DNA of 64,000 bases, from positions 22,087-86,086 of the forward strand of contig DLKD01000062.1 in the NCBI GenBank assembly GCA_002477755.1, given 5' to 3'. The translations under genes and the position numbers were made by a program. Positions within the stretch are counted from its first letter, which is position 1. The number at the start of each line of letters is the position of its first letter. The DNA comes from Gordonia sp. UBA7599 (GTDB taxonomy: Bacteria > Actinomycetota > Actinomycetes > Mycobacteriales > Mycobacteriaceae). The notes beneath the pieces are model-generated. The model worked only from the letters and a program-made list of their open reading frames with translations. It had not been told where the DNA came from and did no database searches. Below are positions 1 to 64,000 of this stretch, one piece after another.

Positions 1-552
1 ATCGGCCCGGCTCGCCGCGAGAAGGTCGACCAGCGGCAGTCCGTAACGGGCTGCCGCCGCCCAGAGCGAAGCGATGCGGTGGACCGACCCAGCACTCTCC
101 GGTGCGATGCCACCGCCCAATCGGACGCGGGCGGCGAGGATCGACAGGTGCCACCCCACGGGCGACGATGCATCGTCGGCCAGAATTTCGGCACTCGCCC
201 GAGCACATGCGAGGGCGGTGGGCGACCCGACCGAGAGTTCCGCGATGACCACGCCGACCGCCTGGAGCAACTCGTCGTCGCGCGTGAGGGCCGCCCGGTC
301 GCGCATCGCTGCGCGGACCGACCATCCAACAGTCACCACGACGATCGATGCGGCGACGACCAGCCCAACCGAACCGGTGAGGGCTGCGACGCCGACGACG
401 GCTATCGCGCCAGGCACGATCCACCGCTGCAGATCGATTTGTCCACGACGCGGCGAGTCCGGTGCGAACACCGCCCGGAATCGGAAGTGCGCCGGCGGAC
501 GCGGGCCCACAAGGGTCGCCGTCGCGAGGCACAGCAGCGCAGCCGCGCTCAT
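1..552 (-). CDS. Type II secretion F-family (TadB-like) membrane protein, C-terminus outside the window
   Basis: The ATG at 552 overlaps the stop of the TadA-type ATPase gene (ATGA), and the frame stays open to the window edge, so only about 184 residues are seen. They show two hydrophobic segments (roughly residues 42-61 and 60-75) and then a soluble stretch rich in Ala and Leu, with ...ELSVGSPTALACARASAEI typical of the helical T2SF domain. By family, such proteins form the inner-membrane platform of tad/Flp pilus machines, on which the TadA ATPase acts. The overlap with the ATPase gene supports this. It could be TadB or TadC; the missing C-terminus prevents a choice. Confidence 0.75.
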   Translation of the reverse strand, partial: MSAAALLCLATATLVGPRPPAHFRFRAVFAPDSPRRGQIDLQRWIVPGAIAVVGVAALTGSVGLVVAASIVVVTVGWSVRAAMRDRAALTRDDELLQAVGVVIAELSVGSPTALACARASAEILADDASSPVGWHLSILAARVRLGGGIAPESAGSVHRIASLWAAAARYGLPLVDLLAASRAD

Positions 553-1769
553 GCCCGTTCCCGCAGCAGCACCCGCAGGCGCGCTAGCGCCGGTACGAAA
601 CCCGCGGGGCGCGTCCACACCGGCTCAATCTCGACCCACCCGGCGTCATTGCGGGCGACCAGGCCGATCTGAGTCAGCCCCCGCGTCCCGTCGCGGTCGC
701 GCCCGACGACGAAGACGACGCGCAGCGCTGCCGCCAACTGGCTGTGCAGCGCCGACCGGTCGAGCCCGCCCAACGCGGCGAGCGCCTCCATCCGGGCCGG
801 AATCTCGGCTGCAGAATTCGCGTGGACGGTGCCCGCGCACCCCTCGTGGCCGGTGTTGAGCGCGGCAAGCAGGTCAACCACCTCCGCCCCGCGCACCTCG
901 CCGACCACGATCCGGTCCGGACGCATTCGCAGTGCCTGACGGACCAGCGTGCGCATCGGCACCTCGCCGGCGCCCTCGGCATTAGCCGCACGCGACACCA
1001 TCCGGACGGTGTGCGGGTGTTGGGGGCGCAACTCGGGCGCGTCTTCGACGCACACGATCCGTTCGGCGGGGTCGACCAGCCCGAGCAGGCTGTTCAGTAG
1101 CGTCGTCTTTCCCGCACCCGTGCCACCGGCGATGAGGAACGCCAACCGCGCCGAAACGACCTCGCGGACCAGGTCGCACACCGTAGCTGGCAGCGCTCCG
1201 CACGCGACCAGCGACTCGAAGTCCTGCCGCGCCGGACGCAGAACTCGAAGTGACAGGCACGTGCCGTCGGCGGCGACGGGCGGGATGACCGCGTGCAGCC
1301 GTACCGTCACACCGTGCCGACCGATGTCGTGGAGTTGGCCGTCGACCCACGGCTGCGCGTCGTCAAGGCGACGCCCTGCACCGAGTGCTAGGCGAGTGGC
1401 CAGGCGACGCACAGCGGCCTCGTCGTCGAAGGAGACCTCGGTCAGTACCAGCCCCGCGCCGCGGTCTACCCACACCGCTTCGGGCCCGACGACGAGGATG
1501 TCAGTCGTGTCCGGGTCGGAGAGCAGTCCTTCCAACGGCCCCGCGCCGACGAACTCGGTCTGCAGATAACGCAGGGTGGCCAGCAGGTCGGTGTCGCCGA
1601 GCACGCCGCCGGATTCCGCACGGATCGCCGCGGCCATCGACTCGACCGTGGGCACCAATGATCCACCGTCGGCGCGGTTTACCAGCCGCTCGCGAACGCG
1701 CTCGACGACGACTGGGTCGACTACCGGAGCAGCAGTCGACACCGACCCCACCCGCACGCGCGCGCTCAC
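549..1769 (-). CDS. tadA: TadA/CpaF-type secretion ATPase
   Basis: This is a GspE/PulE-superfamily ATPase of about 406 residues that powers tad/Flp pilus assembly or secretion. An N-terminal domain is followed by Walker [10 protein letters not shown], the Asp box around [14 protein letters not shown], Walker [15 protein letters not shown] and the His box [15 protein letters not shown] chose the GTG at 1769 because it overlaps the stop of ssd (GTGA) and has GAGG 7 nt upstream. An ATG at 1796 would add nine residues and overlap ssd by 31 bp. It is the second gene of ssd-tadA-tadB, the order known from mycobacteria (Rv3660c, Rv3659c and following). Confidence 0.9.
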
Positions 1770-2818
1770 CGCACGACCTCGTCGAGACGTCGGCATACCG
1801 ACTCCGCGATCTTTCCCAGTGGACTGCGCCGCGTCGGCCGCAGCGATCCCCCCTCCATTCGTGCGGTCAGCGACGGATCGCTGCGGTAGGCGCCGAGCAG
1901 CGCCACGCCCACCGCCCAGGCGATCTCGTCGGCCGGCAGTCCCCCGGGCGCGGGCCCGCGCAGTACCAGCTCGATGTGGCCGACCACGTCATCGATGTCG
2001 GCTCGGGTGGCACGGGTCGCGGCGACGGCCGACAGTGTCGCTTGGCTGACCAGCACCGTGAAGTCGGCGCGGCGCAGCAACTCGGTCCGCAGCGCCGGGT
2101 TGGTCCGCGGCACGTCGACGACGACGATGTCGCCGCCGAAACGACCGGAGTCCACTGCAGCCGCCACCGACTCGACCCGCGAGGGGGCTGCGCGTTCCCC
2201 GGCTGCAAGCACCGACAGCCGCTGTCCGACTCGTGGGAGAGCCTCGCGCAGGGTGGCATGATTCAGCCGTCCGCCCACTGCGTTCAGATCGCACGTCCGC
2301 GGGCCGGGCACATCCTCGATGCCGAGCATCAGATCGATCCCAGCACCGACCTCGTCGGGCCCGACGAGGAGCACGCCACGGCCCGAGACTCCGTGTGTCG
2401 CCGCCAGCCCGACCGCTGCGGCCAACGTCGTCGCCCCGGCGCCACCATGACCACCGAGAACCGCGACTACCCGCCCGCCGTCGCGGACCGGTGCTCGCAG
2501 GTCGGTCAAGGCCGCGACGAGCCGACCCTCGTCGTGGGGCAGCGCGATCACGTCGCGCACCCCGAGCTCGAAGGCCTCGCGCCACAGGTCTGCCGACTCG
2601 TCGGGCCCGCATACCAGGAACACCGAGTGCCGGCGGACGATCTCGGGGTCGACAAGAGCGCCCACCGTCTCGACGTCGACGACGACCGCGGAAGCGCGCT
2701 GCCACGCCACGACGTCTCCCGCGCCGGTGCCCACGACCCCGCGATAGCCGGCCGCCACTGCACACCGGCCGACGTCGTCGACGAGATCTGCCCCGACCAG
2801 AACCAGTAGCTCATCCAT
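1766..2818 (-). CDS. ssd: Septum-site-determining protein Ssd (MinD/CpaE-like)
   Basis: The protein has about 350 residues: an N-terminal receiver-like region (about 1-120) and a C-terminal MinD/CpaE-type P-loop domain. The P-loop reads GGHGGAGATTL and so lacks the usual signature lysines. Its position directly before tadA matches M. tuberculosis Rv3660c, a Ssd protein reported to influence septum formation and dormancy-type growth. In tad systems the equivalent CpaE protein positions the pilus machine. The start ATG at 2818 gives MDELLVLVG. An in-frame start at 2848 would add ten residues of low complexity. It heads the tad operon and is divergent from the LuxR-type gene. Confidence 0.85.
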   Translation of the reverse strand: MDELLVLVGADLVDDVGRCAVAAGYRGVVGTGAGDVVAWQRASAVVVDVETVGALVDPEIVRRHSVFLVCGPDESADLWREAFELGVRDVIALPHDEGRLVAALTDLRAPVRDGGRVVAVLGGHGGAGATTLAAAVGLAATHGVSGRGVLLVGPDEVGAGIDLMLGIEDVPGPRTCDLNAVGGRLNHATLREALPRVGQRLSVLAAGERAAPSRVESVAAAVDSGRFGGDIVVVDVPRTNPALRTELLRRADFTVLVSQATLSAVAATRATRADIDDVVGHIELVLRGPAPGGLPADEIAWAVGVALLGAYRSDPSLTARMEGGSLRPTRRSPLGKIAESVCRRLDEVVR

Positions 2819-2881
2819 GCCCCGAGTCTGGGCCGCCCATCCGACCACGCCACCCCGGAGAAGCCCTTGAGCCCCGACACC

Positions 2882-2907
2882 TGTGGAAAACCCAGGTCTG
2901 TGGAAAA
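2882..2907. repeat. Twin TGTGGAAAA repeats (DnaA-box-like) between divergent genes
   Basis: TGTGGAAAA occurs at 2882-2890 and again at 2899-2907, both in the same direction and 17 bp apart. Read on the minus strand each is TTTTCCACA, which fits the general DnaA-box form TTWTNCACA. They lie in the 125-bp space between ssd (minus) and the LuxR-type gene (plus). The repeat is seen directly. A DnaA-binding or other operator role is inference. Confidence 0.4.
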
Positions 2908-2930
2908 CGCTGCGGCAACACCCCTTTGAC

Positions 2931-2936
2931 TATCCT
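2931..2936 (+). promoter_or_regulatory. -10 element TATCCT of the LuxR-type gene
   Basis: TATCCT ends exactly 7 nt before the ATG at 2944 and no Shine-Dalgarno sequence precedes that ATG. This spacing predicts transcription starting at the start codon (leaderless mRNA). Confidence 0.5.
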
Positions 2937-2943
2937 TCTCCGC

Positions 2944-5556
2944 ATGGGGAATCGGTGGGGACTGACCGGGCGCGACAACGAACTGAACACGCTGATCAAC
3001 GCACTGCGCTCGCAGTCAGCGGGGATCCTCGTGACCGGCGACGCCGGTGTCGGGAAGTCGCGATTGCTCGACGAGTTCGCCGCCGCCGAATCGAGCCGCA
3101 GGATCGTCCGGATCACCGGTTTCTCCGCCCTGAGCGAGATTCCGTTCGGCGCCACGTCGGCCTGGGTCGGCGCGGCCCCGGCCGAACCCGCCGCCCTCCT
3201 TGAAGCGGTCCTGGACGCCATCGTCGGCGACCCGGCCCCCGGTACGGCACTGCCGATCGTCATCGTCGATGACGCGCAATGGCTCGACGACGCGTCGGCC
3301 ACCGTCGTCAACCGGCTCGCCTCCCGACGGTCGGCCTTCGTCGTCGTCGCGATCCGCACCCTCGAGAACGCACCCGAGCCCATCGTCGAACTGTGGCGCG
3401 ACGAAACCCTCGCCCACCTGGCACTGCTGCCACTGACCTTCACCGCGACACGGAATCTGCTGGAGCAGGTCCTCGGCGGCCGGCTGCACCGCCAGACCGC
3501 CGAAGACCTGTGGAAGCTGACGGCGGGCAACCTGCTCTACATTCGCGAGATCGTCAACGCCGACCTCGCGTCGGGACGGCTCGCGGCCGACGACGGTGGC
3601 GAATGGTTGTGGCAGGGCGGTCCGTCGGTGACCGAGACGCTCACCGAGCTCATCGACAAACAGCTGGGCGACCTGGCCGATCCGATCGCCGAGCTCGTCG
3701 ACGTCCTAGCGATCGCCGGCGCGCTGGACACCAGCACCCTCACCGCCATTGGGGGTATCGATCCGCAACTCATCGACAAGGCGGAGAAAGCCGGGCTACT
3801 AGTCGTCGACGGTGAGCCGGCCACCGTCCGCCTGGTCCACCCGCTCTACGCCGAGGTCCGCCTGCACCGGATTGGCCGGCTACGCCGCGCCCGCCTTCAA
3901 GGCGCAGTGGCCGACGCAATGGGCGCCCACCCGACCGGCAATCCCCGCGACACGATCCTGCGAGCCGTCACGGCCGCCGAGTCGGGACAGCAGGATCCGG
4001 GGCTCTTCCTGGCCGGCGCCGCAGCGGCGACAGCATGGTGCGACATCGCACTGACGCTGTCGCTGTCGAAGGCGGCCATCGATGCGGGCGGCGGCCTCCC
4101 CGCCGAAATGCTGTACGCCTACACCTTGACGAACGGCAACCAGGGACCTGAGGCCGAAGAAGCACTGGCGGTGCTATTGGCCAAGCCGGACCTGGCCGAC
4201 GACCAGCGCGCACTGCTGACGTTCATGCGCGCGGGCAACCGCCACTGGGTGCTACAGCGGCCGCTGGAGGCCGAGGCGATCCTCGCCGAAGCGGTGGCCG
4301 GTGTCGCTCCGGGCGAGGAGCCGACGATCCTGACCGCGCTGCGCGGAGCACTAGCCGCGTACCGCGCCCGCCCCGACGATGCGCTGCGCTTCACCGCCGA
4401 AGTTCTCATGGATACCTCGCTCATCGGCGTGCCCCACATCTTCGCGGCGATGGGACGGACCATCAGCCTGGGTGCGACCGGGCGCTACACCGAGATCGAC
4501 GGTTACCGGGAACGGGCGCACACAGACGCGGCAATCAGTGCCCCCGGCGCGATCCGCTACAGCTTGCTGACTCTGGAGTTGCAGGCCGCCGCGATCGCCG
4601 GAGACCTCGCTGTCGCCGACGAGATCGCGGCGACGTACAGCACCGAGGCCAGCGACCTGCCCGGCTTCGCCCGCACGCTGACGACCTACATGCGCGGCTA
4701 CGCGGCCTATTTCCGCGGCGACATCACCGAGGCCGCCGACTGCATCCGCGGCGTGGTCACTCGGCTCGCCGAGGACCCCCGCGCAACCGCCGGCTGGGAG
4801 TACGCCTGCCGGAACCGCCTGGGAACGCTGTACGCACTGGCCGGTGACCCGGACAAGGCAGCCGGACAACACACCTGGATCGATGAGCACCCGCACCCGT
4901 CAATGTCCTACGTCGACACCGAGATCCTGCTGTCGCGCGGATGGGTCTGCACGGCGCGGGGACAACTCACCCGTGCACTCGAGTACGCCGCGGAGGCCAT
5001 CGCGCTGGCCCGCGAGCGCGGGGAGGCCGGCAACGAAGTCGTCGCCCTGCAGGTGGCGACCCAATGGGGCGACGACTCGACGCACATCCGGCTGGCCGAG
5101 CTTGCCGCGACGGTGCAGGGGCCGCGCGCCGCCCACGCCGCCCGGCACGCGAAAGCACTGGCCGAGCACGACGCCGACGCATTGTGGGAGTCGTCGCGTC
5201 AGTGGGCCGCGTTGGGCGACCAGATTGCGGCCGCCGATGCCGCGGCCCAGGCCGCCGTCGTCTACGCCGGCGCGGACAAGCGCAGCCGCGCACAACAAGC
5301 CGGTGAGGCGGCGCGGAGCATCGCCGCAGCCCACGGTTTCACCACCCCCGCATTGCGCGCGATGACCGCGCCCACCGACCTGACCCGACGCGAATGGGAG
5401 ATCGTCGGTCTCATCGGCCGGGGACTGACGAATCGACAGATCGCCGATGAACTGGGGCTGTCGACGAGGACCGTCGAAGGACACGTCTACCGCGCGATGA
5501 CGAAGACCGACTGCGCCGACCGGACCGAACTCGGTCGCTACGCGCCCAACCGTTAG
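2944..5556 (+). CDS. Large LuxR-family regulator with N-terminal AAA/STAND ATPase
   Basis: This 870-residue regulator has Walker A GDAGVGKS at residues 32-39, a Walker B-like IVIVDDAQWLDD near residue 105, a long alpha-helical TPR-like middle, and a C-terminal LuxR helix-turn-helix (about 805-865; TRREWEIVGLIGRG and NRQIADELGLSTRTVEGHV). Such LAL/MalT-like proteins sense a ligand and activate nearby genes after ATP binding. The target is not evident. It converges on two lipase genes (5553-7642), sharing bases at the stop codons. The ATG at 2944 is preferred because it gives a natural N-terminus (MGNRWGLTGRD) and has a -10 hexamer 7 nt upstream. Confidence 0.85.
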   Translation: MGNRWGLTGRDNELNTLINALRSQSAGILVTGDAGVGKSRLLDEFAAAESSRRIVRITGFSALSEIPFGATSAWVGAAPAEPAALLEAVLDAIVGDPAPGTALPIVIVDDAQWLDDASATVVNRLASRRSAFVVVAIRTLENAPEPIVELWRDETLAHLALLPLTFTATRNLLEQVLGGRLHRQTAEDLWKLTAGNLLYIREIVNADLASGRLAADDGGEWLWQGGPSVTETLTELIDKQLGDLADPIAELVDVLAIAGALDTSTLTAIGGIDPQLIDKAEKAGLLVVDGEPATVRLVHPLYAEVRLHRIGRLRRARLQGAVADAMGAHPTGNPRDTILRAVTAAESGQQDPGLFLAGAAAATAWCDIALTLSLSKAAIDAGGGLPAEMLYAYTLTNGNQGPEAEEALAVLLAKPDLADDQRALLTFMRAGNRHWVLQRPLEAEAILAEAVAGVAPGEEPTILTALRGALAAYRARPDDALRFTAEVLMDTSLIGVPHIFAAMGRTISLGATGRYTEIDGYRERAHTDAAISAPGAIRYSLLTLELQAAAIAGDLAVADEIAATYSTEASDLPGFARTLTTYMRGYAAYFRGDITEAADCIRGVVTRLAEDPRATAGWEYACRNRLGTLYALAGDPDKAAGQHTWIDEHPHPSMSYVDTEILLSRGWVCTARGQLTRALEYAAEAIALARERGEAGNEVVALQVATQWGDDSTHIRLAELAATVQGPRAAHAARHAKALAEHDADALWESSRQWAALGDQIAAADAAAQAAVVYAGADKRSRAQQAGEAARSIAAAHGFTTPALRAMTAPTDLTRREWEIVGLIGRGLTNRQIADELGLSTRTVEGHVYRAMTKTDCADRTELGRYAPNR

Positions 5557-6635
5557 ACGACGGCCTCGAAGTGCCTCATCGCGTCGCGGTAGAACCGGAT
5601 GCCACCGACGAGGTGCTCGGCGGACTTGTAGACGCGCAGGTCGACCTCCCCGCCCGCGGCACGCCACTGTTCAGCGAGGGCGACGGTCTGCGGCACCGGG
5701 ATCACCTGGTCGCGCGTCGCGACGGCGAGAAGTGTCGGAACGGCGGGAGCGTGCGTACCCAACCGGTTCTCGTCGATGCGTGCGCGGACCGCGGAATCGT
5801 CGAACGGCAACGGCTCGGTGATCGAGCCGATGTTCATCCACGCCGTCGTGACCAGGCCCAGCGCCAGGCCGGTGACGATGGTGGTGCGCCGGAACAGCCG
5901 GACAAGCCGAGTACCCCGCCGGGTGAGGAAGCGCTCCATGTCGACGTCGGGGTACGCGCTATCGAGGCCGATCAAGACGTACAGCAGCATGAACGACGCG
6001 ATGCCGCGCTTGTTCGCCTCGTAGACCGCCATCAGGTCCGCGGGAACCCCGCCGGCGGCCCCGGCGATGACCGGCAGGTCCGGCGCGTACGCCGGTTGCA
6101 ACTCGAGCGCCCATGCCGCTGCGCAGCCACCCTCGGAATAGCCTTCGACGACGACGGGCAGTTCGTCGAGCCCGGCATCGGGAAGCTGTCGCGCAGCAGT
6201 GATGCAATCGAGCACCGCGGGCCCCAGCGAGCGCCCGATGACCGACGGATGCACCGTGCCCGAATCATCACCCAACCCCGGGTAGTTCGGAATCGCCAGC
6301 GCGAAGCCGTGCCGCAACGCGTTCTCGAAAGCCAGGGCCTCGTACTCGACGCCGTACCGCAGCAACGTCGACACGGCGGCCGCACGCGGAGCGAGGCCCT
6401 GGTTGCCGACCGCATGTCCGACGAGGAGTCGCGCCGGACACCGCGTGGGCACCAGCACGGTCCCGGTGGTCTCGATGAGCTCGCCGAGGGCCGTCGTCGT
6501 CGTGTAGCGGATGCTGAACGCCCGTGCCGAGAGTCCGACCCCGGGGACTACCAGCGCGCGGGCAGGGGCATGGGCGACGAGCCGTCCGGAGCCCTGCGCC
6601 GCGACAGTGACGGATTCCACGGATCTGCGAGTCAT
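5553..6635 (-). CDS. LIP-family lipase/esterase (alpha/beta hydrolase)
   Basis: About 360 residues of the secretory-lipase (LIP) alpha/beta-hydrolase family. The nucleophile elbow is GYSEGG, followed by AAAWALELQP typical of the family. Late acidic and His candidates lie in VATRDQVIPVP and SAEHLVGG. Unlike the other LIP proteins in this window it has no clear N-terminal signal peptide (MTRRSVESVTV). It begins 8 bp after the stop of the upstream secreted lipase, so the two are probably cotranscribed. Substrate is unknown; acyl-ester or lipid hydrolysis is inferred from family. Confidence 0.8.
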   Translation of the reverse strand: MTRRSVESVTVAAQGSGRLVAHAPARALVVPGVGLSARAFSIRYTTTTALGELIETTGTVLVPTRCPARLLVGHAVGNQGLAPRAAAVSTLLRYGVEYEALAFENALRHGFALAIPNYPGLGDDSGTVHPSVIGRSLGPAVLDCITAARQLPDAGLDELPVVVEGYSEGGCAAAWALELQPAYAPDLPVIAGAAGGVPADLMAVYEANKRGIASFMLLYVLIGLDSAYPDVDMERFLTRRGTRLVRLFRRTTIVTGLALGLVTTAWMNIGSITEPLPFDDSAVRARIDENRLGTHAPAVPTLLAVATRDQVIPVPQTVALAEQWRAAGGEVDLRVYKSAEHLVGGIRFYRDAMRHFEAVV

Positions 6636-6643
6636 CCAGACAC

Positions 6644-7642
6644 TCAGCCGAAGAGCGGTGGCACGAACATGCACGGCACCGCGATGTGTCGTTGCGGATC
6701 CAACGCGTTGAGGACCATGTAGGCGGCCCGGCGCGACCCGGCGATCGCCAGGTGATCGCTGTAGTCGCTCGCGCACGTGTCCTGGACCACGATGTTGCGC
6801 ACGTTCTCGCCGGGGCGCTGAGCTGGCAATTGCCCGCTGATGTAGGGGATGACGAACTCGTCGTATCGTGTCGAGATGTTGGTGTAGTTGATGCCCTTCA
6901 CGTAGGGCGACCCACCGCTCCACACCTTGTCCAGGAACGCCGATCCGGGCATCATCTGGCCGCAGGCCGCGCAGACCGGCACCCACTTGTCCTGGGCGCC
7001 GAGCCGGCCGATGAACCGCGACACCGGCTCCATCAACGCCCCGCCCGAACCCCGCCACAAAGGCGCCAGTGACACGTAGTTCGTCACCTTCGTCGCCCCG
7101 CCGAGATGCTTGAGGTAGTACGACGGCATCAGCGTTCCCTGCGAATGCCCAACCAGGTCAACGGTTTTCGCGCCGGTCGCCGCGAGGACGCCGTCAATGA
7201 ACACCTTCAGCTGCTGCGCCGACTGCTCCTGCGCCCCCATCCCGCCCAGTGCGGTGAGTGGCCACGGCAGCGGCAGCGCGCCATACGTCAGCGCGTAGAC
7301 GCAGTAGCCCTCGTTGGCGAGGAATCCCCCATAGGCCCCCCAGTTCGTCTGTTGCCCGCCCCCGGTGCCGTGCACGAGCACGACGGGGCGCGGGTGGGCC
7401 GCGGACGGCTTGCACCGCGGGTTGTTGGTCCCCGGCAGAGAGCCGCCGGGGTTGCTCAGCTCGTACGGGATGCCGGAGAAGAAGTTGAAATCCTCGGGGT
7501 AGCGCGGCGCTGCCCCGGCCAGCGGCGCGGCTGCGAGTGCGATGGTGAGCCCACCTGCGATGGCGAGAAGCACGGCGCGCACACTCCGCCGTGTACCCGT
7601 GGATCGTCGACCGAATCGACGCCCCCGACCATGTCCAGCCAT
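6644..7642 (-). CDS. Secreted class-2-type lipase (alpha/beta hydrolase)
   Basis: A 332-residue exported lipase. An Arg-rich N-terminus and hydrophobic core (about residues 23-44, ending LAGAAP) form a Sec-type signal peptide. The mature part has the oxyanion segment VVLVHGTGGG and the nucleophile motif VGHSQGTLM, with the catalytic His likely in YSDHLAIAGS. Four later cysteines (CAACG, and others) may form disulfides outside the cell. The start ATG at 7642 has GGGGGAGG 8 nt upstream, a strong ribosome-binding site. It resembles the mycobacterial/Gordonia triacylglycerol lipases. It is the first gene of a two-gene lipase operon. Confidence 0.85.
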   Translation of the reverse strand: MAGHGRGRRFGRRSTGTRRSVRAVLLAIAGGLTIALAAAPLAGAAPRYPEDFNFFSGIPYELSNPGGSLPGTNNPRCKPSAAHPRPVVLVHGTGGGQQTNWGAYGGFLANEGYCVYALTYGALPLPWPLTALGGMGAQEQSAQQLKVFIDGVLAATGAKTVDLVGHSQGTLMPSYYLKHLGGATKVTNYVSLAPLWRGSGGALMEPVSRFIGRLGAQDKWVPVCAACGQMMPGSAFLDKVWSGGSPYVKGINYTNISTRYDEFVIPYISGQLPAQRPGENVRNIVVQDTCASDYSDHLAIAGSRRAAYMVLNALDPQRHIAVPCMFVPPLFG

Positions 7643-7844
7643 CACTGCCGCCTCCCCCGTGCCGTCGTGTTGTCGAGAATCTACCGCCGGCACCACGACC
7701 GTCAGGCGAGAAGCGCACAGATCAACATGCAAGTCGATGGAACCGAACGGACACCGGATGCGTCTAAGTAATCGTGAGGGGGAGAGACATCACCGCGAAG
7801 AGCGCTCATGGAACGACAAGTGGACCACAGTCCAACACCTGCCG

Positions 7845-7946
7845 GAGAAAGAGGACGACCCCGGCCAATGGGGGGAGAAGGCCGGGGTCATCGCGTTTCA
7901 GCCCCGGGGGGTCGGGCTGAAATCACCCGGTTTCTTCAACCGGGTA
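7845..7946 (-). ncRNA. 6C small RNA (B11-type)
   Basis: On the minus strand three perfect hairpins follow one another. Hairpin 1 is ACCCGGTT with a 5-nt loop (7925-7945). Hairpin 2 is TTTCAGCCC/GGGCTGAAA with loop GACCCCCCG (7896-7922). Hairpin 3 is GACCCCGGCC/GGCCGGGGTC with loop TTCTCCCCCCATT (7857-7889), followed by a pyrimidine-rich tail. Two hairpin loops each holding six cytosines define the actinobacterial 6C RNA. The M. tuberculosis 6C RNA (B11) is also on the minus strand next to the Rv3661-type phosphatase gene, as here. A promoter at 7953-7982 predicts a start at about 7945. The 3' end is approximate. The family is implicated in growth and DNA-replication regulation. Confidence 0.88.
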
Positions 7947-7952
7947 AAACTC

Positions 7953-7982
7953 ACTCTACGCGCGTTCCCTGTGAATGTGCAA
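7953..7982 (-). promoter_or_regulatory. Promoter of the 6C RNA
   Basis: Minus-strand -35 TTGCAC (7977-7982) and -10 TAGAGT (7953-7958) are separated by 18 nt. The predicted start lies 7-8 nt downstream, exactly where the first RNA hairpin begins. Confidence 0.65.
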
Positions 7983-8063
7983 TAGCAACTTGCATTGGCA
8001 AGTACCTGTTTTGCCTGACCTGGCCATTTTCTCGTGCCCGGCCCCGGAACGTCGGCGTGGTCG

Positions 8064-8069
8064 TACCCT
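8064..8069 (+). promoter_or_regulatory. -10 element TACCCT of the HAD phosphatase gene
   Basis: TACCCT ends 7 nt before the GTG at 8077, which indicates a leaderless transcript and supports that start. Confidence 0.5.
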
Positions 8070-8076
8070 CAAGGGC

Positions 8077-8925
8077 GTGTCATCCGTCGGCGCGCCCGCC
8101 ACCAGCAGGGCCAATACCCGCAACAGCATCGCCGCCTTCTTCGACTTGGACAAGACGGTGATCGCCCGCTCCAGTGCGCTCGCCTTCACCAAGCCGTTCT
8201 ATTCGGGCGGCCTCATCAACCGCCGCTCGGTGATCAAGTCTGCCTACGCCCAGCTCCTGTTCACACTGACCGGCGCCGACGAGGATCAGGTCGAACGCCT
8301 GCGGGCCCACGTCACCGACATGTGCCAGGGTTGGCCGGTCGACCAGATCAGCTCCATCGTCGACGAGACGCTGCACGACATCGTCGAGCCGCTGGTCTTC
8401 GCCGAGGCCACCGAGCTCATCGCGAACCACCAGGCGCGCGGGCACGACGTCGTCCTCATCTCCGCGTCGGGGTTGGAGATGGTCGAGCCGATCGGCGCCA
8501 TGCTGGGCGTCGACGCAGTGCGCGCCAGCCGCATGGCCGTCGTCGACGGCAAGTACTGCGGCGAGCTCGAGTTCTACTGCTACGGCGAGGCCAAGGCCGA
8601 TGCCATCCGGGAACTCGCACAGACCAAGGGCTACGACCTGAACGAGTGCTACGCCTACTCCGACTCGATCACCGATTTGCCGATGCTCGCCGCCGTCGGA
8701 CATCCGACTGCAGTCAATCCTGACCGTGCACTGCGCCGCGAGGCCACGACAGCCGGCTGGCCGATCCTCTCGTTCGACCGGCCCGTCGGCCTCGCCGACC
8801 GCCTCACACCGTCGGCCCGCACGGTGGCCGTGTCGGCCGCGGCGGGTGCCGGCGTGGCCGCCGTCGGCGCGCTCTTCTACTACGGCTGGCTGCGCAAGCG
8901 GCTGGCTCCCGGCGCGCATATCTAA
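8077..8925 (+). CDS. HAD-IB phosphatase with C-terminal membrane anchor (Rv3661-like)
   Basis: The 282-residue protein has HAD motif I FFDLDKTVIA (about residue 21), motif II SASGLEMVEP, a motif III lysine around GEAKADAI and motif IV YSDSITDLPML. This is the SerB/HAD-IB layout for Mg-dependent phosphoester hydrolysis. The C-terminus has one Ala/Gly/Val-rich membrane helix (about 250-272) followed by LRKRL, so it probably sits on the inner face of the membrane. The GTG at 8077 fits family N-termini and a leaderless promoter. The gene lies between the 6C RNA and the Ms1-like RNA, as in mycobacteria. The substrate is not known. Confidence 0.85.
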   Translation: MSSVGAPATSRANTRNSIAAFFDLDKTVIARSSALAFTKPFYSGGLINRRSVIKSAYAQLLFTLTGADEDQVERLRAHVTDMCQGWPVDQISSIVDETLHDIVEPLVFAEATELIANHQARGHDVVLISASGLEMVEPIGAMLGVDAVRASRMAVVDGKYCGELEFYCYGEAKADAIRELAQTKGYDLNECYAYSDSITDLPMLAAVGHPTAVNPDRALRREATTAGWPILSFDRPVGLADRLTPSARTVAVSAAAGAGVAAVGALFYYGWLRKRLAPGAHI

Positions 8926-9001
8926 GACCCTGCAACCCACACTTCCCAGTGGGGACGTGCACAGTTTTCGGCGCGAGAATCTGTAGCCGGGAAACCCTTG
9001 C

Positions 9002-9017
9002 TGTGACGTAGGTCACG
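9002..9017. promoter_or_regulatory. CRP/GlxR-type site overlapping the Ms1-like promoter
   Basis: The 16-mer TGTGACGTAGGTCACG matches the TGTGA-N6-TCACA consensus of mycobacterial Crp (Rv3676) and corynebacterial GlxR in nine of ten half-site bases. It sits over the -35/spacer of the proposed Ms1-like RNA promoter. The crp gene is in this window (18580-19254). Binding is inferred. Confidence 0.55.
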
Positions 9018-9033
9018 GGTGTAGAACTGATCC

Positions 9034-9285
9034 TACGGAAGCCCGGAAGGCCAAGTCCGACCCGGAAGAGAAGGATCGAACTCCCAACCGGAATTCCCAG
9101 CACGGGCGGCAAGCACCCACGCGGAGCGCGCCGCTATAGAGGCAAAAGCGTTGTGCACCTGCGAATTGCCGGTCTCGGATCGACAACCCCATTCGCCGAG
9201 GTGAGAACACAACCCACCTTGCACGCTTGGTAACTTGGGTCCGTGCTATGCGGGCGGCGACCATTGGGTCGCCGCCCGCAGCGCT
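9034..9285 (+). ncRNA. Ms1-like RNA (RNA-polymerase-core-binding small RNA, MTS2823 type)
   Basis: The 372 bp between the HAD gene and the Rv3662c-like gene have no credible reading frame. They contain a promoter-like pair, TTGCTG (8998-9003) and TAGAAC (9022-9027), and end in a 13-bp perfect hairpin (9250-9279). The implied plus-strand RNA is about 250 nt. M. tuberculosis MTS2823, homologue of M. smegmatis Ms1, lies at exactly this place and orientation. Ms1 binds RNA polymerase core enzyme and accumulates in stationary phase. The call rests on synteny, promoter and terminator. I could not fold the whole RNA, and both ends are estimates. Confidence 0.65.
9250..9279. terminator. 13-bp hairpin ending the Ms1-like RNA
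   Basis: GCGGGCGGCGACC (9250-9262), loop ATTG, then the exact complement (9267-9279). There is no U-tract, as is common in GC-rich actinobacteria. It lies between converging transcripts and may serve both. Confidence 0.7.
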
Positions 9286-9297
9286 GTCTAGGGGGTC

Positions 9298-10083
9298 CTA
9301 CCTGGGCCGGGCCGCTTCGGCAATGGACGCCGCTTCGGCCGCCCCAGCCTCGAGCGCCTCGCAGCACAGCACGATCCACGCACCCAACCCGTCCGGCGTC
9401 CCGGCACCGAATTCCTGCGCCAACCGGTGGTATTCGGGCGACCGCTTGAGCCACGCCACTTCCGGTACGCCGAGGTTGTGCGGATCCAAACCCGTGGCTA
9501 CGCACGCCAACCGGGAGGCACCGCGCGCCACGATCCCGTTCGCCTCGGCGAACGGCGCCAGCGCCAGCAGCTCGCCGTGCACGACGGCGACGACGACCGG
9601 GGCCGGAACTCCGGCCGGCGCGGTGATGATCTGGGCGAGCAAGTTCAGCCGTGCACTCACATCGGGGTCCGGCCGGGGACGCCCGAGATCATCGGCATCA
9701 GCGACCAAGTCGGCAGCGGCGAGCATGTGCAGCCGGGCCAGCGCCTGAGCGGGCGCCCGCCGGTAGACACCGACGAGTTGTTCCAGCGAATCCCCGTCGA
9801 GCGCCTGCGCGACGCGCATCGCACCGGCGAGCAGCGGATCGTCGTAGTCACCGTCACGGCGCAGTTCCACACTGCCGCCGTCGATCGCGGCCGAACTCCG
9901 ACCCCCTCGCCACGATGCCTCCATCGCCGTCGACGGCCATCCACGCAGATTCGCCGGATGGCGGTGCACCGCCGCGAGCGCATCGCGCGCCCGTTCCGCT
10001 GCCGCCGCCACCCCGGGCAGCGCGACCAGCGGTGCAAGAGGGTGCGGGAATTCGGGGCGTCCGGGCCCTGCAGCGGTGGTCAT
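9298..10083 (-). CDS. Conserved actinobacterial hypothetical protein (Rv3662c-like)
   Basis: A mainly alpha-helical, Ala-rich soluble protein of about 261 residues. The start of the mature sequence (PHPLAPLVALPGV, then a helix with LAAVHRHPANLRG) and the position after the Rv3661-type gene match M. tuberculosis Rv3662c. The central segment around SSAAIDGGSVELR resembles the N-terminal helices of Fic-associated proteins, but no HPFx(D/E)GN Fic core is visible, so I assign no activity. The ATG at 10083 is taken as start; a GTG at 10107 would add eight residues. It is divergent from the methyltransferase gene. Confidence 0.7.
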   Translation of the reverse strand: MTTAAGPGRPEFPHPLAPLVALPGVAAAAERARDALAAVHRHPANLRGWPSTAMEASWRGGRSSAAIDGGSVELRRDGDYDDPLLAGAMRVAQALDGDSLEQLVGVYRRAPAQALARLHMLAAADLVADADDLGRPRPDPDVSARLNLLAQIITAPAGVPAPVVVAVVHGELLALAPFAEANGIVARGASRLACVATGLDPHNLGVPEVAWLKRSPEYHRLAQEFGAGTPDGLGAWIVLCCEALEAGAAEAASIAEAARPR

Positions 10084-10143
10084 CGCCACCAAGAGTACGT
10101 CGGACACCTACCGACCCACCGAAATTAGGGTTACCTTAGTAGG

Positions 10144-10959
10144 ATGACGGACCGCATCGACGGCAACACCTTGCAAGGCGTATCCGCGACAACCCTCTGG
10201 ACGTTGCGCAACCGCGCCGTCGAGGCCAAGCGCCCCGACGGGATCATCGACGACCCGTTGGCCGTCATGCTCTACGACACGATCGACTACGACTACGACA
10301 AGTTCGGTAAGCCGAGTCAGACCCACCCGCTGCGCGCACTGCTCGCCGACGCCACGACCCGCGACCACCTCGCGCGCCACCCGGGCGCGGCGGTGGTGAA
10401 CCTCGGCGAGGGTCTGCAGACCAGCTTCTGGCGCGTCGGCGACCCGACCGTCCGCTGGGTGAGCGTCGACCTCGAGCCGGTCATCGACGTCCGCCGCCGA
10501 CTCTTGCCCGCCGATCCGCAGATCATCGAGTGCCCCACGTCGGCCCTGGACCGCAGCTGGTTCGACGCCGTGCCCGACGACCAACCGGTGCTCATCATCG
10601 CCGAGGGCTTGTTCATGTACTTCCCGCCCGACGACGTGTGGGCGCTGTTGTCGGACATGGCGGCGCGCTTTGCAGGCGGCGGTCTGGTGTTCGACTCGAT
10701 CCCCCACTGGTTCTCCAAGAAGACCCTCGCCGGACTCGACCTGACGAAGACCTACCGCACGCCACCGATGCCGTTCGCGCTCACCGTCGACGAGGCCGCG
10801 GCGATCCCCAAGCGTGTTCCGCGCATCACCGACACCGCCGACGTGATGCTCCCGAAAGGTCGCGGAGTGTGGGGCAACCCCCTCATGCGTTCCTCCGCGA
10901 ACTGGCCGCTGATGCGCAACATCCGGCCGTGCGTGACGGTGGCCCGCTTCGCCGATTAG
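10144..10959 (+). CDS. Class I SAM-dependent methyltransferase (Ppm1/LCM-like)
   Basis: A 271-residue methyltransferase of the leucine-carboxyl-methyltransferase/Tcmp type. It shows the AVVNLGEGLQTSFWRVG SAM-binding loop (about residues 80-97; the family usually reads LGxGLDT, so the Asp is Gln here), VSVDLEPVIDVRR with the adenosine-contacting acid, and IIAEGLFMYF. These enzymes are common in mycolic-acid bacteria and many act on polyketide or secondary-metabolite carboxyls; the substrate is not evident here. TTACCT ends 7 nt before the ATG at 10144, so the mRNA may be leaderless. Confidence 0.8.
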   Translation: MTDRIDGNTLQGVSATTLWTLRNRAVEAKRPDGIIDDPLAVMLYDTIDYDYDKFGKPSQTHPLRALLADATTRDHLARHPGAAVVNLGEGLQTSFWRVGDPTVRWVSVDLEPVIDVRRRLLPADPQIIECPTSALDRSWFDAVPDDQPVLIIAEGLFMYFPPDDVWALLSDMAARFAGGGLVFDSIPHWFSKKTLAGLDLTKTYRTPPMPFALTVDEAAAIPKRVPRITDTADVMLPKGRGVWGNPLMRSSANWPLMRNIRPCVTVARFAD

Positions 10960-11034
10960 CGGCTCCGTTGCATGGGCGTTGCACTCGAATGTCCGATCTT
11001 CCCGGCATCCCTGCGCGAGCGCGACCGTCGTGAC

Positions 11035-11040
11035 TACCCT
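11035..11040 (+). promoter_or_regulatory. -10 element TACCCT of acs
   Basis: TACCCT ends 6 nt before the ATG at 11047 and no Shine-Dalgarno sequence is present, so acs mRNA is probably leaderless. Confidence 0.45.
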
Positions 11041-11046
11041 CACAAT

Positions 11047-12987
11047 ATGTCTGCAAATCCGGCCATGTACCCCCCGCCCCCCGAGTTCGTCGAGCAGGCC
11101 AACGCCAGCGCCGACATCTACGACCGCGCCGATGCCGACCGACTTGAGTATTGGGGCGAGCAGGCCCGCCGACTCGACTGGGAGACCCCGTTCACCGAGG
11201 TCCTCGATTGGTCGAACCCGCCCTTCGCGAAGTGGTTCCCCGGCGGCAAGCTCAACGTGGCGGTCAACTGCGTCGATCGCCACGTCGCGGCCGGCAACGG
11301 CGACCGTGTCGCCCTGCACTGGGTAGGCGAACCGGGCGACTCCCGCGACGTCACCTACGCACAGTTGAAGGACGAGGTGTGCAAGGCCGCCAACGCCTTC
11401 ACCAATCTTGGGATCCGCGCCGGTGACCGCGTCGCGATCTACATGCCGATGGTCCCCGAGGCGATCATCACGATGCTCGCCTGCGCACGCCTGGGCGCGA
11501 CCCACTCGGTCGTATTCGCCGGCTTCTCCGCCGCGGCACTGCGCTCGCGCGTCGACGACGCCGAGGCCAAGCTCGTCGTCACCACCGACGGCCAATACCG
11601 TCGCGGCCAGCCGGCACCGCTCAAGATCGCCGTCGACGAAGCGCTGGGCAGCGGCGACGATGCGGCCCCGTCGGTCGAGCACGTCCTCGTGGTGCGCCGC
11701 ACCAACCACGACCCCGACCTGCCGTGGGTCCGGGGCCGCGACGTGTGGTGGGACGACACCGTCGATGAGGCGTCGCCCGAGCACGAGGCGGAGGCGTTCG
11801 ACTCCAACCACCCGCTGTTCCTGCTGTACACGTCGGGCACCACGGGCAAGCCGAAGGGCATCGTGCACGGCTCCGGCGGTTTCCTGACGCAGGCCAGTTC
11901 GACGTTCCACAACGTCTTCGACCACAAGCCGGGCCGCGACGTGTTCTGGTGCGGCGCCGATATCGGCTGGGTGACCGGCCACACCTACATCGCCTACGCA
12001 CCGCTCTCCAACGGAGCAACCGAGATCCTCTACGAGGGCACCCCGAACACCCCCAACGAGCACCGCCACTTCGAGATCATCGAGAAGTACGGGGTGACGA
12101 TCTACTACATGGCGCCGACCCTGATCCGCACCTTCATGAAATGGGGTCGCGACATCCCCGACGCTCACGATCTGTCGTCCCTGCGGTTGCTCGGCAGCGT
12201 CGGCGAGCCCATCAACCCCGAGGCGTGGCGGTGGTACCGCGACGCGATCGGCGGCAACCGCTGCCCCATCGTTGACACCTGGTGGCAGACCGAGACCGGA
12301 TCGGCGATGATCTCGCCGCTGCCCGGCGTCACTGCGACCAAGCCCGGCTCGGCGATGCGCCCGCTGCCGGGGATCAGCGCCCGCATCGTCGACGACGACG
12401 CCAACGATGTCCCGCAGGGCGAGCAGGGTTACCTGGTCCTCGATCAGCCGTGGCCGTCGATGCTCCTGACCATCTGGGGCGACGACGACCGCTACCGCGA
12501 CACCTATTGGTCACGGTTCGCCGAGCAGGGCTGGTACTTCGCCGGTGACGGCGCGCGCTACGACGAGGACGGCGCCCTGTGGGTGCTCGGCCGCGTCGAT
12601 GACGTGATGAATGTGTCGGGCCACCGCATCTCCACCTCCGAAGTCGAGTCGGCCCTGGTCAGCCACCCCGATGTCGCCGAGGCCGCCGTGATCGGCGCCT
12701 CCGACGAGACCACCGGTCAGGGCATCGTCGCGTTCGTCATCCTGCGCGAGGGGATCGGCGATACCGCTGACGATTTCGTCGAGGAGTTGCGCAAGCACGT
12801 GGCGGTCGAGATCTCACCGATTGCCAAGCCGCGCGAAGTCAACGTCGTGCCCGAGCTGCCGAAGACTCGGTCGGGAAAGATCATGCGGCGCCTCCTCAAG
12901 GACGTCGCCGAGGGCCGCGAACTCGGCGATACCTCGACGCTGGTCGACCCGAGCGTTTTCGAAGCCATCCGAAGTCGGCGGCAGTAG
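11047..12987 (+). CDS. acs: Acetyl-CoA synthetase
   Basis: Catalyses acetate + ATP + CoA to acetyl-CoA + AMP + PPi. The 646-residue length is normal for the family. It has the AMP-binding P-loop YTSGTTGKPKGIVHG, the core motif DTWWQTETG, the hinge GRVDDVMNVSGHR, and the C-terminal PKTRSGKIMRR. The lysine in that last motif (about K611) is needed for adenylation and is acetylated in homologues. In mycobacteria the equivalent lysine is acetylated by a cAMP-responsive acetyltransferase. The start ATG at 11047 gives MSANPAMYPPPP. The location matches M. tuberculosis Rv3667. It stands alone, with the holin-like gene 64 bp downstream. Confidence 0.97.
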   Translation: MSANPAMYPPPPEFVEQANASADIYDRADADRLEYWGEQARRLDWETPFTEVLDWSNPPFAKWFPGGKLNVAVNCVDRHVAAGNGDRVALHWVGEPGDSRDVTYAQLKDEVCKAANAFTNLGIRAGDRVAIYMPMVPEAIITMLACARLGATHSVVFAGFSAAALRSRVDDAEAKLVVTTDGQYRRGQPAPLKIAVDEALGSGDDAAPSVEHVLVVRRTNHDPDLPWVRGRDVWWDDTVDEASPEHEAEAFDSNHPLFLLYTSGTTGKPKGIVHGSGGFLTQASSTFHNVFDHKPGRDVFWCGADIGWVTGHTYIAYAPLSNGATEILYEGTPNTPNEHRHFEIIEKYGVTIYYMAPTLIRTFMKWGRDIPDAHDLSSLRLLGSVGEPINPEAWRWYRDAIGGNRCPIVDTWWQTETGSAMISPLPGVTATKPGSAMRPLPGISARIVDDDANDVPQGEQGYLVLDQPWPSMLLTIWGDDDRYRDTYWSRFAEQGWYFAGDGARYDEDGALWVLGRVDDVMNVSGHRISTSEVESALVSHPDVAEAAVIGASDETTGQGIVAFVILREGIGDTADDFVEELRKHVAVEISPIAKPREVNVVPELPKTRSGKIMRRLLKDVAEGRELGDTSTLVDPSVFEAIRSRRQ

Positions 12988-13051
12988 TCGTCCTCCCGCA
13001 GTGCCGGGCATGGCAACATAGCCTGGGTACCCATCTACGGAGGACGACGAC

Positions 13052-13570
13052 GTGACCGGTAAGAAGCCGCATTCGCCTGTGCCCGGACCGACCCAGCCGG
13101 TGCCGGCTATCCCGCTGTCGGATGCCAACGCGGGCCCCAGCGGCGAACCGACCATCGGCAATCTGGTCAAAGACGCCACCGCACAGGTCTCGACGCTGTT
13201 CCGCGGCGAGGTCGCGCTCGCCAAGGCCGAGCTCACCGCGGAGGCCAAGAAGGCCGGTGCGGGCACCGGTCTTCTCGCCGCCGCCGGTGTCATGCTGCTG
13301 TACACGAGCCTGTTCTTCTTCATCTTCCTCGGCGCACTGCTGATGATCTGGCTGCCCGGATGGGCGGCGTTCGGCATCGTGTTCCTACTGCTGCTGATCA
13401 TCACGATCGCGGCCGCCGGCTTCGGATACGTCGTCTTCCGTCGTATGCGCGCGCCGAGCAAGACCATCGAGTCGGTGACGTCGCTGAAGTCCGTCATTCC
13501 CGGCCAGTCGCAGCTCGAGCCCGGCTCCTCGTCGGCGCACCCGCAGTTGCCGCCGGTGCGCTCCCACTGA
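13052..13570 (+). CDS. Actinobacterial holin-like (superfamily III) membrane protein
   Basis: A 172-residue protein with a Pro-rich N-terminus, an amphipathic helix (about residues 38-70, FRGEVALAKAELTAEAKK) and two strong membrane helices (about 76-100 and 103-128). This layout fits the phage-holin-family/DUF1469 proteins found chromosomally in actinobacteria. Here it is not part of a prophage. The GTG at 13052 has GGAGG 8 nt upstream. It sits just before the EphE-type gene, as Rv3669 does before Rv3670. A real holin function is not implied; it may act in envelope stress or membrane organisation. Confidence 0.8.
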   Translation: MTGKKPHSPVPGPTQPVPAIPLSDANAGPSGEPTIGNLVKDATAQVSTLFRGEVALAKAELTAEAKKAGAGTGLLAAAGVMLLYTSLFFFIFLGALLMIWLPGWAAFGIVFLLLLIITIAAAGFGYVVFRRMRAPSKTIESVTSLKSVIPGQSQLEPGSSSAHPQLPPVRSH

Positions 13571-13583
13571 CTCGTAGGACTGC

Positions 13584-14522
13584 GTGAGCGCACCCGACCC
13601 GTCTGTCGTCCGGTTCGAAGGCCCCTGGACGCACTTCGATGTCCGTTCGAACGGGCTTCGTTTCCATGCCGTCGAGGCCTCCCCTCGACTGCCCGCCGAC
13701 GCACCCCTGGTGCTGATGCTGCACGGGTTCGGCGAGTTCTGGTGGAGTTGGCGGCACCAGCTCACGTCGCTCACCGAGGCCGGTTATCGAGCCGTTGCGG
13801 TCGACCTGCGCGGCTACGGGGACTCCGACAAGCCACCGCGCGGCTATGACGGCTGGACGCTGGCCGGTGATACCAACGGACTCATCCGCTCACTGGGCCA
13901 CTCGAACGCCACTCTGGTGGGCCACGCCGACGGCGGGCTGGTGTGTTGGGGCACGGCGGCGTTGCACCCGCGCGTCGTGTCGCGCATCGCCGTTGTCGCC
14001 TCTCCGCATCCGATCGCGCTGCGTCGGGCGGTGCTGCGCAACAAGGATCAGCGGGACGCGTTCCTCGGCGGATTCCTCTACAAGCAGTTGCCACGATTCG
14101 GCGAGCGAACACTGACGAAGAACAACGGCGCCTACCTCCTGGACTACTTCCGCGACCGTGCCGGTGCGCGCTGGAAAGAGTCATGGGAGTTCGACGAGGT
14201 GCTCGCACGCAATCGCGAGGCCATCCAGATCCCCGGCGTCGCCCACTGCATGCTGGAGTACCAGCGATGGGCATACCGGTCCCAGTTCCGCCCGGACGGC
14301 ATGCGGTTCATGGATCTGATGGACACCCAGCTGGGCGTCCCGGTCCTGGCGCTGCGGGGCCGCGACGACTCCTACATCACCAACGCGACGATGGCGGCCA
14401 GCCGTGACTGGGCTCCGCGATTCGACTATTGGCAGGTGCCGGGTGCGGGACACTTCGTCCACGAGGAGCAGCCCGACCGGACCACCAAACTCCTGCTGGA
14501 CTGGCTCGCGAAGGACGACTGA
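13584..14522 (+). CDS. ephE: EphE-like epoxide hydrolase (alpha/beta hydrolase)
   Basis: A 312-residue alpha/beta hydrolase. LMLHGFGEFWWSWRHQL carries the oxyanion HGF motif and the epoxide-hydrolase-type tryptophans. The nucleophile elbow VGHADGG puts an aspartate (about D116) where lipases have serine, as in epoxide hydrolases and haloalkane dehalogenases. The catalytic His is in GAGHFVHEEQP and the late acid in RGRDDSYI. The order before marP matches M. tuberculosis Rv3670 (ephE). The GTG start lies 13 bp after the holin-like gene, suggesting one transcript. The stop is directly beside the convergent marP stop. Substrates are unproven. Confidence 0.85.
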   Translation: MSAPDPSVVRFEGPWTHFDVRSNGLRFHAVEASPRLPADAPLVLMLHGFGEFWWSWRHQLTSLTEAGYRAVAVDLRGYGDSDKPPRGYDGWTLAGDTNGLIRSLGHSNATLVGHADGGLVCWGTAALHPRVVSRIAVVASPHPIALRRAVLRNKDQRDAFLGGFLYKQLPRFGERTLTKNNGAYLLDYFRDRAGARWKESWEFDEVLARNREAIQIPGVAHCMLEYQRWAYRSQFRPDGMRFMDLMDTQLGVPVLALRGRDDSYITNATMAASRDWAPRFDYWQVPGAGHFVHEEQPDRTTKLLLDWLAKDD

Positions 14523-14523
14523 C

Positions 14524-15720
14524 TCAGCCGGACACGCACGCCCCGGTCGGCACCGCCGCCTCGGATTCTCCGCCCTGGGCGGAGTGAGAGCGAAGCTGCG
14601 CGGCGGTGAGCGCGAAGCCCGTCTCATCGCTCGCCTTGTCGCTGGCCCCGAACACCATGCCGGCCACCTCACCCTCCGGGGTGATCATCGGACCTCCCGA
14701 GTTCCCCGGACGGATGTCACCACGCAGCATGTACGCCTCACGCCGTGCGGGATTCGCACCGTAGATGTCGGGCGAGGACAGGTTGACCCGGCCGCGCACG
14801 CGCAACGGGATCGCACGGAACGGGCCGTCTTCGGGGTACCCGAGGGCCACGGCGTCCGCGCCGGTGGCCAGCGTCTCGTCGGCGAAGCGCAGCGGGCGGT
14901 GCTCCAACCCCGGGACGTCGAGGACGGCGACGTCGACCTGCGGGTCGAACAGGACGACCCGCGCGGCGAGCACTGCCGACCCGGCCTGCACGGTGACCCG
15001 CGTCGTCCCGGCCACGACGTGCGCGTTGGTCATCACCCGCTCGGGCGCGAACACAAATCCGCTGCCCTCCAGCGCCCGCTGGCACGACGGCGCCTCGCCA
15101 CGGATCTTGACCACCGAGTTCCGCGCCTGCCCGACTGCGGGTACCTGCGACAACCGCTGGTTGGGCGGGTCGACGGGGGTGATCGTCGTGCGCCCGTACG
15201 GTCCGATGGCATCGGGCAGACCCGAATCGTTGAGTAGCGCACGGAAGCCGTCGGGCACGCCGCGCAGCCATCCCGGCGCAGCATCGCCGACGGCGGTGAG
15301 CACCCGCGAGTCCTCCACCGCCCCGGCGGCCGCTGCGAGCGAGGAATCACGGATCGGGGTGGCCAACAACCAGGCCGCGATGACCACCGCTGCGGCCTGC
15401 AGGACCATGCCCACCACACTGTCGAGGGTGCGCACCGGTGTCGACCGGAGTCGCTCGCGCATCGCCCGACCGACGATCATCCCGGCGACTTCGCCGACGA
15501 CGACGAGGACGACCAGCGCACCGATCCCGACAACCATCCTGGTCGGCGCGGAGTCGATCCCGGAGATCAGCCGCGGGGCCACGAGGATGCCCGCGACGGC
15601 CCCGATCACGAGGCCGACCAGTGACATCGCCGAGGCGAGCACTCCCTGCCGATAGCCGGAGATCCCGGCGATGACCACCAGGACCGCGATCCCGACGTCG
15701 ATCACCAGGCCGGCATTCAC
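14524..15720 (-). CDS. marP: MarP membrane serine protease (acid resistance)
   Basis: A 398-residue protein. The N-terminal CvpA-like half has four membrane helices (about residues 3-25, 29-53, 62-85 and 103-120). The C-terminal half is a trypsin-like periplasmic protease with TNAHVV (His), VDVAVLDV (Asp) and RPGNSGGPM (Ser). Cysteines in EAPSCQRAL and near the C-terminus (TGACVSG) may form a disulfide. In M. tuberculosis, MarP (Rv3671c) is required for acid resistance and cleaves the peptidoglycan hydrolase RipA. The GTG start at 15720 overlaps the NUDIX stop (GTGA), the last junction of the nth-trx-NUDIX-marP operon. Confidence 0.93.
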   Translation of the reverse strand: MNAGLVIDVGIAVLVVIAGISGYRQGVLASAMSLVGLVIGAVAGILVAPRLISGIDSAPTRMVVGIGALVVLVVVGEVAGMIVGRAMRERLRSTPVRTLDSVVGMVLQAAAVVIAAWLLATPIRDSSLAAAAGAVEDSRVLTAVGDAAPGWLRGVPDGFRALLNDSGLPDAIGPYGRTTITPVDPPNQRLSQVPAVGQARNSVVKIRGEAPSCQRALEGSGFVFAPERVMTNAHVVAGTTRVTVQAGSAVLAARVVLFDPQVDVAVLDVPGLEHRPLRFADETLATGADAVALGYPEDGPFRAIPLRVRGRVNLSSPDIYGANPARREAYMLRGDIRPGNSGGPMITPEGEVAGMVFGASDKASDETGFALTAAQLRSHSAQGGESEAAVPTGACVSG

Positions 15721-16613
15721 CGCCTGTCCCCCGCGGGGGCCTCGTCACCGTCGAGGTCGTCACCGTCGAGGTCGTCACCGTCGCCGTCGAAGTCGTCGGC
15801 GTCCGGGGGGAACGGCAGGTCCAGCGGGAGCCCGTGGTCCTGCTCAGAGCGAGCCGACGCGATCGCCTCGTCGAGGGGCCGCACGTCGTCGGTATTCCAC
15901 GGCACGTCCCATCGACACGCTTTGCTGATCGCGTCGAACAGCCCGCCGGTGAAGCCCCACACCAGCATCCCGTCGACGAGGAACGCCGGCCCCTGATACA
16001 CGCGGCCGCCCAGGAAGTCGCGGCGCACCTGGAAGCGGTTGGCCGGGTCGAGCAGTTCGGCGACGCGGACGCGGGCGACGCGCGCCGTCTCGCCCTGATC
16101 TACCGCCCACACCGGGCTCGGACGCTCCCAATAGCTCAGGACCGGGACGACCTCGAACGGGCTGGGCAGCGTGGAGAACGACGGCAGATTGGCGAGCACG
16201 CGCACGCCGTCAGGGTCGAGCCCGGTCTCCTCCTGCGCCTCCCGCAGTGCGGTGCGCACCGGGTAGTCCTCCCCCTCGTCGTGCGCACCGCCGGGAAAAG
16301 CGACCTGGCCACTGTGCTGGCGCAGCGTGGTGGCTCGCTCGAGCAACAGGATCTCCGCGTCGTCGGGCAGCCCGCCCGGGCGCGCCGGATCAGCGTCGAA
16401 CCTTCCGGACAGCAGAACCAGGACGGCGGCGGCACGGCGGTTGCGGGCTTTCACCATCATCCGCGCCAGCCGAGCGCGGTCACCGCCGCGGTTGTTGACG
16501 ATGGTGGTCAGCTGCGTGACGTCGCCGGTCAGCGCGTGCATCCACGGCGGGATCAACCCATCGTCGACAAGCGGACCGGTGGGGAATCCCGTCGGCATCG
16601 GTCGGCCACTCAT
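15717..16613 (-). CDS. NUDIX hydrolase, CoA-pyrophosphatase type
   Basis: About 298 residues. The NUDIX box GGAHDEGEDYPVRTALREAQEETGL is complete in its key residues (G, E, REAxxE, TGL; about 106-130), preceded by LLLERA and the family QHSGQVAFPGG. Such CoA-diphosphatase proteins hydrolyse CoA or related dinucleotides; it corresponds to M. tuberculosis Rv3672c. It starts with ATG overlapping the stop of the thioredoxin-like gene (ATGA) and ends overlapping marP. The C-terminal tail is unusual: a run of Asp/Gly produced by a 15-bp tandem repeat (15743-15780), probably disordered. Confidence 0.88.
   Translation of the reverse strand: MSGRPMPTGFPTGPLVDDGLIPPWMHALTGDVTQLTTIVNNRGGDRARLARMMVKARNRRAAAVLVLLSGRFDADPARPGGLPDDAEILLLERATTLRQHSGQVAFPGGAHDEGEDYPVRTALREAQEETGLDPDGVRVLANLPSFSTLPSPFEVVPVLSYWERPSPVWAVDQGETARVARVRVAELLDPANRFQVRRDFLGGRVYQGPAFLVDGMLVWGFTGGLFDAISKACRWDVPWNTDDVRPLDEAIASARSEQDHGLPLDLPFPPDADDFDGDGDDLDGDDLDGDEAPAGDRR
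15743..15784 (+). repeat. 15-bp tandem repeat inside the NUDIX gene tail
   Basis: CGTCACCGTCGAGGT is present at 15743-15757 and 15758-15772, with a partial third copy from 15773. On the coding (minus) strand it encodes repeated acidic DDLDG units at the C-terminus of the NUDIX protein. Confidence 0.85.
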
Positions 16614-17296
16614 ACTGCCACCCCCAAGTACTTGCGGGTGTCGGCGGCGAGGTCGTCGGGGCTCTCATACAGGCGCACCGGCGCACCGGCCACGGTCCCG
16701 TCGGCCCGTACGAACACCGTCGACGGCAAGACCTGCCGCACGCCCAGCGCCCGCGCCATCGCGCCGGTCTGGTCGAGCACCGTCGGAACATGGACGTCGA
16801 CCTCGGCCAACAGGGCCAGTGCAAGGTAGGCGTCCGCGCCCTGTTTGTCGTGGGCGGCCAGGACGGTGACGCTGTCGCCGGCACGGGCGGCGAAGGCATC
16901 CAGCACCGGAAGTTCGCGGCGACACGGCCCGCACCAGGTTGCCCAGATGTTGACGACAAGTGGACGCCCAGCGGTCGCCACCCCGATGTCGATCTGGCGT
17001 CCGTCGGCAAGACAGGTCACCATCACTCCGTTCAGCACCGAGTTCGGCCCTACGGCACCGCCGGTGTCGGGGCACCCCCGCAGGGCCGCTCGGGTCCGGA
17101 CCTCGGCCAGTTCGGCAGGGTCGGGCCGCGACGACGGGAGGGGCCGCGGCGCAGCGCCCGACGCGGTCGGCGCGCCAGTCTGAGGAGCGCTTGATCGCGG
17201 CCAGATAGCCAGCACCATCGCAAAGACGAGGACGCCGAACACGACGGTCCAGCGGAACACCGATGAGCGCAACACCTCGCGCACCGATCCGCTCAC
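16610..17296 (-). CDS. Membrane-anchored TlpA-like thioredoxin-fold protein
   Basis: A 228-residue protein with one N-terminal membrane helix (about residues 14-33), a Pro/Ser-rich linker and a thioredoxin-fold domain with active site WATWCGPC (about 114-121) and the cis-Pro region QVLPSTVF. It is likely an extracytoplasmic thiol-disulfide protein, equivalent to M. tuberculosis Rv3673c. Two more cysteines (RGCPDTGG and VMVTCLADG) lie before the domain. The GTG at 17296 is preceded by GGGTGG. A start at 17365 would overlap nth by 11 bp. The gene lies between nth and NUDIX in the marP operon. Confidence 0.87.
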   Translation of the reverse strand: MSGSVREVLRSSVFRWTVVFGVLVFAMVLAIWPRSSAPQTGAPTASGAAPRPLPSSRPDPAELAEVRTRAALRGCPDTGGAVGPNSVLNGVMVTCLADGRQIDIGVATAGRPLVVNIWATWCGPCRRELPVLDAFAARAGDSVTVLAAHDKQGADAYLALALLAEVDVHVPTVLDQTGAMARALGVRQVLPSTVFVRADGTVAGAPVRLYESPDDLAADTRKYLGVAV

Positions 17297-17354
17297 CGCG
17301 TCCACCCGGTCACGATCAGCCCGGTGACAGCGCACCTGGTCACGAGGCACCCAC

Positions 17355-18101
17355 TCACGAGGCACTCATCCCGACGAGGGCGAGCAGATGATCGGTCTCG
17401 GGCCCCTTCACCAGCTTGGCGGCGGCTTCCTTCTCCACCGGGCCCTCGCCATAGGACGGGCAGTCGCGGGCGATGAAGCACACGCCGCACGCCGGTTTGC
17501 GAGCGTGGCAGACACGGCGGCCGTGGAAGATGACGCGGTGGGAGTAGTCGGTCCAGTCGCGGCGCTCGATAAGACCACCGATGACTTTTTCGACCTTCAC
17601 CGGATCGGTCTCCTCGGTCAGCCCCCAGCGGCGCACGAGTCGGCCGAAATGAGTGTCGACGGTGAGGCCCGGAACACCGAATGCGTTGCCCAACACCACG
17701 TTTGCCGTCTTGCGGCCGAATCCGGGAAGCGTGACGAGCTCCTCCAGCGTGCCCGGGACCTCGCCGTCGAAACGCTCCACTAACGCCTGGCCGAGGCCGA
17801 TGATCGAATTCGCCTTGTTGCGGTAGAACCCGGTCGGCCGGATGAGTTCCTCGAGTTCGACGCGGTTCGCGCCGGCGTAGTCGGCCGCGCTGCGATACCG
17901 GGCGAACAGCGCCGGGGTCGTCTGGTTCACTCGCACGTCGGTGCACTGCGCGGAAAGGATTGTCGCGACCGACAACTCCAGCGGCGTGGTGAAGTCCAGC
18001 TCGCAGTACACGTGGGGGAAAGCGACGGTCAGCTCCCGGTTGATCCGGCGGGCACGGCGCACCAGGGACAGGTGCGTCGGCTGCTTGCCTCCCGTGCTCA
18101 C
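17355..18101 (-). CDS. nth: Endonuclease III
   Basis: A DNA glycosylase/AP lyase that removes oxidised pyrimidines in base-excision repair. The 248-residue protein has the helix-hairpin-helix [13 protein letters not shown] with the catalytic lysine (about K131), the catalytic Asp in VDTHFGR (about D149), and a [4Fe-4S] ligand set C198-x6-C205-x2-C208-x5-C214. The start is the GTG at 18101 ([11 protein letters not shown]); the preceding in-frame TTG adds one codon. It is the first gene of a four-gene minus-strand cluster with the thioredoxin-like, NUDIX and marP genes, the same order as M. tuberculosis Rv3674c to Rv3671c. Confidence 0.95.
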
Positions 18102-18220
18102 CAACCCAGAGTAGCTTTGCGCCGCGCACCCGCCGCGATCGGCAACGGCGGTTGTAACGATGGTGTGAAGACACGTCGGTTCCGTGGCCGGGGGCGCCGC
18201 AATGTTGTTAACTGTTCGAC

Positions 18221-18454
18221 ATGCAGGGACTGGCGGCGATTCTCTATCCTCTGCTTCTCATGCTGGTCGCCCTTGGCATGGAGCGGCTGGAGAAACTGGT
18301 AACGAGGGGATCGGGCGCAGTGAGCCCGGACCAGGTGGATTCACTGTTGACCGGAGTCCGCGTCACCGACGCCGAGATCGTCGAGGTGGCCGAGGTCGCG
18401 GTCCTGCCGACGACCTTCCCCGACACCGCCGACAGCGCTCGTCGAGCCAGCTGA
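18221..18454 (+). CDS. Small membrane protein upstream of crp (Rv3675-like)
   Basis: A 77-residue protein with one N-terminal membrane helix (about residues 3-20, [17 protein letters not shown]) and a short acidic cytoplasmic tail. A small membrane protein at this place, between nth and crp, is also present in M. tuberculosis (Rv3675). No Shine-Dalgarno sequence is seen; the sequence TTAACT ends 7 nt before the ATG. No function is known. The coding call rests on length, hydrophobic pattern and conserved position. Confidence 0.65.
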
Positions 18455-18579
18455 AACCCATCGGGTCAAACGTGACCCATCCAACAATTCCGGCCTTCTT
18501 TCCAGTAGCCTTGTGATTTGTTGAGCGGGTGGGCTGAATGGCCCGTCCCCAGGTTGTGACGCGATAAGAGAGGTTCACC

Positions 18580-19254
18580 GTGGACGAGGTTCTGGCACGG
18601 GCAGGCATTTTCCAGGGCGTCGAGCCCAGCGCTGTGGCGGCGCTGTCCCAGCAGCTTCAGCCGGTCGAGTTCCCGCGCGGGCACGTGATCTTCAACGAGG
18701 GCGAGCCGGGCGACCGTCTCTACATCATCCAGTCGGGCAAAGTGAAGCTCGGCCGACGCTCCCCCGACGGCCGCGAGAACCTTCTGACGATCATGGGTCC
18801 GTCGGACATGTTCGGTGAGCTCTCGATCTTCGACCCCGGACCGCGCACCTCGTCGGCGACGACGGTGACCGAAGTCCGCGCGGTGTCGATGGACCGCGAC
18901 GCGCTCAAGGGCTGGATCCAGGACCGCCCCGACATCGCCGAGCAGCTCCTGCGCGTGTTGGCCCGCCGCCTGCGCCGCACCAACAACAACCTCGCGGATC
19001 TGATCTTCACCGACGTCCCCGGGCGCGTGGCCAAGCAGCTGCTGCAGCTGGCACAGCGCTTCGGTACGCAGGAGAACGGTTCGCTGCGCGTGACCCACGA
19101 CCTCACCCAGGAGGAGATCGCTCAGCTGGTCGGTGCCTCGCGCGAGACCGTGAACAAGGCGCTGGCCGATTTCGCCCAGCGCGGCTGGCTGCGCCTCGAG
19201 GGCAAGAGCGTGCTGATCGCCGACTCCGAGCGCCTCGCGCGCCGGGCCCGCTGA
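18580..19254 (+). CDS. crp: cAMP receptor protein Crp (Rv3676-type global regulator)
   Basis: A 224-residue CRP/FNR regulator. The N-terminal cyclic-nucleotide domain shows [13 protein letters not shown] and [21 protein letters not shown], the phosphate-binding cassette with G, E, R and two small polar residues. The C-terminal winged helix carries [20 protein letters not shown] as recognition helix. The near identity of this helix to M. tuberculosis Rv3676 (and corynebacterial GlxR) implies the TGTGA-N6-TCACA target; a good site lies at 9002-9017. The GTG at 18580 follows GAGAGG. In mycobacteria it controls whiB1, rpfA and many carbon genes. Confidence 0.95.
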
Positions 19255-19277
19255 CCCGACTATCCGACGTCCATCGG

Positions 19278-19296
19278 TGCGCTCATTCTGAGCGCA
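19278..19296. terminator. Hairpin between convergent crp and MBL-fold genes
   Basis: TGCGCTCA (19278-19285), loop TTC, TGAGCGCA (19289-19296): a perfect 8-bp stem over the end of the MBL-fold gene, 24 bp after crp. There is no U-tract, so the role is tentative. Confidence 0.4.
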
Positions 19297-20140
19297 AGTA
19301 CTCCAGCTGCGCCTTGACCGACATCCGTGCGGCCGGCCACAGCGTCTTGTCGACGTCGGAGTAGACGCGCCGCACGATCTTCATCGGCTTCGCGTCGCGG
19401 GGTGACACCCCCATCTCGTCGAGCACGGCCCGGATCTGGTCGATCCGCTCCTCGCGGTGCTGCTTGTAGTAGCGGGCCACCGGCACCAGGTCGGGATGGT
19501 CGGGACCGTGGCCGGGCAACAGCGCCGTCGCCGATTCCATCGGGCCACTGCCCTCGACGATGAGCCGGTTCAGCGAATTGAGGTAGTCGCGCAGCCCACC
19601 GTCGCGCGGGTCGAGCACCGTGGTGCCCGAGCCCAGGATCGTGTCGCCGGTGATCATCGCGCGCTTGCCGTCGCACTCGACGAGGAAGCTCGTCGAATCG
19701 CCGGTGTGACCGGGCGTGTCCAGGACGGTGATGCGCAAACCGGCGGCTTTGATGACCTCGCGGTCTACGAGTGGCCGGGCGCCGCGACACAGCGAGGGCC
19801 GCTTGGCCCGGACCGGGGCACCGGTGCGCTTGTGCAGCGCGCCGATGGCCCCTATGTGGTCGTGGTGACGGTGGGTGATCAGCGTCAGCACGACGTGGCC
19901 GCCCGCTGCCACGACCTTCTTGACGTGCTTCTTGTGCTTGCGCGGCCCCGGGTCGACGACCACACAGTCCGGGTGGCCGGGGGCGCGCAGAATCCACGTG
20001 TTGGTGCCGTCGAGCTCCATGATCCCCGGGTTCTCACAGAGGATCACCGACGCGAACGGTGTCACCTCCCGCAGTTCACCGTAGGCGGGATGGCTCAGCG
20101 GCCGTGCTGGCGCCACACCGTCGGAATCGGTGCCGCTCAC
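19283..20140 (-). CDS. Metallo-beta-lactamase-fold hydrolase (Rv3677c-like)
   Basis: A 285-residue soluble hydrolase. The di-metal motif THRHHDHIGA (HxHxDH), the second His in DTPGHTGDSTSF, the bridging Asp in MITGDTILG and a late His in LLPGHGPD are all present, so the enzyme should be active. A C-terminal region of the LACTB2 type follows (LDEMGVSPRDA). LACTB2-like proteins are often nucleases or thioesterases; the substrate here is open. It starts with GTG overlapping the RidA stop (GTGA), in the order DUF4177, RidA, MBL, as in mycobacteria. Confidence 0.88.
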   Translation of the reverse strand: MSGTDSDGVAPARPLSHPAYGELREVTPFASVILCENPGIMELDGTNTWILRAPGHPDCVVVDPGPRKHKKHVKKVVAAGGHVVLTLITHRHHDHIGAIGALHKRTGAPVRAKRPSLCRGARPLVDREVIKAAGLRITVLDTPGHTGDSTSFLVECDGKRAMITGDTILGSGTTVLDPRDGGLRDYLNSLNRLIVEGSGPMESATALLPGHGPDHPDLVPVARYYKQHREERIDQIRAVLDEMGVSPRDAKPMKIVRRVYSDVDKTLWPAARMSVKAQLEYLRSE

Positions 20141-20619
20141 GGCGAGACCTCGACGATCAGCTCGACCTCCACCGGTGCGCCGAGTGGCAGTTCGCTCACC
20201 CCCACCGCCGAGCGCGCATGCTTACCGGCGTCACCGAACACCTCGCCGAGGAGTTCCGACGCACCATTGACGACGGCCGGCTGCCCGGAGAACCCGTTGG
20301 CAGACGCCACGAATCCGACGACCTTGACGACGCGGACGATCGAGTCGATTCCGACAAGGTCGTCGATCGCGGCAATCGCATTGAGGGCGGCCGTGCGCGC
20401 TGCCGCCTTCGCCTGCTCCGGCGTCACGATGCCCTCGGCACCTTCGGAGACCTTGCCCCGCAGCGCCAACTCACCGTCGACGATAGGCAGTTGCCCGGCG
20501 GTGTAGACGAGGTTGCCCGTCCGTACCGCCGGTTGGTAGGCGGCCAGCGGTGCGACGACCGGCGGGAGGCTCAGGCCCAGCTCCGCCAGGCGCGCCGACC
20601 AGGCTCCTTGCGCAGCCAC
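20137..20619 (-). CDS. RidA/YjgF family protein
   Basis: A 160-residue RidA-like protein (Rv3678c type). Canonical RidA deaminates reactive enamine/imine intermediates. This one belongs to the longer YjgF_YER057c_UK114 branch: LVYTAGQLPIVDGEL and TAALNAIAAIDDLVG are recognisable, but the catalytic-site arginine of true RidA (usually in a CRVE/VRVE segment) is not obvious, so deaminase activity is uncertain. The GTG start at 20619 lies 3 bp after the DUF4177 stop and its end overlaps the MBL gene, giving a tight three-gene operon. Confidence 0.87.
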   Translation of the reverse strand: MAAQGAWSARLAELGLSLPPVVAPLAAYQPAVRTGNLVYTAGQLPIVDGELALRGKVSEGAEGIVTPEQAKAAARTAALNAIAAIDDLVGIDSIVRVVKVVGFVASANGFSGQPAVVNGASELLGEVFGDAGKHARSAVGVSELPLGAPVEVELIVEVSP

Positions 20620-20622
20620 CGC

Positions 20623-20802
20623 TTAGCCCTTCGCCCGCTTGAGGTAGGCGACGTGCTGCTCGCCGGTAGGGCCGGGCAGCACGCTGACGAGCTCCCACCC
20701 GTCGGCTCCCCACTGGTCGAGGATCTGCTTGGTGGCGTGGGTCAGAAGCGGCACGGTGACGTATTCCCACGCGGTGCGGGAAGCTGATGTGGACTCTGTC
20801 AT
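20623..20802 (-). CDS. DUF4177 small protein
   Basis: Direct translation from the ATG at 20802 gives 59 residues ending in TAA at 20623-20625. The sequence TAWEYVTVPLLTHATKQILDQ, with W-G-A-D-G-W-E-L-V and final YLKR, is the compact DUF4177 fold (short strands with conserved W/GWEL). A gene of this kind stands before the RidA gene in mycobacteria. It heads the DUF4177-RidA-MBL operon and is divergent from the ArsA-like pair, with 46 bp between. The function is unknown. Confidence 0.85.
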   Translation of the reverse strand: MTESTSASRTAWEYVTVPLLTHATKQILDQWGADGWELVSVLPGPTGEQHVAYLKRAKG

Positions 20803-20835
20803 GGAGTCCAGCGTATCCGTCCGACACGACCTGGC

Positions 20836-20841
20836 TAGTCT
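20836..20841 (+). promoter_or_regulatory. -10 element TAGTCT of the ArsA-like pair
   Basis: TAGTCT ends 7 nt before the GTG at 20849, supporting that start and a leaderless mRNA. Confidence 0.5.
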
Positions 20842-20848
20842 TTACCTC

Positions 20849-21889
20849 GTGGTCACCAAATCCAATAGTGACGAGAGCGTCGCATCGCCCGACTCCTGGC
20901 CGACTTCCGCAAAACGGGCTCGGCTCCACTTCATCTCCGGGAAGGGCGGGACGGGCAAAACGACCGTCGCGGGCGCCCTGGCTCTGGCACTGGCTCAGGA
21001 GGGCAAGCGCGTCCTCCTCGTCGAGTGCGAGGGCCGCCAGGGGATCGCGCAGCTCTTCGACCGTCCGCCCCTGCCCCCGACCGACGACCTGATCGCCACC
21101 GTCGAGGGCGGCGAGGTCTACGGGCTCGCGATCGATATCGAATACGCCCTGCTCGAGTACCTCGACATGTTCTACAACCTCGGCTTCGCCGGCCGGGCGA
21201 TGAAGCGCATCGGCGCCATCGACTTCGTGACGACGGTTGCCCCCGGTCTGCGCGACGTCATCCTCACCGGCAAGATCAAGGAACGCGTCATCGCGGTGAA
21301 CAAGGACGGCTCGCGCGTCTACGACGCGATCGTCGTCGACTCGCCGCCGACCGGGCGCATCGGGAACTTCCTCGACGTCACCCAGGCGATGGCCGACCTG
21401 ACCAAGACCGGCCCGATCCGCAACCAGAGCGACGGCGTCACCCAGTTGCTGCGCTCCGCCGACACAGCCGTCCACCTGGTGACGCTGCTGGAGGCGATGC
21501 CCATCCAGGAGACCATCGAGGCCGTCGAGGAGTTGCTCTCCAAGGACCTGCGCGTCGGAGTCATCTTCGTCAACCGCGTCGTGCCGGCACTGCTGCCCGA
21601 CGAGGACATCGACGCGATCGCCGAGGGCAACATCGATGGCGCCCGGATCAAGTCGAATCTGGCCGGCGCCGGGCTCGATCTCGACCAGGAAGAGCTGACC
21701 GGTTTGCTGACCGAGACCATCGAGCACGCAGTCCGCTACCAGGCCCAGCAGGTCGCGTCCGGCCAGCTCGACACCGTCGAGACCAAGCAGGGCACGCCGG
21801 TGGCGACGCTGGAACTGCCCAACCTCGAAGGGCGCGACAAGGCTTTCATGTACGAACTGGCGCAGGTACTGCGGAAGGAAGGCGTCTGA
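20849..21889 (+). CDS. ArsA/Get3-like ATPase, first of pair (Rv3679-like)
   Basis: A 346-residue SIMIBI-class ATPase. It has a deviant Walker [11 protein letters not shown] (about residues 30-39) with both lysines of the MinD/ArsA type, and switch regions VECEGRQG and [10 protein letters not shown]. The family includes arsenite-transporter ATPases and Get3; the actinobacterial paired form (Rv3679/Rv3680) is not linked to arsenite transporters here. M. tuberculosis homologues were reported as a membrane-associated complex with roles in small-molecule stress. The GTG at 20849 ([11 protein letters not shown]) was chosen from the -10 position. It overlaps the second ATPase by one base (TGATG). 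Confidence 0.88.
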
Positions 21890-23007
21890 TGACCGCCGTG
21901 CTGAAGATGGGGCAGATCATCCTCTCCCCGAAGACCAAGGTCATCATTTGTTGCGGCGCCGGTGGCGTCGGCAAGACGACAACCGCAGCCGCCATGGCCC
22001 TCTACGCGGCCGAGCACGGCCGGACCGTCGCCGTCTTGACAATCGACCCGGCCAAACGGCTGGCACAGTCGCTCGGAGTGAACTCGTTGACCAACGAGCC
22101 GCAGCCGGTGCCACTTTTCGACGCCGACGGCAACGCGATCACCGACGCCGGAACGCTCGACGCGATGATGCTCGACATGCGCCGGACCTTCGACGACATG
22201 GTGATCGAGCACTCCACCCCCGAGCGCGCCGAGGCGATCATGGCGAACGCCTTCTACCAGACCGTGGCCTCGTCGTTCTCCGGGACGCAGGAGTACATGG
22301 CAATGGAGAAGCTGGGCAAGCTCCTCGAGGAGGACCGCTGGGACCTCATCGTCGTGGACACCCCGCCGTCGCGCAATGCGTTGGACTTCCTCGACGCGCC
22401 CAAGCGCCTCAGCTCGTTCCTCTCCGGGCGCCTGAGCAAGGTGCTGATCGGCGGCGGCCGCGGTGTCGGCCGCGTCGTCACCGGCGCGGTGGGCTTGGCG
22501 ATGAAGGGCGTCTCCACCATCGTCGGCGGTGACACACTGCGCGACGTGGCGACGTTCGTCCAGTCACTGGATTCGATGTTCGGTGGATTCCAGGAGCGCG
22601 CCGAGCGCACCTATTCGCTGCTGAACCAGCCGGGCACGCAGTTCGCCGTCGTCGCCGCGCCGGAGCCCGACGCGCTGCGCGAGGCGACGTTCTTCGTCGA
22701 CCGCCTGTCGACCGAGCAGATGCCACTTGCCGGACTCATCGTCAATCGCACGCATCCGAATCTGACGTCGATCTCTGAGGCGACGGCACTGACCACCGTG
22801 GACAAGGTCGACGATGAGCTGACGAAGGGCGTCCTGGAGATGCACGCACTGCGTGCGGGTACGGCGCGGCGGGAGCTGGACTTGCTGGGTCGGTTCACGA
22901 CGGTGCACCCGAACGTTCCGCTCGTCGGTGTGCCGGCGCTGCCGTTCGAGGTCGCCGACGCGAAGGCGCTGCGCGTGGTGGCCGAGCAGATCGTCGTCCG
23001 CGGCTGA
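21889..23007 (+). CDS. ArsA/Get3-like ATPase, second of pair (Rv3680-like)
   Basis: A 372-residue partner ATPase with Walker [15 protein letters not shown] (about residues 21-34), switch [14 protein letters not shown] and switch [16 protein letters not shown]. The gene begins within the stop codon of the first ATPase (TGATG), so the two are translationally coupled and probably form a heteromer. It ends before a strong bidirectional terminator (23018-23062). No partner transporter or tail-anchored-protein receptor is seen nearby. The neighbour on the other side, whiB4, is convergent. Confidence 0.88.
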
Positions 23008-23017
23008 CAGTCACATC

Positions 23018-23062
23018 AAGGCGGTCGATCGTTACCTCGTGGAGGTAATGATCGACCGCCTT
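23018..23062. terminator. Strong bidirectional terminator, 20-bp stem
   Basis: AAGGCGGTCGATC (23018-23030) pairs with 23050-23062, then after one G/T mismatch TTACCTC (23032-23038) pairs with GAGGTAA (23042-23048), loop GTG. It lies between the convergent ATPase and whiB4 genes and ends in CTTAATGC on the plus strand. Confidence 0.85.
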
Positions 23063-23082
23063 AATGCATGTCGCGCGCGGTA

Positions 23083-23400
23083 CTAGCCGACGTCGGCGCG
23101 ATGGCGGCGCCGCTGGGCTTCGAAGAAGGAGGCCCAGGAGGTGACCTCGGGGTGCTGGCGCAGGAGGGCGCGGCGCTGGCGCTCGGTCATACCGCCCCAC
23201 ACACCGAACTCCACACGGTTGTCGAGGGCATCGGCGCCGCATTCGAGCTGGACCGGGCAGTGCCTACAGATCGTCGCGGCTTTTCGCTGAGCCGCCCCGC
23301 GGACGAACAATTGGTCCGGGTCTTCACCTCGACACTTGGCCTGCGCAACCCATGCCTGTCGCGCTTCGGATTCCCCTGTGGTCAGTGTCGTTGGCGTCAT
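23083..23400 (-). CDS. whiB4: WhiB4-type iron-sulfur redox regulator
   Basis: A 105-residue WhiB protein with four cysteines C23, C45, C48 and C54 (C-x21-C-x2-C-x5-C) for an oxygen-sensitive [4Fe-4S] cluster. The turn GVWGGMT and a basic C-terminus (QRRRHRADVG) for DNA binding follow. The location next to the ArsA-like pair and divergent from ponA2 is that of M. tuberculosis whiB4 (Rv3681c), a redox-controlled DNA-binding/compacting protein. The ATG at 23400 (MTPTTLTTGES) is the first plausible start; upstream in-frame sequence is intergenic. Confidence 0.93.
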   Translation of the reverse strand: MTPTTLTTGESEARQAWVAQAKCRGEDPDQLFVRGAAQRKAATICRHCPVQLECGADALDNRVEFGVWGGMTERQRRALLRQHPEVTSWASFFEAQRRRHRADVG

Positions 23401-23704
23401 TACCAAATCCCTGTCTACCTCGAAGACCAATTCACCTACCGCGTTGGCTATGCCACTGCTGGCACAGACTGTTGTGTAGGTCACACCCGCCGTCAAATCT
23501 ATGTATGCGGCAGCTGAGAAAGCAAGACCTGGTCGGAAAAAATGGGACATTCGTGCTAACCAGCAGCAAGCACTGCTGGTCGCGACCTTAAAGAGGCCGC
23601 AAACGATAGTCACGAAACGGTCACGGTCGCTTCTCACAGTTCCGTACGCGCCCGCCGGGACGCAGCTTCGGACTTCTCAGGCGCCACCCCGTATCCTGTG
23701 ACGT
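23401..23704. other. Divergent promoter region of whiB4 and ponA2 (304 bp)
   Basis: No convincing gene is present. It contains the ponA2 -10 element (23692-23697) and, upstream of whiB4, a CRP-like half-site TGTTG-N6-TCACA at 23470-23485 (right half perfect, left half 3 of 5 bases). The AT content is higher than in the neighbouring genes. No clear minus-strand promoter for whiB4 could be fixed. Confidence 0.5.
23692..23697 (+). promoter_or_regulatory. -10 element TATCCT of ponA2
   Basis: TATCCT ends exactly 7 nt before the GTG at 23705. With no Shine-Dalgarno sequence, this indicates a leaderless ponA2 mRNA and supports the GTG start. Confidence 0.55.
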
Positions 23705-26182
23705 GTGCCTCTCAAAACCACTGCCTCGATGACAGCGGAGAACAAGAGCAGTCTCGGCAAGCTCGTCGGTGCGATGTTCGTCGCCGGCCTTCTCGTCGCC
23801 GGTTTGCTGTTCCCCGTCGCCAGCGGGCTCGGCGTCGCGTCGAACCGCGCGGCGGCAGCGGTGGAGAACGTCTCGTCGGAGTTGTTGAACGGAACCGTCC
23901 CAGAGGTCACGACGATGACCGACGTGACCGGACGGCCGATCGCACTGCTCTACGACCAGTACCGCTACCAAGTCGGGTTCAACGACATCGCACCGGACAT
24001 GGTGCGCGCCATCGTGTCGATCGAGGATCGGCGCTTCTTCGATCACGACGGCGTCGACTGGAAGGGCACCATTCGCGCAGCCTTGAAGAACTCGTCGTCG
24101 GGCGAGGTCCAACAGGGTGCATCGACGCTGGACCAGCAGTACATCAAGAACTACCAGCTGTTCGTGCTGTCGCGGACCGAGGCCGAGAAGCAGGCCGCCA
24201 CCGAGACCACCCCTGCGCGCAAGCTGCGCGAGGTCCGCATGGCGTTGACCCTGGAGCAGACGCTGGCCGATCAGGCCAAGCGCGAACAGGGCCTGGGCCC
24301 GGCAGAGGCCAAGCAAGAGGCCAAGAAGCAGATCATCACGCGCTACCTCAACACCGTCCCGTTCGGTAACAACGCCTTCGGTGTCGAGGCAGCCTCGCTG
24401 ACCTACTTCGGTGTCCCGGCCAGCAAGCTCCGAGTCGAGCAGGCGGCCATGCTCGCCGGCATGGTGCAGTCGAGCTCGGCTCTGAACCCGTACACCAATC
24501 CCGAGGGTGCGACGGAGCGGCGCAACCTCGTTCTCGACCAGATGATCGCCAACTTCCCCGATCGTCGCGACGAGTTGGAAGCCGCCAAGAAGCTTCCCCT
24601 GGGGACCCTGCCGCAACCCCGAATCGCCCAGCAGGGCTGCATCTCCGCCAAGAGCGCAGGATTCCTGTGCGACTACGCGTTGAAGTTCCTCGCCGAGAAC
24701 GGCTTGTCCCGCAACACCGTGCTGCGCGGCGGCTACATCATCCGCACCACTCTCGACCCCGAAGTCCAGCGATCCACCGTCGCTGCGCTACAGGCTTACG
24801 CGGCCCCGCAAGCCGACGGCGTCGCCCAGGTGTCCAGCGTGATCCGTCCCGGGCGCAACTCGCACGCGATCGTCGCGATGGGGTCGTCGCGCAATTACGG
24901 CTTGCGCCTCAAAGCCGGCGAGACCGTCCAACCGCAGCCGTTCTCCCTCATCGGCGACGGTGCCGGCTCGGTGTTCAAGGTTTTCACCACGGCGGCCGCG
25001 CTTGAGAAGGGGCTGGGCACCAACGCGATGATCCCGGTGCCGGCCACGCTGCAGGTCACCGGCATGGGTAACAGCGGTGGGGTCAACGGTTGCCCACCGA
25101 TGTACTACTGCGTGAAGAACGACGGCAAGTACCCGGCGATGATGTCGCTGACCAATGCGCTCGCGCAGTCGCCGAACACCGCGTTCGTGAAGCTGCTGCA
25201 GCGCACCGGCGTGAAGCCCACCGTCGACATGGCCGTGCGCCTCGGTCTGCGCAGCTACACAATCCCCGGTTCCTCCGGATTCGGCGACAAGTCGATCGCG
25301 ACGTACGTCAAGGAGGGCAACCTCGGCTCGTTCACCCTCGGCCCGTTCCCGGTGAACGGGCTCGAACTGTCCAACGTCGCCGCCACCCTCGCCTCGGGCG
25401 GCGTGTGGTGCCCGCCCAATCCCATCGCGTCGATCACGAAGATCAAGCGCGACCGCTACGGCAACGTCATCATCGGCCCCGACGGGAAGCCCGCTCAGGC
25501 CCCGGTCCCGGTCGCGGTGCCCAAGTGCGAGCAGGTCGTCGACCGCGGTCTGGCCAACGCGATGGCCCATCTGCTGAGCAAGGACGATGTCGGTGCCGGT
25601 ACCGCCGCCGCAGCGGCCCGTGGAGCGGGTTGGAGCCTGCCCCTGTCGAGCAAGACCGGAACCACCGAGGCGCACCGCTCGTCGGCCTTCCTCGGATACA
25701 CCAACAACCTGGCCGCCGCGGTCTACGCGTACAACGACGGCCCGCTGCCGTCGGAACTCTGCTCGGGTCCGCTGCGCCAGTGCGGTTACGGCAACCTCTA
25801 CGGCGGGAGCGAGCCGGCACGGACCTGGTTCGCCGCGATCGGCCCGGTCGCCGGGAACTTCGGGCCGACGTTCCTCCCTCCCAACCCACCGGAGTACGTC
25901 GGCGGCACCCCGCGCGGACGCGTCCCGAACGTGACAGGTCTGCAGGCCAGTGAGGCGACTGCACGCCTGCAGCGCGCCGGGTTCAAAGTGACGCAGCTGT
26001 CTGCGGCGAGTTCGCGCCCCCAGGGGTCGGTGGTGTTCACCGCGCCGTCGGACTCGGCGATGCCGGGCAGCACGATCACGATCTATGTGAGCGACGGGCG
26101 GCGCAGCGGCAGTTCCGGACCGACCGAGACCACGGTCGAGGTCCCCGGCGTCGGCCCCGTCATCATTCAGATCCCCGGCTGA
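23705..26182 (+). CDS. ponA2: Bifunctional penicillin-binding protein PonA2 with PASTA domain
   Basis: An 825-residue class A PBP that polymerises and cross-links peptidoglycan outside the membrane. A single N-terminal membrane helix (about 20-42) is followed by a GT51 transglycosylase with catalytic Glu in IVSIEDRRFFDHDG (about E107). The transpeptidase has SVFK (S422/K425), SPN (489-491) and KTGTT (from K650). A C-terminal PASTA domain (about 728-795, VPNVTGLQASEA) probably binds muropeptides. The position beside whiB4 matches Rv3682. The PASTA domain sets it apart from PonA1-type enzymes lacking it. Confidence 0.95.
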   Translation: MPLKTTASMTAENKSSLGKLVGAMFVAGLLVAGLLFPVASGLGVASNRAAAAVENVSSELLNGTVPEVTTMTDVTGRPIALLYDQYRYQVGFNDIAPDMVRAIVSIEDRRFFDHDGVDWKGTIRAALKNSSSGEVQQGASTLDQQYIKNYQLFVLSRTEAEKQAATETTPARKLREVRMALTLEQTLADQAKREQGLGPAEAKQEAKKQIITRYLNTVPFGNNAFGVEAASLTYFGVPASKLRVEQAAMLAGMVQSSSALNPYTNPEGATERRNLVLDQMIANFPDRRDELEAAKKLPLGTLPQPRIAQQGCISAKSAGFLCDYALKFLAENGLSRNTVLRGGYIIRTTLDPEVQRSTVAALQAYAAPQADGVAQVSSVIRPGRNSHAIVAMGSSRNYGLRLKAGETVQPQPFSLIGDGAGSVFKVFTTAAALEKGLGTNAMIPVPATLQVTGMGNSGGVNGCPPMYYCVKNDGKYPAMMSLTNALAQSPNTAFVKLLQRTGVKPTVDMAVRLGLRSYTIPGSSGFGDKSIATYVKEGNLGSFTLGPFPVNGLELSNVAATLASGGVWCPPNPIASITKIKRDRYGNVIIGPDGKPAQAPVPVAVPKCEQVVDRGLANAMAHLLSKDDVGAGTAAAAARGAGWSLPLSSKTGTTEAHRSSAFLGYTNNLAAAVYAYNDGPLPSELCSGPLRQCGYGNLYGGSEPARTWFAAIGPVAGNFGPTFLPPNPPEYVGGTPRGRVPNVTGLQASEATARLQRAGFKVTQLSAASSRPQGSVVFTAPSDSAMPGSTITIYVSDGRRSGSSGPTETTVEVPGVGPVIIQIPG

Positions 26183-26200
26183 GTTCTCGACACACTCCTG

Positions 26201-26243
26201 GGTCTCGATACGCCCGCCCGTCCTTCGTCGCGGGCACTCGACC
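26201..26243. repeat. REP-like intergenic palindrome (GGTCTCGATACG...CTCGACC)
   Basis: GGTCTCGA (26201-26208) and TCGACC (26238-26243) bracket CGCCCG...CGGGC, giving an imperfect hairpin between ponA2 and the phosphoesterase gene. Elements of the form GGTxTCGATACG...CTCGACC are common between genes in many actinobacteria. Only one copy is seen here, so identity is from recall of the general pattern. It could also terminate ponA2 mRNA. Confidence 0.5.
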
Positions 26244-26288
26244 GCCGTCGTGAATTCCCGCCGATCGTGCGATGGGCGCCGCGCGGCG

Positions 26289-26294
26289 TATCCT
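26289..26294 (+). promoter_or_regulatory. -10 element TATCCT of the metallophosphoesterase gene
   Basis: TATCCT ends 7 nt before the ATG at 26302, favouring this start over the GTG at 26272 and predicting a leaderless mRNA. Confidence 0.5.
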
Positions 26295-26301
26295 TGACCG
26301 C

Positions 26302-27285
26302 ATGTCTGATCGCAGTTTCGGCCGCCTGAGTTCCCTGGTAGCCACCCCCGCCGGTCGCGCAATCGCGGCGACCGTCGGGGCGGGAGCCGCCGGGTTGTTC
26401 TATGCGACGGTGATCGAGCGCAACGCTTTTGCCCTGCGCCACGTCACGATGCCGGTGCTTGAGCCAGGCTCGACGCCACTTCGCGTCCTGCACATCAGCG
26501 ACCTGCACATGATGCCCAACCAGTATCTCAAGCAGGCCTGGGTCTCCGAGCTCGCCGCGCTCGAGCCGGACCTGGTGGTCAATACCGGCGACAACCTCGC
26601 CCACCCGAAGGCCCTGCCAGCGGTGATCCAGTCCCTCGACGGCCTGCTCGCGCACCCGGGGCTGTTCGTCTTCGGCTCCAACGACTACTTCGGTCCGACG
26701 CCGAAGAACCCGCTGAAGTACTTCGACACCGACCACGAGCGCCAGCACGGCGAACCCCTGCCCTGGCGGGACCTCCGCGCGGCATTCATCGAGCGCGGCT
26801 GGCTCGACGCGACCCACCGCACGCACGAGATCGAGGTGGCGGGCACCCGGATCGTGGCCTCGGGCGTCGACGACCCGCATCTGGACCGTGATCGCTATGA
26901 CACGATCGCCGGTCGGCCCAATCCGCTCGCACAACTGCGCCTGGGTCTGACCCACTCCCCTGAGCCGCGTGTTCTGGACCGCTTCGCCGACGACGGTTAC
27001 GACCTTGTGATGGCCGGGCACACCCACGGCGGCCAGCTCTGCCTGCCATTCTTCGGCGCGATCGTGACCAACTGCGAACTCGACCGCTCCCGCGTGAAGG
27101 GGCCGTCGGTTTGGGGCAACCACATGAAGCTGCACGTCAGTGCGGGCCTGGGCACCTCGCCGTATGCGCCGGCACGGTTCGCCTGCCGACCCGAGGCCAC
27201 CCTGCTGACGCTGACACCGGTGTCACACGGCGACGCAGAGTTCGACGTCGAGTCGCTGCCCTCACTGGTCGAGGACCATTCCTGA
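26302..27285 (+). CDS. Membrane-anchored metallophosphoesterase (Rv3683-like)
   Basis: A 327-residue calcineurin-like phosphoesterase with an N-terminal membrane helix (about residues 17-37). The di-metal motifs are complete: HISDLHM, VNTGDNLAH, FGSNDYFG (GN[D/H] variant with SND in place of GNH), LTHSPEP and MAGHTHGGQL. The family (YkuE-like) often acts on lipid-linked or nucleotide phosphates outside or at the membrane; the substrate is unknown. The gene follows ponA2, as Rv3683 does in M. tuberculosis, which hints at an envelope role. The ATG at 26302 fits the promoter. Confidence 0.88.
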   Translation: MSDRSFGRLSSLVATPAGRAIAATVGAGAAGLFYATVIERNAFALRHVTMPVLEPGSTPLRVLHISDLHMMPNQYLKQAWVSELAALEPDLVVNTGDNLAHPKALPAVIQSLDGLLAHPGLFVFGSNDYFGPTPKNPLKYFDTDHERQHGEPLPWRDLRAAFIERGWLDATHRTHEIEVAGTRIVASGVDDPHLDRDRYDTIAGRPNPLAQLRLGLTHSPEPRVLDRFADDGYDLVMAGHTHGGQLCLPFFGAIVTNCELDRSRVKGPSVWGNHMKLHVSAGLGTSPYAPARFACRPEATLLTLTPVSHGDAEFDVESLPSLVEDHS

Positions 27286-27291
27286 CACCTG

Positions 27292-28464
27292 TTACCAGCG
27301 GGAAAGCCAGTCGGCCACCTCAGCGGCGGTCACCGGGTCGCGCGGCACCTGCGAGTGCCCGCCCGGGTGCACGGCCACGTCAACACGACTACCCCGTGCA
27401 CGGTAGGTCTCAACGAGGTCGTTGATGAACGGCGCCGGGGCCACGATGTCCACGGCACCCGAATCGATCCGGATCGGAAGACTCGTCGGCAGTCTCAGGT
27501 GCACGACGTCGTTGTGGTCGACGATCGTCGCGAGGTGCTGCTGCGCCCGCGCACCACGGGCCCCCAGAAGGTCAGCAGGTGCCAGCGCGCCGAATGCGCG
27601 AGGGCCGGCCAGTTCTCGGTAGCACACCTTCTCGACCAGTGGCATCAGTGCCGTCGCGGCGGGGCTCAGGCCGCCTCCGTAGGTGACCAGGTCGGCGAAC
27701 GCGGGATCGACGGTTGAGGCACCGGAGATCAGCAGTGCCGCCAGCGCGACGAGCTCGCCAGTCGGCGATCCGGCGCGCACCGGCACCCGCGCGACGACGT
27801 GCACGATGTCGCCCAGACGGGTCGGCGGGGTGACCGCGGCGACTGCTTTCAGCTGAAGCGCACCCCATTCGGCGCGCGGCGCAGCGGCCGCGAACAGCGA
27901 CGCGACGGCCCCCTCGGAGTGACCGGAGACGACCACTCGGCGGCCGACCCGAGGCTCGGCAGCGGCCACCGCGCGCGCCGCGTCGATCACCGCGCGCGCC
28001 AGCGACTTCCCGATGAGGTACGGGTGCGGGCCGGGACTTCCGATCCCCTCGTAGTCGGGCCGCACTACCGCGAACCCCTTGCCGAGCAGGTCCGTCGCGA
28101 TGCGATCGCCCGACGTCATGTAGGCCAGCGACGGGCTGGCTTTCGTTGCGCGCGACGGGGCGCATGCGTCGGCCCCGCCGGTGGTCATGTGGTTCCACAC
28201 GGCCAGCGGCCAGCCGCCCTTGGGGACCGGTCCCTTCGGCAACAGGAGCGAACCCGTCAGCATGACCGGTTTCCCGACGACCGAGGTCGAGCGGTAGCGC
28301 ACCGTGAACGCCTGGCCGGCCGCCGTCAATGCGACAACGGGGTTGCTCACCGGGGTGAGTACCGCCGGTTCCGCCGATGCGGTGCCCGTTCCGGCGCCGA
28401 CGACGCCAGCACCGGCGACGGCGAGCGCCGTCGCCGCCACCAGCCCGACGAGGCGCCTCATCAT
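27292..28464 (-). CDS. Secreted LIP-family lipase
   Basis: A 390-residue exported lipase. The signal peptide (about residues 3-31, ending TASAEP) precedes the mature LIP domain with WNHMTTGGAD, VVRPDYEGIGSPGPHPYL and nucleophile motif VVSGHSEGAVAS. The catalytic Asp is likely in TIVDHNDVV or IDSGAVDIVAP, and His in HPGGHSQVPRD. It starts with ATG overlapping the stop of the upstream M28-like gene (ATGA), so both secreted proteins come from one mRNA. Its end lies 6 bp from the convergent phosphoesterase stop. The substrate is unknown. Confidence 0.85.
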   Translation of the reverse strand: MMRRLVGLVAATALAVAGAGVVGAGTGTASAEPAVLTPVSNPVVALTAAGQAFTVRYRSTSVVGKPVMLTGSLLLPKGPVPKGGWPLAVWNHMTTGGADACAPSRATKASPSLAYMTSGDRIATDLLGKGFAVVRPDYEGIGSPGPHPYLIGKSLARAVIDAARAVAAAEPRVGRRVVVSGHSEGAVASLFAAAAPRAEWGALQLKAVAAVTPPTRLGDIVHVVARVPVRAGSPTGELVALAALLISGASTVDPAFADLVTYGGGLSPAATALMPLVEKVCYRELAGPRAFGALAPADLLGARGARAQQHLATIVDHNDVVHLRLPTSLPIRIDSGAVDIVAPAPFINDLVETYRARGSRVDVAVHPGGHSQVPRDPVTAAEVADWLSRW

Positions 28465-29969
28465 GGCAGCAGTCCGATGCGGCTGCCTGGCGTCGTATCG
28501 ATGGCGTCCACCACGTCGCGGAAGAACAGTGCGACCGGACGGAGCTGACCCCGGTCGACCTTGTCCATCGTGTCGGCGTCGTCGTACATGTACATCGGCC
28601 CGGCAATCAGGCTGACGATCGGCACTCCCGCAAGCAATACGAACGACGCGTCGGTCGGAATACCCGTTTCGGTCAACTGGAAGGGCGTCGCATTGAGCAT
28701 CGTGGCAGCCCGGACATTGTTGCGCGCAAGGGCTTGCGCAGTCGCAACCTTCAGACCGAGGTTGAGGTTTTCGAACACACCCTTCGGCTCCGGCAGCCTC
28801 GTGGTGACCAGCCGACCGAAGTCGGTCTTGCGCGCGAACTTGCCCACATGCTCGATGGTCGCATTGGCGACGATGTTGTAGGGCGTGGCGCGGCGGGTGA
28901 TGTACTTGTCGACGAATGCCTGGTGCGCCTGGTACCCGGTGAAATGGGTGTCGAAAGTGATGAACATCAGCGTCTTGTCACGCCGATGACCGCCAGGCCG
29001 CTTCACCTGCCGACCGTAGTGATTGGCCAGCGCGATCACCTCGGAGGTTCCCGTCGCGTCCTCGACCGCACCCGGGCCGACCGAGTCGTGATGGGACTGG
29101 ACCATCACAGTGTCGCGGCTCTTACCGTCGAGGATCCCGACGACGGTGCGCCCGACGACGGCGTTGCGCCGCACCGTCAGATCGATTCGCGCGCGATTGC
29201 CGCTTGCGGGCAACAGCGCCCGCATCCGGGCGCCGTCGGCCTTGGTCACCCACATTCCGGGGATCGTCATGGCGAGTTTTCGGTAGTACTCGTTGTGATA
29301 GCGATTCGAGTTGAAGTAGTCGCGGAGCACGCCGACGAACCCGACTGCCCCGGCGGCCTGTGCCGCGCGCACCGTCGACTCCAGGGACGTCAGGTACGGG
29401 TTTGCGGTGAGCATGACGCCCGGGTTGAAACGCGTGTCGTCGGGGTCGTGGATGTATTCGGCCAGCGGCAGCAGGCCAGCCGTCGGGAGATAGAAGGCCA
29501 GGTCGAACAGGACGATCTTGCCGCGCACGTCGTGGTCGCCGACCTTGCCCGAGCCGATGTCGACGACCGGCGCGCTTCGACCGTCCGACCCGGTGGAGCG
29601 GACTCCGGCACGCCCGTCGGCCGGGATGAACGAGTGCGAGACGGGAAAGGCGTCGATCCGTTTGTCGCCGACAGAGAGCCCTGCGTTCGACGCCTGCCAG
29701 TCGTAGGAGGTGACCTCTTCGACGTAGACCCGGTCCAGGCCGGCGCCGGTGAACCGCTTCTGCACGTAGTCGGCGGCAGCCTTCCCGCCGACCGACCCGG
29801 TCCGACGCGGTGCGATACCGACCAGGTCTGCGGTTGTGGAGTGGATTGATTGCCCGGACAGCGGGTCGACGGCGGCAGCGCTCATCCCCGGCTGCGCCAG
29901 GCACGCCACCATCGCGGCGGCCAGCGTGAATCCGACACCGACGACTCTCCGACGGCCCGATCTGCTCAC
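28461..29969 (-). CDS. Secreted M28-family peptidase-like protein with altered metal site
   Basis: A 502-residue exported protein: signal peptide (about 1-33), a PA-type insert around VRGKIVLFDLAF, and a C-terminal M28 domain. The first metal motif is present (VMVQSHHDSVGPGAVEDATGTS). The usual acidic pair (normally ..AEE.GL.GS) reads TFDTHFTGYQAHQAF, and the last His region (normally YHTPADT) reads MYMYDDADTMDKVD. Canonical aminopeptidase activity is therefore doubtful; it may use other ligands or bind rather than cleave. The GTG start at 29969 is 78 bp from the tRNA. It is cotranscribed with the following secreted lipase. Confidence 0.75.
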   Translation of the reverse strand: MSRSGRRRVVGVGFTLAAAMVACLAQPGMSAAAVDPLSGQSIHSTTADLVGIAPRRTGSVGGKAAADYVQKRFTGAGLDRVYVEEVTSYDWQASNAGLSVGDKRIDAFPVSHSFIPADGRAGVRSTGSDGRSAPVVDIGSGKVGDHDVRGKIVLFDLAFYLPTAGLLPLAEYIHDPDDTRFNPGVMLTANPYLTSLESTVRAAQAAGAVGFVGVLRDYFNSNRYHNEYYRKLAMTIPGMWVTKADGARMRALLPASGNRARIDLTVRRNAVVGRTVVGILDGKSRDTVMVQSHHDSVGPGAVEDATGTSEVIALANHYGRQVKRPGGHRRDKTLMFITFDTHFTGYQAHQAFVDKYITRRATPYNIVANATIEHVGKFARKTDFGRLVTTRLPEPKGVFENLNLGLKVATAQALARNNVRAATMLNATPFQLTETGIPTDASFVLLAGVPIVSLIAGPMYMYDDADTMDKVDRGQLRPVALFFRDVVDAIDTTPGSRIGLLP

Positions 29970-29992
29970 CGCGCGACCTTCCGATAAACGAG

Positions 29993-30026
29993 GAGGCCCC
30001 GACCAGATTTCCCTGGTCAGGGCCTC
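29993..30026 (-). terminator. Terminator after tRNA-Pro
   Basis: The 14-bp imperfect stem GAGGCCC-T-GACCAG / CTGGTC-G-GGGCCTC (minus strand, one T/G wobble) has loop GGAAAT and is followed by CTCGTTTATC. It lies 22 bp after the tRNA 3' end and before the M28-like gene. Confidence 0.75.
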
Positions 30027-30047
30027 TTCTGCAATCTCAACCTTGCG

Positions 30048-30121
<74 letters not shown>

Positions 30122-30184
30122 TGTCAAACCTGGATCAGCTTACCGCGTCGGATCGCAGGGATGAAATCGGGTTTCCGACCGCCA

Positions 30185-31645
30185 TCACTGATAGGAGACG
30201 AACCACGGGGTGGGTCGCACCGCCATCGTCTGCTTCGGTGTGAAGGGCGGATGATCCTCGGTGTAGAAGTTCTTCCATCCCATCCAGATGCCGGGTTGGA
30301 GGTCGGTGATCAGCCGGTTCCACGTCGACATTTTCACCGGCGGCGTGCCGTGGCCGTCGGCGTGGATCATCACCGCCAGCTCAGGGTGGGCGGTACTGAT
30401 GAGATTGCGGTTGGCGAGCATGTCCGAGTCGAATTGGTGCAGCACGAACAGCTTCTGCGGCAGCCGGTTGTCCCGCACGAGCGCCGCCAACCAGTCCCCC
30501 ACCCGGTTGACCTCGGCCGCCGACACCGAGCCGATCTGCGTGAGGTGCACCTGGTTCGGCTTGAGGCGCCACTCCGGGTCGAGTGCCAGTCCGACATGCG
30601 GATACTTCAACAACTCGGTGTAGATCTTGGCCTGGGTGAGGAAATCAACGCGGCCCGGCTGCAGGTCAAGCGTCACGTACACACCCGCCTTCCCGGCCTC
30701 GATGACCCACGGCAGGATCGTCTTGGGATCGATGACGTTGGTGTAGTTGTTGCCCACGCCCGGTGCTGCCGACGCGACGGTCACGATGATCTCGAACGCA
30801 CCGATCACCTTCTCCGGACTGAACGGCTGATAACTCGCGGCGAGCTGCTTCACCCGTGCGATTGACCGCGGCAGGTCCTGGCGGCCCAGCGGCCCCAGCG
30901 CGGGCGCGCCCGGCGAGCCATACAGCGCCACCATTCGCCGGCCCGGGAAGATGGTGTAGCCGCCACCGGGGAGTTCGGGTGCGCGCCGCGCAGTCTCGAC
31001 GCGCGACGCGAGCAGCTCCGGGGTGCCGAATTGCCCGCCGACGCCGACGACCCGTCCGTCGGGGTGGCGCTTGACCCAGTCGATGGAGTCGGCCGCGGCC
31101 AGTGGATCGGGACGACCGACCACGGCGGGGGTCGCGCCGGCTGCGGTAGCCGTCGCCGCGGCGGCGGCACTGCCCGGACCCGACGAGATGAGTATCAGCG
31201 TCGGCTCGGTCAGCGGCGCCGATTGGGTACCGACAGCATCGATCCCGACAACGGTGTGGCCGACATCGGGGATCGTGGCGGGATCCACGGCAGCCACGGT
31301 GGCGACGCCGAGCCGAGTGAGTTCGGCGCGCACGGGCGCGACCGATGTCGGACCGACGGTCAGCAGCGGAATGTGCCGAGCATGCGCGGCCTCGGCGCTG
31401 CGCGCCACGACGTCGGCCGGGGCGTCGTCACGCACCAGGATCGCCGACGGCGAGTGCGCAAACACCGCACGACTGGTGACGACTGAGTCCGGCTCGTTCG
31501 GGGCCCCCAGCGCCGTCGAATATTGCGCGCCTTGTGCCGACTGACCGCCCTGTGCCGGCGAGTCACCGGCGAGTGCCCACGCCGCCAACACCAGCGCGAC
31601 GACGATGACCGCCCCGCCGGCGATGAGAAGGCGAGGACGGGTCAC
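30185..31645 (-). CDS. Large exported protein of unknown function
   Basis: A 486-residue protein with one N-terminal hydrophobic helix (about residues 7-27), then an outside domain. The first 180 residues alternate short strands and helices (VDPATIPDVGHTVVGIDAVG) like a cell-wall-binding or Rossmann-like repeat domain. The second half looks like a TIM-barrel hydrolase: YVTLDLQPGRVDFLTQA, LALDPEWRLKPNQ, KLFVLHQFDSDML, AVMIHADGHGTP and WMGWKNFYTEDHPP. Asp/Glu/His residues at the strand ends suggest a glycoside-hydrolase-type site, but I recognise no named family. The GTG start is at 31645, with a TM-protein gene 36 bp upstream. Confidence 0.75.
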   Translation of the reverse strand: MTRPRLLIAGGAVIVVALVLAAWALAGDSPAQGGQSAQGAQYSTALGAPNEPDSVVTSRAVFAHSPSAILVRDDAPADVVARSAEAAHARHIPLLTVGPTSVAPVRAELTRLGVATVAAVDPATIPDVGHTVVGIDAVGTQSAPLTEPTLILISSGPGSAAAAATATAAGATPAVVGRPDPLAAADSIDWVKRHPDGRVVGVGGQFGTPELLASRVETARRAPELPGGGYTIFPGRRMVALYGSPGAPALGPLGRQDLPRSIARVKQLAASYQPFSPEKVIGAFEIIVTVASAAPGVGNNYTNVIDPKTILPWVIEAGKAGVYVTLDLQPGRVDFLTQAKIYTELLKYPHVGLALDPEWRLKPNQVHLTQIGSVSAAEVNRVGDWLAALVRDNRLPQKLFVLHQFDSDMLANRNLISTAHPELAVMIHADGHGTPPVKMSTWNRLITDLQPGIWMGWKNFYTEDHPPFTPKQTMAVRPTPWFVSYQ

Positions 31646-31681
31646 GCGGTCGGACCACGCGGTGGCGGCGGACTCCAGAGG

Positions 31682-32152
31682 TCAGTCCTCGTCGTCGTCC
31701 GCGTACGACTCGGCGAACGAGACCCGCGGCGTGCTCACCAAGTGGTAAACCGCCCAGCCCGCGTACACGACCGTGGCAATGCCGAACCCGATGGCGAGGA
31801 TGGCGGCGATAGTCTTGGACGTGGTCGCGGTGAGACCGGACAGCGGTGCCACGGTCACTGCAACACCGAGCGACAACGCCAGGCCGAGCAGCGAGAATGC
31901 CGCGGCACGTACCTTCGGACCGACGACCGACGTGTAGAACAACCGCTGGTAGATGGTGGTCTCGAACTCCTCGACCGCCGCCAGGCGCACGGCATCACCG
32001 TAGGCGGCATCGCGCAGCTCACGGGCCAGCGCGGCGTCGCGGGCCAAAGCCTTCGACTCGCGACGACGGTAGGCGACGAACGCCAGGACGGCGATCGTGA
32101 CCGCGATCAGCAGGAGTGGCAGTCCGCCAAGGACGAGATTAGATTCCTTCAC
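31682..32152 (-). CDS. Small membrane protein, three predicted helices
   Basis: A 156-residue hypothetical protein with membrane helices at about residues 7-28, 83-103 and 114-137, a charged cytoplasmic loop (RRRESKALARDAALARELRD) and an acidic C-terminus (YADDDED). The GTG start is at 32152. It lies in a minus-strand run between Ohr and the unknown exported protein (36 bp gap). No family is recognised. Confidence 0.7.
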   Translation of the reverse strand: MKESNLVLGGLPLLLIAVTIAVLAFVAYRRRESKALARDAALARELRDAAYGDAVRLAAVEEFETTIYQRLFYTSVVGPKVRAAAFSLLGLALSLGVAVTVAPLSGLTATTSKTIAAILAIGFGIATVVYAGWAVYHLVSTPRVSFAESYADDDED

Positions 32153-32208
32153 GATTGATCACGGTACCGTAGCCCGGATCGGTGACCGCCTGCCGATCGC
32201 GATGCGGC

Positions 32209-32640
32209 TCACACCGTGGCGGACACGTGGTGGGCGATGTTGCCCTTCGTCGCCTTGGAGTACGGGCAGAACCCGTGGGCGGCCTGGACGAGTTCGTCGG
32301 CGGTCGCCTGGTCCAGGCCGGGCAGCGCTGCGACAATGTCGGCGACGAGGCCGAAGCCGCCGTCGGCGGGGTCCTTGCCGATCCCAATCGTCACGGTCAC
32401 CGCGGCGTCGTCGGGCACGGCAACCTTGGCGTTCTTCGCGACTAGGCGCAGCGCGCCCATGAAGCAGGCGGCGTAGCCCGCGGAGAAGAGCTCCTCCGGA
32501 TTGGCGCCGTCGCCACTGCCGCCCATCTCCACCGGCGGGCGCAGGTCGAGATTGATGCGGCCGGACTCGGACTGGACGTGGCCGTCGCGTCCGCCGCCCG
32601 TCGCCGTCGAGGTCACGCGGTACACAGGATCAATACTCAT
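32209..32640 (-). CDS. ohr: Organic hydroperoxide resistance protein (Ohr/OsmC)
   Basis: A 143-residue OsmC-superfamily peroxidase that reduces organic and fatty-acid hydroperoxides. The two redox cysteines are present: C59 in FSAGYAACFMGAL and C125 in AHGFCPYSKAT. The catalytic Arg is likely R18 (GGGRDGHVQ) and the supporting Glu is in NPEELF. The motif ARGFCPYS-like pattern and length point to Ohr rather than OsmC. The start is the ATG at 32640. No OhrR gene is adjacent; the nearest regulator is a TetR gene 0.8 kb upstream with its own divergent target. Confidence 0.92.
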   Translation of the reverse strand: MSIDPVYRVTSTATGGGRDGHVQSESGRINLDLRPPVEMGGSGDGANPEELFSAGYAACFMGALRLVAKNAKVAVPDDAAVTVTIGIGKDPADGGFGLVADIVAALPGLDQATADELVQAAHGFCPYSKATKGNIAHHVSATV

Positions 32641-32705
32641 TTTTCATTCCTCCATCTTTCTCGGGTCGTGCAACTGCTTCTCGGCGCGTGGACCCTCTGA
32701 CGTGC

Positions 32706-33362
32706 TCAGAGACTGCCGTCGCGACGCATGGCTTTGACCGGGCTCAACCCCCGCGAGGGCGGCAGCCACCGGCCGAGGCTCGGGCGCAGCGTGCACAGCG
32801 CCGCCAGGATGAGCGCCCCGAACTGGATCCACCCGACGATGACCATCGTCGGCGCGTCTTTGGCAAACTGCAGCAAGTCCATGCCGGTGGGGATGCAGAC
32901 GAGATTGATCAGCACCAGGGCCAGGAAGATGTTGCGGCTGTTGCGGCTGTGGTGGACCCCCGTCGCGCGCAGCAGTACGTACTGCAAGACCAGCAGCACT
33001 ATCAGTACGACCAGCATGAACGGCGGCAAGAAGTGGGCAAGGCCGTTGAACTGGTCGGCGGGGGCCTTGGCGTTGGGGCCTTCGGAGGCGATGTCGTCGA
33101 CGAGGCGCTGCTGGAGCGAATCGGAGATCGAGCCGATGTTCAACAGCAGGTAGACCGCCGACGCGATGCCTGCGGCGGCGGCGATCCACCAAAACACCCA
33201 GGCGTCACGCACCAGCGCGGCCGGCGGCGGGCCCTCCGCCGTTTGGCGCGCCGGGTACCCGACGTGGGACTCCGTCGACGAGCGGGTCAATGCGGCCAGG
33301 TCCATCGCGTCGAGCTCGGCCTGCGTCGGAGTCCGATCGGACTCATCGTCGGGATATGTCAT
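32706..33362 (-). CDS. Four-helix membrane protein of unknown function
   Basis: A 218-residue protein starting at the ATG at 33362 (MTYPDDESDRTPTQAELDAMD). A soluble acidic N-terminus (about 1-55) precedes four membrane helices (about 57-75, 108-133, 144-162 and 172-190) and a basic tail. It lies directly after the TetR gene (41 bp) on the same strand and 65 bp before ohr. This resembles Gordonia/mycobacterial hypothetical membrane proteins; no enzymatic motif is visible. Possibly cotranscribed with the regulator. Confidence 0.75.
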   Translation of the reverse strand: MTYPDDESDRTPTQAELDAMDLAALTRSSTESHVGYPARQTAEGPPPAALVRDAWVFWWIAAAAGIASAVYLLLNIGSISDSLQQRLVDDIASEGPNAKAPADQFNGLAHFLPPFMLVVLIVLLVLQYVLLRATGVHHSRNSRNIFLALVLINLVCIPTGMDLLQFAKDAPTMVIVGWIQFGALILAALCTLRPSLGRWLPPSRGLSPVKAMRRDGSL

Positions 33363-33403
33363 GCCTTCGATACTGCCACCGACGCGCTGTCGGGCAACCA
33401 CGA

Positions 33404-34045
33404 CTATCCCGAACTCGCTGCCGCGGCGCCGACAAGCAGCCCGTGCGCCATGTGCTTGAGGCCGGTTCGGAACTGTTCCAAGTCGATCGAAGGCGCCGTC
33501 TCGAAGTACACCAGTGTCGTGGCGATAGCCGAGTTGATGAAGAGCCAGGCGATGTTCTCCGGGGCGAGGTCGCTGCGGTAGCGATCGCGGTACTGCTGCA
33601 CATGCATGGTGACCATCGTCTGCATGAGCACAGACATGTCCGAGTTCGCCTCGACCTCTTGTGAAATGTCGGGGCGGGTGGCGAGATAGCGGATCATTGC
33701 CGCGTTGTCGGTGCTGAACGACACGAGGATGTCGATGGAGGAATCGATCATTTGTTCCGGGGGCATGAGCGCGATCTGCGAGAGCGCGGTGCGCAGCGTC
33801 GGAGTCTGACTCCGCGCGGTGTCTTGGATCGCTGCGACGATGATGTCGTCCTTGGTGCGGAAGTACTGGTAGATCGAGCCCTTGCCGATGCCGGTGACCT
33901 CGGCGATGTGGTTGGTGGTGATGGCGTCGGGCCCGATAGTGCGCAGCAATTCGCTCGTCGCGGCGATGATTTTTGCGACCAGCTCTCTCGATCGCTGCTG
34001 CTGCGGCTTCTTCCGAAGCCCTGAACTGGGGTTTTCCGCCGTCAC
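33404..34045 (-). CDS. TetR-family transcriptional regulator
   Basis: A 213-residue regulator. The N-terminal helix-turn-helix (about residues 20-65) has AITTNHIAEVTGIGKGSIYQYFRTKDDII, the TetR signature; key residues are G-x-GSIYQYF. The C-terminal ligand-binding part is all-helical. It is divergent from the MpaB-type oxygenase gene with 91 bp between start codons, and an inverted repeat there (34064-34089) is a likely operator. TetR regulators commonly repress a divergent catabolic gene and their own. The GTG start is at 34045. The ligand is unknown. Confidence 0.92.
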   Translation of the reverse strand: MTAENPSSGLRKKPQQQRSRELVAKIIAATSELLRTIGPDAITTNHIAEVTGIGKGSIYQYFRTKDDIIVAAIQDTARSQTPTLRTALSQIALMPPEQMIDSSIDILVSFSTDNAAMIRYLATRPDISQEVEANSDMSVLMQTMVTMHVQQYRDRYRSDLAPENIAWLFINSAIATTLVYFETAPSIDLEQFRTGLKHMAHGLLVGAAAASSG

Positions 34046-34063
34046 ACGCCCTCCGAACGAGAC

Positions 34064-34089
34064 TTATATGCGACCTGGTGTTCATATTA
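34064..34089. promoter_or_regulatory. Candidate TetR operator between the regulator and oxygenase genes
   Basis: TTATATG (34064-34070) and CATATTA (34083-34089) form an imperfect inverted repeat (5 of 7 pairs, 12-nt spacer) in the shared upstream region. It is AT-rich against the GC-rich background and may include a -10 element. Inferred from position. Confidence 0.4.
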
Positions 34090-34136
34090 GCCTCGCTGTC
34101 AAAGGGGCCCATCGGGCGCGACGGAGGGAGACAGCC

Positions 34137-35207
34137 GTGACAACGGTCGCGAAGCCAGAGGTGGACATAGTGGCAGTGCCACATATCGGAGAGGAGGCGC
34201 CGACGACCCCCTGGGTTCAGCCGGTCCCCGAATTGGTCGATCCACTCGGACTCAGCGGATGGCTCGCAGGCCAGTGGATGTTTCTTCCCGCGGTCAGCGC
34301 GGCGTTCATCCTGCAGGGCATGCACCCGGTCATCGGCGATGTGACCGATCGATACTCGGTGGCCGACCGCGACCCGGCCGGCCGGGCCATCCGATCGTTC
34401 GACGCCACCCAGCAGTGGAGCTACGGCGGCAAGGCCGCCATCGAACAGGGGTATTGGTTGCGCAAGATGCACCGGCCGCTGCAGATGACCGGTGAGACCG
34501 GGGACAAGAAGGGCAAGCACATTAGTGCGCTCGACCCGTCGGCCTACGCGTGGGTGATCGCCACCGCCTATGTCACGACGGTCCGAGTCGCGCCGTTGTT
34601 CTTGGGCCGCGAACTCACCGACGACGAACATGAGCAACTGTTTGCCGACAATGTCCTGCTCGCCCGGATCACCCAGGTCCCCGAGCGCGGCTATCCGAAA
34701 TCGCGCGCCGAATTCGACGCGTACTACGACCGGATGGTCGACGAGGTGCTGACGCTGCATCCTTCACTCGCCGAGAGCCTCCCGACACTGACCGATCCCG
34801 CGGTGGCGCTCGACGAACTCGACCTTGGCCGACTGCCCTCGTGGGTACCACCGGGGATGCTTCTGGCCGGCCTGAAGTTCCTGATGAAGCCGCTGAGCCG
34901 CTTCGGTCACGCACTGGTCTTCGGTGCGATGGACGACAAGGTCCGCGCCATCCTCGGCGTGGAGTGGACCAAGCGCGACGAGCGCTATCTCCGACGGTTC
35001 TTCGCGCTGTACCGGCTGGCTCTGCGCATCCTGCCCGAGCGGATCACGTATTCACCACTCGCCTACTACGCACGCAAGCACCAGCGCGTGATCCTGCACA
35101 TGCGCAAGCGTGAACTGCGCGATTTCACGATGCACGACAAGGGCGAGCCGTCAGCCGTGCGCCGCGCACAGGAGGCGCAGGCACTGTCGACGATCAACCC
35201 CGCGTGA
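34137..35207 (+). CDS. MpaB-family (DUF2236) oxygenase
   Basis: A 356-residue protein of the oxygenase-MpaB/DUF2236 family, which includes the latex-clearing b-type haem enzyme Lcp. The typical pattern is LAGQWMFLPAVSAAFILQGMHPVIGDVTDRYS, with Arg/His-containing helices (RAIRSFDATQQWSYGG and WVIATAYVTTVRVA). No Tat or Sec signal is seen, so it is cytosolic, unlike Lcp. The GTG at 34137 has GGAGGGAG 6-7 nt upstream. Divergent TetR control suggests a catabolic oxygenase; hydrophobic substrates are plausible but unproven. Its stop overlaps the convergent secreted protein gene by 14 bp. Confidence 0.82.
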   Translation: MTTVAKPEVDIVAVPHIGEEAPTTPWVQPVPELVDPLGLSGWLAGQWMFLPAVSAAFILQGMHPVIGDVTDRYSVADRDPAGRAIRSFDATQQWSYGGKAAIEQGYWLRKMHRPLQMTGETGDKKGKHISALDPSAYAWVIATAYVTTVRVAPLFLGRELTDDEHEQLFADNVLLARITQVPERGYPKSRAEFDAYYDRMVDEVLTLHPSLAESLPTLTDPAVALDELDLGRLPSWVPPGMLLAGLKFLMKPLSRFGHALVFGAMDDKVRAILGVEWTKRDERYLRRFFALYRLALRILPERITYSPLAYYARKHQRVILHMRKRELRDFTMHDKGEPSAVRRAQEAQALSTINPA

Positions 35208-36654
35208 GCCGCAGCATCCGCCCGACGGTGGCCTGCCACATCGTCCCGTCGGGACCGATCGTGCCGGTGAGTTCCAGCGGCTCGTCGAGAGGCGCCTCGC
35301 CGACGGGGAGCGTGACGACGCGGCGCCCCGTCGCGAAGTCGGATCCGATCAAGTAGACCGGTCCGAGTTGCTGCGGTCCGGGTCGCAGCGGGCCATACCC
35401 GAGTGCGTAGACCACGCCGTCACCGCGGGCGAGGCGCGGCAGGGTGGCGATGCGGTCGCCGTTCTCCCACACGCGCCGACAGCCCGACGCCGAGACGTCG
35501 ACGCGCGTCGAACCGCCGACGAACGGCGCCGACGACGGCTTGGCCGTACCGCTCTCGGCCTGCGGTGGGTATTGGTAGCCGTAGGTGCTGGGGATGACCA
35601 GCGAGTCACCCCAGGCGAGGATCGAGTTCTCGGTGCCCTGCCCGCTGCGCCCGAACGCTCGCATCCGGCAGACCAGTCCGCCGTCGTCGCTGCGGTAGAC
35701 CAGCAGGTTCGGCGCCGCGTCGGCGTTGTCGACGATGGCGACCCAGCCGTTGCCCCCGGGCCCGAAGTAGGTGGGCGTGGTGCCCGACCCCCAGGTGAGC
35801 TGTCCTGGTTTGCGGGCCGACCCGCGGTCGTAGGCGCGGTGCCACACGGTGCGCGGCACACCGTCGGCGCCGGCACGCATCTCGTAGAGGGCGTGGGTCG
35901 TCAGCACCGACACGCCCTGGGGGCGGACCGACAGCCCGTTGCCCATCTGCTCGCCGCGCGGCAGGCGCGTCGAGGCGACGTGCGAGCGCTGGTTCGGCCG
36001 CGGCGTCACCGTCCCGACGACGCCATTGGTGGTGACGAACCAAACACGGCCGGAGTAGTCGGGGGCGAGTCCGGTGACCGCGTCCCCGCGCGGCAGGTGC
36101 CCGCCCAACGAGACGCGATCCTCGACGACGAGCCGAGGTGCGGTCAGTCCGCCGCGATGCGCGACACGCACGATGGCCCCCGAGCCGTCTGCGACGACGA
36201 CGCGGTCCTGCGCGTCGAGGTAGCCGTAAACGCCACCGAGCAGTCCGCCCTTGGTCAACGACAGCCGTGCCAGGACCGCTGCGCTACGCGGGTGGAAGAG
36301 CGTGACGGTCGGGACCGCGAATCCACCCGGACCGACGAACTGGGTGCACAGCGAGACCGGGATGCCGTCGCGCCCCATGAACGTCGCGGCGCACGCCCCG
36401 CCCGGGATCGACGAGGCGGCCAGCCGCGCACGCCGGCCGGGCCCGACGAAGGGCGTCGAATCCGTCGACGCCAAGTCGCCGTGCATGAGCGACGTTCCGG
36501 TCGGCCCGACGTCGACGTGTGGCGGCGGCGATCCCGGCGCGGGACCAGCGTGTGCCGCGGCGGATACGACGGCAACCGCGATCGACGTCGCGACGGCAAC
36601 AACCCGGGTGCGCAGGGGATCAGCCCTCTGAGCGCGGTGTCGCCACTGGCCCAT
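35194..36654 (-). CDS. Exported beta-propeller-like protein of unknown function
   Basis: About 486 residues. The N-terminus has basic residues and a hydrophobic run (VVAVATSIAVAVVSAAAHAG) ending in an Ala-x-Ala-type cleavage site. The mature part has repeated short strands with G-x-V-W/Y and D-x-x-G patterns (YGYLDAQDRVVVADGSGAI; SGRVWFVTTNGVVGTV; TYFGPGGNGWVAIVDNAD), like PQQ/NHL-type propeller repeats. Five cysteines in the mature part could form disulfides. The ATG at 36654 overlaps the end of the upstream TM gene by 35 bp. No catalytic site is recognised. Confidence 0.75.
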   Translation of the reverse strand: MGQWRHRAQRADPLRTRVVAVATSIAVAVVSAAAHAGPAPGSPPPHVDVGPTGTSLMHGDLASTDSTPFVGPGRRARLAASSIPGGACAATFMGRDGIPVSLCTQFVGPGGFAVPTVTLFHPRSAAVLARLSLTKGGLLGGVYGYLDAQDRVVVADGSGAIVRVAHRGGLTAPRLVVEDRVSLGGHLPRGDAVTGLAPDYSGRVWFVTTNGVVGTVTPRPNQRSHVASTRLPRGEQMGNGLSVRPQGVSVLTTHALYEMRAGADGVPRTVWHRAYDRGSARKPGQLTWGSGTTPTYFGPGGNGWVAIVDNADAAPNLLVYRSDDGGLVCRMRAFGRSGQGTENSILAWGDSLVIPSTYGYQYPPQAESGTAKPSSAPFVGGSTRVDVSASGCRRVWENGDRIATLPRLARGDGVVYALGYGPLRPGPQQLGPVYLIGSDFATGRRVVTLPVGEAPLDEPLELTGTIGPDGTMWQATVGRMLRLTRG

Positions 36655-37213
36655 TCCAGTACGGCGGCTGCCCAGGGCCCGGCGGCCGGTTGGCACGCCG
36701 CGAAGCCATGACCCACAGGACGATTCCGGCGATCAATGCCATGAGTCCGAGGATGACACCGAAGCTGGCGGCGAAGACGCCGAGCACCCCGCCCATGATC
36801 CCGGCGCCCGAGAGCGGCGGGGCGATGGTCACGCCCGCGGAATCACAGGCGACGCGGTAGGTCCCGGATTCGGCGATGACGTAGGAGGCGAACGAGATCC
36901 GCGACCGCTGGTTGACGGTGACCGAGCTGGTCACATTCTTGCCTGGCCGCACCGGCGCGGGTCCGGTCACCGCACAGTTCGGTATCGGGCCGACGTAGAC
37001 GCCGTTGGCGCCGTAGGTGTACAGCGCGATCTTCTGGCCTTTGCCGAAGTGATGGTCGACGACGTTGCCCTGCGGGCCGGATACCGCAATCGAGTCGCTG
37101 TCGAAGTTCGATACCTCCCGGACAACGCCGATGACGACGAGGACCGCGCCGACGATGGAGGCGACCAGCACCAGGGCGCCCCCGATGGTCAGCCATTTCC
37201 CGGCGCGCTTCAT
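36620..37213 (-). CDS. Membrane protein with extracytoplasmic domain
   Basis: A 197-residue protein with an N-terminal helix (about residues 9-32), an outside domain of about 95 residues with two cysteines (IPNCAVTG and YRVACDSAG, probably a disulfide), a second Gly-rich membrane helix pair (about 134-168) and a Pro-rich cytoplasmic tail (PPGPGQPPYWNG). Proteins of this design are common in Corynebacteriales; no function is known. It is 36 bp downstream of the LIP lipase start side and overlaps the following exported-protein gene. Confidence 0.75.
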   Translation of the reverse strand: MKRAGKWLTIGGALVLVASIVGAVLVVIGVVREVSNFDSDSIAVSGPQGNVVDHHFGKGQKIALYTYGANGVYVGPIPNCAVTGPAPVRPGKNVTSSVTVNQRSRISFASYVIAESGTYRVACDSAGVTIAPPLSGAGIMGGVLGVFAASFGVILGLMALIAGIVLWVMASRRANRPPGPGQPPYWNGPVATPRSEG

Positions 37214-37249
37214 GACTGGAATTCTCCCACAGGGCTTACAGATCTGACC

Positions 37250-38521
37250 TCAGTCCGCGAGCGCACCGATCAGGTAGCTGACCGCGGGCATCAGGTTGGT
37301 CATCATGCCCACGTTGTGCGTCCACCCGCCGGGCAGCGGCGGCGTGCCGTCGACCGTCATCGTCACGGGTACGCCCTTGCCCCGCCACTCGTCGTAGAGC
37401 TGGCGCACCTGCGCGTAGGGCACGTCGGTGTCAGCGGGCGCACTCTCCAGCAGCACGGGCACGGTGGGTTTGCCGCGGCCGATGCGCTGGTCGTCGACAG
37501 CCTTGAGCAGGTCGGGACTGCGGCGGATGAGCGCGCCGAAGGATTCACCGGTGTTGGTCCACTCGCTGGTGCGCCGGTTGCCGAAGGTCCGCCCGGTGTC
37601 GAAGACGCACTGCTGGGCCACCGTCGCGAGCATCGCCTTGCCCGCCGAGTTCAGCTCGCGGTCGAGGATCTCCTTCACCTTCGGGTAGCGCACGGCGAGA
37701 CCGTTGAAGAAGTAGCCGATGGACCCGGCATCGTGACCGTCGGCCTTGTCGATGACGCTGAGCACGTCGGCGACGGGTGCACCGGCATAGGCGGCGCGGA
37801 TGTCGAGCTCGCGGGCATAGTCCGGTGCGAGTTCGACGGCGGCGGCCGCCGCGGAACCGCCCTGCGAGTATCCGGAGAACGCGACGGGTGCGTTCCCCGG
37901 CGCGTCGGCCAACCTCAGCGCGGCCCGGGCAGCGTCGATCATCGCGTAGCCCTGCTCGGCGCGGTTGAGGTACGTGGCCACACCGGGCGTGCCCATGCCG
38001 ACGTAGTCGGGGATCGCGACGCGCACCCCGTTGTTGAGGAGCAGGTACAGCTCCGGGGCGGTGTAATTGAGCGCGACGCTGCCCTTGTCTTGGAAGGCGA
38101 CCGGGGTGTTCATCGTCTTCGACGTGGCGCACTGGTCGCCCTGCCCGACGGTGGCCGGGCCCATCACGACGGTCGGGCGCGGACCGCGTCCGCGCCACGC
38201 CGCGACGGGTTCGACGACGACGCCGGTCGCCGCCACCGGATCCTTGTCCTGGTAGCTGGTCATGTACATGATCCGCGTCGCCGTGCCCGGCCACGGACCG
38301 CTGAATCCGGGGACCTGCAGCACCAACGGGATCGGTTGCGAACGCAGGATCACGCCGGGCGCGGAGTTGCCCGGGCTCAGTTGCGCGGGCGGCGTATAGA
38401 AGTCCCCTGCAACGGCACTCGATGTCCCGACGACCAGCCCGGCTCCCGACACGGCAACGGTGACCGCAGCACTGCACCACCGACGGATTCGCCGTCGGCT
38501 GCCGATGGTTGCGAGCGCCAT
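37250..38521 (-). CDS. Secreted LIP-family lipase
   Basis: A 423-residue exported lipase. A twin-Arg-rich N-terminus (RRRIRRW) and hydrophobic core end near SSAVAGDFY, so the signal is Sec or possibly Tat. The mature domain has VMGPATVGQGDQCA, VAIPDYVGMGTPG and nucleophile motif AFSGYSQGGSAAA. The acid is likely in APADTDVPYAQVR and the His in GWTHNVGMM. Two cysteines (QCATSK and QQCVFD) fit the disulfide seen in this family. It is the third signal-peptide lipase in the window; the substrate is unproven. It is the first gene of the minus-strand run to 35194. Confidence 0.88.
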   Translation of the reverse strand: MALATIGSRRRIRRWCSAAVTVAVSGAGLVVGTSSAVAGDFYTPPAQLSPGNSAPGVILRSQPIPLVLQVPGFSGPWPGTATRIMYMTSYQDKDPVAATGVVVEPVAAWRGRGPRPTVVMGPATVGQGDQCATSKTMNTPVAFQDKGSVALNYTAPELYLLLNNGVRVAIPDYVGMGTPGVATYLNRAEQGYAMIDAARAALRLADAPGNAPVAFSGYSQGGSAAAAAVELAPDYARELDIRAAYAGAPVADVLSVIDKADGHDAGSIGYFFNGLAVRYPKVKEILDRELNSAGKAMLATVAQQCVFDTGRTFGNRRTSEWTNTGESFGALIRRSPDLLKAVDDQRIGRGKPTVPVLLESAPADTDVPYAQVRQLYDEWRGKGVPVTMTVDGTPPLPGGWTHNVGMMTNLMPAVSYLIGALAD

Positions 38522-38552
38522 GGTGCCGAAGCTACGCGCGCCCGATGCAAGC

Positions 38553-38576
38553 GCGGTAGGACCGTTTCCCTACCGC
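38553..38576 (-). terminator. Hairpin after the SPOR-like gene
   Basis: GCGGTAGG (38553-38560), loop of 8 nt, CCTACCGC (38569-38576): a perfect 8-bp stem about 46 bp after the small SPOR-like gene and before the LIP gene. No U-tract. Confidence 0.5.
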
Positions 38577-38622
38577 AACCCGCTGTTCTCAGATTGAGAC
38601 GCCGCGGGTGGTCGGGACGTGA

Positions 38623-38796
38623 TCAGTCCTCGTCGTCGGCGTCGGCGGCGTCGTTGCGCTCCTTGGCGATCTCCAGCGCGCGCTTGGCCGTGGCCTCGTC
38701 CGGGTAGGGACCCATCCGGTCGAGCACGCTGCCGTGCTTGCCCTGGGTGACCTTGCCGGTCGAGATCTCGTAGTACCACTGATCGTCGTCGCTCAT
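38623..38796 (-). CDS. Small SPOR-like protein
   Basis: Translation from the ATG at 38796 gives 57 residues ending in TGA at 38623-38625. WYYEISTGKVTQGKHGSVLD, with R-M-G-P-Y-P-D-E-A-T-A next, then RALEIAKERN and an acidic tail, matches the short actinobacterial proteins annotated as SPOR-domain proteins (sometimes wrongly as methionine aminopeptidase). The conserved GPY(P/D)xxAxA part is the SPOR-type helix. It is cytosolic by sequence. The function is unknown. It is divergent from the SRPBCC gene (73 bp). Confidence 0.8.
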   Translation of the reverse strand: MSDDDQWYYEISTGKVTQGKHGSVLDRMGPYPDEATAKRALEIAKERNDAADADDED

Positions 38797-38869
38797 GCTC
38801 TCAGCCTATCGGTCCGCCACGCGCACCGGACCGCTAAGCTCGCCTCCGATAATTACGTGAGGAGGGGCC

Positions 38870-39307
38870 GTGGGGCGCATCAAACATGAGAACACGATCG
38901 AGGTGCCGATCGACACGGTGTGGGACTACATGTCGGAGGTGTCGAACCTACCGGACTGGATGTTCGGCCTGTCGGAGATGACGCCGCTGACCGACCAGAC
39001 CCGCGGCGAGGGCGCGCGCTTCCAGCTGCGGATGAAGGTCGGGGCACGTATCGACTCGGTCCTCACGGTCACCCGCTGGGTCGACGGTCGCGAGATTGAC
39101 ACGGCGTCGCTCTCCGGCTTCGAGAACAAGACCCGTTGGAAGCTCACCGAGATCGACCCGCAGACGACGAAGATCTCCGTCCAGATCGACTACAACTTCC
39201 CCGGCGGCTTCGCCGGCAAGGCGCTGTCCAAGCTGTTCGAGCCGGGCGTCCACGCCGCAGTCTCGGCGTCGGACCACAAGCTGAACTCGATTCTCAAGGC
39301 GCTGTAG
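38870..39307 (+). CDS. SRPBCC/polyketide-cyclase-like protein
   Basis: A 145-residue START/Bet v1-fold protein. The N-terminal strand NTIEVPIDTVWDYMSEVSNLP(D)WM, the central curved sheet and the C-terminal long helix (SASDHKLNSILKAL) are typical. These proteins bind hydrophobic ligands or help their cyclisation; the ligand is unknown. The GTG at 38870 has GAGGAGG 6 nt upstream, a strong ribosome-binding site. It is followed by a terminator hairpin before convergent asd. Confidence 0.85.
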   Translation: MGRIKHENTIEVPIDTVWDYMSEVSNLPDWMFGLSEMTPLTDQTRGEGARFQLRMKVGARIDSVLTVTRWVDGREIDTASLSGFENKTRWKLTEIDPQTTKISVQIDYNFPGGFAGKALSKLFEPGVHAAVSASDHKLNSILKAL

Positions 39308-39324
39308 CCCTCGACCCTTCGCAG

Positions 39325-39364
39325 TTTCGTCAACTCAGCGTCGATCGATGCTGGGTTGCCGAAA
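39325..39364. terminator. Hairpin between convergent SRPBCC and asd genes
   Basis: TTTCG (39325-39329) pairs with CGAAA (39360-39364) and CAACTCAGC (39331-39339) with GCTGGGTTG (39350-39358, one G/U), with a 10-nt loop. It sits between two converging stop codons. Confidence 0.6.
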
Positions 39365-39394
39365 CGGCGCGGACTCTGCGCGCGGGCCCGCCAG

Positions 39395-41688
<2,294 letters not shown>

Positions 41689-41775
41689 CGGATTGCGCCT
41701 CTCTTCACCAGGGGATTGTCGAGCGCTCAGTCTACCGGGGCCGTGGTTGTCCGTCCGAACGCATATCGCCGCCAC

Positions 41776-41781
41776 TACCAT
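41776..41781 (+). promoter_or_regulatory. -10 element TACCAT of the PIG-V-like gene
   Basis: TACCAT ends 7 nt before the GTG at 41789, with no Shine-Dalgarno sequence: probable leaderless mRNA, divergent from ask. Confidence 0.5.
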
Positions 41782-41788
41782 CGCCGTC

Positions 41789-42997
41789 GTGGCCAACTCC
41801 CGACCCACACCGCGCGACGCCGCCGACGACTGGGCGATCCCGGTCATCGTGTTCTTCGCGATCCGCCTCATCGGCGTCGGCGTCCTGGCCCGATTCGCCG
41901 ATCTGCGCGGCACCAACCTGCCCACCACGCTGCAACTGTGGGACGGCAAGTGGATGCTGGCCATCGCCCGGTACGGCTATGCGGCTGTTCCGGCCTCCAA
42001 CACCGACGCCAACGGCATCCACACCGCCGATACCGCGTACGCGTTCTTCCCCGGATACCCGTACACGGTGGGCGCACTCGCGAAGCTGCCGGGCTTCAGC
42101 GTGTACGGCGCCGCGATCGTCGTGACCATCATCGCGGGCGCGTTCGCCGCCGTCGCGGTCGCCCGTCTCGGCCGCTGGTGTGCCAGCACGATGGACCCCG
42201 ACGCCGATGAGGCGCGCGTGCGGACCGCGGGGCTCGTGCTGCTGGTGCTGTTTGCCGCGGCACCCATGGGCGTCGTGCTGTCGATGGCCTACACCGAGGC
42301 ACTGTTCTGCGCGGTCGTGGCATGGTCGCTCGTCGGCGTGCTCGAGAAGCGCTGGCTGCTTGCCGGCTTCACGGCACTGGCTGCCGGGTTGATCCGACCG
42401 ACCGGGGTCGTTCTCATCGCCGTCGTCATGCTGACCGCGTTTCTCTGCGCGACGGGGATTCCGCGTGGCAAGACCGGCGCCGCCGGAGTGGCGCGCGGCG
42501 GGTGGCGGGCCTGGGTTGCGATCCTCGTCGCACCGCTGGGCTATCTGGGTTATCTGGGCGTGGTGTGGCGCCACACCGGGTCGCCGACGGGCTGGTTCGA
42601 GATCCAAACCGCCGGGTGGGGCACCGAATTCGATTGGGGCCGGGCCACTTTCCGATTCGTGAACCACTCACTGGTGCACTCCGGCGAGATCGCCCCGGTG
42701 GCGACCGCGCTGGTGATCGTCGCGACCATCGTCCTGATCGCCATCAACGTCGCCGCACGCACGCCGTGGCCGCTAGTGCTGTACGGAATCCTCGTCACCG
42801 CGACGATCGTGCTGTCGAGCGGGCTGATGATGAGCCGCGCCCGCCTGCTCCTGCCGGCCTTCGTCCTGCTCATCCCCATCGCCAATGTGCTCGCGCGCCA
42901 AACGCCCCCGGTCCGCAACACGGTGTTGGCCTGCGTGATCGCCCTGAGCTCCTGGTTCGGCGCCCACATGCTGACGGTCTATCCCCACGCCATGTAA
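41789..42997 (+). CDS. PIG-V-like membrane mannosyltransferase
   Basis: A 402-residue polytopic membrane protein with about 9-10 helices. The first extracytoplasmic loop has [17 protein letters not shown], the (W/L)D-x-x-(W/H)Y-type pattern of PIG-V/GT-C glycosyltransferases, where an Asp next to the membrane is catalytic. YAFFPGYP is the family follow-up motif. Such enzymes use polyprenyl-phosphate mannose to modify lipoglycans or glycoproteins on the outer face. The GTG start is supported by a -10 element 7 nt upstream. It is 100 bp from divergent ask, and the MFS gene follows after 30 bp. Confidence 0.8.
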
Positions 42998-43013
42998 GGA
43001 CGGGCGAATCCTC

Positions 43014-43019
43014 TACTCT
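43014..43019 (+). promoter_or_regulatory. -10 element TACTCT of the MFS gene
   Basis: TACTCT ends 8 nt before the GTG at 43028. It may give a separate leaderless transcript from within the 30-bp gap. Confidence 0.45.
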
Positions 43020-43027
43020 CACGCCTT

Positions 43028-44494
43028 GTGAGCGACAATCGGCGGTGGTGGGGCCTGGGCGTCCTGCTGCTTCCCGTGCTCCTGGTTTCGATGGACTCGT
43101 CGGTGCTGTTCCTGGCCATGCCGATGGTGACCGACGGACTGGATCCGTCCCCGACACAAACCCTGTGGATCCTGGACTCCTACAGCTTCGTCATCGCGGG
43201 CCTGCTGATCACGATGGGCAGCCTGGGTGACCGGGTCGGCCGACGACGACTCCTTCTGATGGGCGCGACGGTATTCGGCATCGGCTCGGTGGTCGCCGCA
43301 TTCTCCGTCTCTCCGACGGTGCTGATCGTCGCGCGAGCGCTGATGGGCCTCGGCGGCGCAACACTGCTCCCGTCGAGTCTGTCGCTGATCACGACGATGT
43401 TCCCCGACCTGCGGGAGCGCTCACGCGCGATCGGCGTGTGGACCGCGGCATTCTCCGGCGGCACCGCGATCGGTCCGTTGGTGGGCGGTGTGCTGCTGCA
43501 CCAGTACTGGTGGGGCTCGGTGTTCCTGATCAACGTTCCGGTGCTTGCCGCGCTGCTGCTGGCTGGGCCGTTGGTGCTGCCCGAGTTCGCGAACCCCTCC
43601 GACGCGGCGTTCGACCTGCGCGGCGTCGCCCTGTCCATCAGCGGGATCCTCGCCTCGGTGTATGCGATCAAGCATCTCGCCCTGAACGGTGTCGACGCCC
43701 CGAGCATCGTGATCGGCGTCGTCGGTCTCGCGATCATCGCGCTGTTCGCCCGCCACTGCACCCGTGCGCCCAACCCACTCGTCGACCCAAGCCTGATGCG
43801 CAACCGGCAGTTCACCGTCGCCATCGCGACGTCGCTGACATCGATGATGGCGCTGTCTGCGACCGCCTATCTCGGCAACACGTACCTGCAATCGGTGACC
43901 GGACGCGAGCCGCTCAGCGCTGCCCTGATGGGCATCCCGATGGCCATCACCGTCTGCGCGTTCTCCCTGGGCTCGGCACGGATCGTGCGACTCATCGGCG
44001 CCCGCCGCGCCTTCATCGGGTCCCTGCTGACCTGTGTGGTCGGGCTGGTCGTGATGCTGCGCATCGGCGTCGACGGTGGGCCATGGGCCTATCTCATCGG
44101 GTCGGCGATCGCCGGCATCGGCTACGGGCTGTCCTTCTCGCTCGTGTCCGACGTGGCCGTCGGGTCCGTGCCGACCGAGCGCGCCGGCGCCGCTACCGGC
44201 GTCTCGGAGACCAGCTTCGAGTTGGGCCAGGCCCTGGGTCTAGCTCTCCTCGGTTCGCTGGCGGCCGTCGTGTTCTCCCGCGTCATGACCACCGACGGCG
44301 CCGCGTTCCGCGGAACGCTCGGCGACGCGGTGACCGCAGCCGGAGGCGACGCAGCACTCATCGAGACCGCGAAGTCGGCCTACGTGACCGGCGTGCATGC
44401 CGCGCTGGGAACCGCGGCCGTGATTCTGGCGGTCATGGCCGTCGTCGCGACGGTGGTGCTGCCTCAGAAATCCAATGCGGCTTCTGCGGAATAG
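43028..44494 (+). CDS. MFS drug transporter, DHA2 (14-helix) family
   Basis: A 488-residue transporter with 14 predicted helices. DSSVLFLAMPMVTDGLDPSP is the DHA2-type helix 1 (D at the membrane entry), GDRVGRRRLLLMGA is MFS motif A, and VARALMGLGGATLLPSSLSLI motif B/C-like. This matches EmrB/QacA-type proton-driven multidrug efflux pumps, such as SmvA-like proteins. The GTG start is at 43028. No local regulator is adjacent. The substrate cannot be told from sequence. Confidence 0.88.
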   Translation: MSDNRRWWGLGVLLLPVLLVSMDSSVLFLAMPMVTDGLDPSPTQTLWILDSYSFVIAGLLITMGSLGDRVGRRRLLLMGATVFGIGSVVAAFSVSPTVLIVARALMGLGGATLLPSSLSLITTMFPDLRERSRAIGVWTAAFSGGTAIGPLVGGVLLHQYWWGSVFLINVPVLAALLLAGPLVLPEFANPSDAAFDLRGVALSISGILASVYAIKHLALNGVDAPSIVIGVVGLAIIALFARHCTRAPNPLVDPSLMRNRQFTVAIATSLTSMMALSATAYLGNTYLQSVTGREPLSAALMGIPMAITVCAFSLGSARIVRLIGARRAFIGSLLTCVVGLVVMLRIGVDGGPWAYLIGSAIAGIGYGLSFSLVSDVAVGSVPTERAGAATGVSETSFELGQALGLALLGSLAAVVFSRVMTTDGAAFRGTLGDAVTAAGGDAALIETAKSAYVTGVHAALGTAAVILAVMAVVATVVLPQKSNAASAE

Positions 44495-44540
44495 CCTGGC
44501 ATCACCCAACGACCTCGATCCGACACCGCGGGCCTGATCC

Positions 44541-44978
44541 TCAGTACTTCGCGCAGGTGGCCTTGACCCGCTGCCAGGTGGCCTTGCGCTCAACCTTCTC
44601 CTGCGGGGCGTCGAACATGTTGTTGTCGCGCAGGAACTGGACCACCGCGGCCTCGGTCGGGTGCTCCTTCTGCCACTGCGCCTTCTTGGCCGCCCGCTGC
44701 TCGGGGGTCAGCACGATGATGCGCTCGAAGTTCGCCTTCAACGGCGGCGCCTCGTTGATCTCTTCCCATCCCGACGGGTCTTCCTTGGCCAGCGCCTTCT
44801 CGACCTGGCCGAGCGTGCACCCGGTTCCCGGGACCATCGTCGACTGCGGGACGGGCTTGGGCTGCGGGCCGTGCGTCGGCGTGAGGCCGGGCACGGCACC
44901 GGCCGCACCGGCGGTCAGGAGCGAGACGGCGCCCGCTCCGGCGAGGACGACAGCAGCTTTGCGACGCAGAGCACCCAT
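44541..44978 (-). CDS. Exported small two-cysteine protein, hemophore-related type (copy 1)
   Basis: A 145-residue exported protein. Signal peptide at about 1-29 (cleavage after AGAVP region), then a Pro-rich spacer (PKPVPQSTMVPG) and an all-helical charged domain bounded by two cysteines, C54 (GCTLGQVEKALAKEDP) and C142 (KATCAKY), likely a disulfide. The pattern resembles proteins annotated as hemophore-related in Gordonia and mycobacteria, but haem binding is not shown by the sequence. It is a clear paralogue of the protein at 45646-46083 and follows the SRPBCC gene by 38 bp on one strand. Confidence 0.7.
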   Translation of the reverse strand: MGALRRKAAVVLAGAGAVSLLTAGAAGAVPGLTPTHGPQPKPVPQSTMVPGTGCTLGQVEKALAKEDPSGWEEINEAPPLKANFERIIVLTPEQRAAKKAQWQKEHPTEAAVVQFLRDNNMFDAPQEKVERKATWQRVKATCAKY

Positions 44979-45016
44979 GTTTTGGTTCCTTCCGGTTTGC
45001 CCGATGCCACCCGACC

Positions 45017-45508
45017 CTACTCGGCCGCGGCAGCCCCTTCGGCAGCTTCACGCTCGACGATCTCACGGATCGTCGCAACGCATCGGTCGATGTTGTCCTG
45101 CAGGTCGGCGCGGCGATCGGGTACCTGCATCGTCGTCCGCTCGAAGGCTTGGACAACGACCGGCAAATCCATGCACATCGTGAACTCTTCGGTGAGCATG
45201 GCGCCGTCGGCGTGGGGTTCGACGAGATAGGCCCAGTTGGTGAAGTCCTTGCCCAGCAGGTCGATGGTGAATCGGAACTCGGCGTCGGGTTCGTTCACAT
45301 CCACTCGCGCCTTCGTCTTCCACCTGGCCAGGCGACGCTTGTTGTGGCCAGCGAAATGGGTGTCGTCGAGCCATTTCACCCGTCGGCATTCCGGGCTCCA
45401 CTCGGGAAAGCGCGTGGGGTCGGACACCACCGCGAACACTTGCGCCGGAGTGGCGCGGATGACTGAGAACGCGCGGAGGGTGTCGCCTCGCCGGAGCCTG
45501 CGTGCCAT
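45017..45508 (-). CDS. SRPBCC-family protein between the hemophore-like pair
   Basis: A 163-residue START/Bet v1-like protein: FSVIRATPAQVFAVVSDPTRFPEWSPEC is the family N-terminal motif (key residues P, VF, D, PEW), followed by a curved sheet and the C-terminal helix ending in an Ala/Glu-rich tail. It probably binds a small hydrophobic ligand. The arrangement hemophore-like, SRPBCC, hemophore-like suggests a common task. The start is the ATG at 45508. Confidence 0.82.
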   Translation of the reverse strand: MARRLRRGDTLRAFSVIRATPAQVFAVVSDPTRFPEWSPECRRVKWLDDTHFAGHNKRRLARWKTKARVDVNEPDAEFRFTIDLLGKDFTNWAYLVEPHADGAMLTEEFTMCMDLPVVVQAFERTTMQVPDRRADLQDNIDRCVATIREIVEREAAEGAAAAE

Positions 45509-45645
45509 GGGTCGATCCTACGACTCAACAGCCGCGGCCGACCCCGAGTCGGGCGCCATCGTGACCTACGAGATGTTCGCAGCGCATACGCGAAGTGCCG
45601 CCCCGCGGACGGGACGGCACCATGCGTGATTGACGAGCGAGGCGC

Positions 45646-46083
45646 TCAGTACTGCGAGCAGGTGGCCTGCACCTTCTCCATCGTCGCCTTGCGCTCCTGC
45701 TTCATCTTCGCGCGCTCCTGCGGCGAGTGGAAAGACAGGTTGTTGTCCTTCATGAACTGATGCACGCCGGCCTGCAGCGGGTGGTTGCGCTTCCACTCTT
45801 CCTTCTTGGCCTGACGCTGCTCCTTGGTGAGCACGACCATGTTCTCGAAACGCGCCCGCTTCTCCGGCGAGGAGTTGATCTTCTTCCATGCAGCCGGGTC
45901 TTCCTTGGCCAACGCCTTCTCGACCTGGCCGAGGGTGCAGTTGGTCTCGGGGACCTTCGTCGACTGCGGAACCGGCTTGGGGGCCGGACCACCGGGATGG
46001 GCGTTGGCCGCGCCGGTGGCGAGCACCGAAACAGCACCGACGCCGACGATGGCGGCGGCCACCTTCTGAGACAGAGCACTCAT
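45646..46083 (-). CDS. Exported small two-cysteine protein, hemophore-related type (copy 2)
   Basis: A 145-residue exported protein with signal peptide (about 1-29, GAANAHPGG cleavage region). The helical domain lies between C49 (NCTLGQVEKALAKEDPAAW) and C142 (QATCSQY). About half its residues match copy 1, including the VPQST spacer and CTLGQVEKALAKEDP. The C-terminal half is rich in Lys, Met and Gln (KDNNLSFHSPQERAKMKQE), with His residues at about H102, H108 and H119 that could bind haem or metal. The function is inferred only. It heads the three-gene cluster and is divergent from leuA. Confidence 0.7.
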   Translation of the reverse strand: MSALSQKVAAAIVGVGAVSVLATGAANAHPGGPAPKPVPQSTKVPETNCTLGQVEKALAKEDPAAWKKINSSPEKRARFENMVVLTKEQRQAKKEEWKRNHPLQAGVHQFMKDNNLSFHSPQERAKMKQERKATMEKVQATCSQY

Positions 46084-46169
46084 TGGCTGTCTTTCCTTTC
46101 ACAAGCACGTCGCACGGGATGCGCGGACGTTGCGGGCTGACCCCGACAACTCTCCTCAGCGAACCTGAA

Positions 46170-46182
46170 GTTTCACTGAAAC
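46170..46182. promoter_or_regulatory. Palindrome GTTTCACTGAAAC upstream of leuA and the hemophore-like gene
   Basis: GTTTCA-C-TGAAAC is a perfect 6+1+6 palindrome in the divergent region, about 40 bp upstream of the leuA leader promoter and 87 bp from the hemophore-like start. It could be an operator for either gene. Seen directly; the role is inferred. Confidence 0.35.
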
Positions 46183-46221
46183 CCCTGGCAGAGCAGTCGA
46201 AGAACTCTGCACTCTTCCCCT

Positions 46222-46251
46222 TTGTGTCAGAGCGGTCACAGCAGGTACTCT
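46222..46251 (+). promoter_or_regulatory. Promoter of the leuA leader
   Basis: -35 TTGTGT (46222-46227) and -10 TACTCT (46246-46251), 18-nt spacer. The -10 ends 7 nt before the leader-peptide ATG (46259), so the leader is translated from the first base. Confidence 0.6.
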
Positions 46252-46258
46252 CGTATCC

Positions 46259-46300
46259 ATGCAGCGCGCACTCCTCCTCGGTTGCCGCGGCGGGGTCTGA
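46259..46300 (+). CDS. leuA leader peptide (MQRALLLGCRGGV)
   Basis: A 13-codon open frame from ATG 46259 to TGA 46298-46300 with three consecutive leucine codons (CTC CTC CTC, 46271-46279). It lies 74 bp before leuA and is followed by alternative hairpins. This is the classical layout for transcription attenuation by charged tRNA-Leu, described for leuA in actinobacteria. Ribosome stalling at the Leu codons under leucine shortage should prevent the terminator. Confidence 0.8.
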   Translation: MQRALLLGCRGGV

Positions 46301-46303
46301 ACC

Positions 46304-46341
46304 GACCGGCCCTCCGTCGCGGCCCGTCTTGCGTGCCGGTC
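46304..46341 (+). terminator. leuA attenuator hairpin
   Basis: GACCGGC (46304-46310) pairs with GCCGGTC (46335-46341). A competing pairing is possible between CCGCGGCG in the leader frame (46285-46292) and CGTCGCGG (46315-46322, one G/U). The two cannot form together in full, which fits terminator/antiterminator switching. Confidence 0.6.
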
Positions 46342-46368
46342 ATCTTCCACCTCTTTCACGGATTGTGA

Positions 46369-48222
<1,854 letters not shown>

Positions 48223-48245
48223 CCCATCGCACAAGATCGGCTACC

Positions 48246-48291
48246 GATCCCCACAACTGCTGACGCTGCAACCGCAGCAGTTGTGGGGATC
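48246..48291. terminator. 17-bp hairpin after leuA
   Basis: GATCCCCACAACTGCTG (48246-48262) pairs perfectly with 48275-48291, loop 12 nt. It lies 24 bp after leuA and touches the stop codon of the convergent membrane-protein gene; probably bidirectional. Confidence 0.85.
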
Positions 48292-49336
48292 AGTAGTTGC
48301 TGTGTGGCAATAGGGGCTTGAGCACACGGTCGTGCAGCGGCACGGCGGCCCAGTGCAGCGCCACGGCGACGGCCGCGGCCACCACCACACCGATGATGTG
48401 CTCTTCCGCGGACACGGCTGCCGATGCGCCCGGTTTGACATCGGCGAGGTGCACCACCGCCGCCACTAGGAACACGACGTACCAAAAGTGGTGGCCGGTC
48501 AGCACGTTGGCGACCGCGAGGATGCCGCAGACGACGAAGGCGACAATCACCCCCGGAGTCGGCAGCAGCCACGATACGAGCACCGCCGACCCGATGCCCA
48601 GCATTGCACCGGCGACACGGACCCCGGAGTTGTGGACGACCTTTCCGGCGTCGTAGGCGTAGATCAGACAGAACACGAGCAGCGCGTAACTGAGGGCACC
48701 CCACCCCGTTGCGGCCCAGATCGCTGTCAGCGCCGAACACCCGACAGCCAGCCCGACCCCGTAGTAGATGCGCTCCGACAACGGCTCACGCATCGGATGC
48801 TTGCGGCTCGAGCCGAACGCGATCGCACCCAAAACCGACACCGCAACGGCCGCGATCAACAGTCCGACCAGCGGCTGCCACAGATCGCTGAAGCCGCCCG
48901 AGTCGGCGAACTTGCTGAAGCCCAGGAAGCTGGCGGGCGAACGACTGAGCCCCGCCCCACCATTGACGACGAACATGCCCTGACCGATGGCCGTCGCGAC
49001 GATGCCGCCGAGCTGCGCCCAGGGCCCGTGCCCGCCGATGAGCACCCCGGCGCACAGGATCACCGACGCCCACGCCGTCGCGTAGACCATTCCGCGCAGG
49101 CTGAGGACCCGGATCGCGGGGGCGAGGAACATCACGCCGATGTAGCCGGCCGAGAGCACCGGCGCGCCCCACCACTTCGACAGCCCGTACAGGATTGCAC
49201 CGGTCAGCAACAGCGTGATCGCCGTCGGCGCCAACAACTTTCGAAACGACGGGGCGCCCGGCGTCGGTGCGGCCATCGACGTCGGTGCGACCGTCGATTC
49301 CGGATCAGCGGCGGCAGCACCGTCGTCGTCAGTCAT
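48290..49336 (-). CDS. FUSC-like polytopic membrane protein
   Basis: A 348-residue protein with an Ala/Pro/Thr-rich N-terminus (about 1-30) and some ten hydrophobic helices arranged as two halves, with a short polar loop around SSRKHPMREPLSERIYYG. This bipartite pattern and the size resemble DUF2955/FUSC-type proteins linked to efflux of aromatic acids, but no diagnostic motif is seen. The start is the ATG at 49336. It lies downstream of the sugar porter gene (29 bp) on the same strand and may be cotranscribed. Confidence 0.65.
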   Translation of the reverse strand: MTDDDGAAAADPESTVAPTSMAAPTPGAPSFRKLLAPTAITLLLTGAILYGLSKWWGAPVLSAGYIGVMFLAPAIRVLSLRGMVYATAWASVILCAGVLIGGHGPWAQLGGIVATAIGQGMFVVNGGAGLSRSPASFLGFSKFADSGGFSDLWQPLVGLLIAAVAVSVLGAIAFGSSRKHPMREPLSERIYYGVGLAVGCSALTAIWAATGWGALSYALLVFCLIYAYDAGKVVHNSGVRVAGAMLGIGSAVLVSWLLPTPGVIVAFVVCGILAVANVLTGHHFWYVVFLVAAVVHLADVKPGASAAVSAEEHIIGVVVAAAVAVALHWAAVPLHDRVLKPLLPHSNY

Positions 49337-49365
49337 GCCGGTGATGCTATCCGGCGCGCCGACGA

Positions 49366-50883
49366 CTACTCGTCGGCGACTCCGGCGAGCGCGTCCATGT
49401 CCTCAAGGGTCTTACCCTTCGTCTCCGGCACGAACCGCCAGACGAAGAGGAACGAGAGCAATGCGAACGCCGCGTACATGAGGTAACCGAACACCAGGCC
49501 GGGACCGTCCTTGATGACCGGGAAGCTCATCGTGATGGCCCAGTTCGACGCCCACTGTGCGGCGGCGGCCACCGAGAGCGCCGCAGCGCGGAAGCGGTTG
49601 GGGAACATCTCCCCCAGCAGCACCCACACCACCGGGCCCCAACTCATCCCGAAGAAGATGACGAAACCGTTGGCCGCCAGCAGCGCGATGATGCCCCACG
49701 CACCGGGCAGGGTCTGGACCACCTCGCCGCTGTCGTTCAACACCGGGTTACCCGCAGCATCGAGGTCATTGGTCAGCTGGCTGAAGCAGGCGGCGACCAC
49801 CGACAGCGTCACCACCATGCCGATCGACCCGACCAACAGCAACGGCTTGCGACCGACGCGGTCGATCAGCAGGATCGCGACGATCGTCGTCACGATGTTG
49901 ATCACCGAGGTGATCGTCGACGTCAAGAACGCCTGGCTCTCGTCGAAGCCGGCGGCCTCCCACAGCACATTGGAGTAGTAGAAGATGACGTTGATGCCCA
50001 CGGCCTGCTGGAACACCGACAGCAGCATGCCGACCCAGACGATCGGATAGACGCCGCCGGTCGGACGCTTGAGGTCGCGCCACGACGGCTTGTGCTCCCC
50101 CAACATGCTGCTGCGGATGCGGTTGATGGTGATCTCCAGGTTTTTCTCGCCCAGGAGCTTCTCGAGGACTGCGCGGGCCTCCGGGATGCGCTGCTTGGAG
50201 ATCAGGTAGCGCGGCGATTCCGGAATGGTGCTGGCGAGCACACCGTAGGCGATCGCGGGAATGGCCATCATGAGGAACATCCACCGCCACGCGTCCAGGC
50301 CCAACCACAGTGGACTATTGGCCCCGTCCTCCGCCGCGTTGCGCAGTGCGAGGTTGACCAAGAAGGAGAGGAATATGCCGAGGACGATCGCCAGTTGCTG
50401 CAAGGAACCGAGCCGACCGCGGATCCGCGCGGGTGCGGTCTCGGCGATGTAGGCCGGCGCGATCACCGAGGCGACGCCGACGGCGAAACCACCAATGATT
50501 CGGAAGAGGATAAATACGGCCAAACCGCCGCCGCCCCAGTGCTCCGGCGCGAAGGCACAGCCGATGGCACTGATGAAGAACAGCACCGCGGCAATCTTCA
50601 TGACCTTCAGGCGGCCGATCCGGTCGGCGATCCGCCCGGCCGTGAGTGCACCCGCGGCGGCGCCGATCAATGCCGAGGCGACGGCGAAACCGAGCGCGCC
50701 GGAGCTGACATTGAAGTCCTGCTCGATCGCCTTGGTCGCACCGTTGATGACGGCCGTCTCATAGCCGAAGAGCAGGCCGCCGAGCGCGGCAACCGAGGCT
50801 ATCCGGATCGCGCCGCTGGTCGAACCGTCATCATCGTCATCGAAAACCGACTCCACCTCGGGAGTCGGACCACCTTCGCTCAT
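49366..50883 (-). CDS. MFS sugar porter
   Basis: A 505-residue transporter of the sugar porter family, with 12 helices. Signature motifs are GGLLFGYETAVINGA (helix 1), GRIADRIGRLKVM, PAYIAETAPARIRGRL, PESPRYLISK after helix 6, FQQAVGINVIFYYS in helix 7, and VPETKGKTLEDMD at the end. This set indicates H+-coupled import of a hexose, pentose or polyol. The acidic N-terminus (FDDDDDG) is unusual but soluble. The start is the ATG at 50883. The neighbours do not reveal the sugar. Confidence 0.93.
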   Translation of the reverse strand: MSEGGPTPEVESVFDDDDDGSTSGAIRIASVAALGGLLFGYETAVINGATKAIEQDFNVSSGALGFAVASALIGAAAGALTAGRIADRIGRLKVMKIAAVLFFISAIGCAFAPEHWGGGGLAVFILFRIIGGFAVGVASVIAPAYIAETAPARIRGRLGSLQQLAIVLGIFLSFLVNLALRNAAEDGANSPLWLGLDAWRWMFLMMAIPAIAYGVLASTIPESPRYLISKQRIPEARAVLEKLLGEKNLEITINRIRSSMLGEHKPSWRDLKRPTGGVYPIVWVGMLLSVFQQAVGINVIFYYSNVLWEAAGFDESQAFLTSTITSVINIVTTIVAILLIDRVGRKPLLLVGSIGMVVTLSVVAACFSQLTNDLDAAGNPVLNDSGEVVQTLPGAWGIIALLAANGFVIFFGMSWGPVVWVLLGEMFPNRFRAAALSVAAAAQWASNWAITMSFPVIKDGPGLVFGYLMYAAFALLSFLFVWRFVPETKGKTLEDMDALAGVADE

Positions 50884-50983
50884 CAGCGCAGTCCTCTCGG
50901 TCGCCCGCCATCCCCCGAGGAAACCCTAAGTCCGCGATGGTGGACGATGAGGTCGTTTTGGCCGTCTTCGCCGACAAGAAGAA

Positions 50984-52036
50984 TCAGCGCAGGGCGTCAG
51001 CGACCGCCGCGGCGGCCCGGACCGCGGAATCGCGCGCCTCCGGCGAGAGCATGGTCATGCTGAGGAAGCCGTGGCACATCGGGCCGACCCGGTCGACGGT
51101 GACCGGAACACCGGCGTCGCGCAGCGCTTCCGCGTAGGCGATTCCCTCGTCGCGCAACGGGTCGAACCCGGCGAGCACGACGTGGGCGGGTGGGAGGTCG
51201 GAGAAGTCCTCGGCGCGTAGCGGCGACGCCCGCAGGTCTCCACGGTCGGCGGGGTCGGGGATGTAATTGTCGACGAACCAGTCCATGTGTTCCCGGGTCA
51301 GGAAGCGACCGCTGGCAAACTCGTCCTTCGACGGTAAGTCGACGGCGAGGTCGACCGCCGGATAGATCAGCAGCTGGTGTGCCGGAACGACGTCGTCTCC
51401 CCTGGTCTGCTGGGCGACGACAGCAGCAAGGTTCCCACCGGCACTGTCACCGGCGACGCCGATCTTGTGCGGGTCCAGCCCCCAGTCCGCGGCGCGCGAG
51501 ACCGCGTAGCGCCAGGCCGCCATCGCGTCGTCGTACGCGGCCGGGAACGGGTGCTCCGGAGCGAGGCGGTATTCGACGGACAGCACGTCGACGCCGGCGT
51601 CGGCGGCCAGCGCCTTGGCCATCCCGACGTGGCTGGCGCGACTGCCGAGAGTCCAGCCACCGCCGTGGTAGAAGACGACCAGCCCGAGCGAGGACCGCCC
51701 GGCTCGGTACCGCGTGGCCCGCAACGGACCGGCAGGGCCGTCGAAGACGAGGTCTTCCTCGACGGTGAACGGCGCGAAGTCGGGCACCATCATCTTCGCC
51801 GACGCTTCGAGGCGCTTGCGCGCGACGACCACGTTGTGGTCGTGCATGTTGAAGGCGGGAATCTTCTCGGCAGCCTGGCAGATGAGCCCGAGGTAGGGGT
51901 CCAGCCGGTCGCCGGAAGTGTTGATCGGCGAAGCGACCGACGCTTGGCGTCGCACGACCGCGGGGAGTCTGCCCACTCCTTTGATGATGGTGCGCTGCAT
52001 GCGCACGCCGACTGGCAGGGTCGCTCCGGTTCTCAT
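50984..52036 (-). CDS. HSL-family (type IV) esterase/lipase
   Basis: A 350-residue alpha/beta hydrolase. The oxyanion motif YHGGGW, VEYRLAPEHPFPAAYDD and nucleophile motif GVAGDSAGGN are all present; the acid is in AGFDPLRDEG and the His in MCHGFL. This is the hormone-sensitive-lipase family typical of mycobacterial LipN/LipU-like esterases. There is no signal peptide (MRTGATLPVGVRMQR). It starts 26 bp after the nitrilase-fold gene, third of a same-strand trio. Short- to medium-chain esters are likely substrates. Confidence 0.9.
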   Translation of the reverse strand: MRTGATLPVGVRMQRTIIKGVGRLPAVVRRQASVASPINTSGDRLDPYLGLICQAAEKIPAFNMHDHNVVVARKRLEASAKMMVPDFAPFTVEEDLVFDGPAGPLRATRYRAGRSSLGLVVFYHGGGWTLGSRASHVGMAKALAADAGVDVLSVEYRLAPEHPFPAAYDDAMAAWRYAVSRAADWGLDPHKIGVAGDSAGGNLAAVVAQQTRGDDVVPAHQLLIYPAVDLAVDLPSKDEFASGRFLTREHMDWFVDNYIPDPADRGDLRASPLRAEDFSDLPPAHVVLAGFDPLRDEGIAYAEALRDAGVPVTVDRVGPMCHGFLSMTMLSPEARDSAVRAAAAVADALR

Positions 52037-52062
52037 GGGGGCACAGCCTACCCAGCCCGGCA

Positions 52063-53406
52063 CTACACGACGGTGCTCGCGGGGTTGCGTAGCGGCAGCG
52101 GCTTGGCCGCGCCGTAGATGTGCACGGCGCCCGGACCGCCGGCGAAGCACTCGTCGAAGCCCGATCCCGGTGTCACCGGGAGCACGACAACGTCGACGTC
52201 GAGAGCCGGATGGAACTCCGCGTCGGCCGAACCCGACAGCGGCGGATTGGCGCCGCGCGGGCCGGTGGCGATCCAGGCGAGTTGGGTATGGGCGCCGTAC
52301 CCGGGGTCGGCAGCGCCGACGTAGTCGGCGTAGGCGCACGGCACCGATCCGACAGTTCCGGTTTGCGGCGAGCCCGACTGATCAGCCGACCCCAGCGCGT
52401 ACTGACCGTCGCAGTTGAACGCCCAGCCGCCGGCGTGGGCGGCGACCGACTGCGGGTGTAGCTGCATCCCGCACGACGGGACGAGGTGCAGGTCGAGCCC
52501 GTCGTGGCGCTGCGGCCACGGACTCCGAGCGACGGCCTTGCGCATCCGGTGGTCGGAATGATCCAGGCAGATCTCCACGCCGACCACCGGGCCGGCACTC
52601 CCGCCCTCGTCGCGCATCCGAAAGAGCGCGTGGGGGTCGTCGGGCTTCTTCTTGAAGTCGCCGCCGGAGGTGTCCAGGATCGGGTACGCGGCCATCTGCT
52701 CGGTGATCACGGCCTTCCCGGTGACGTCCCAGAGCAGCAGGTCCTCGTTGGAGTCGAAGTATTTCTCGGTGGTGAGCTCCCGGACCCCGAACTCGGTATC
52801 GATCCCGTCGAGGTCTCCCGGGCCCAGCACGAACGCCCGGTTGCGCACCTCGACCGCCGGGTAGGCGTGACAGTTCTTGATGAAGTTGATCAGCGAATCG
52901 AAGATCACCAGTGCGAGCGGGCCGTCGGACTCACGCCAGCCCTCACCGAGCGCGCGCACGATGGTGTTGCGAACGGCCACCTCGGGCGCCGACATCAGGG
53001 AGCCGAGGTCGGCCACCTCCGCCGAGATCGCGGTGCCGAGTACGAGCAGGAATCCGGGGTACTCATCGGTCGGGAACAGCTTTCCCAGGTGTTCCAGGAT
53101 CAGATCACCCGGGTCCGGTTCACCGGGTGCGTGCACGTACGGGCCCAGCGGTCCGTGCCAGTAGAACTCGGGAGCCAGAAACACGTTGAGAACGCCGGTC
53201 TCCTCGTCGGGTAGCGCAGCGCGCGCGGTATCGACGGCGTTCTTCAGCGCGGCCCCGCGGGTTGCGATGTCGGCGTGAATGTCGTCGTGGGCGCGATAGG
53301 TTCCGGCGACGTTCCCGGTGCCGTTGGGGTCACCGACCGCGACGATGTCGGCGGGCGTCGTGGGGACCGCATAGCCGATGAACCGAACCTTCTCGTACTG
53401 GGACAT
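52063..53406 (-). CDS. Divergent nitrilase-superfamily (CN-hydrolase-like) protein
   Basis: About 447 residues, larger than most nitrilases. The E-K-C triad pattern can be traced: Glu in NVFLAPEFYWHGP (about E80), Cys in VVGVEICLDHSDHR (about C280, matching GxxxCxD), and a lysine candidate at NFIKNCHAYPAVE or TTEKYF. C-terminal segments (LHLVPSCGMQLHPQSVAAH) also fit a CN-hydrolase fold. The reaction may be amide or nitrile hydrolysis, but similarity is weak. The ATG at 53406 is used; a GTG at 53421 is possible. It lies between the LLM oxidoreductase and esterase genes. Confidence 0.65.
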   Translation of the reverse strand: MSQYEKVRFIGYAVPTTPADIVAVGDPNGTGNVAGTYRAHDDIHADIATRGAALKNAVDTARAALPDEETGVLNVFLAPEFYWHGPLGPYVHAPGEPDPGDLILEHLGKLFPTDEYPGFLLVLGTAISAEVADLGSLMSAPEVAVRNTIVRALGEGWRESDGPLALVIFDSLINFIKNCHAYPAVEVRNRAFVLGPGDLDGIDTEFGVRELTTEKYFDSNEDLLLWDVTGKAVITEQMAAYPILDTSGGDFKKKPDDPHALFRMRDEGGSAGPVVGVEICLDHSDHRMRKAVARSPWPQRHDGLDLHLVPSCGMQLHPQSVAAHAGGWAFNCDGQYALGSADQSGSPQTGTVGSVPCAYADYVGAADPGYGAHTQLAWIATGPRGANPPLSGSADAEFHPALDVDVVVLPVTPGSGFDECFAGGPGAVHIYGAAKPLPLRNPASTVV

Positions 53407-53424
53407 GTCCAATTCGTACACCTC

Positions 53425-54456
53425 TCAACCGTGGTGGCCGACGTCGGGCACTTCATGCAGGCAGTCCACCAACTGCCTCGTCAGCGCGGGCCCAGGGTCG
53501 TACCCGGGGAAGTAGCAGCACACCTCGTCGGAGTGGGCGCCGAACCGCGCGCCGATCTCGGCCGCGACCTGCGACGGGGTACCGACGACCGCGATCCGGT
53601 CGACCATCTCGTCGGTGATCAAGTCGCGCATCGCCGCGAAGTCGCCGCGCTTGGACAGGGCGTTGAGCTCGGGGTGGACGTCAGCCCATCCCTCGATCTC
53701 CAGGACGGGCAGATAGGCCGGCGTCGAGCCATAGAACGAGACCAACCGGGCCACCGCATTGCGCGCGGCGGCGATCCGTTCGTCAGTCTCTCCGACCGCG
53801 ACCATGGCCTGGGCGATGATCGAGAAGTTGTCGCCGCTGCGTCCGGCACGGTCAAAGCCCTCCTTCAAGGCGGGAACCGTGTTCTCCGCGAAGTGGCGAC
53901 GGCTGCAGAACGGCATGACCAATAGGCCGTCGGCGTATTGGCCTGCGGTCCGAGTCATGATCGGCCCGAGCGCCCCGAGCAACACCGGCGGGACGCCGAA
54001 TTCGTTGGGACCCGGGTTGAAGTTCGGCGACATGATTCGGTGCTGGGTGTACTCGCCGCGGAAGTCCAACGGCGCCCCCGACTGCCACGAGTCGAGAATC
54101 GCTTTCGTGGCCTGGATCCATTCCGCCATCTGCTTGGCCGGTTTGTCCCAGCGCGACCCGTACCGCTTCTCGATGTGGACGCGCACCTGCGACCCCAGAC
54201 CCAACCGGAACCGTCCCTGACTGTAGGTCTGCAGATCGTGAGCCGCGTGGGCCAGATGCAGCGGCGAGCGCGGCAAGGCGATCGCGACGTTGGTCATGAG
54301 TTCGAGGTCACTCCCAACTGCCGCGGTCTGCAGTGGGAGGAAGACGTCGTGCTGCCCTTCGAAGGTGAACACACCATCCGCGCCGACAGCCACCGCTTGC
54401 GCGATGCTCGAGGTGACCTTCGACGGTGCGCCGTCGATCAATAGCTGAACCTTCAC
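53425..54456 (-). CDS. LLM-class (probably F420-dependent) oxidoreductase
   Basis: A 343-residue luciferase-like monooxygenase-family TIM barrel. DGVFTFEGQHDVFLP, MTNVAIALPRSPLHLAHAAHDLQTYSQGRFRLGLGSQ and the C-terminal VVGTPSQVAAEI helix are family hallmarks (actinobacterial F420-dependent subgroup rather than FMN enzymes). The GTG at 54456 has AGGAGG 4 nt upstream of it, a near-perfect ribosome-binding site; the upstream in-frame sequence is intergenic. It is the first gene of a trio with a nitrilase-fold protein and an esterase. The substrate is unknown. Confidence 0.87.
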   Translation of the reverse strand: MKVQLLIDGAPSKVTSSIAQAVAVGADGVFTFEGQHDVFLPLQTAAVGSDLELMTNVAIALPRSPLHLAHAAHDLQTYSQGRFRLGLGSQVRVHIEKRYGSRWDKPAKQMAEWIQATKAILDSWQSGAPLDFRGEYTQHRIMSPNFNPGPNEFGVPPVLLGALGPIMTRTAGQYADGLLVMPFCSRRHFAENTVPALKEGFDRAGRSGDNFSIIAQAMVAVGETDERIAAARNAVARLVSFYGSTPAYLPVLEIEGWADVHPELNALSKRGDFAAMRDLITDEMVDRIAVVGTPSQVAAEIGARFGAHSDEVCCYFPGYDPGPALTRQLVDCLHEVPDVGHHG

Positions 54457-54518
54457 CGTTCCTCCTGGGACTCCCTTCCCGTAATGCTTACACGCCGTCG
54501 CACCGCCCACTTGTCGTA

Positions 54519-54555
54519 GCGCCGGAGGCGCACTTGGCCACAGCGCCGGAGGCGC
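54519..54555. repeat. Two tandem GCGCCGGAGGCGC hairpin units upstream of murT
   Basis: GCGCCGGAGGCGC occurs at 54519-54531 and 54543-54555, each followed by (GC)ACTTG, 24 bp apart; a degenerate CACTTG also precedes the first. Each unit is a 5-bp stem with a GGA loop. It lies in the 138-bp space between the divergent LLM and murT genes. Confidence 0.7.
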
Positions 54556-54594
54556 GCACTTGCTGCAGCGTCGCGGTGTGGGAAACTCGATCCC

Positions 54595-55881
54595 ATGTCA
54601 GAAGCGTCGCGGCTCCCCGCCCGCACCCGCCTCGCACTCGCGGCAGCGGCGTCTGCCCGCTGGGCGTCTCGCGCGGCCGGGCGCGGCAAAGGGTCGATGA
54701 TCGGCGGTCTGGTCGCCATGAAGGTCGACCCCTCGATCATGGCCCGCCTTGGCGCGGGCCGCCGGACCGCGTTGGTCACCGGCACGAACGGCAAATCGAC
54801 GACGACGAGGATGCTCGCCGCAGCACTGTCGGATGTTGGACCGGTCGCCACGCAGGCCGACGGCGCCAACATGGACGCCGGCATCATCGCGACCCTCTCG
54901 TTGACGCGCGGCAAGCCATTGGCGGCACTCGAAGTCGACGAGTTGCACGTACCGCACGTCTCCGATGCGCTCAATCCCGAGGTCCTGGTCCTGCTGAACC
55001 TCTCGCGCGACCAACTCGACCGCGTCGGCGAGATCAACATCATCGAACGGCGGCTGCGCGAGGGCATCGCCCGTCATCCGCAACTCACCGTCGTCGCCAA
55101 TTGCGACGATGTGCTCGTCGCGTCCGCCGCCTTTGACGCCCCCAACGTCGTGTGGGTCGCGGCCGGGGCGAGCTGGGTCGGCGACTCGGTGAGCTGCCCC
55201 CGCACAGGCGAGCCCATCGTCCGCTCGGGCGACGGACAGTGGCGCTCCACCGGCGACGAGAACTTCGCCCGGCCGACGCCGGACTGGTGGTTCGACGACG
55301 CATGCGTCTACGGCCCCAACGGCTTCAGCGCCCCCCTCGACCCCGCCGTCCCCGGGCGTGCCAACCGCGGCAACGCCACCCAGGCCATCGCCGCGGCCGT
55401 CGCCATGGGCGCCGATCCGGCACTGGCCGCGAAAGAGGTCGGGACCGTCGGTGAGATCGCCGGCCGCTACGGCTCCTACCGCCTGGGCAACCACACCATC
55501 CGCACACTGCTGGCCAAGAACCCGGCCGGCTGGCAAGAGGCGCTGTCGATGATCGACCAGGACGCCGACAGCCTGGTGATCGCCGTCAACGGCCAGGTCC
55601 CCGACGGCGAGGACCTGTCCTGGTTGTGGGACGTCCGGTTCGAGGCCTTCGAGACCATGAAGGTCATCGCCTCCGGTGAACGCGCCGCCGACCTCGGTGT
55701 GCGCCTGCTGTACGCCGGAGCCGAGCACACCACCGTTCCCGACCCGATGACCGCGATCGCCCAGTGCCCACCGGGCCGCATCGAAATCCTGGCCAACTAC
55801 ACCGCCTTCCGCGACTTGGGCACGGCCTTGGAACGGGCCCACGCGCAAGCCGTCGCCCAGACGACGGGAGATGCCCGATGA
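54595..55881 (+). CDS. murT: Lipid II isoglutaminyl synthase, MurT subunit
   Basis: A Mur-ligase-like ATPase that with GatD amidates D-Glu of lipid II to D-isoglutamine, needed for efficient cross-linking. The 428 residues show the ATP loop VTGTNGKSTTTRML (about 61-74), LEVDELHVPHV with the metal-binding acid, and LLNLSRDQLDR. The zinc-ribbon insertion of Firmicute MurT (four Cys) is reduced here to a single Cys in VSCPRTGEPI. The C-terminal DUF1727 domain (about 310-420) contacts GatD. The stop overlaps the gatD start (ATGA). Equivalent to Rv3712. Confidence 0.94.
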   Translation: MSEASRLPARTRLALAAAASARWASRAAGRGKGSMIGGLVAMKVDPSIMARLGAGRRTALVTGTNGKSTTTRMLAAALSDVGPVATQADGANMDAGIIATLSLTRGKPLAALEVDELHVPHVSDALNPEVLVLLNLSRDQLDRVGEINIIERRLREGIARHPQLTVVANCDDVLVASAAFDAPNVVWVAAGASWVGDSVSCPRTGEPIVRSGDGQWRSTGDENFARPTPDWWFDDACVYGPNGFSAPLDPAVPGRANRGNATQAIAAAVAMGADPALAAKEVGTVGEIAGRYGSYRLGNHTIRTLLAKNPAGWQEALSMIDQDADSLVIAVNGQVPDGEDLSWLWDVRFEAFETMKVIASGERAADLGVRLLYAGAEHTTVPDPMTAIAQCPPGRIEILANYTAFRDLGTALERAHAQAVAQTTGDAR

Positions 55882-56591
55882 GCGAGTCGACAGTCCGGAT
55901 CGGCCTGGTGCTGCCCGATGTCATGGGCACCTACGGCGACGGCGGGAATGCACTGGTCCTGCGCCAACGCGCCCGCATGCGCGGGATGGAGGCCGAGATC
56001 GTCGAGATCACCCTCGACGACGATGTGCCCGACTCGATGGACGTCTACACCCTCGGCGGCGCCGAGGACTTCGCCCAGCGCCTGGCCACCCGTCACCTCA
56101 CCGAGCACCCGGGCATGCAGCGCGCCGCAGCGGCAGGGCGTCCGGTACTGGCGATCTGCGCGGCCATCCAGGTGCTCGGCCACTGGTATGAGACCGCGGC
56201 TGGCGAGAAGGTCGATGGCATCGGCCTGTTCGACCTGACCACCTCCCCGGGGCCAGCGCGCTCGATCGGCGAGCTGGTCACCGAACCACTCCTGGCCGGC
56301 CTGACCCAACCGCTGTCAGGATTCGAGAACCACCGCGGCATCACCACCCTCGGCACCGATGCCCAGCCGCTCGCCAAGGTCCGCCACGGCGTCGGTAACG
56401 GCACGGCCGATCGGGTCGAGGGCATCGTCCAGGGCAGTGTCATCGGGACCTACATGCACGGCCCGCTGCTGGCCCGCAATCCCGAACTGGCCGACTACCT
56501 CCTGGAACAGGCGACCGGCACCAAGCTCGCCCCGCTGAACCTCCCGGAGGTCGATCAGCTCCGCAAAGAACGGCTCGCCGCCGCGCGCTGA
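55878..56591 (+). CDS. gatD: Lipid II isoglutaminyl synthase, glutaminase subunit GatD
   Basis: A CobB/CobQ-like class I glutamine amidotransferase of 237 residues that hands ammonia to MurT. The catalytic Cys is C94 in LAICAAIQVLG and the His is H194 in TYMHGPLLARNP; GAEDFAQRL follows the family YTLGGxE motif. It starts with ATG overlapping the MurT stop. Its 3' end overlaps the convergent kinase-like gene by 37 bp. It corresponds to Rv3713 (cobQ2), which was formerly read as a cobalamin gene. Together with ponA2, ask and asd it links this region to cell-wall assembly. Confidence 0.94.
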   Translation: MSESTVRIGLVLPDVMGTYGDGGNALVLRQRARMRGMEAEIVEITLDDDVPDSMDVYTLGGAEDFAQRLATRHLTEHPGMQRAAAAGRPVLAICAAIQVLGHWYETAAGEKVDGIGLFDLTTSPGPARSIGELVTEPLLAGLTQPLSGFENHRGITTLGTDAQPLAKVRHGVGNGTADRVEGIVQGSVIGTYMHGPLLARNPELADYLLEQATGTKLAPLNLPEVDQLRKERLAAAR

Positions 56592-57118
56592 CCGACCACC
56601 TCGCACCGGTTCCGCGTCTGGTCCACGGCGAACCAGCCGTCCTCGAAGCGCTGCCACGCCTGCAGAAGTCCACGCGCGTGCTCGCCCTCGCGGGCGACCG
56701 CGGCCTCTAGCCGCTCCTGCGCGGAGCCGGCATCGATCCACAGCGCCCGCGCTACGTGCGGGACCATCGACCGACGTGCCGACGACACCCCTTCGACGAC
56801 GAGGATCGGCCGCCACGCACGGACGACCTCCGGCCCCGGCTCCGCGTCGTCGCCGTGCCACACGCGACGGCGGTAGCGCAGGTCGTCACCGGCCAGGAAC
56901 GGTGTCAACACGCCATCGACGAACTCCGGCCACCACGCGACCGGGTCGTCCCAGGTGGCGAACTCGTCGGTACTGACCAGCAGCGCGCGGTCCCCCAACT
57001 TCTCAACGAGGCGGGCGGCGAACGTCGACTTCCCGGCCCCGGAACGACCGTCGACGGCGATGATGCCCGCCCGGACCGTCGACGCGATCTCGGCCAGCAC
57101 GTCCTCCGCGTCGGGCAT
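56555..57118 (-). CDS. P-loop kinase-like protein (uridine-kinase type)
   Basis: A 187-residue P-loop NTPase: VDGRSGAGKSTFAARL is Walker A (about residues 22-37), STDEFATWDDPVAWWPEF follows the DDFY-type acceptor segment of uridine kinases, and VVEGVSS is the Walker B-like region. The C-terminus is basic and could bind substrate. Nucleoside or small-molecule phosphorylation is probable; the substrate is unproven. The ATG at 57118 is 7 bp from the recR stop. It overlaps the end of gatD by 37 bp on the other strand. Confidence 0.8.
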   Translation of the reverse strand: MPDAEDVLAEIASTVRAGIIAVDGRSGAGKSTFAARLVEKLGDRALLVSTDEFATWDDPVAWWPEFVDGVLTPFLAGDDLRYRRRVWHGDDAEPGPEVVRAWRPILVVEGVSSARRSMVPHVARALWIDAGSAQERLEAAVAREGEHARGLLQAWQRFEDGWFAVDQTRNRCEVVGQRAAASRSLRS

Positions 57119-57125
57119 ACCCGGC

Positions 57126-57737
57126 TCAGGCCAGGGCGCGGCGACCCGACAGCGCTCGGCCCAGGGTCAGCTCGTCGGCGAACTCGAGATCCCCGCCCAT
57201 CGGTAGCCCGGAGGCCAAACGCGTGACCTCTAGCCCGGGGAAGTCCTTGAGCATCCGCAGCAGGTAGGTGGCGGTGGCCTCACCCTCGGTGTTGGGGTCG
57301 GTCGCGACGATCACCTCGGTGACGTCGATGCCGTCGGCCTGGTTGCCCAGGCGCCGCAGCAGCTCGCGGATGCGCAGCTGGTCCGGGCCGATCCCCGACA
57401 GCGGGTCCAGCGCACCGCCCAGCACGTGGTAGCGGCCCGCGAACTCCTTGGTCCGCTCGATCGCGTTGACGTCTTTGGGCTCCTCGACGACGCAGATCTT
57501 CGTCGCGTCGCGCCGCGCGTCGGAGCAGATCCGACAGCGCGGGTTGGCCGAGACGTTGCCGCACTCGGAGCAGAAGGTCACGTCGTCACGGACCCGCGCG
57601 AGCGCGGCGATGAGGCGGTCGATGTCGGCCTTCTCGCCCGCCAACAGACTGAACGCGATGCGCTGGGCACCCTTCGGCCCGAGACCGGGCTGCTTGGCCA
57701 GCTCGTCGATCAAGTCCTGGATCGGCCCCTCGTACAT
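57126..57737 (-). CDS. recR: Recombination mediator protein RecR
   Basis: A 203-residue protein that with RecF/RecO loads RecA at gaps. It has the N-terminal helix-hairpin-helix ([14 protein letters not shown]), the zinc finger [16 protein letters not shown] (C-x2-C-x8-C-x2-C), and a Toprim domain beginning [14 protein letters not shown] with EGEATATYL. Length and motifs are standard. It starts 9 bp after the ybaB stop; the pair ybaB-recR is conserved across bacteria and normally lies near dnaX, here 5.6 kb away, with VKOR and envelope genes in between. Confidence 0.96.
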
Positions 57738-57746
57738 GGGAGCCGA

Positions 57747-58109
57747 CTAACCGAGACCGGGCAGCCCGCCGCCCAGCCCGTCCGAAAGCGGGCCCATCTT
57801 CTGCGTCGCCAGCGCGTCGCGCTTGTCGTCGAGCTCAGCCAGGGCTCCGACGATGAGATCCTGCAGAGTGTCGACGTCCGACGGATCGACGACCTTGGGG
57901 TCGATCGTCACGCCGGTGACACCGCCGGAACCGAGGCCCGTCACGGTGACCAGCCCGTTGCCGGCCTGGCCGGTGAGTTCAGTTGCCGCGATCTCCTGCT
58001 GGGCCCGCATCAACTGCTCTTGCATCTGCTGCGCCTGGGCCAGCAAACCCGAGAGCGCATCCGGGTCACCGCCGCCGAAGAGGGCACCGAGGTCTGGTGT
58101 ATCAGTCAC
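57747..58109 (-). CDS. YbaB/EbfC nucleoid-associated protein
   Basis: A 120-residue DNA-binding protein of the YbaB/EbfC family. The coiled-coil helix (about residues 20-45, [21 protein letters not shown]), the strand pattern [25 protein letters not shown] and the C-terminal helix with LDDKRDAL are diagnostic. The Gly-rich ends (LFGGGDP and [11 protein letters not shown]) are typical in actinobacteria. The GTG at 58109 ([10 protein letters not shown]) is the start. Directly upstream of recR, as Rv3716c-Rv3715c. Confidence 0.93.
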
Positions 58110-58140
58110 GAGGTCCAGGGTAGTCGTCGGTCCGACGTTT

Positions 58141-58473
58141 TCATCGCAGGAGCCGGTCGAGGTGGACGGCGAGTTCGTCGAGGGTCGTGTCGACGGGCGC
58201 GACCTCGAACGACAGGACATCCCCGCCGAATAGCCGACCCGCGCGGGGCACCATCTCGAACTCGAATCGGTCGTCGACGCGGCGCCATTGTTTGACCGCG
58301 TTGTAGATCGGCGCACTTGCGCCGGTGCTCACGCTGTAGCCGTCCCGGGCGACCGAGTCGCCACCGACCAGGTCGCGCTGAACCTGGAAGCAGGCGCCCG
58401 TCTCGTCGTCGAGAAAGACGATGGCCTCGCAGCCGAGGTCGGGGTGGCGCTCATAGGAGCCGTGGATCGTCAT
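58141..58473 (-). CDS. Small conserved hypothetical protein
   Basis: A 110-residue soluble, acidic protein: [26 protein letters not shown] suggests a strand-turn-strand start, and the C-terminus is a helix ([15 protein letters not shown]). The layout resembles small immunity-type proteins such as Imm10, but no toxin gene is nearby and the match is only in general shape. The ATG at 58473 lies 6 bp after the VKOR stop and 31 bp before ybaB. Function unknown. Confidence 0.6.
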
Positions 58474-58479
58474 CGCGCT

Positions 58480-59145
58480 TTAGAAGAGCGTCGACCAGTA
58501 GTCCCAGAACCGGTCGAGAATCGCGCCGGCGACGAGCATGTAGGCGACGAAGACGACCAGCGGGAGATAGGTGGCGGCCGCGCTGAGTATGCGTCCCGGT
58601 GACGACGTCGTCGCCATCAGGTTGCGGACCGTGATCGCGCCGAACATCGCGATCGTCACCGCCCAGACGACCATGCAGTAGATGCAAAGCTTCCCGATGT
58701 CGTAGAGGCTCGAGTACATCAGCCACAGCACGAAGATCAGGCCCAGCAGAATCCCGATCTGCAGCCCGCCCCACACCCACCGGGCCAAGTTCGACCCCGA
58801 GAGGACGACGACGCCGAGGGTCACGACCACGGCGAACGCCGCGATTCCGATCAGCGGGTTGGGGAAGCCGAACAGGCTCGCCTGCCACGACTTCATCACC
58901 GGACTGCAGGCCATCACCGGGTTGAGGCTGCACGACGGCACGTAGGTTGGGTTCTCGGCCAGCCGCAGCTTCTCGATCGTCAGCCACGCCGACGAACCTA
59001 GTCCGATCGCACCGCCGATCACCATCAGCCATGCGGCGGCGCGAGTCCAGAATTCGCCCCGGTCCGGCTGCGTCACGATGTCGCCGCCGACCTCATCGGC
59101 TGACTCGCTTACGGTCTCAGTCACGTTGACGAGGGTACCGCTCAC
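58480..59145 (-). CDS. Vitamin K epoxide reductase (VKOR) family protein
   Basis: A 221-residue membrane protein with five helices. The loop cysteines in SCSLNPVMACSPV and the quinone-site pair CIYC (helix 4) are the VKOR redox centres. Actinobacterial VKOR reoxidises the DsbA-like thiol oxidase with menaquinone, making disulfides in exported proteins. Substrates in this window could include the two-cysteine hemophore-like proteins and secreted lipases. The GTG start at 59145 overlaps the pseudouridine synthase stop (GTGA). No DsbA gene is adjacent. Confidence 0.92.
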   Translation of the reverse strand: MSGTLVNVTETVSESADEVGGDIVTQPDRGEFWTRAAAWLMVIGGAIGLGSSAWLTIEKLRLAENPTYVPSCSLNPVMACSPVMKSWQASLFGFPNPLIGIAAFAVVVTLGVVVLSGSNLARWVWGGLQIGILLGLIFVLWLMYSSLYDIGKLCIYCMVVWAVTIAMFGAITVRNLMATTSSPGRILSAAATYLPLVVFVAYMLVAGAILDRFWDYWSTLF

Positions 59146-60050
59146 CGTCGTCGGGACTCGAAGCTGCGGTCGGCGCCCGTGATTGGGTCGGTGAACCGCA
59201 GGGCTGACGCCACCAGCTGCAGTGGCCGAGAGAAATCGCCGTGATCGGGCAGTTCGGCCAGTTCCGGACGCACGTCCGGGTACAGCGGATCGTCGACGAT
59301 GGGTGCCCCCAACCCGGCCATGTGCATCCGTAGCTGGTGGGTGCGACCGGTCTCGGGGACGAGGCGGAAGCCGTCGTCGGTGCGGGTGATGGTGCTGATG
59401 GCGTTGACCGGGCCGTCGACGACGTGGGCGCGCAGATCACCGGCGCGCTTCTCGATCCGGTTGGCCACGCGAATCCCGTCACGCAGGTCCTCGTCTGCCG
59501 TTGCGTCGCTATGTGCGCGGTATTCCTTGTACACCCGGCGCGCGGCGAAGAGTTCCTGGTAGGCGGCGCGCACGGCTGGTCGTCGGGTGAAGACGAGGAC
59601 TCCAGCGGTCAGCCGGTCGAGCCGGTGGACGGGTGCGAGGGCATCGTTGCCCAGCTCACGCCGCAAGCGCACAAGTGCGGTCTGGGTGACGTGGCGCCCG
59701 CGGGGCATCGTCGCGAGGAAGTGCGGCTTGTCGACGACGACGAGGTTCTCGTCGTCGTAGAGGATCTCGAGGTCGAACGGGATCGGGGTCTCCACCGGCA
59801 GGTCCCGGTAGAAGAACACTGCCACGTTGCGCCGCGAAGGAGCGTCGAGGGCGACCGGTCGGCCGTCGATGTCGACGACTTCCCCGGCATCGGCACGCGC
59901 CACGAGGGCTTCGGCTCCGACTTCGGCGCCCGACGACGAGGCGAGAAGCGCGTCCAGGACTGTCGTGGACTCGTCGTGACGCAGGATGACCCGCGTCGCA
60001 TCCACCCCCGCGCGCGGCGGGAGCGGGCTGGGGCGACGGCGGCGGCTCAG
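59142..60050 (-). CDS. RluA-family pseudouridine synthase with unusual start
   Basis: Isomerises uridine in rRNA or tRNA. LAPVHRLDRLTAGVLVFTRR contains the catalytic Asp in HRLDRLT; VYKEYRAH and PETGRTHQLRMHMAGLG are family motifs. The conserved actinobacterial N-terminus RRRRPSPLPPRAGVD precedes the first canonical start (GTG 60005), so the reading frame probably begins at CTG 60050, which overlaps the SRPBCC stop. An alternative is GTG 60005 with loss of that part. Coordinates follow the CTG option. About 302 residues, no S4 domain visible. Confidence 0.8.
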   Translation of the reverse strand: MSRRRRPSPLPPRAGVDATRVILRHDESTTVLDALLASSSGAEVGAEALVARADAGEVVDIDGRPVALDAPSRRNVAVFFYRDLPVETPIPFDLEILYDDENLVVVDKPHFLATMPRGRHVTQTALVRLRRELGNDALAPVHRLDRLTAGVLVFTRRPAVRAAYQELFAARRVYKEYRAHSDATADEDLRDGIRVANRIEKRAGDLRAHVVDGPVNAISTITRTDDGFRLVPETGRTHQLRMHMAGLGAPIVDDPLYPDVRPELAELPDHGDFSRPLQLVASALRFTDPITGADRSFESRRR

Positions 60051-60484
60051 TTCTCCAGCCGCGACTTGAGATTTCCGAGCAGGGCGAGCTGGATGCGGCC
60101 GAGGCCCTTGGGGGCGAAGGTCTTCTCGAAGAAGCCGCCGATACCGCCGGCACCCTGCCACGTGGTCGTGGTGGTCACCTTCGAGCCGCTGCCGCTCGGG
60201 GCGACGGTGTAGGTGGTGACCATCGACGAGTTGGCGTCGGTCTCGGTGATCGTCGATCCGGCGACGGCGACTGTGGCCTTCACATCGCGCTGGCGCTTCT
60301 CCGTTGCCTGCAGGATCCAGTGGACGACGGTGCCGTCACCCGTTCCGCCGGAGACCACGCCGTAGTCGCGGTAGTTCTCCGGCAGGATTGCCGGGCGCAC
60401 CGTCGAGTAGTCGGACAGCGCGGCGAGCACTGCGTCGGGGGCGGCGTTGATCTCCACGGATTGGCTGGCGGTCACCTGTGCCAT
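60047..60484 (-). CDS. SRPBCC-family protein (Rv3718c-like)
   Basis: A 145-residue protein with the START/Bet v1 fold: VTASQSVEINAAPDAVLAALSDY is the family N-terminus, then strands around VVSGGTGDGTVVHW and a long C-terminal helix (GLGRIQLALLGNLKSRLEN). It corresponds in position to M. tuberculosis Rv3718c, next to the FAD oxidoreductase gene. The ATG at 60484 has AGGAG 6 nt upstream. First gene of a minus-strand run into the pseudouridine synthase and VKOR; divergent from the FAD oxidoreductase. Confidence 0.88.
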   Translation of the reverse strand: MAQVTASQSVEINAAPDAVLAALSDYSTVRPAILPENYRDYGVVSGGTGDGTVVHWILQATEKRQRDVKATVAVAGSTITETDANSSMVTTYTVAPSGSGSKVTTTTTWQGAGGIGGFFEKTFAPKGLGRIQLALLGNLKSRLEN

Positions 60485-60579
60485 CGGGCACTCCTGTTCG
60501 TCGGGGCTGATCGTCGTGTCCATTCGAGGCGTCAGCTCGTGATTGTGGCAGCGCAGTCGCGGCAGCCATCGTTGCGACC

Positions 60580-60585
60580 TAGGCT
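60580..60585 (+). promoter_or_regulatory. -10 element TAGGCT of the FAD oxidoreductase gene
   Basis: TAGGCT ends 8 nt before the ATG at 60594. There is no ribosome-binding site, so the mRNA is probably leaderless. Confidence 0.45.
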
Positions 60586-60593
60586 AGTTGGTG

Positions 60594-62012
60594 ATGTCGA
60601 TAAACGTTGAGATGGGTCCGTCGGTCTACGAGCAGGGTGTGACGCGGCTGCTCGAGAGCTACCGTGCGATACCGCCCGACGGAACGGTGCGCCTGGCGAA
60701 GAAGACGTCGAACCTCTTCCGCCGCCGCGCCGCCAACCCTCACCCGGGATTGGACGTATCGGGCCTGGGCGGAGTCGTCTCGGTGGACCCGAACGCACGG
60801 ACCGCCGAGGTCGCGGGCATGTGCACCTACGAGGACCTCGTTGCGGCGACACTGCCCTACGGCTTGGCGCCACTGGTCGTTCCGCAGCTCAAGACAATCA
60901 CGCTGGGCGGGGCGGTGACCGGGCTCGGCATCGAGTCGACGTCGTTCCGAAGCGGGCTGCCGCACGAATCCGTCTTGGAGATCGACGTGCTGACCGGGGC
61001 CGGTGAGATCATCACCGCCACTCCGACCAACGAGCACGCCGATCTGTTCTTCGGCTTCCCCAACTCCTACGGCACGCTCGGCTATTCGGTGCGGTTGAAG
61101 ATCGAACTCGAGCCGGTCAAGCCCTTCGTCGAGCTGCGCCACGTGCGGTTCACCGACCTGGAATCGCTGGTCTCGACGATGACGCTCATCGTCGACAAGA
61201 AGAGCTACGACGGGATGCCCGTCGACTACCTCGACGGTGTGGTGTTCTCCGCCGACGAGTCGTACTTGGTGCTGGGCCGTCAGACCGACGACGAGTCGAT
61301 CCCGTTGTCGGACTACACGGGCAACGACATCTACTACCGGTCCATCCAGCACGATCCGTCGGCGACGCCCAAAACCGACCGCCTCACGATCCACGATTAC
61401 CTGTGGCGCTGGGACACCGACTGGTTCTGGTGCTCGCGAGCCTTCGGCACGCAGAACCCGAAGATCCGCCGGTTCTGGCCGCGGCGATGGCTGCGCAGCA
61501 GCTTCTACTGGAAACTGATCGCGCTGGACCACCGCTACAACATCGGCGACCGGCTGGGCGCCCGCAAGGGGTTGCCTCCGAGCGAGCGCGTCGTCCAGGA
61601 CATCGAGGTGCCGATCGATCGGACCGTCGAATTCGTGGATTGGTTCCTTGAGAACGTGCCGATCGAGCCGATCTGGTTGTGTCCGTTGCGGCTGCGCGAG
61701 CCCCTGCCGCCGGGCGCCGATCCGCACCGGCCGTGGCCGCTGTACCCGCTGGATCCCGGGCGCACCTATGTCAACGTCGGCTTCTGGTCCGCGGTCCCGG
61801 TCACCCCCGACCAACCCGGATACGCCAACCGTCAGATCGAGAAGCGGGTGGCCGAGCTCGACGGTCACAAGTCGCTCTATTCCGAATCGTTCTACCCGCC
61901 CGAGGAGTTCGCGCAGCTGTACGGCGGGAAGCGCTACGGGCAGTTGAAAGCCAAATACGATCCCCAGTCCCGACTGTTGGACCTCTACTCCAAGGCGGTG
62001 AAGAGTCAATGA
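60594..62012 (+). CDS. FAD-binding oxidoreductase (Rv3719-like)
   Basis: A 472-residue protein of the DELTA24/FAD-linked oxidase class: a PCMH-type FAD domain with VDPNARTAEVAGMCTYEDLV and LKTITLGGAVTGLGIESTSF, then a substrate domain. The gene pair with a CFA-type methyltransferase (start overlapping, ATGA) matches Rv3719-Rv3720 and resembles tmsA-tmsB, where the methyltransferase makes a 10-methylene fatty acid and this class of oxidoreductase reduces it to a 10-methyl branch. That role is an inference here. The start ATG at 60594 is preferred over GTG 60591. Confidence 0.88.
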   Translation: MSINVEMGPSVYEQGVTRLLESYRAIPPDGTVRLAKKTSNLFRRRAANPHPGLDVSGLGGVVSVDPNARTAEVAGMCTYEDLVAATLPYGLAPLVVPQLKTITLGGAVTGLGIESTSFRSGLPHESVLEIDVLTGAGEIITATPTNEHADLFFGFPNSYGTLGYSVRLKIELEPVKPFVELRHVRFTDLESLVSTMTLIVDKKSYDGMPVDYLDGVVFSADESYLVLGRQTDDESIPLSDYTGNDIYYRSIQHDPSATPKTDRLTIHDYLWRWDTDWFWCSRAFGTQNPKIRRFWPRRWLRSSFYWKLIALDHRYNIGDRLGARKGLPPSERVVQDIEVPIDRTVEFVDWFLENVPIEPIWLCPLRLREPLPPGADPHRPWPLYPLDPGRTYVNVGFWSAVPVTPDQPGYANRQIEKRVAELDGHKSLYSESFYPPEEFAQLYGGKRYGQLKAKYDPQSRLLDLYSKAVKSQ

Positions 62013-63316
62013 CCACGTTCAAGGAAGCGATTACCGCGACCGACCGAATGCCGTTGGCGAAGGTCTTCGAGATCTTCCTCGGCGGCGCGCCATCAGTGCG
62101 ACTGACGGCGTATGACGGCAGCTCAACGGGCCCGGAGAACGCCCCGTTCCAGGTCGATCTGAAGACCCCGCGGGGTACGACCTAACTGGTCACGGCACCG
62201 GGCGACCTCGGGCTGGCGCGCGCCTACATCGCCGGCGATCTGGACATCATCGGCGTGCCGCCCGGCGATCCATACGAAGCGCTGCGCGCCCTTTCGGACA
62301 ACATCAGCTTCACGCGTCCGTCGCCGCTGGAGATGGCGCAGATCGCCCGCGGGATCGGGCTGGAGCACTTCAAGCCGATCGCCCCGCCGCCGCAGGAGGC
62401 CGTGCCGCGCTGGCGCCGCTTCGCCGAGGGGTTGCGGCACAGCAAGACTCGTGACGCCGAGGTCATCCACCACCACTACGACGTGTCCAACACCTTCTAC
62501 GAGTGGGTCTTGGGACCGTCGATGACTTACACGTGCGCCGTGTACCCAGACGCCGACGCGAGTCTCGAGGTGGCGCAGGAGAACAAGTACCGGTTGATCT
62601 TCGAGAAGCTGCGCCTGCAGCCCGGGGACCGGCTGCTCGACATCGGTTGCGGCTGGGGCGGGATGGTCCGCTACGCCGCACGACACGGCGTCAAGGTGAT
62701 CGGTGCGACGCTCTCGGCCGAGCAGGCCCAGTGGGCGCAGCGGGCCATCGTCGACGAGGGTCTAGGTGATCTAGCGGAAGTCCGCCACTCCGACTACCGC
62801 GACGTGGCGGAGTCGGGCTTCGACGCGGTGTCATCGATCGGGCTCACCGAACACATCGGGGTCAGCAACTACCCGGCGTACTTCTCGTTCATGCGCGACA
62901 AGCTGCGCGACGGCGGCTTGATGCTCAACCACAGCATCACCCGCCCCGGCAACACCGGGTCCAACAAGGCGGGCGCCTTCATCGACCGCTACGTGTTCCC
63001 CGACGGGGAGCTCACGGGCGCGGGGACGATCATCTCGAAGATTCAGGACGTCGGCGGGCTCGAGGTCCTCCACGAAGAGAACATCCGCGAGCATTACGCC
63101 ATGACGCTGCGGGATTGGAACGCCAACCTCGTCGAGCACTGGGACGAGGCCGTCGCCGAGGTCGGCGAGGGCACCGCACGCCTGTGGGGCCTCTACATGG
63201 CGGGCTGCCGAATCGGCTTCGACCGCAACATCATCCAGTTGCACCATGTGTTGGCGAGCAAGCTCGGGCCTGGCGGGAAGTCCACCCTGCCGCTGCGCCC
63301 CTGGTGGACGCCCTAG
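62009..63316 (+). pseudogene. Cyclopropane-fatty-acid-synthase-type methyltransferase interrupted by an in-frame stop
   Basis: The frame opens at ATG 62009, overlapping the FAD oxidoreductase stop, and would give 435 residues, the normal family size. At codon 59 there is TAA (62183-62185) between PRGTT and LVTAPGDLGLARAYIAGDLD, where homologues usually have Tyr or Leu; no frameshift is involved. Downstream the enzyme is intact: HHHYDVSNTFYEWVLGPSMTYTC, LLDIGCGWGGM (SAM site), TLSAEQAQWAQ, TEHIG and C-terminal LHHVLA. Either a recent nonsense mutation, a read error or readthrough explains it. Reinitiation at GTG 62255 would lose the N-terminal lid. Confidence 0.85.
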
Positions 63317-63324
63317 TTTCGCCG

Positions 63325-63355
63325 ACCGAGCCCGATCCGACGCCGAGCGAGCCCG
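63325..63355 (+). repeat. 31-bp repeat, inverted copy at 63970-64000
   Basis: The 31 bases at 63325-63355 (starting ACCGAGCCCGATCC) reappear exactly on the minus strand from 64000 to 63970, inside the dnaX coding region. The 3' part (ACGCCGAGCGAGCCCG) is repeated again at 63361-63376. The short space between the methyltransferase and dnaX thus contains a copy of dnaX repeat DNA. Confidence 0.85.
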
Positions 63356-63376
63356 TTGCGACGCCGAGCGAGCCCG

Positions 63377-64000
63377 CTACGACTCGTCGAGGACGCGCGC
63401 GCCGAGTTCTGACTGAAGCAGCTCCAAGGCGACTTCCTCGGGGTCGCGGACCTGCGACGACGGCGAGTCGTCGTGGGCCTGGGCGACCATCTCGTCGCGC
63501 TCGGCGTCGGAGATCTCCTCGTCGGGCCTAGGCTCCGGAGAAGGCTCCTCGGGTTCGGGAATGACGTCGTCGGAGGTGTCTTCTGCGCCGCCGCGACTGG
63601 GCCGCCGATACGACTGCTTCGGCTGCTGCGCCGCCGTCGGCACCGTTCCCGCCTCGGCCGGACCCGTGCCGGGCTGCGCGTGAATCGTGCGCACGTCGAT
63701 CTCGGTGCCGAAGACCTTTGCGAACGACGCACGTAGCGCTTGGGCCCGCTCTTCCTGTGACAGGCGGGCGGCCAGCGCCTCCGCCGTGTGCCCGACGGTG
63801 ATCAGGCTTTCGGCGACCTGGTGGATGAACGCGCCGCTGAGCATCGCCTCGAAGACCGGCGAATGTTCACGCATGGCCGCGCGCACCTCGCCGAACCGGC
63901 GCTGCACCTCTTCGAGTGTCAGGCCGGAGGGGGCTTCCCCTGGTGTGGGTTCGAGCTCTGGCTCGGGTTCGGGCTCGCTCGGCGTCGGATCGGGCTCGGT
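63377..64000 (-). CDS. dnaX: DNA polymerase III gamma/tau subunit, C-terminal part
   Basis: The frame is open from the window edge to the stop at 63377, giving about 207 C-terminal residues. From the window edge it shows a low-complexity Pro/Glu run (TEPDPTPSEPEPEPE), a helical region with LEEVQRRFGEVRAAMREHSPVF, then EALAARLSQEERAQALRASFAKVFGTEI, the actinobacterial tau/gamma C-terminal domain, and a long acidic linker (PEPEEPSPEPRPDEE). The position after the Rv3719-Rv3720 pair matches Rv3721c (dnaZX). The ATPase part lies outside the window. This domain normally contacts the polymerase alpha subunit and DnaB. Confidence 0.88.
   Translation of the reverse strand, partial: TEPDPTPSEPEPEPELEPTPGEAPSGLTLEEVQRRFGEVRAAMREHSPVFEAMLSGAFIHQVAESLITVGHTAEALAARLSQEERAQALRASFAKVFGTEIDVRTIHAQPGTGPAEAGTVPTAAQQPKQSYRRPSRGGAEDTSDDVIPEPEEPSPEPRPDEEISDAERDEMVAQAHDDSPSSQVRDPEEVALELLQSELGARVLDES
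63970..64000 (-). repeat. Inverted copy of the 31-bp repeat, in dnaX
   Basis: The exact reverse complement of 63325-63355; here it encodes the Pro/Glu-rich linker of the tau/gamma subunit. It may extend past the window edge. Confidence 0.85.

Follow-up and report, generated by a model that had tools for sequence, protein, structure and literature searches.

The Ms1 RNA gene of Gordonia sp. UBA7599 was found to carry a candidate Crp/GlxR-type operator inside its promoter, mostly in the spacer between the -35 and -10 elements, and the half-sites of this operator were strictly conserved within the genus. Judged from this arrangement, the Ms1 promoter is probably occluded by Crp-cAMP, whose release would then switch Ms1 on. 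Both Ms1 and Crp sites are already known separately, and what appears to be new is the candidate Crp operator within the Ms1 promoter. No statement on such a site was found in those parts of the open-access literature that were covered.

The window, that is, the whole stretch of 64,000 nucleotides that was analysed, belongs to an assembly of 3.8 Mb that is 93.9% complete. The following features of the window are referred to:

7850-7927, minus strand: 6C RNA (RF01066), beyond the HAD gene on its upstream side, about 1 kb from Ms1
7975-8925, plus strand: HAD-IB family hydrolase (TIGR01490, PF12710), upstream neighbour of Ms1; the coding start may be later
8998-9003, plus strand: -35 element TTGCTG (TTG 100% in the alignment)
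9002-9017, no strand: putative Crp/GlxR-type operator TGTGACGTAGGTCACG (motif match and conservation)
9022-9027, plus strand: -10 element TAGAAC (alignment)
9035-9287, plus strand: Ms1 RNA of about 253 nt (RF02566, found again in the genome search; covarying fold)
9037-9097, plus strand: 5' hairpin of Ms1 (consensus fold of 65 RNAs; single-sequence fold)
9099-9247, plus strand: long central hairpin of Ms1 (single-sequence and consensus folds)
9250-9279, plus strand: 3' terminator-type hairpin with a 13-bp stem and no U-tract (fold energy and terminator scan)
9298-10107, minus strand: downstream neighbour ORF (ORF list)
18580-19254, plus strand: crp (CRP/GlxR), presumed ligand of the operator (phmmer, HTH_Crp_2)

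In a permissive Rfam scan, the RF02566 Ms1 model matched positions 9035-9287 of the plus strand over its full length (model positions 1-304) with 148.8 bits and an E value of 1.4e-39. This score is below the RF02566 gathering score of 162, a library threshold and no biological property, and for this reason Ms1 was not reported for the window by the default Rfam scan. Scores below the gathering score were obtained for 7 of the 16 genomes with an RF02566 match in the genome search, including all three Gordonia. The 6S family was absent from the six Rfam matches of the window at E values up to 10. The HAD-IB hydrolase (205.7 bits for the HAD ORF against TIGR01490, with a cut-off of 98.3) directly precedes Ms1, which is the position expected for an Ms1 RNA, and neither Pfam nor NCBIfam gave a match at E 0.001 for the ORF on the other side. 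According to the ORF list, the gap between these two ORFs extends from the end of the HAD ORF at 8925 to the end of the minus-strand ORF at 9298, leaving 372 gene-free bp (8926-9297). Taken together, the covariance model, the HAD-IB neighbour and the covarying structure described below support the assignment of this locus as the Gordonia Ms1 gene. The sequence-only reading of the window, which had proposed an Ms1/MTS2823 locus in a gene-free stretch of 372 bp containing promoter elements and a 13-bp terminal hairpin, was thereby borne out, the promoter elements being TTGCTG and TAGAAC and the stem lying at 9250-9279. Position 1 of the Rfam model falls on A 9035, one base from the start at about 9034 given in that reading; the mapped start of M. 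smegmatis Ms1 was carried over by way of the Rfam model instead of a direct alignment. As a separate observation, the gathering score of 162 bits misses whole-model matches in Gordonia, g24 and g25.

The single-sequence fold of the window RNA was better than those of all 200 of 200 shuffled sequences (z -4.0). Covariation was examined in a sample obtained from 187 loci; a heuristic search for the RNA ends left 134 of them, and a limit of 270 nt together with a per-genus cap reduced these to 65. Columns with at least 70% gaps were removed from the alignment used for the consensus fold. The consensus of the 65 RNAs contained 70 pairs, with changes on both sides in 37 of them (a count made without a shuffle control). 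Standard pairs were present in 89.7% of the cells compared to a shuffle mean of 82.9% and a highest value of 84.0% among 200 shuffles, this control being one that does not keep the relatedness of the 65 RNAs. Within the 5' hairpin, most pairs of the inner stem were shown by the consensus fold to vary on both sides. The central hairpin consists of a lower stem GCACGG/CCGTGC, a partly open middle and an upper stem from about 9148 to 9213, so the long hairpin with an open centre that had been named beforehand as the mark of an Ms1-type fold was recovered in both the single-sequence and the consensus fold. The 3' hairpin at 9250-9279 showed an energy of -32.7 kcal/mol (z -5.5), and no U-tract was found after it. 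The length from the Ms1 start to the closing stem ranged from 169 to 407 nt among the 134 loci (heuristic cut), a range that is probably due to apical insertion after window position 9165.

In the RNA-anchored alignment of 187 loci, the TTG of the -35 element was present at 100%, and T 9022, A 9023 and A 9026 of the -10 element at 99-100%, in Gordonia and the other aligned loci alike. The final letter of the -10 hexamer was A or C, not T, in most aligned loci. The two elements are 18 bases apart in the window and 17 bases apart in 261 of 267 parsed loci. The Ms1 promoter was not called by a generic sigma-70 scan. Promoter parsing required TTG, and the absence of changes in TTG in the parsed and tree sets is therefore given by construction; where several fits were possible, the one with the best half-site score was preferred, by which the half-site scores of degenerate loci may run slightly high, the 187-locus alignment being free of parsing. 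Ten of the 277 loci (three Gordonia, three g24, three g25 and one g93) could not be parsed because of unusual -10 letters and were kept in the tree count.

The putative operator TGTGACGTAGGTCACG contains the half-sites GTGA (9003-9006) and TCAC (9013-9016), is centred at 9009.5, which is -25.5 from A 9035, and matches nine of the ten specified letters of TGTGA-N6-TCACA. It overlaps the -35 element by two bases, with the rest located in the spacer ahead of the -10 element. In the window as a whole, TGTGANNNNNNTCACR was found twice compared to 0.17 expected, a number that was reached in 3 of 100 shuffles, and the looser GTGANNNNNNTCAC was found twice compared to 1.25 expected, which was reached in 40 of 100 shuffles. 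Genome-wide, the looser palindrome occurred 68 times compared to 19 times for the reversed control. Since GTGANNNNNNTCAC is not rarer than expected by chance and may be met about once per window, the single site in the window is weak evidence when taken by itself, and a match arising by chance in GC-rich intergenic DNA had to be considered.

The conservation of the site leaves that explanation with a negligible probability. All 59 of 59 Gordonia genomes carried GTGA-N6-TCAC at an identical register; in their alignment, the eight half-site columns were each conserved at 100% and the six central columns at 53-63%. On a tree built with FastTree from 135 nt of the RNA, with the promoter excluded, the half-site columns of these 59 genomes showed no changes, compared to 10 to 17 changes in each of the central columns (mean 13.5); over all 277 loci, the mean was 16.5 changes per half-site column and 61.5 per central column. 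Full sites were also found in 15 of the 27 genera sampled and in a second family. Fixed half-sites around a variable centre are the pattern that contact with a dimeric protein would give, and it is this conservation, not the lone match in the window, that makes the candidate operator convincing. The near-consensus Crp site over the -35 and spacer region that the sequence-only reading had described thus stands, both by its position and by its invariance in Gordonia. A further set of 28 named stretches, which overlaps the 59 genomes, comprised all matches of a 31-base RNA-core pattern (with one N), all 28 of them from Gordonia; a strict pattern for the site was matched by 26, and the two exceptions were one stretch whose end cuts the locus (L267) and one that starts with GTTG instead of CTTG (L252). 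Counted from the ACGG start, the centre of the site fell between -23.5 and -25.5 in 171 of the 172 full-site loci with ACGG, while three further full-site loci without ACGG fell outside this count.

Because the site lies wholly inside the promoter and shares two bases with the -35 element, its conserved letters might alternatively reflect the core promoter or a DNA structure and no operator at all. This is very improbable, as 21 loci of g29, g95, g30 and g101, which match only 0-4 of the eight half-site letters, were shown to retain CTTG and TA(C/G)AA together with a 17-base spacer (18 bases in one case). The hexamers thus stay in place where the palindrome is absent, which argues that the palindrome is not a core-promoter requirement. 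Moreover, the TCAC half-site is located in the spacer, a region in which sigma is not known to contact bases.

The presence of crp in the same segment, to which the sequence-only reading had also drawn attention, holds true as a matter of gene order, with the crp ORF located 9.5 kb from the Ms1 operator. By phmmer, its product matched the CRP/FNR-family solved chains 3h3u, 3d0s, 3i54, 4cyd and 4byy, of which we take the first three to be M. tuberculosis Crp and the last two to be GlxR. It was the sole HTH_Crp_2 protein above the Pfam cut-off in the 94%-complete assembly, with six weaker matches below the cut-off. Crp was present at 88-96% identity in all 35 of 35 family genomes searched, and these included operator-less genomes, so that absence of the operator does not mean absence of Crp. 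A stretch of 11 residues, presumably the recognition helix, was identical in all 30 of 30 Crp sequences read.

The binding protein cannot be told from a motif alone, and a dimeric factor other than Crp might bind the palindrome; a report places LexA at the MTS2823 locus (PMC4191392). We regard this as improbable, since TGTGA-N6-TCACA is the consensus for both Crp1 and Crp2 of M. smegmatis (PMC7739888), only the one HTH_Crp_2 protein exceeded the cut-off in the assembly and the same class of motif is found upstream of acs. As a positive control, GTGA-N6-TCACA was found in the 150 bases ahead of acs in 20 of the 22 named Gordonia stretches that hold acs. The window itself contains a second Crp-type palindrome at 11029-11044, just 5' of the acs (acetate-CoA ligase) ORF that extends from about 11047 on the plus strand. 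The 6C RNA gene of the window presumably has its M. tuberculosis counterpart in ncRv13660c. A Crp site upstream of ncRv13660c has been described (PMC4117774), and such a site was therefore sought near the 6C RNA; no exact Crp-type site was found in 7780-8120, and with up to two mismatches only 7780-7793 was detected there.

The mechanism that we propose for Crp would start from a sigmaA-type Ms1 promoter with a Crp (GlxR) operator held in its spacer. During growth, Crp with cAMP would cover the face that sigma must read and would keep the promoter off, whereas upon growth arrest cAMP or active Crp would fall, the operator would empty and the holoenzyme could bind, after which Ms1 would accumulate and bind sigma-free core RNA polymerase. 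We infer all three of the steps that involve the operator, namely binding of Crp at the site, the need for cAMP and repression. With its centre near -24, the operator overlaps the -35 element and the spacer, so that a bound dimer should, from the geometry, block sigma and exclude RNA polymerase, which makes repression the most likely outcome. In M. smegmatis, Ms1 was shown to bind sigma-free core polymerase and to increase about 130-fold in stationary phase, the driver of which was left open by its discoverers (PMC4191392). Overexpression of an adenylyl cyclase in M. smegmatis led to more cAMP and averted the non-culturable state (PMC3871856), which is the direction expected if cAMP opposes the growth-arrest programme. 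Respiration inhibition, however, was reported to increase cAMP in M. smegmatis (PMC12713383), and low cAMP is thus no general mark of arrest. In the main text of a ChIP-seq study of M. tuberculosis Crp, three sRNAs with an upstream site are named, and MTS2823 is not among them (PMC4117774).

Crp might also act at this operator as an activator or as a bifunctional switch, either by bending the spacer or together with CarD or RbpA, and this we hold to be unlikely, though less so than the involvement of another factor. In C. glutamicum, GlxR activates ldhA, in stationary phase as well (PMC7999487); activation is thus also within the reach of CRP-type regulators, which counts against the assumed repression. 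When CarD was depleted in stationary phase, no gene was affected more strongly than Ms1, the sign of the effect not being given there (PMC12709188); an effect of this strength means that other inputs exist and would fit a promoter dependent on initiation factors, as would the -10 hexamers that mostly end in A or C. The M. tuberculosis Crp sites, however, form two clusters, at -60 to -40 and at +1 to +20 (PMC4117774), and a centre at about -24 falls outside both of them, in addition to which the site overlaps the -35 element. Repression by occlusion remains the reading that we prefer.

Compared to M. smegmatis Ms1 and its homologue MTS2823, the window locus showed the same general organization, with a whole-length RF02566 match, a HAD-IB hydrolase as upstream neighbour, A as the first base, a TTG-type -35 element and a TA-type -10 element. 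As described for Ms1 (PMC4191392), its RNA forms a long hairpin that is open in the middle and is flanked on either side by a short one. It differs from M. smegmatis Ms1 by its length (about 253 compared to about 300 nt) and by scoring under the Rfam gathering score. Its promoter spacer further holds a full Crp-type operator, of which no mention was found in those passages of the Ms1 papers that were covered. Like 6S RNA, Ms1 works on RNA polymerase and has a long hairpin with an open centre, but unlike 6S RNA it binds the sigma-free core (PMC4191392). The putative operator itself resembles Crp/GlxR operators in its half-sites and 6-bp spacing; it differs from TGTGA-N6-TCACA in that it ends in G, as in many relatives, and from Crp/GlxR operators in its place, with the centre at about -24 in the spacer of a promoter that belongs to an RNA gene.

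This strictly conserved operator names Crp as a candidate driver of the stationary-phase rise of Ms1. If the proposed control is correct, cAMP would bear on how the RNA polymerase pool is controlled; with Crp in the promoter spacer of a polymerase-storing RNA, a single second messenger would set both the choice of genes and the pool of free polymerase. This coupling of the transcription machinery to cAMP would be open to a simple mutational test, and lineages without the operator could serve as natural controls.

Over all loci, a full site was found in 182 of 277, divided into 59 of 59 in Gordonia, 74 of 109 in g23 (taken as Mycobacterium) and 49 of 109 in the rest of the family. Besides Gordonia, g23 is the largest genus of this family, and Ms1 scores were highest there. 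The g23 count is biased towards full sites, as many of these loci had been picked as the best hits of a full-site query; in an earlier locus set, full sites were present in 9 of 19 g23 loci, and a count from that set which accepted the site at any place in the segment (60 of 128 loci) is superseded by the fixed-register counts. In one group of g23 loci, the right half-site is TCTA. Within the order, loci were drawn from the best HAD matches and not at random; the same arrangement was present in 15 of 24 loci of the second family, f14, while it was found in 0 of 12 loci of f16, where the core word CCCACGCG is missing too, and in 0 of 3 loci of f2 and f8. A search on DNA level beyond the genus gave no match in 24 genomes of the order, and beyond the family the Rfam Ms1 model matched one genome only, weakly (33.3 bits).

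By parsimony, presence of the site changes 21 times over the 277 loci. Repeated loss of the operator is a likely, but not the sole, reading of this number, as the direction of the changes was not polarised and the tree is short. The many loci without the operator show that Ms1 can exist without it. It also seems reasonably likely that Ms1 was part of the Crp-cAMP regulon in the ancestor of the order and that the switch was lost repeatedly, in several genera and in part of the Mycobacterium-like g23; if so, other controls would have taken over Ms1 in those lineages. Regarding the RNA gene itself, a match was found in 289 of 297 g23 genomes searched, and no match was found in two g23 genomes of 3.3 Mb in a single contig (G613 and G648), for which loss of Ms1 in reduced genomes is possible. 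One genome, G457, was found to hold two Ms1-like loci, L171 and L205, each with GTGA-N6-TCAC.
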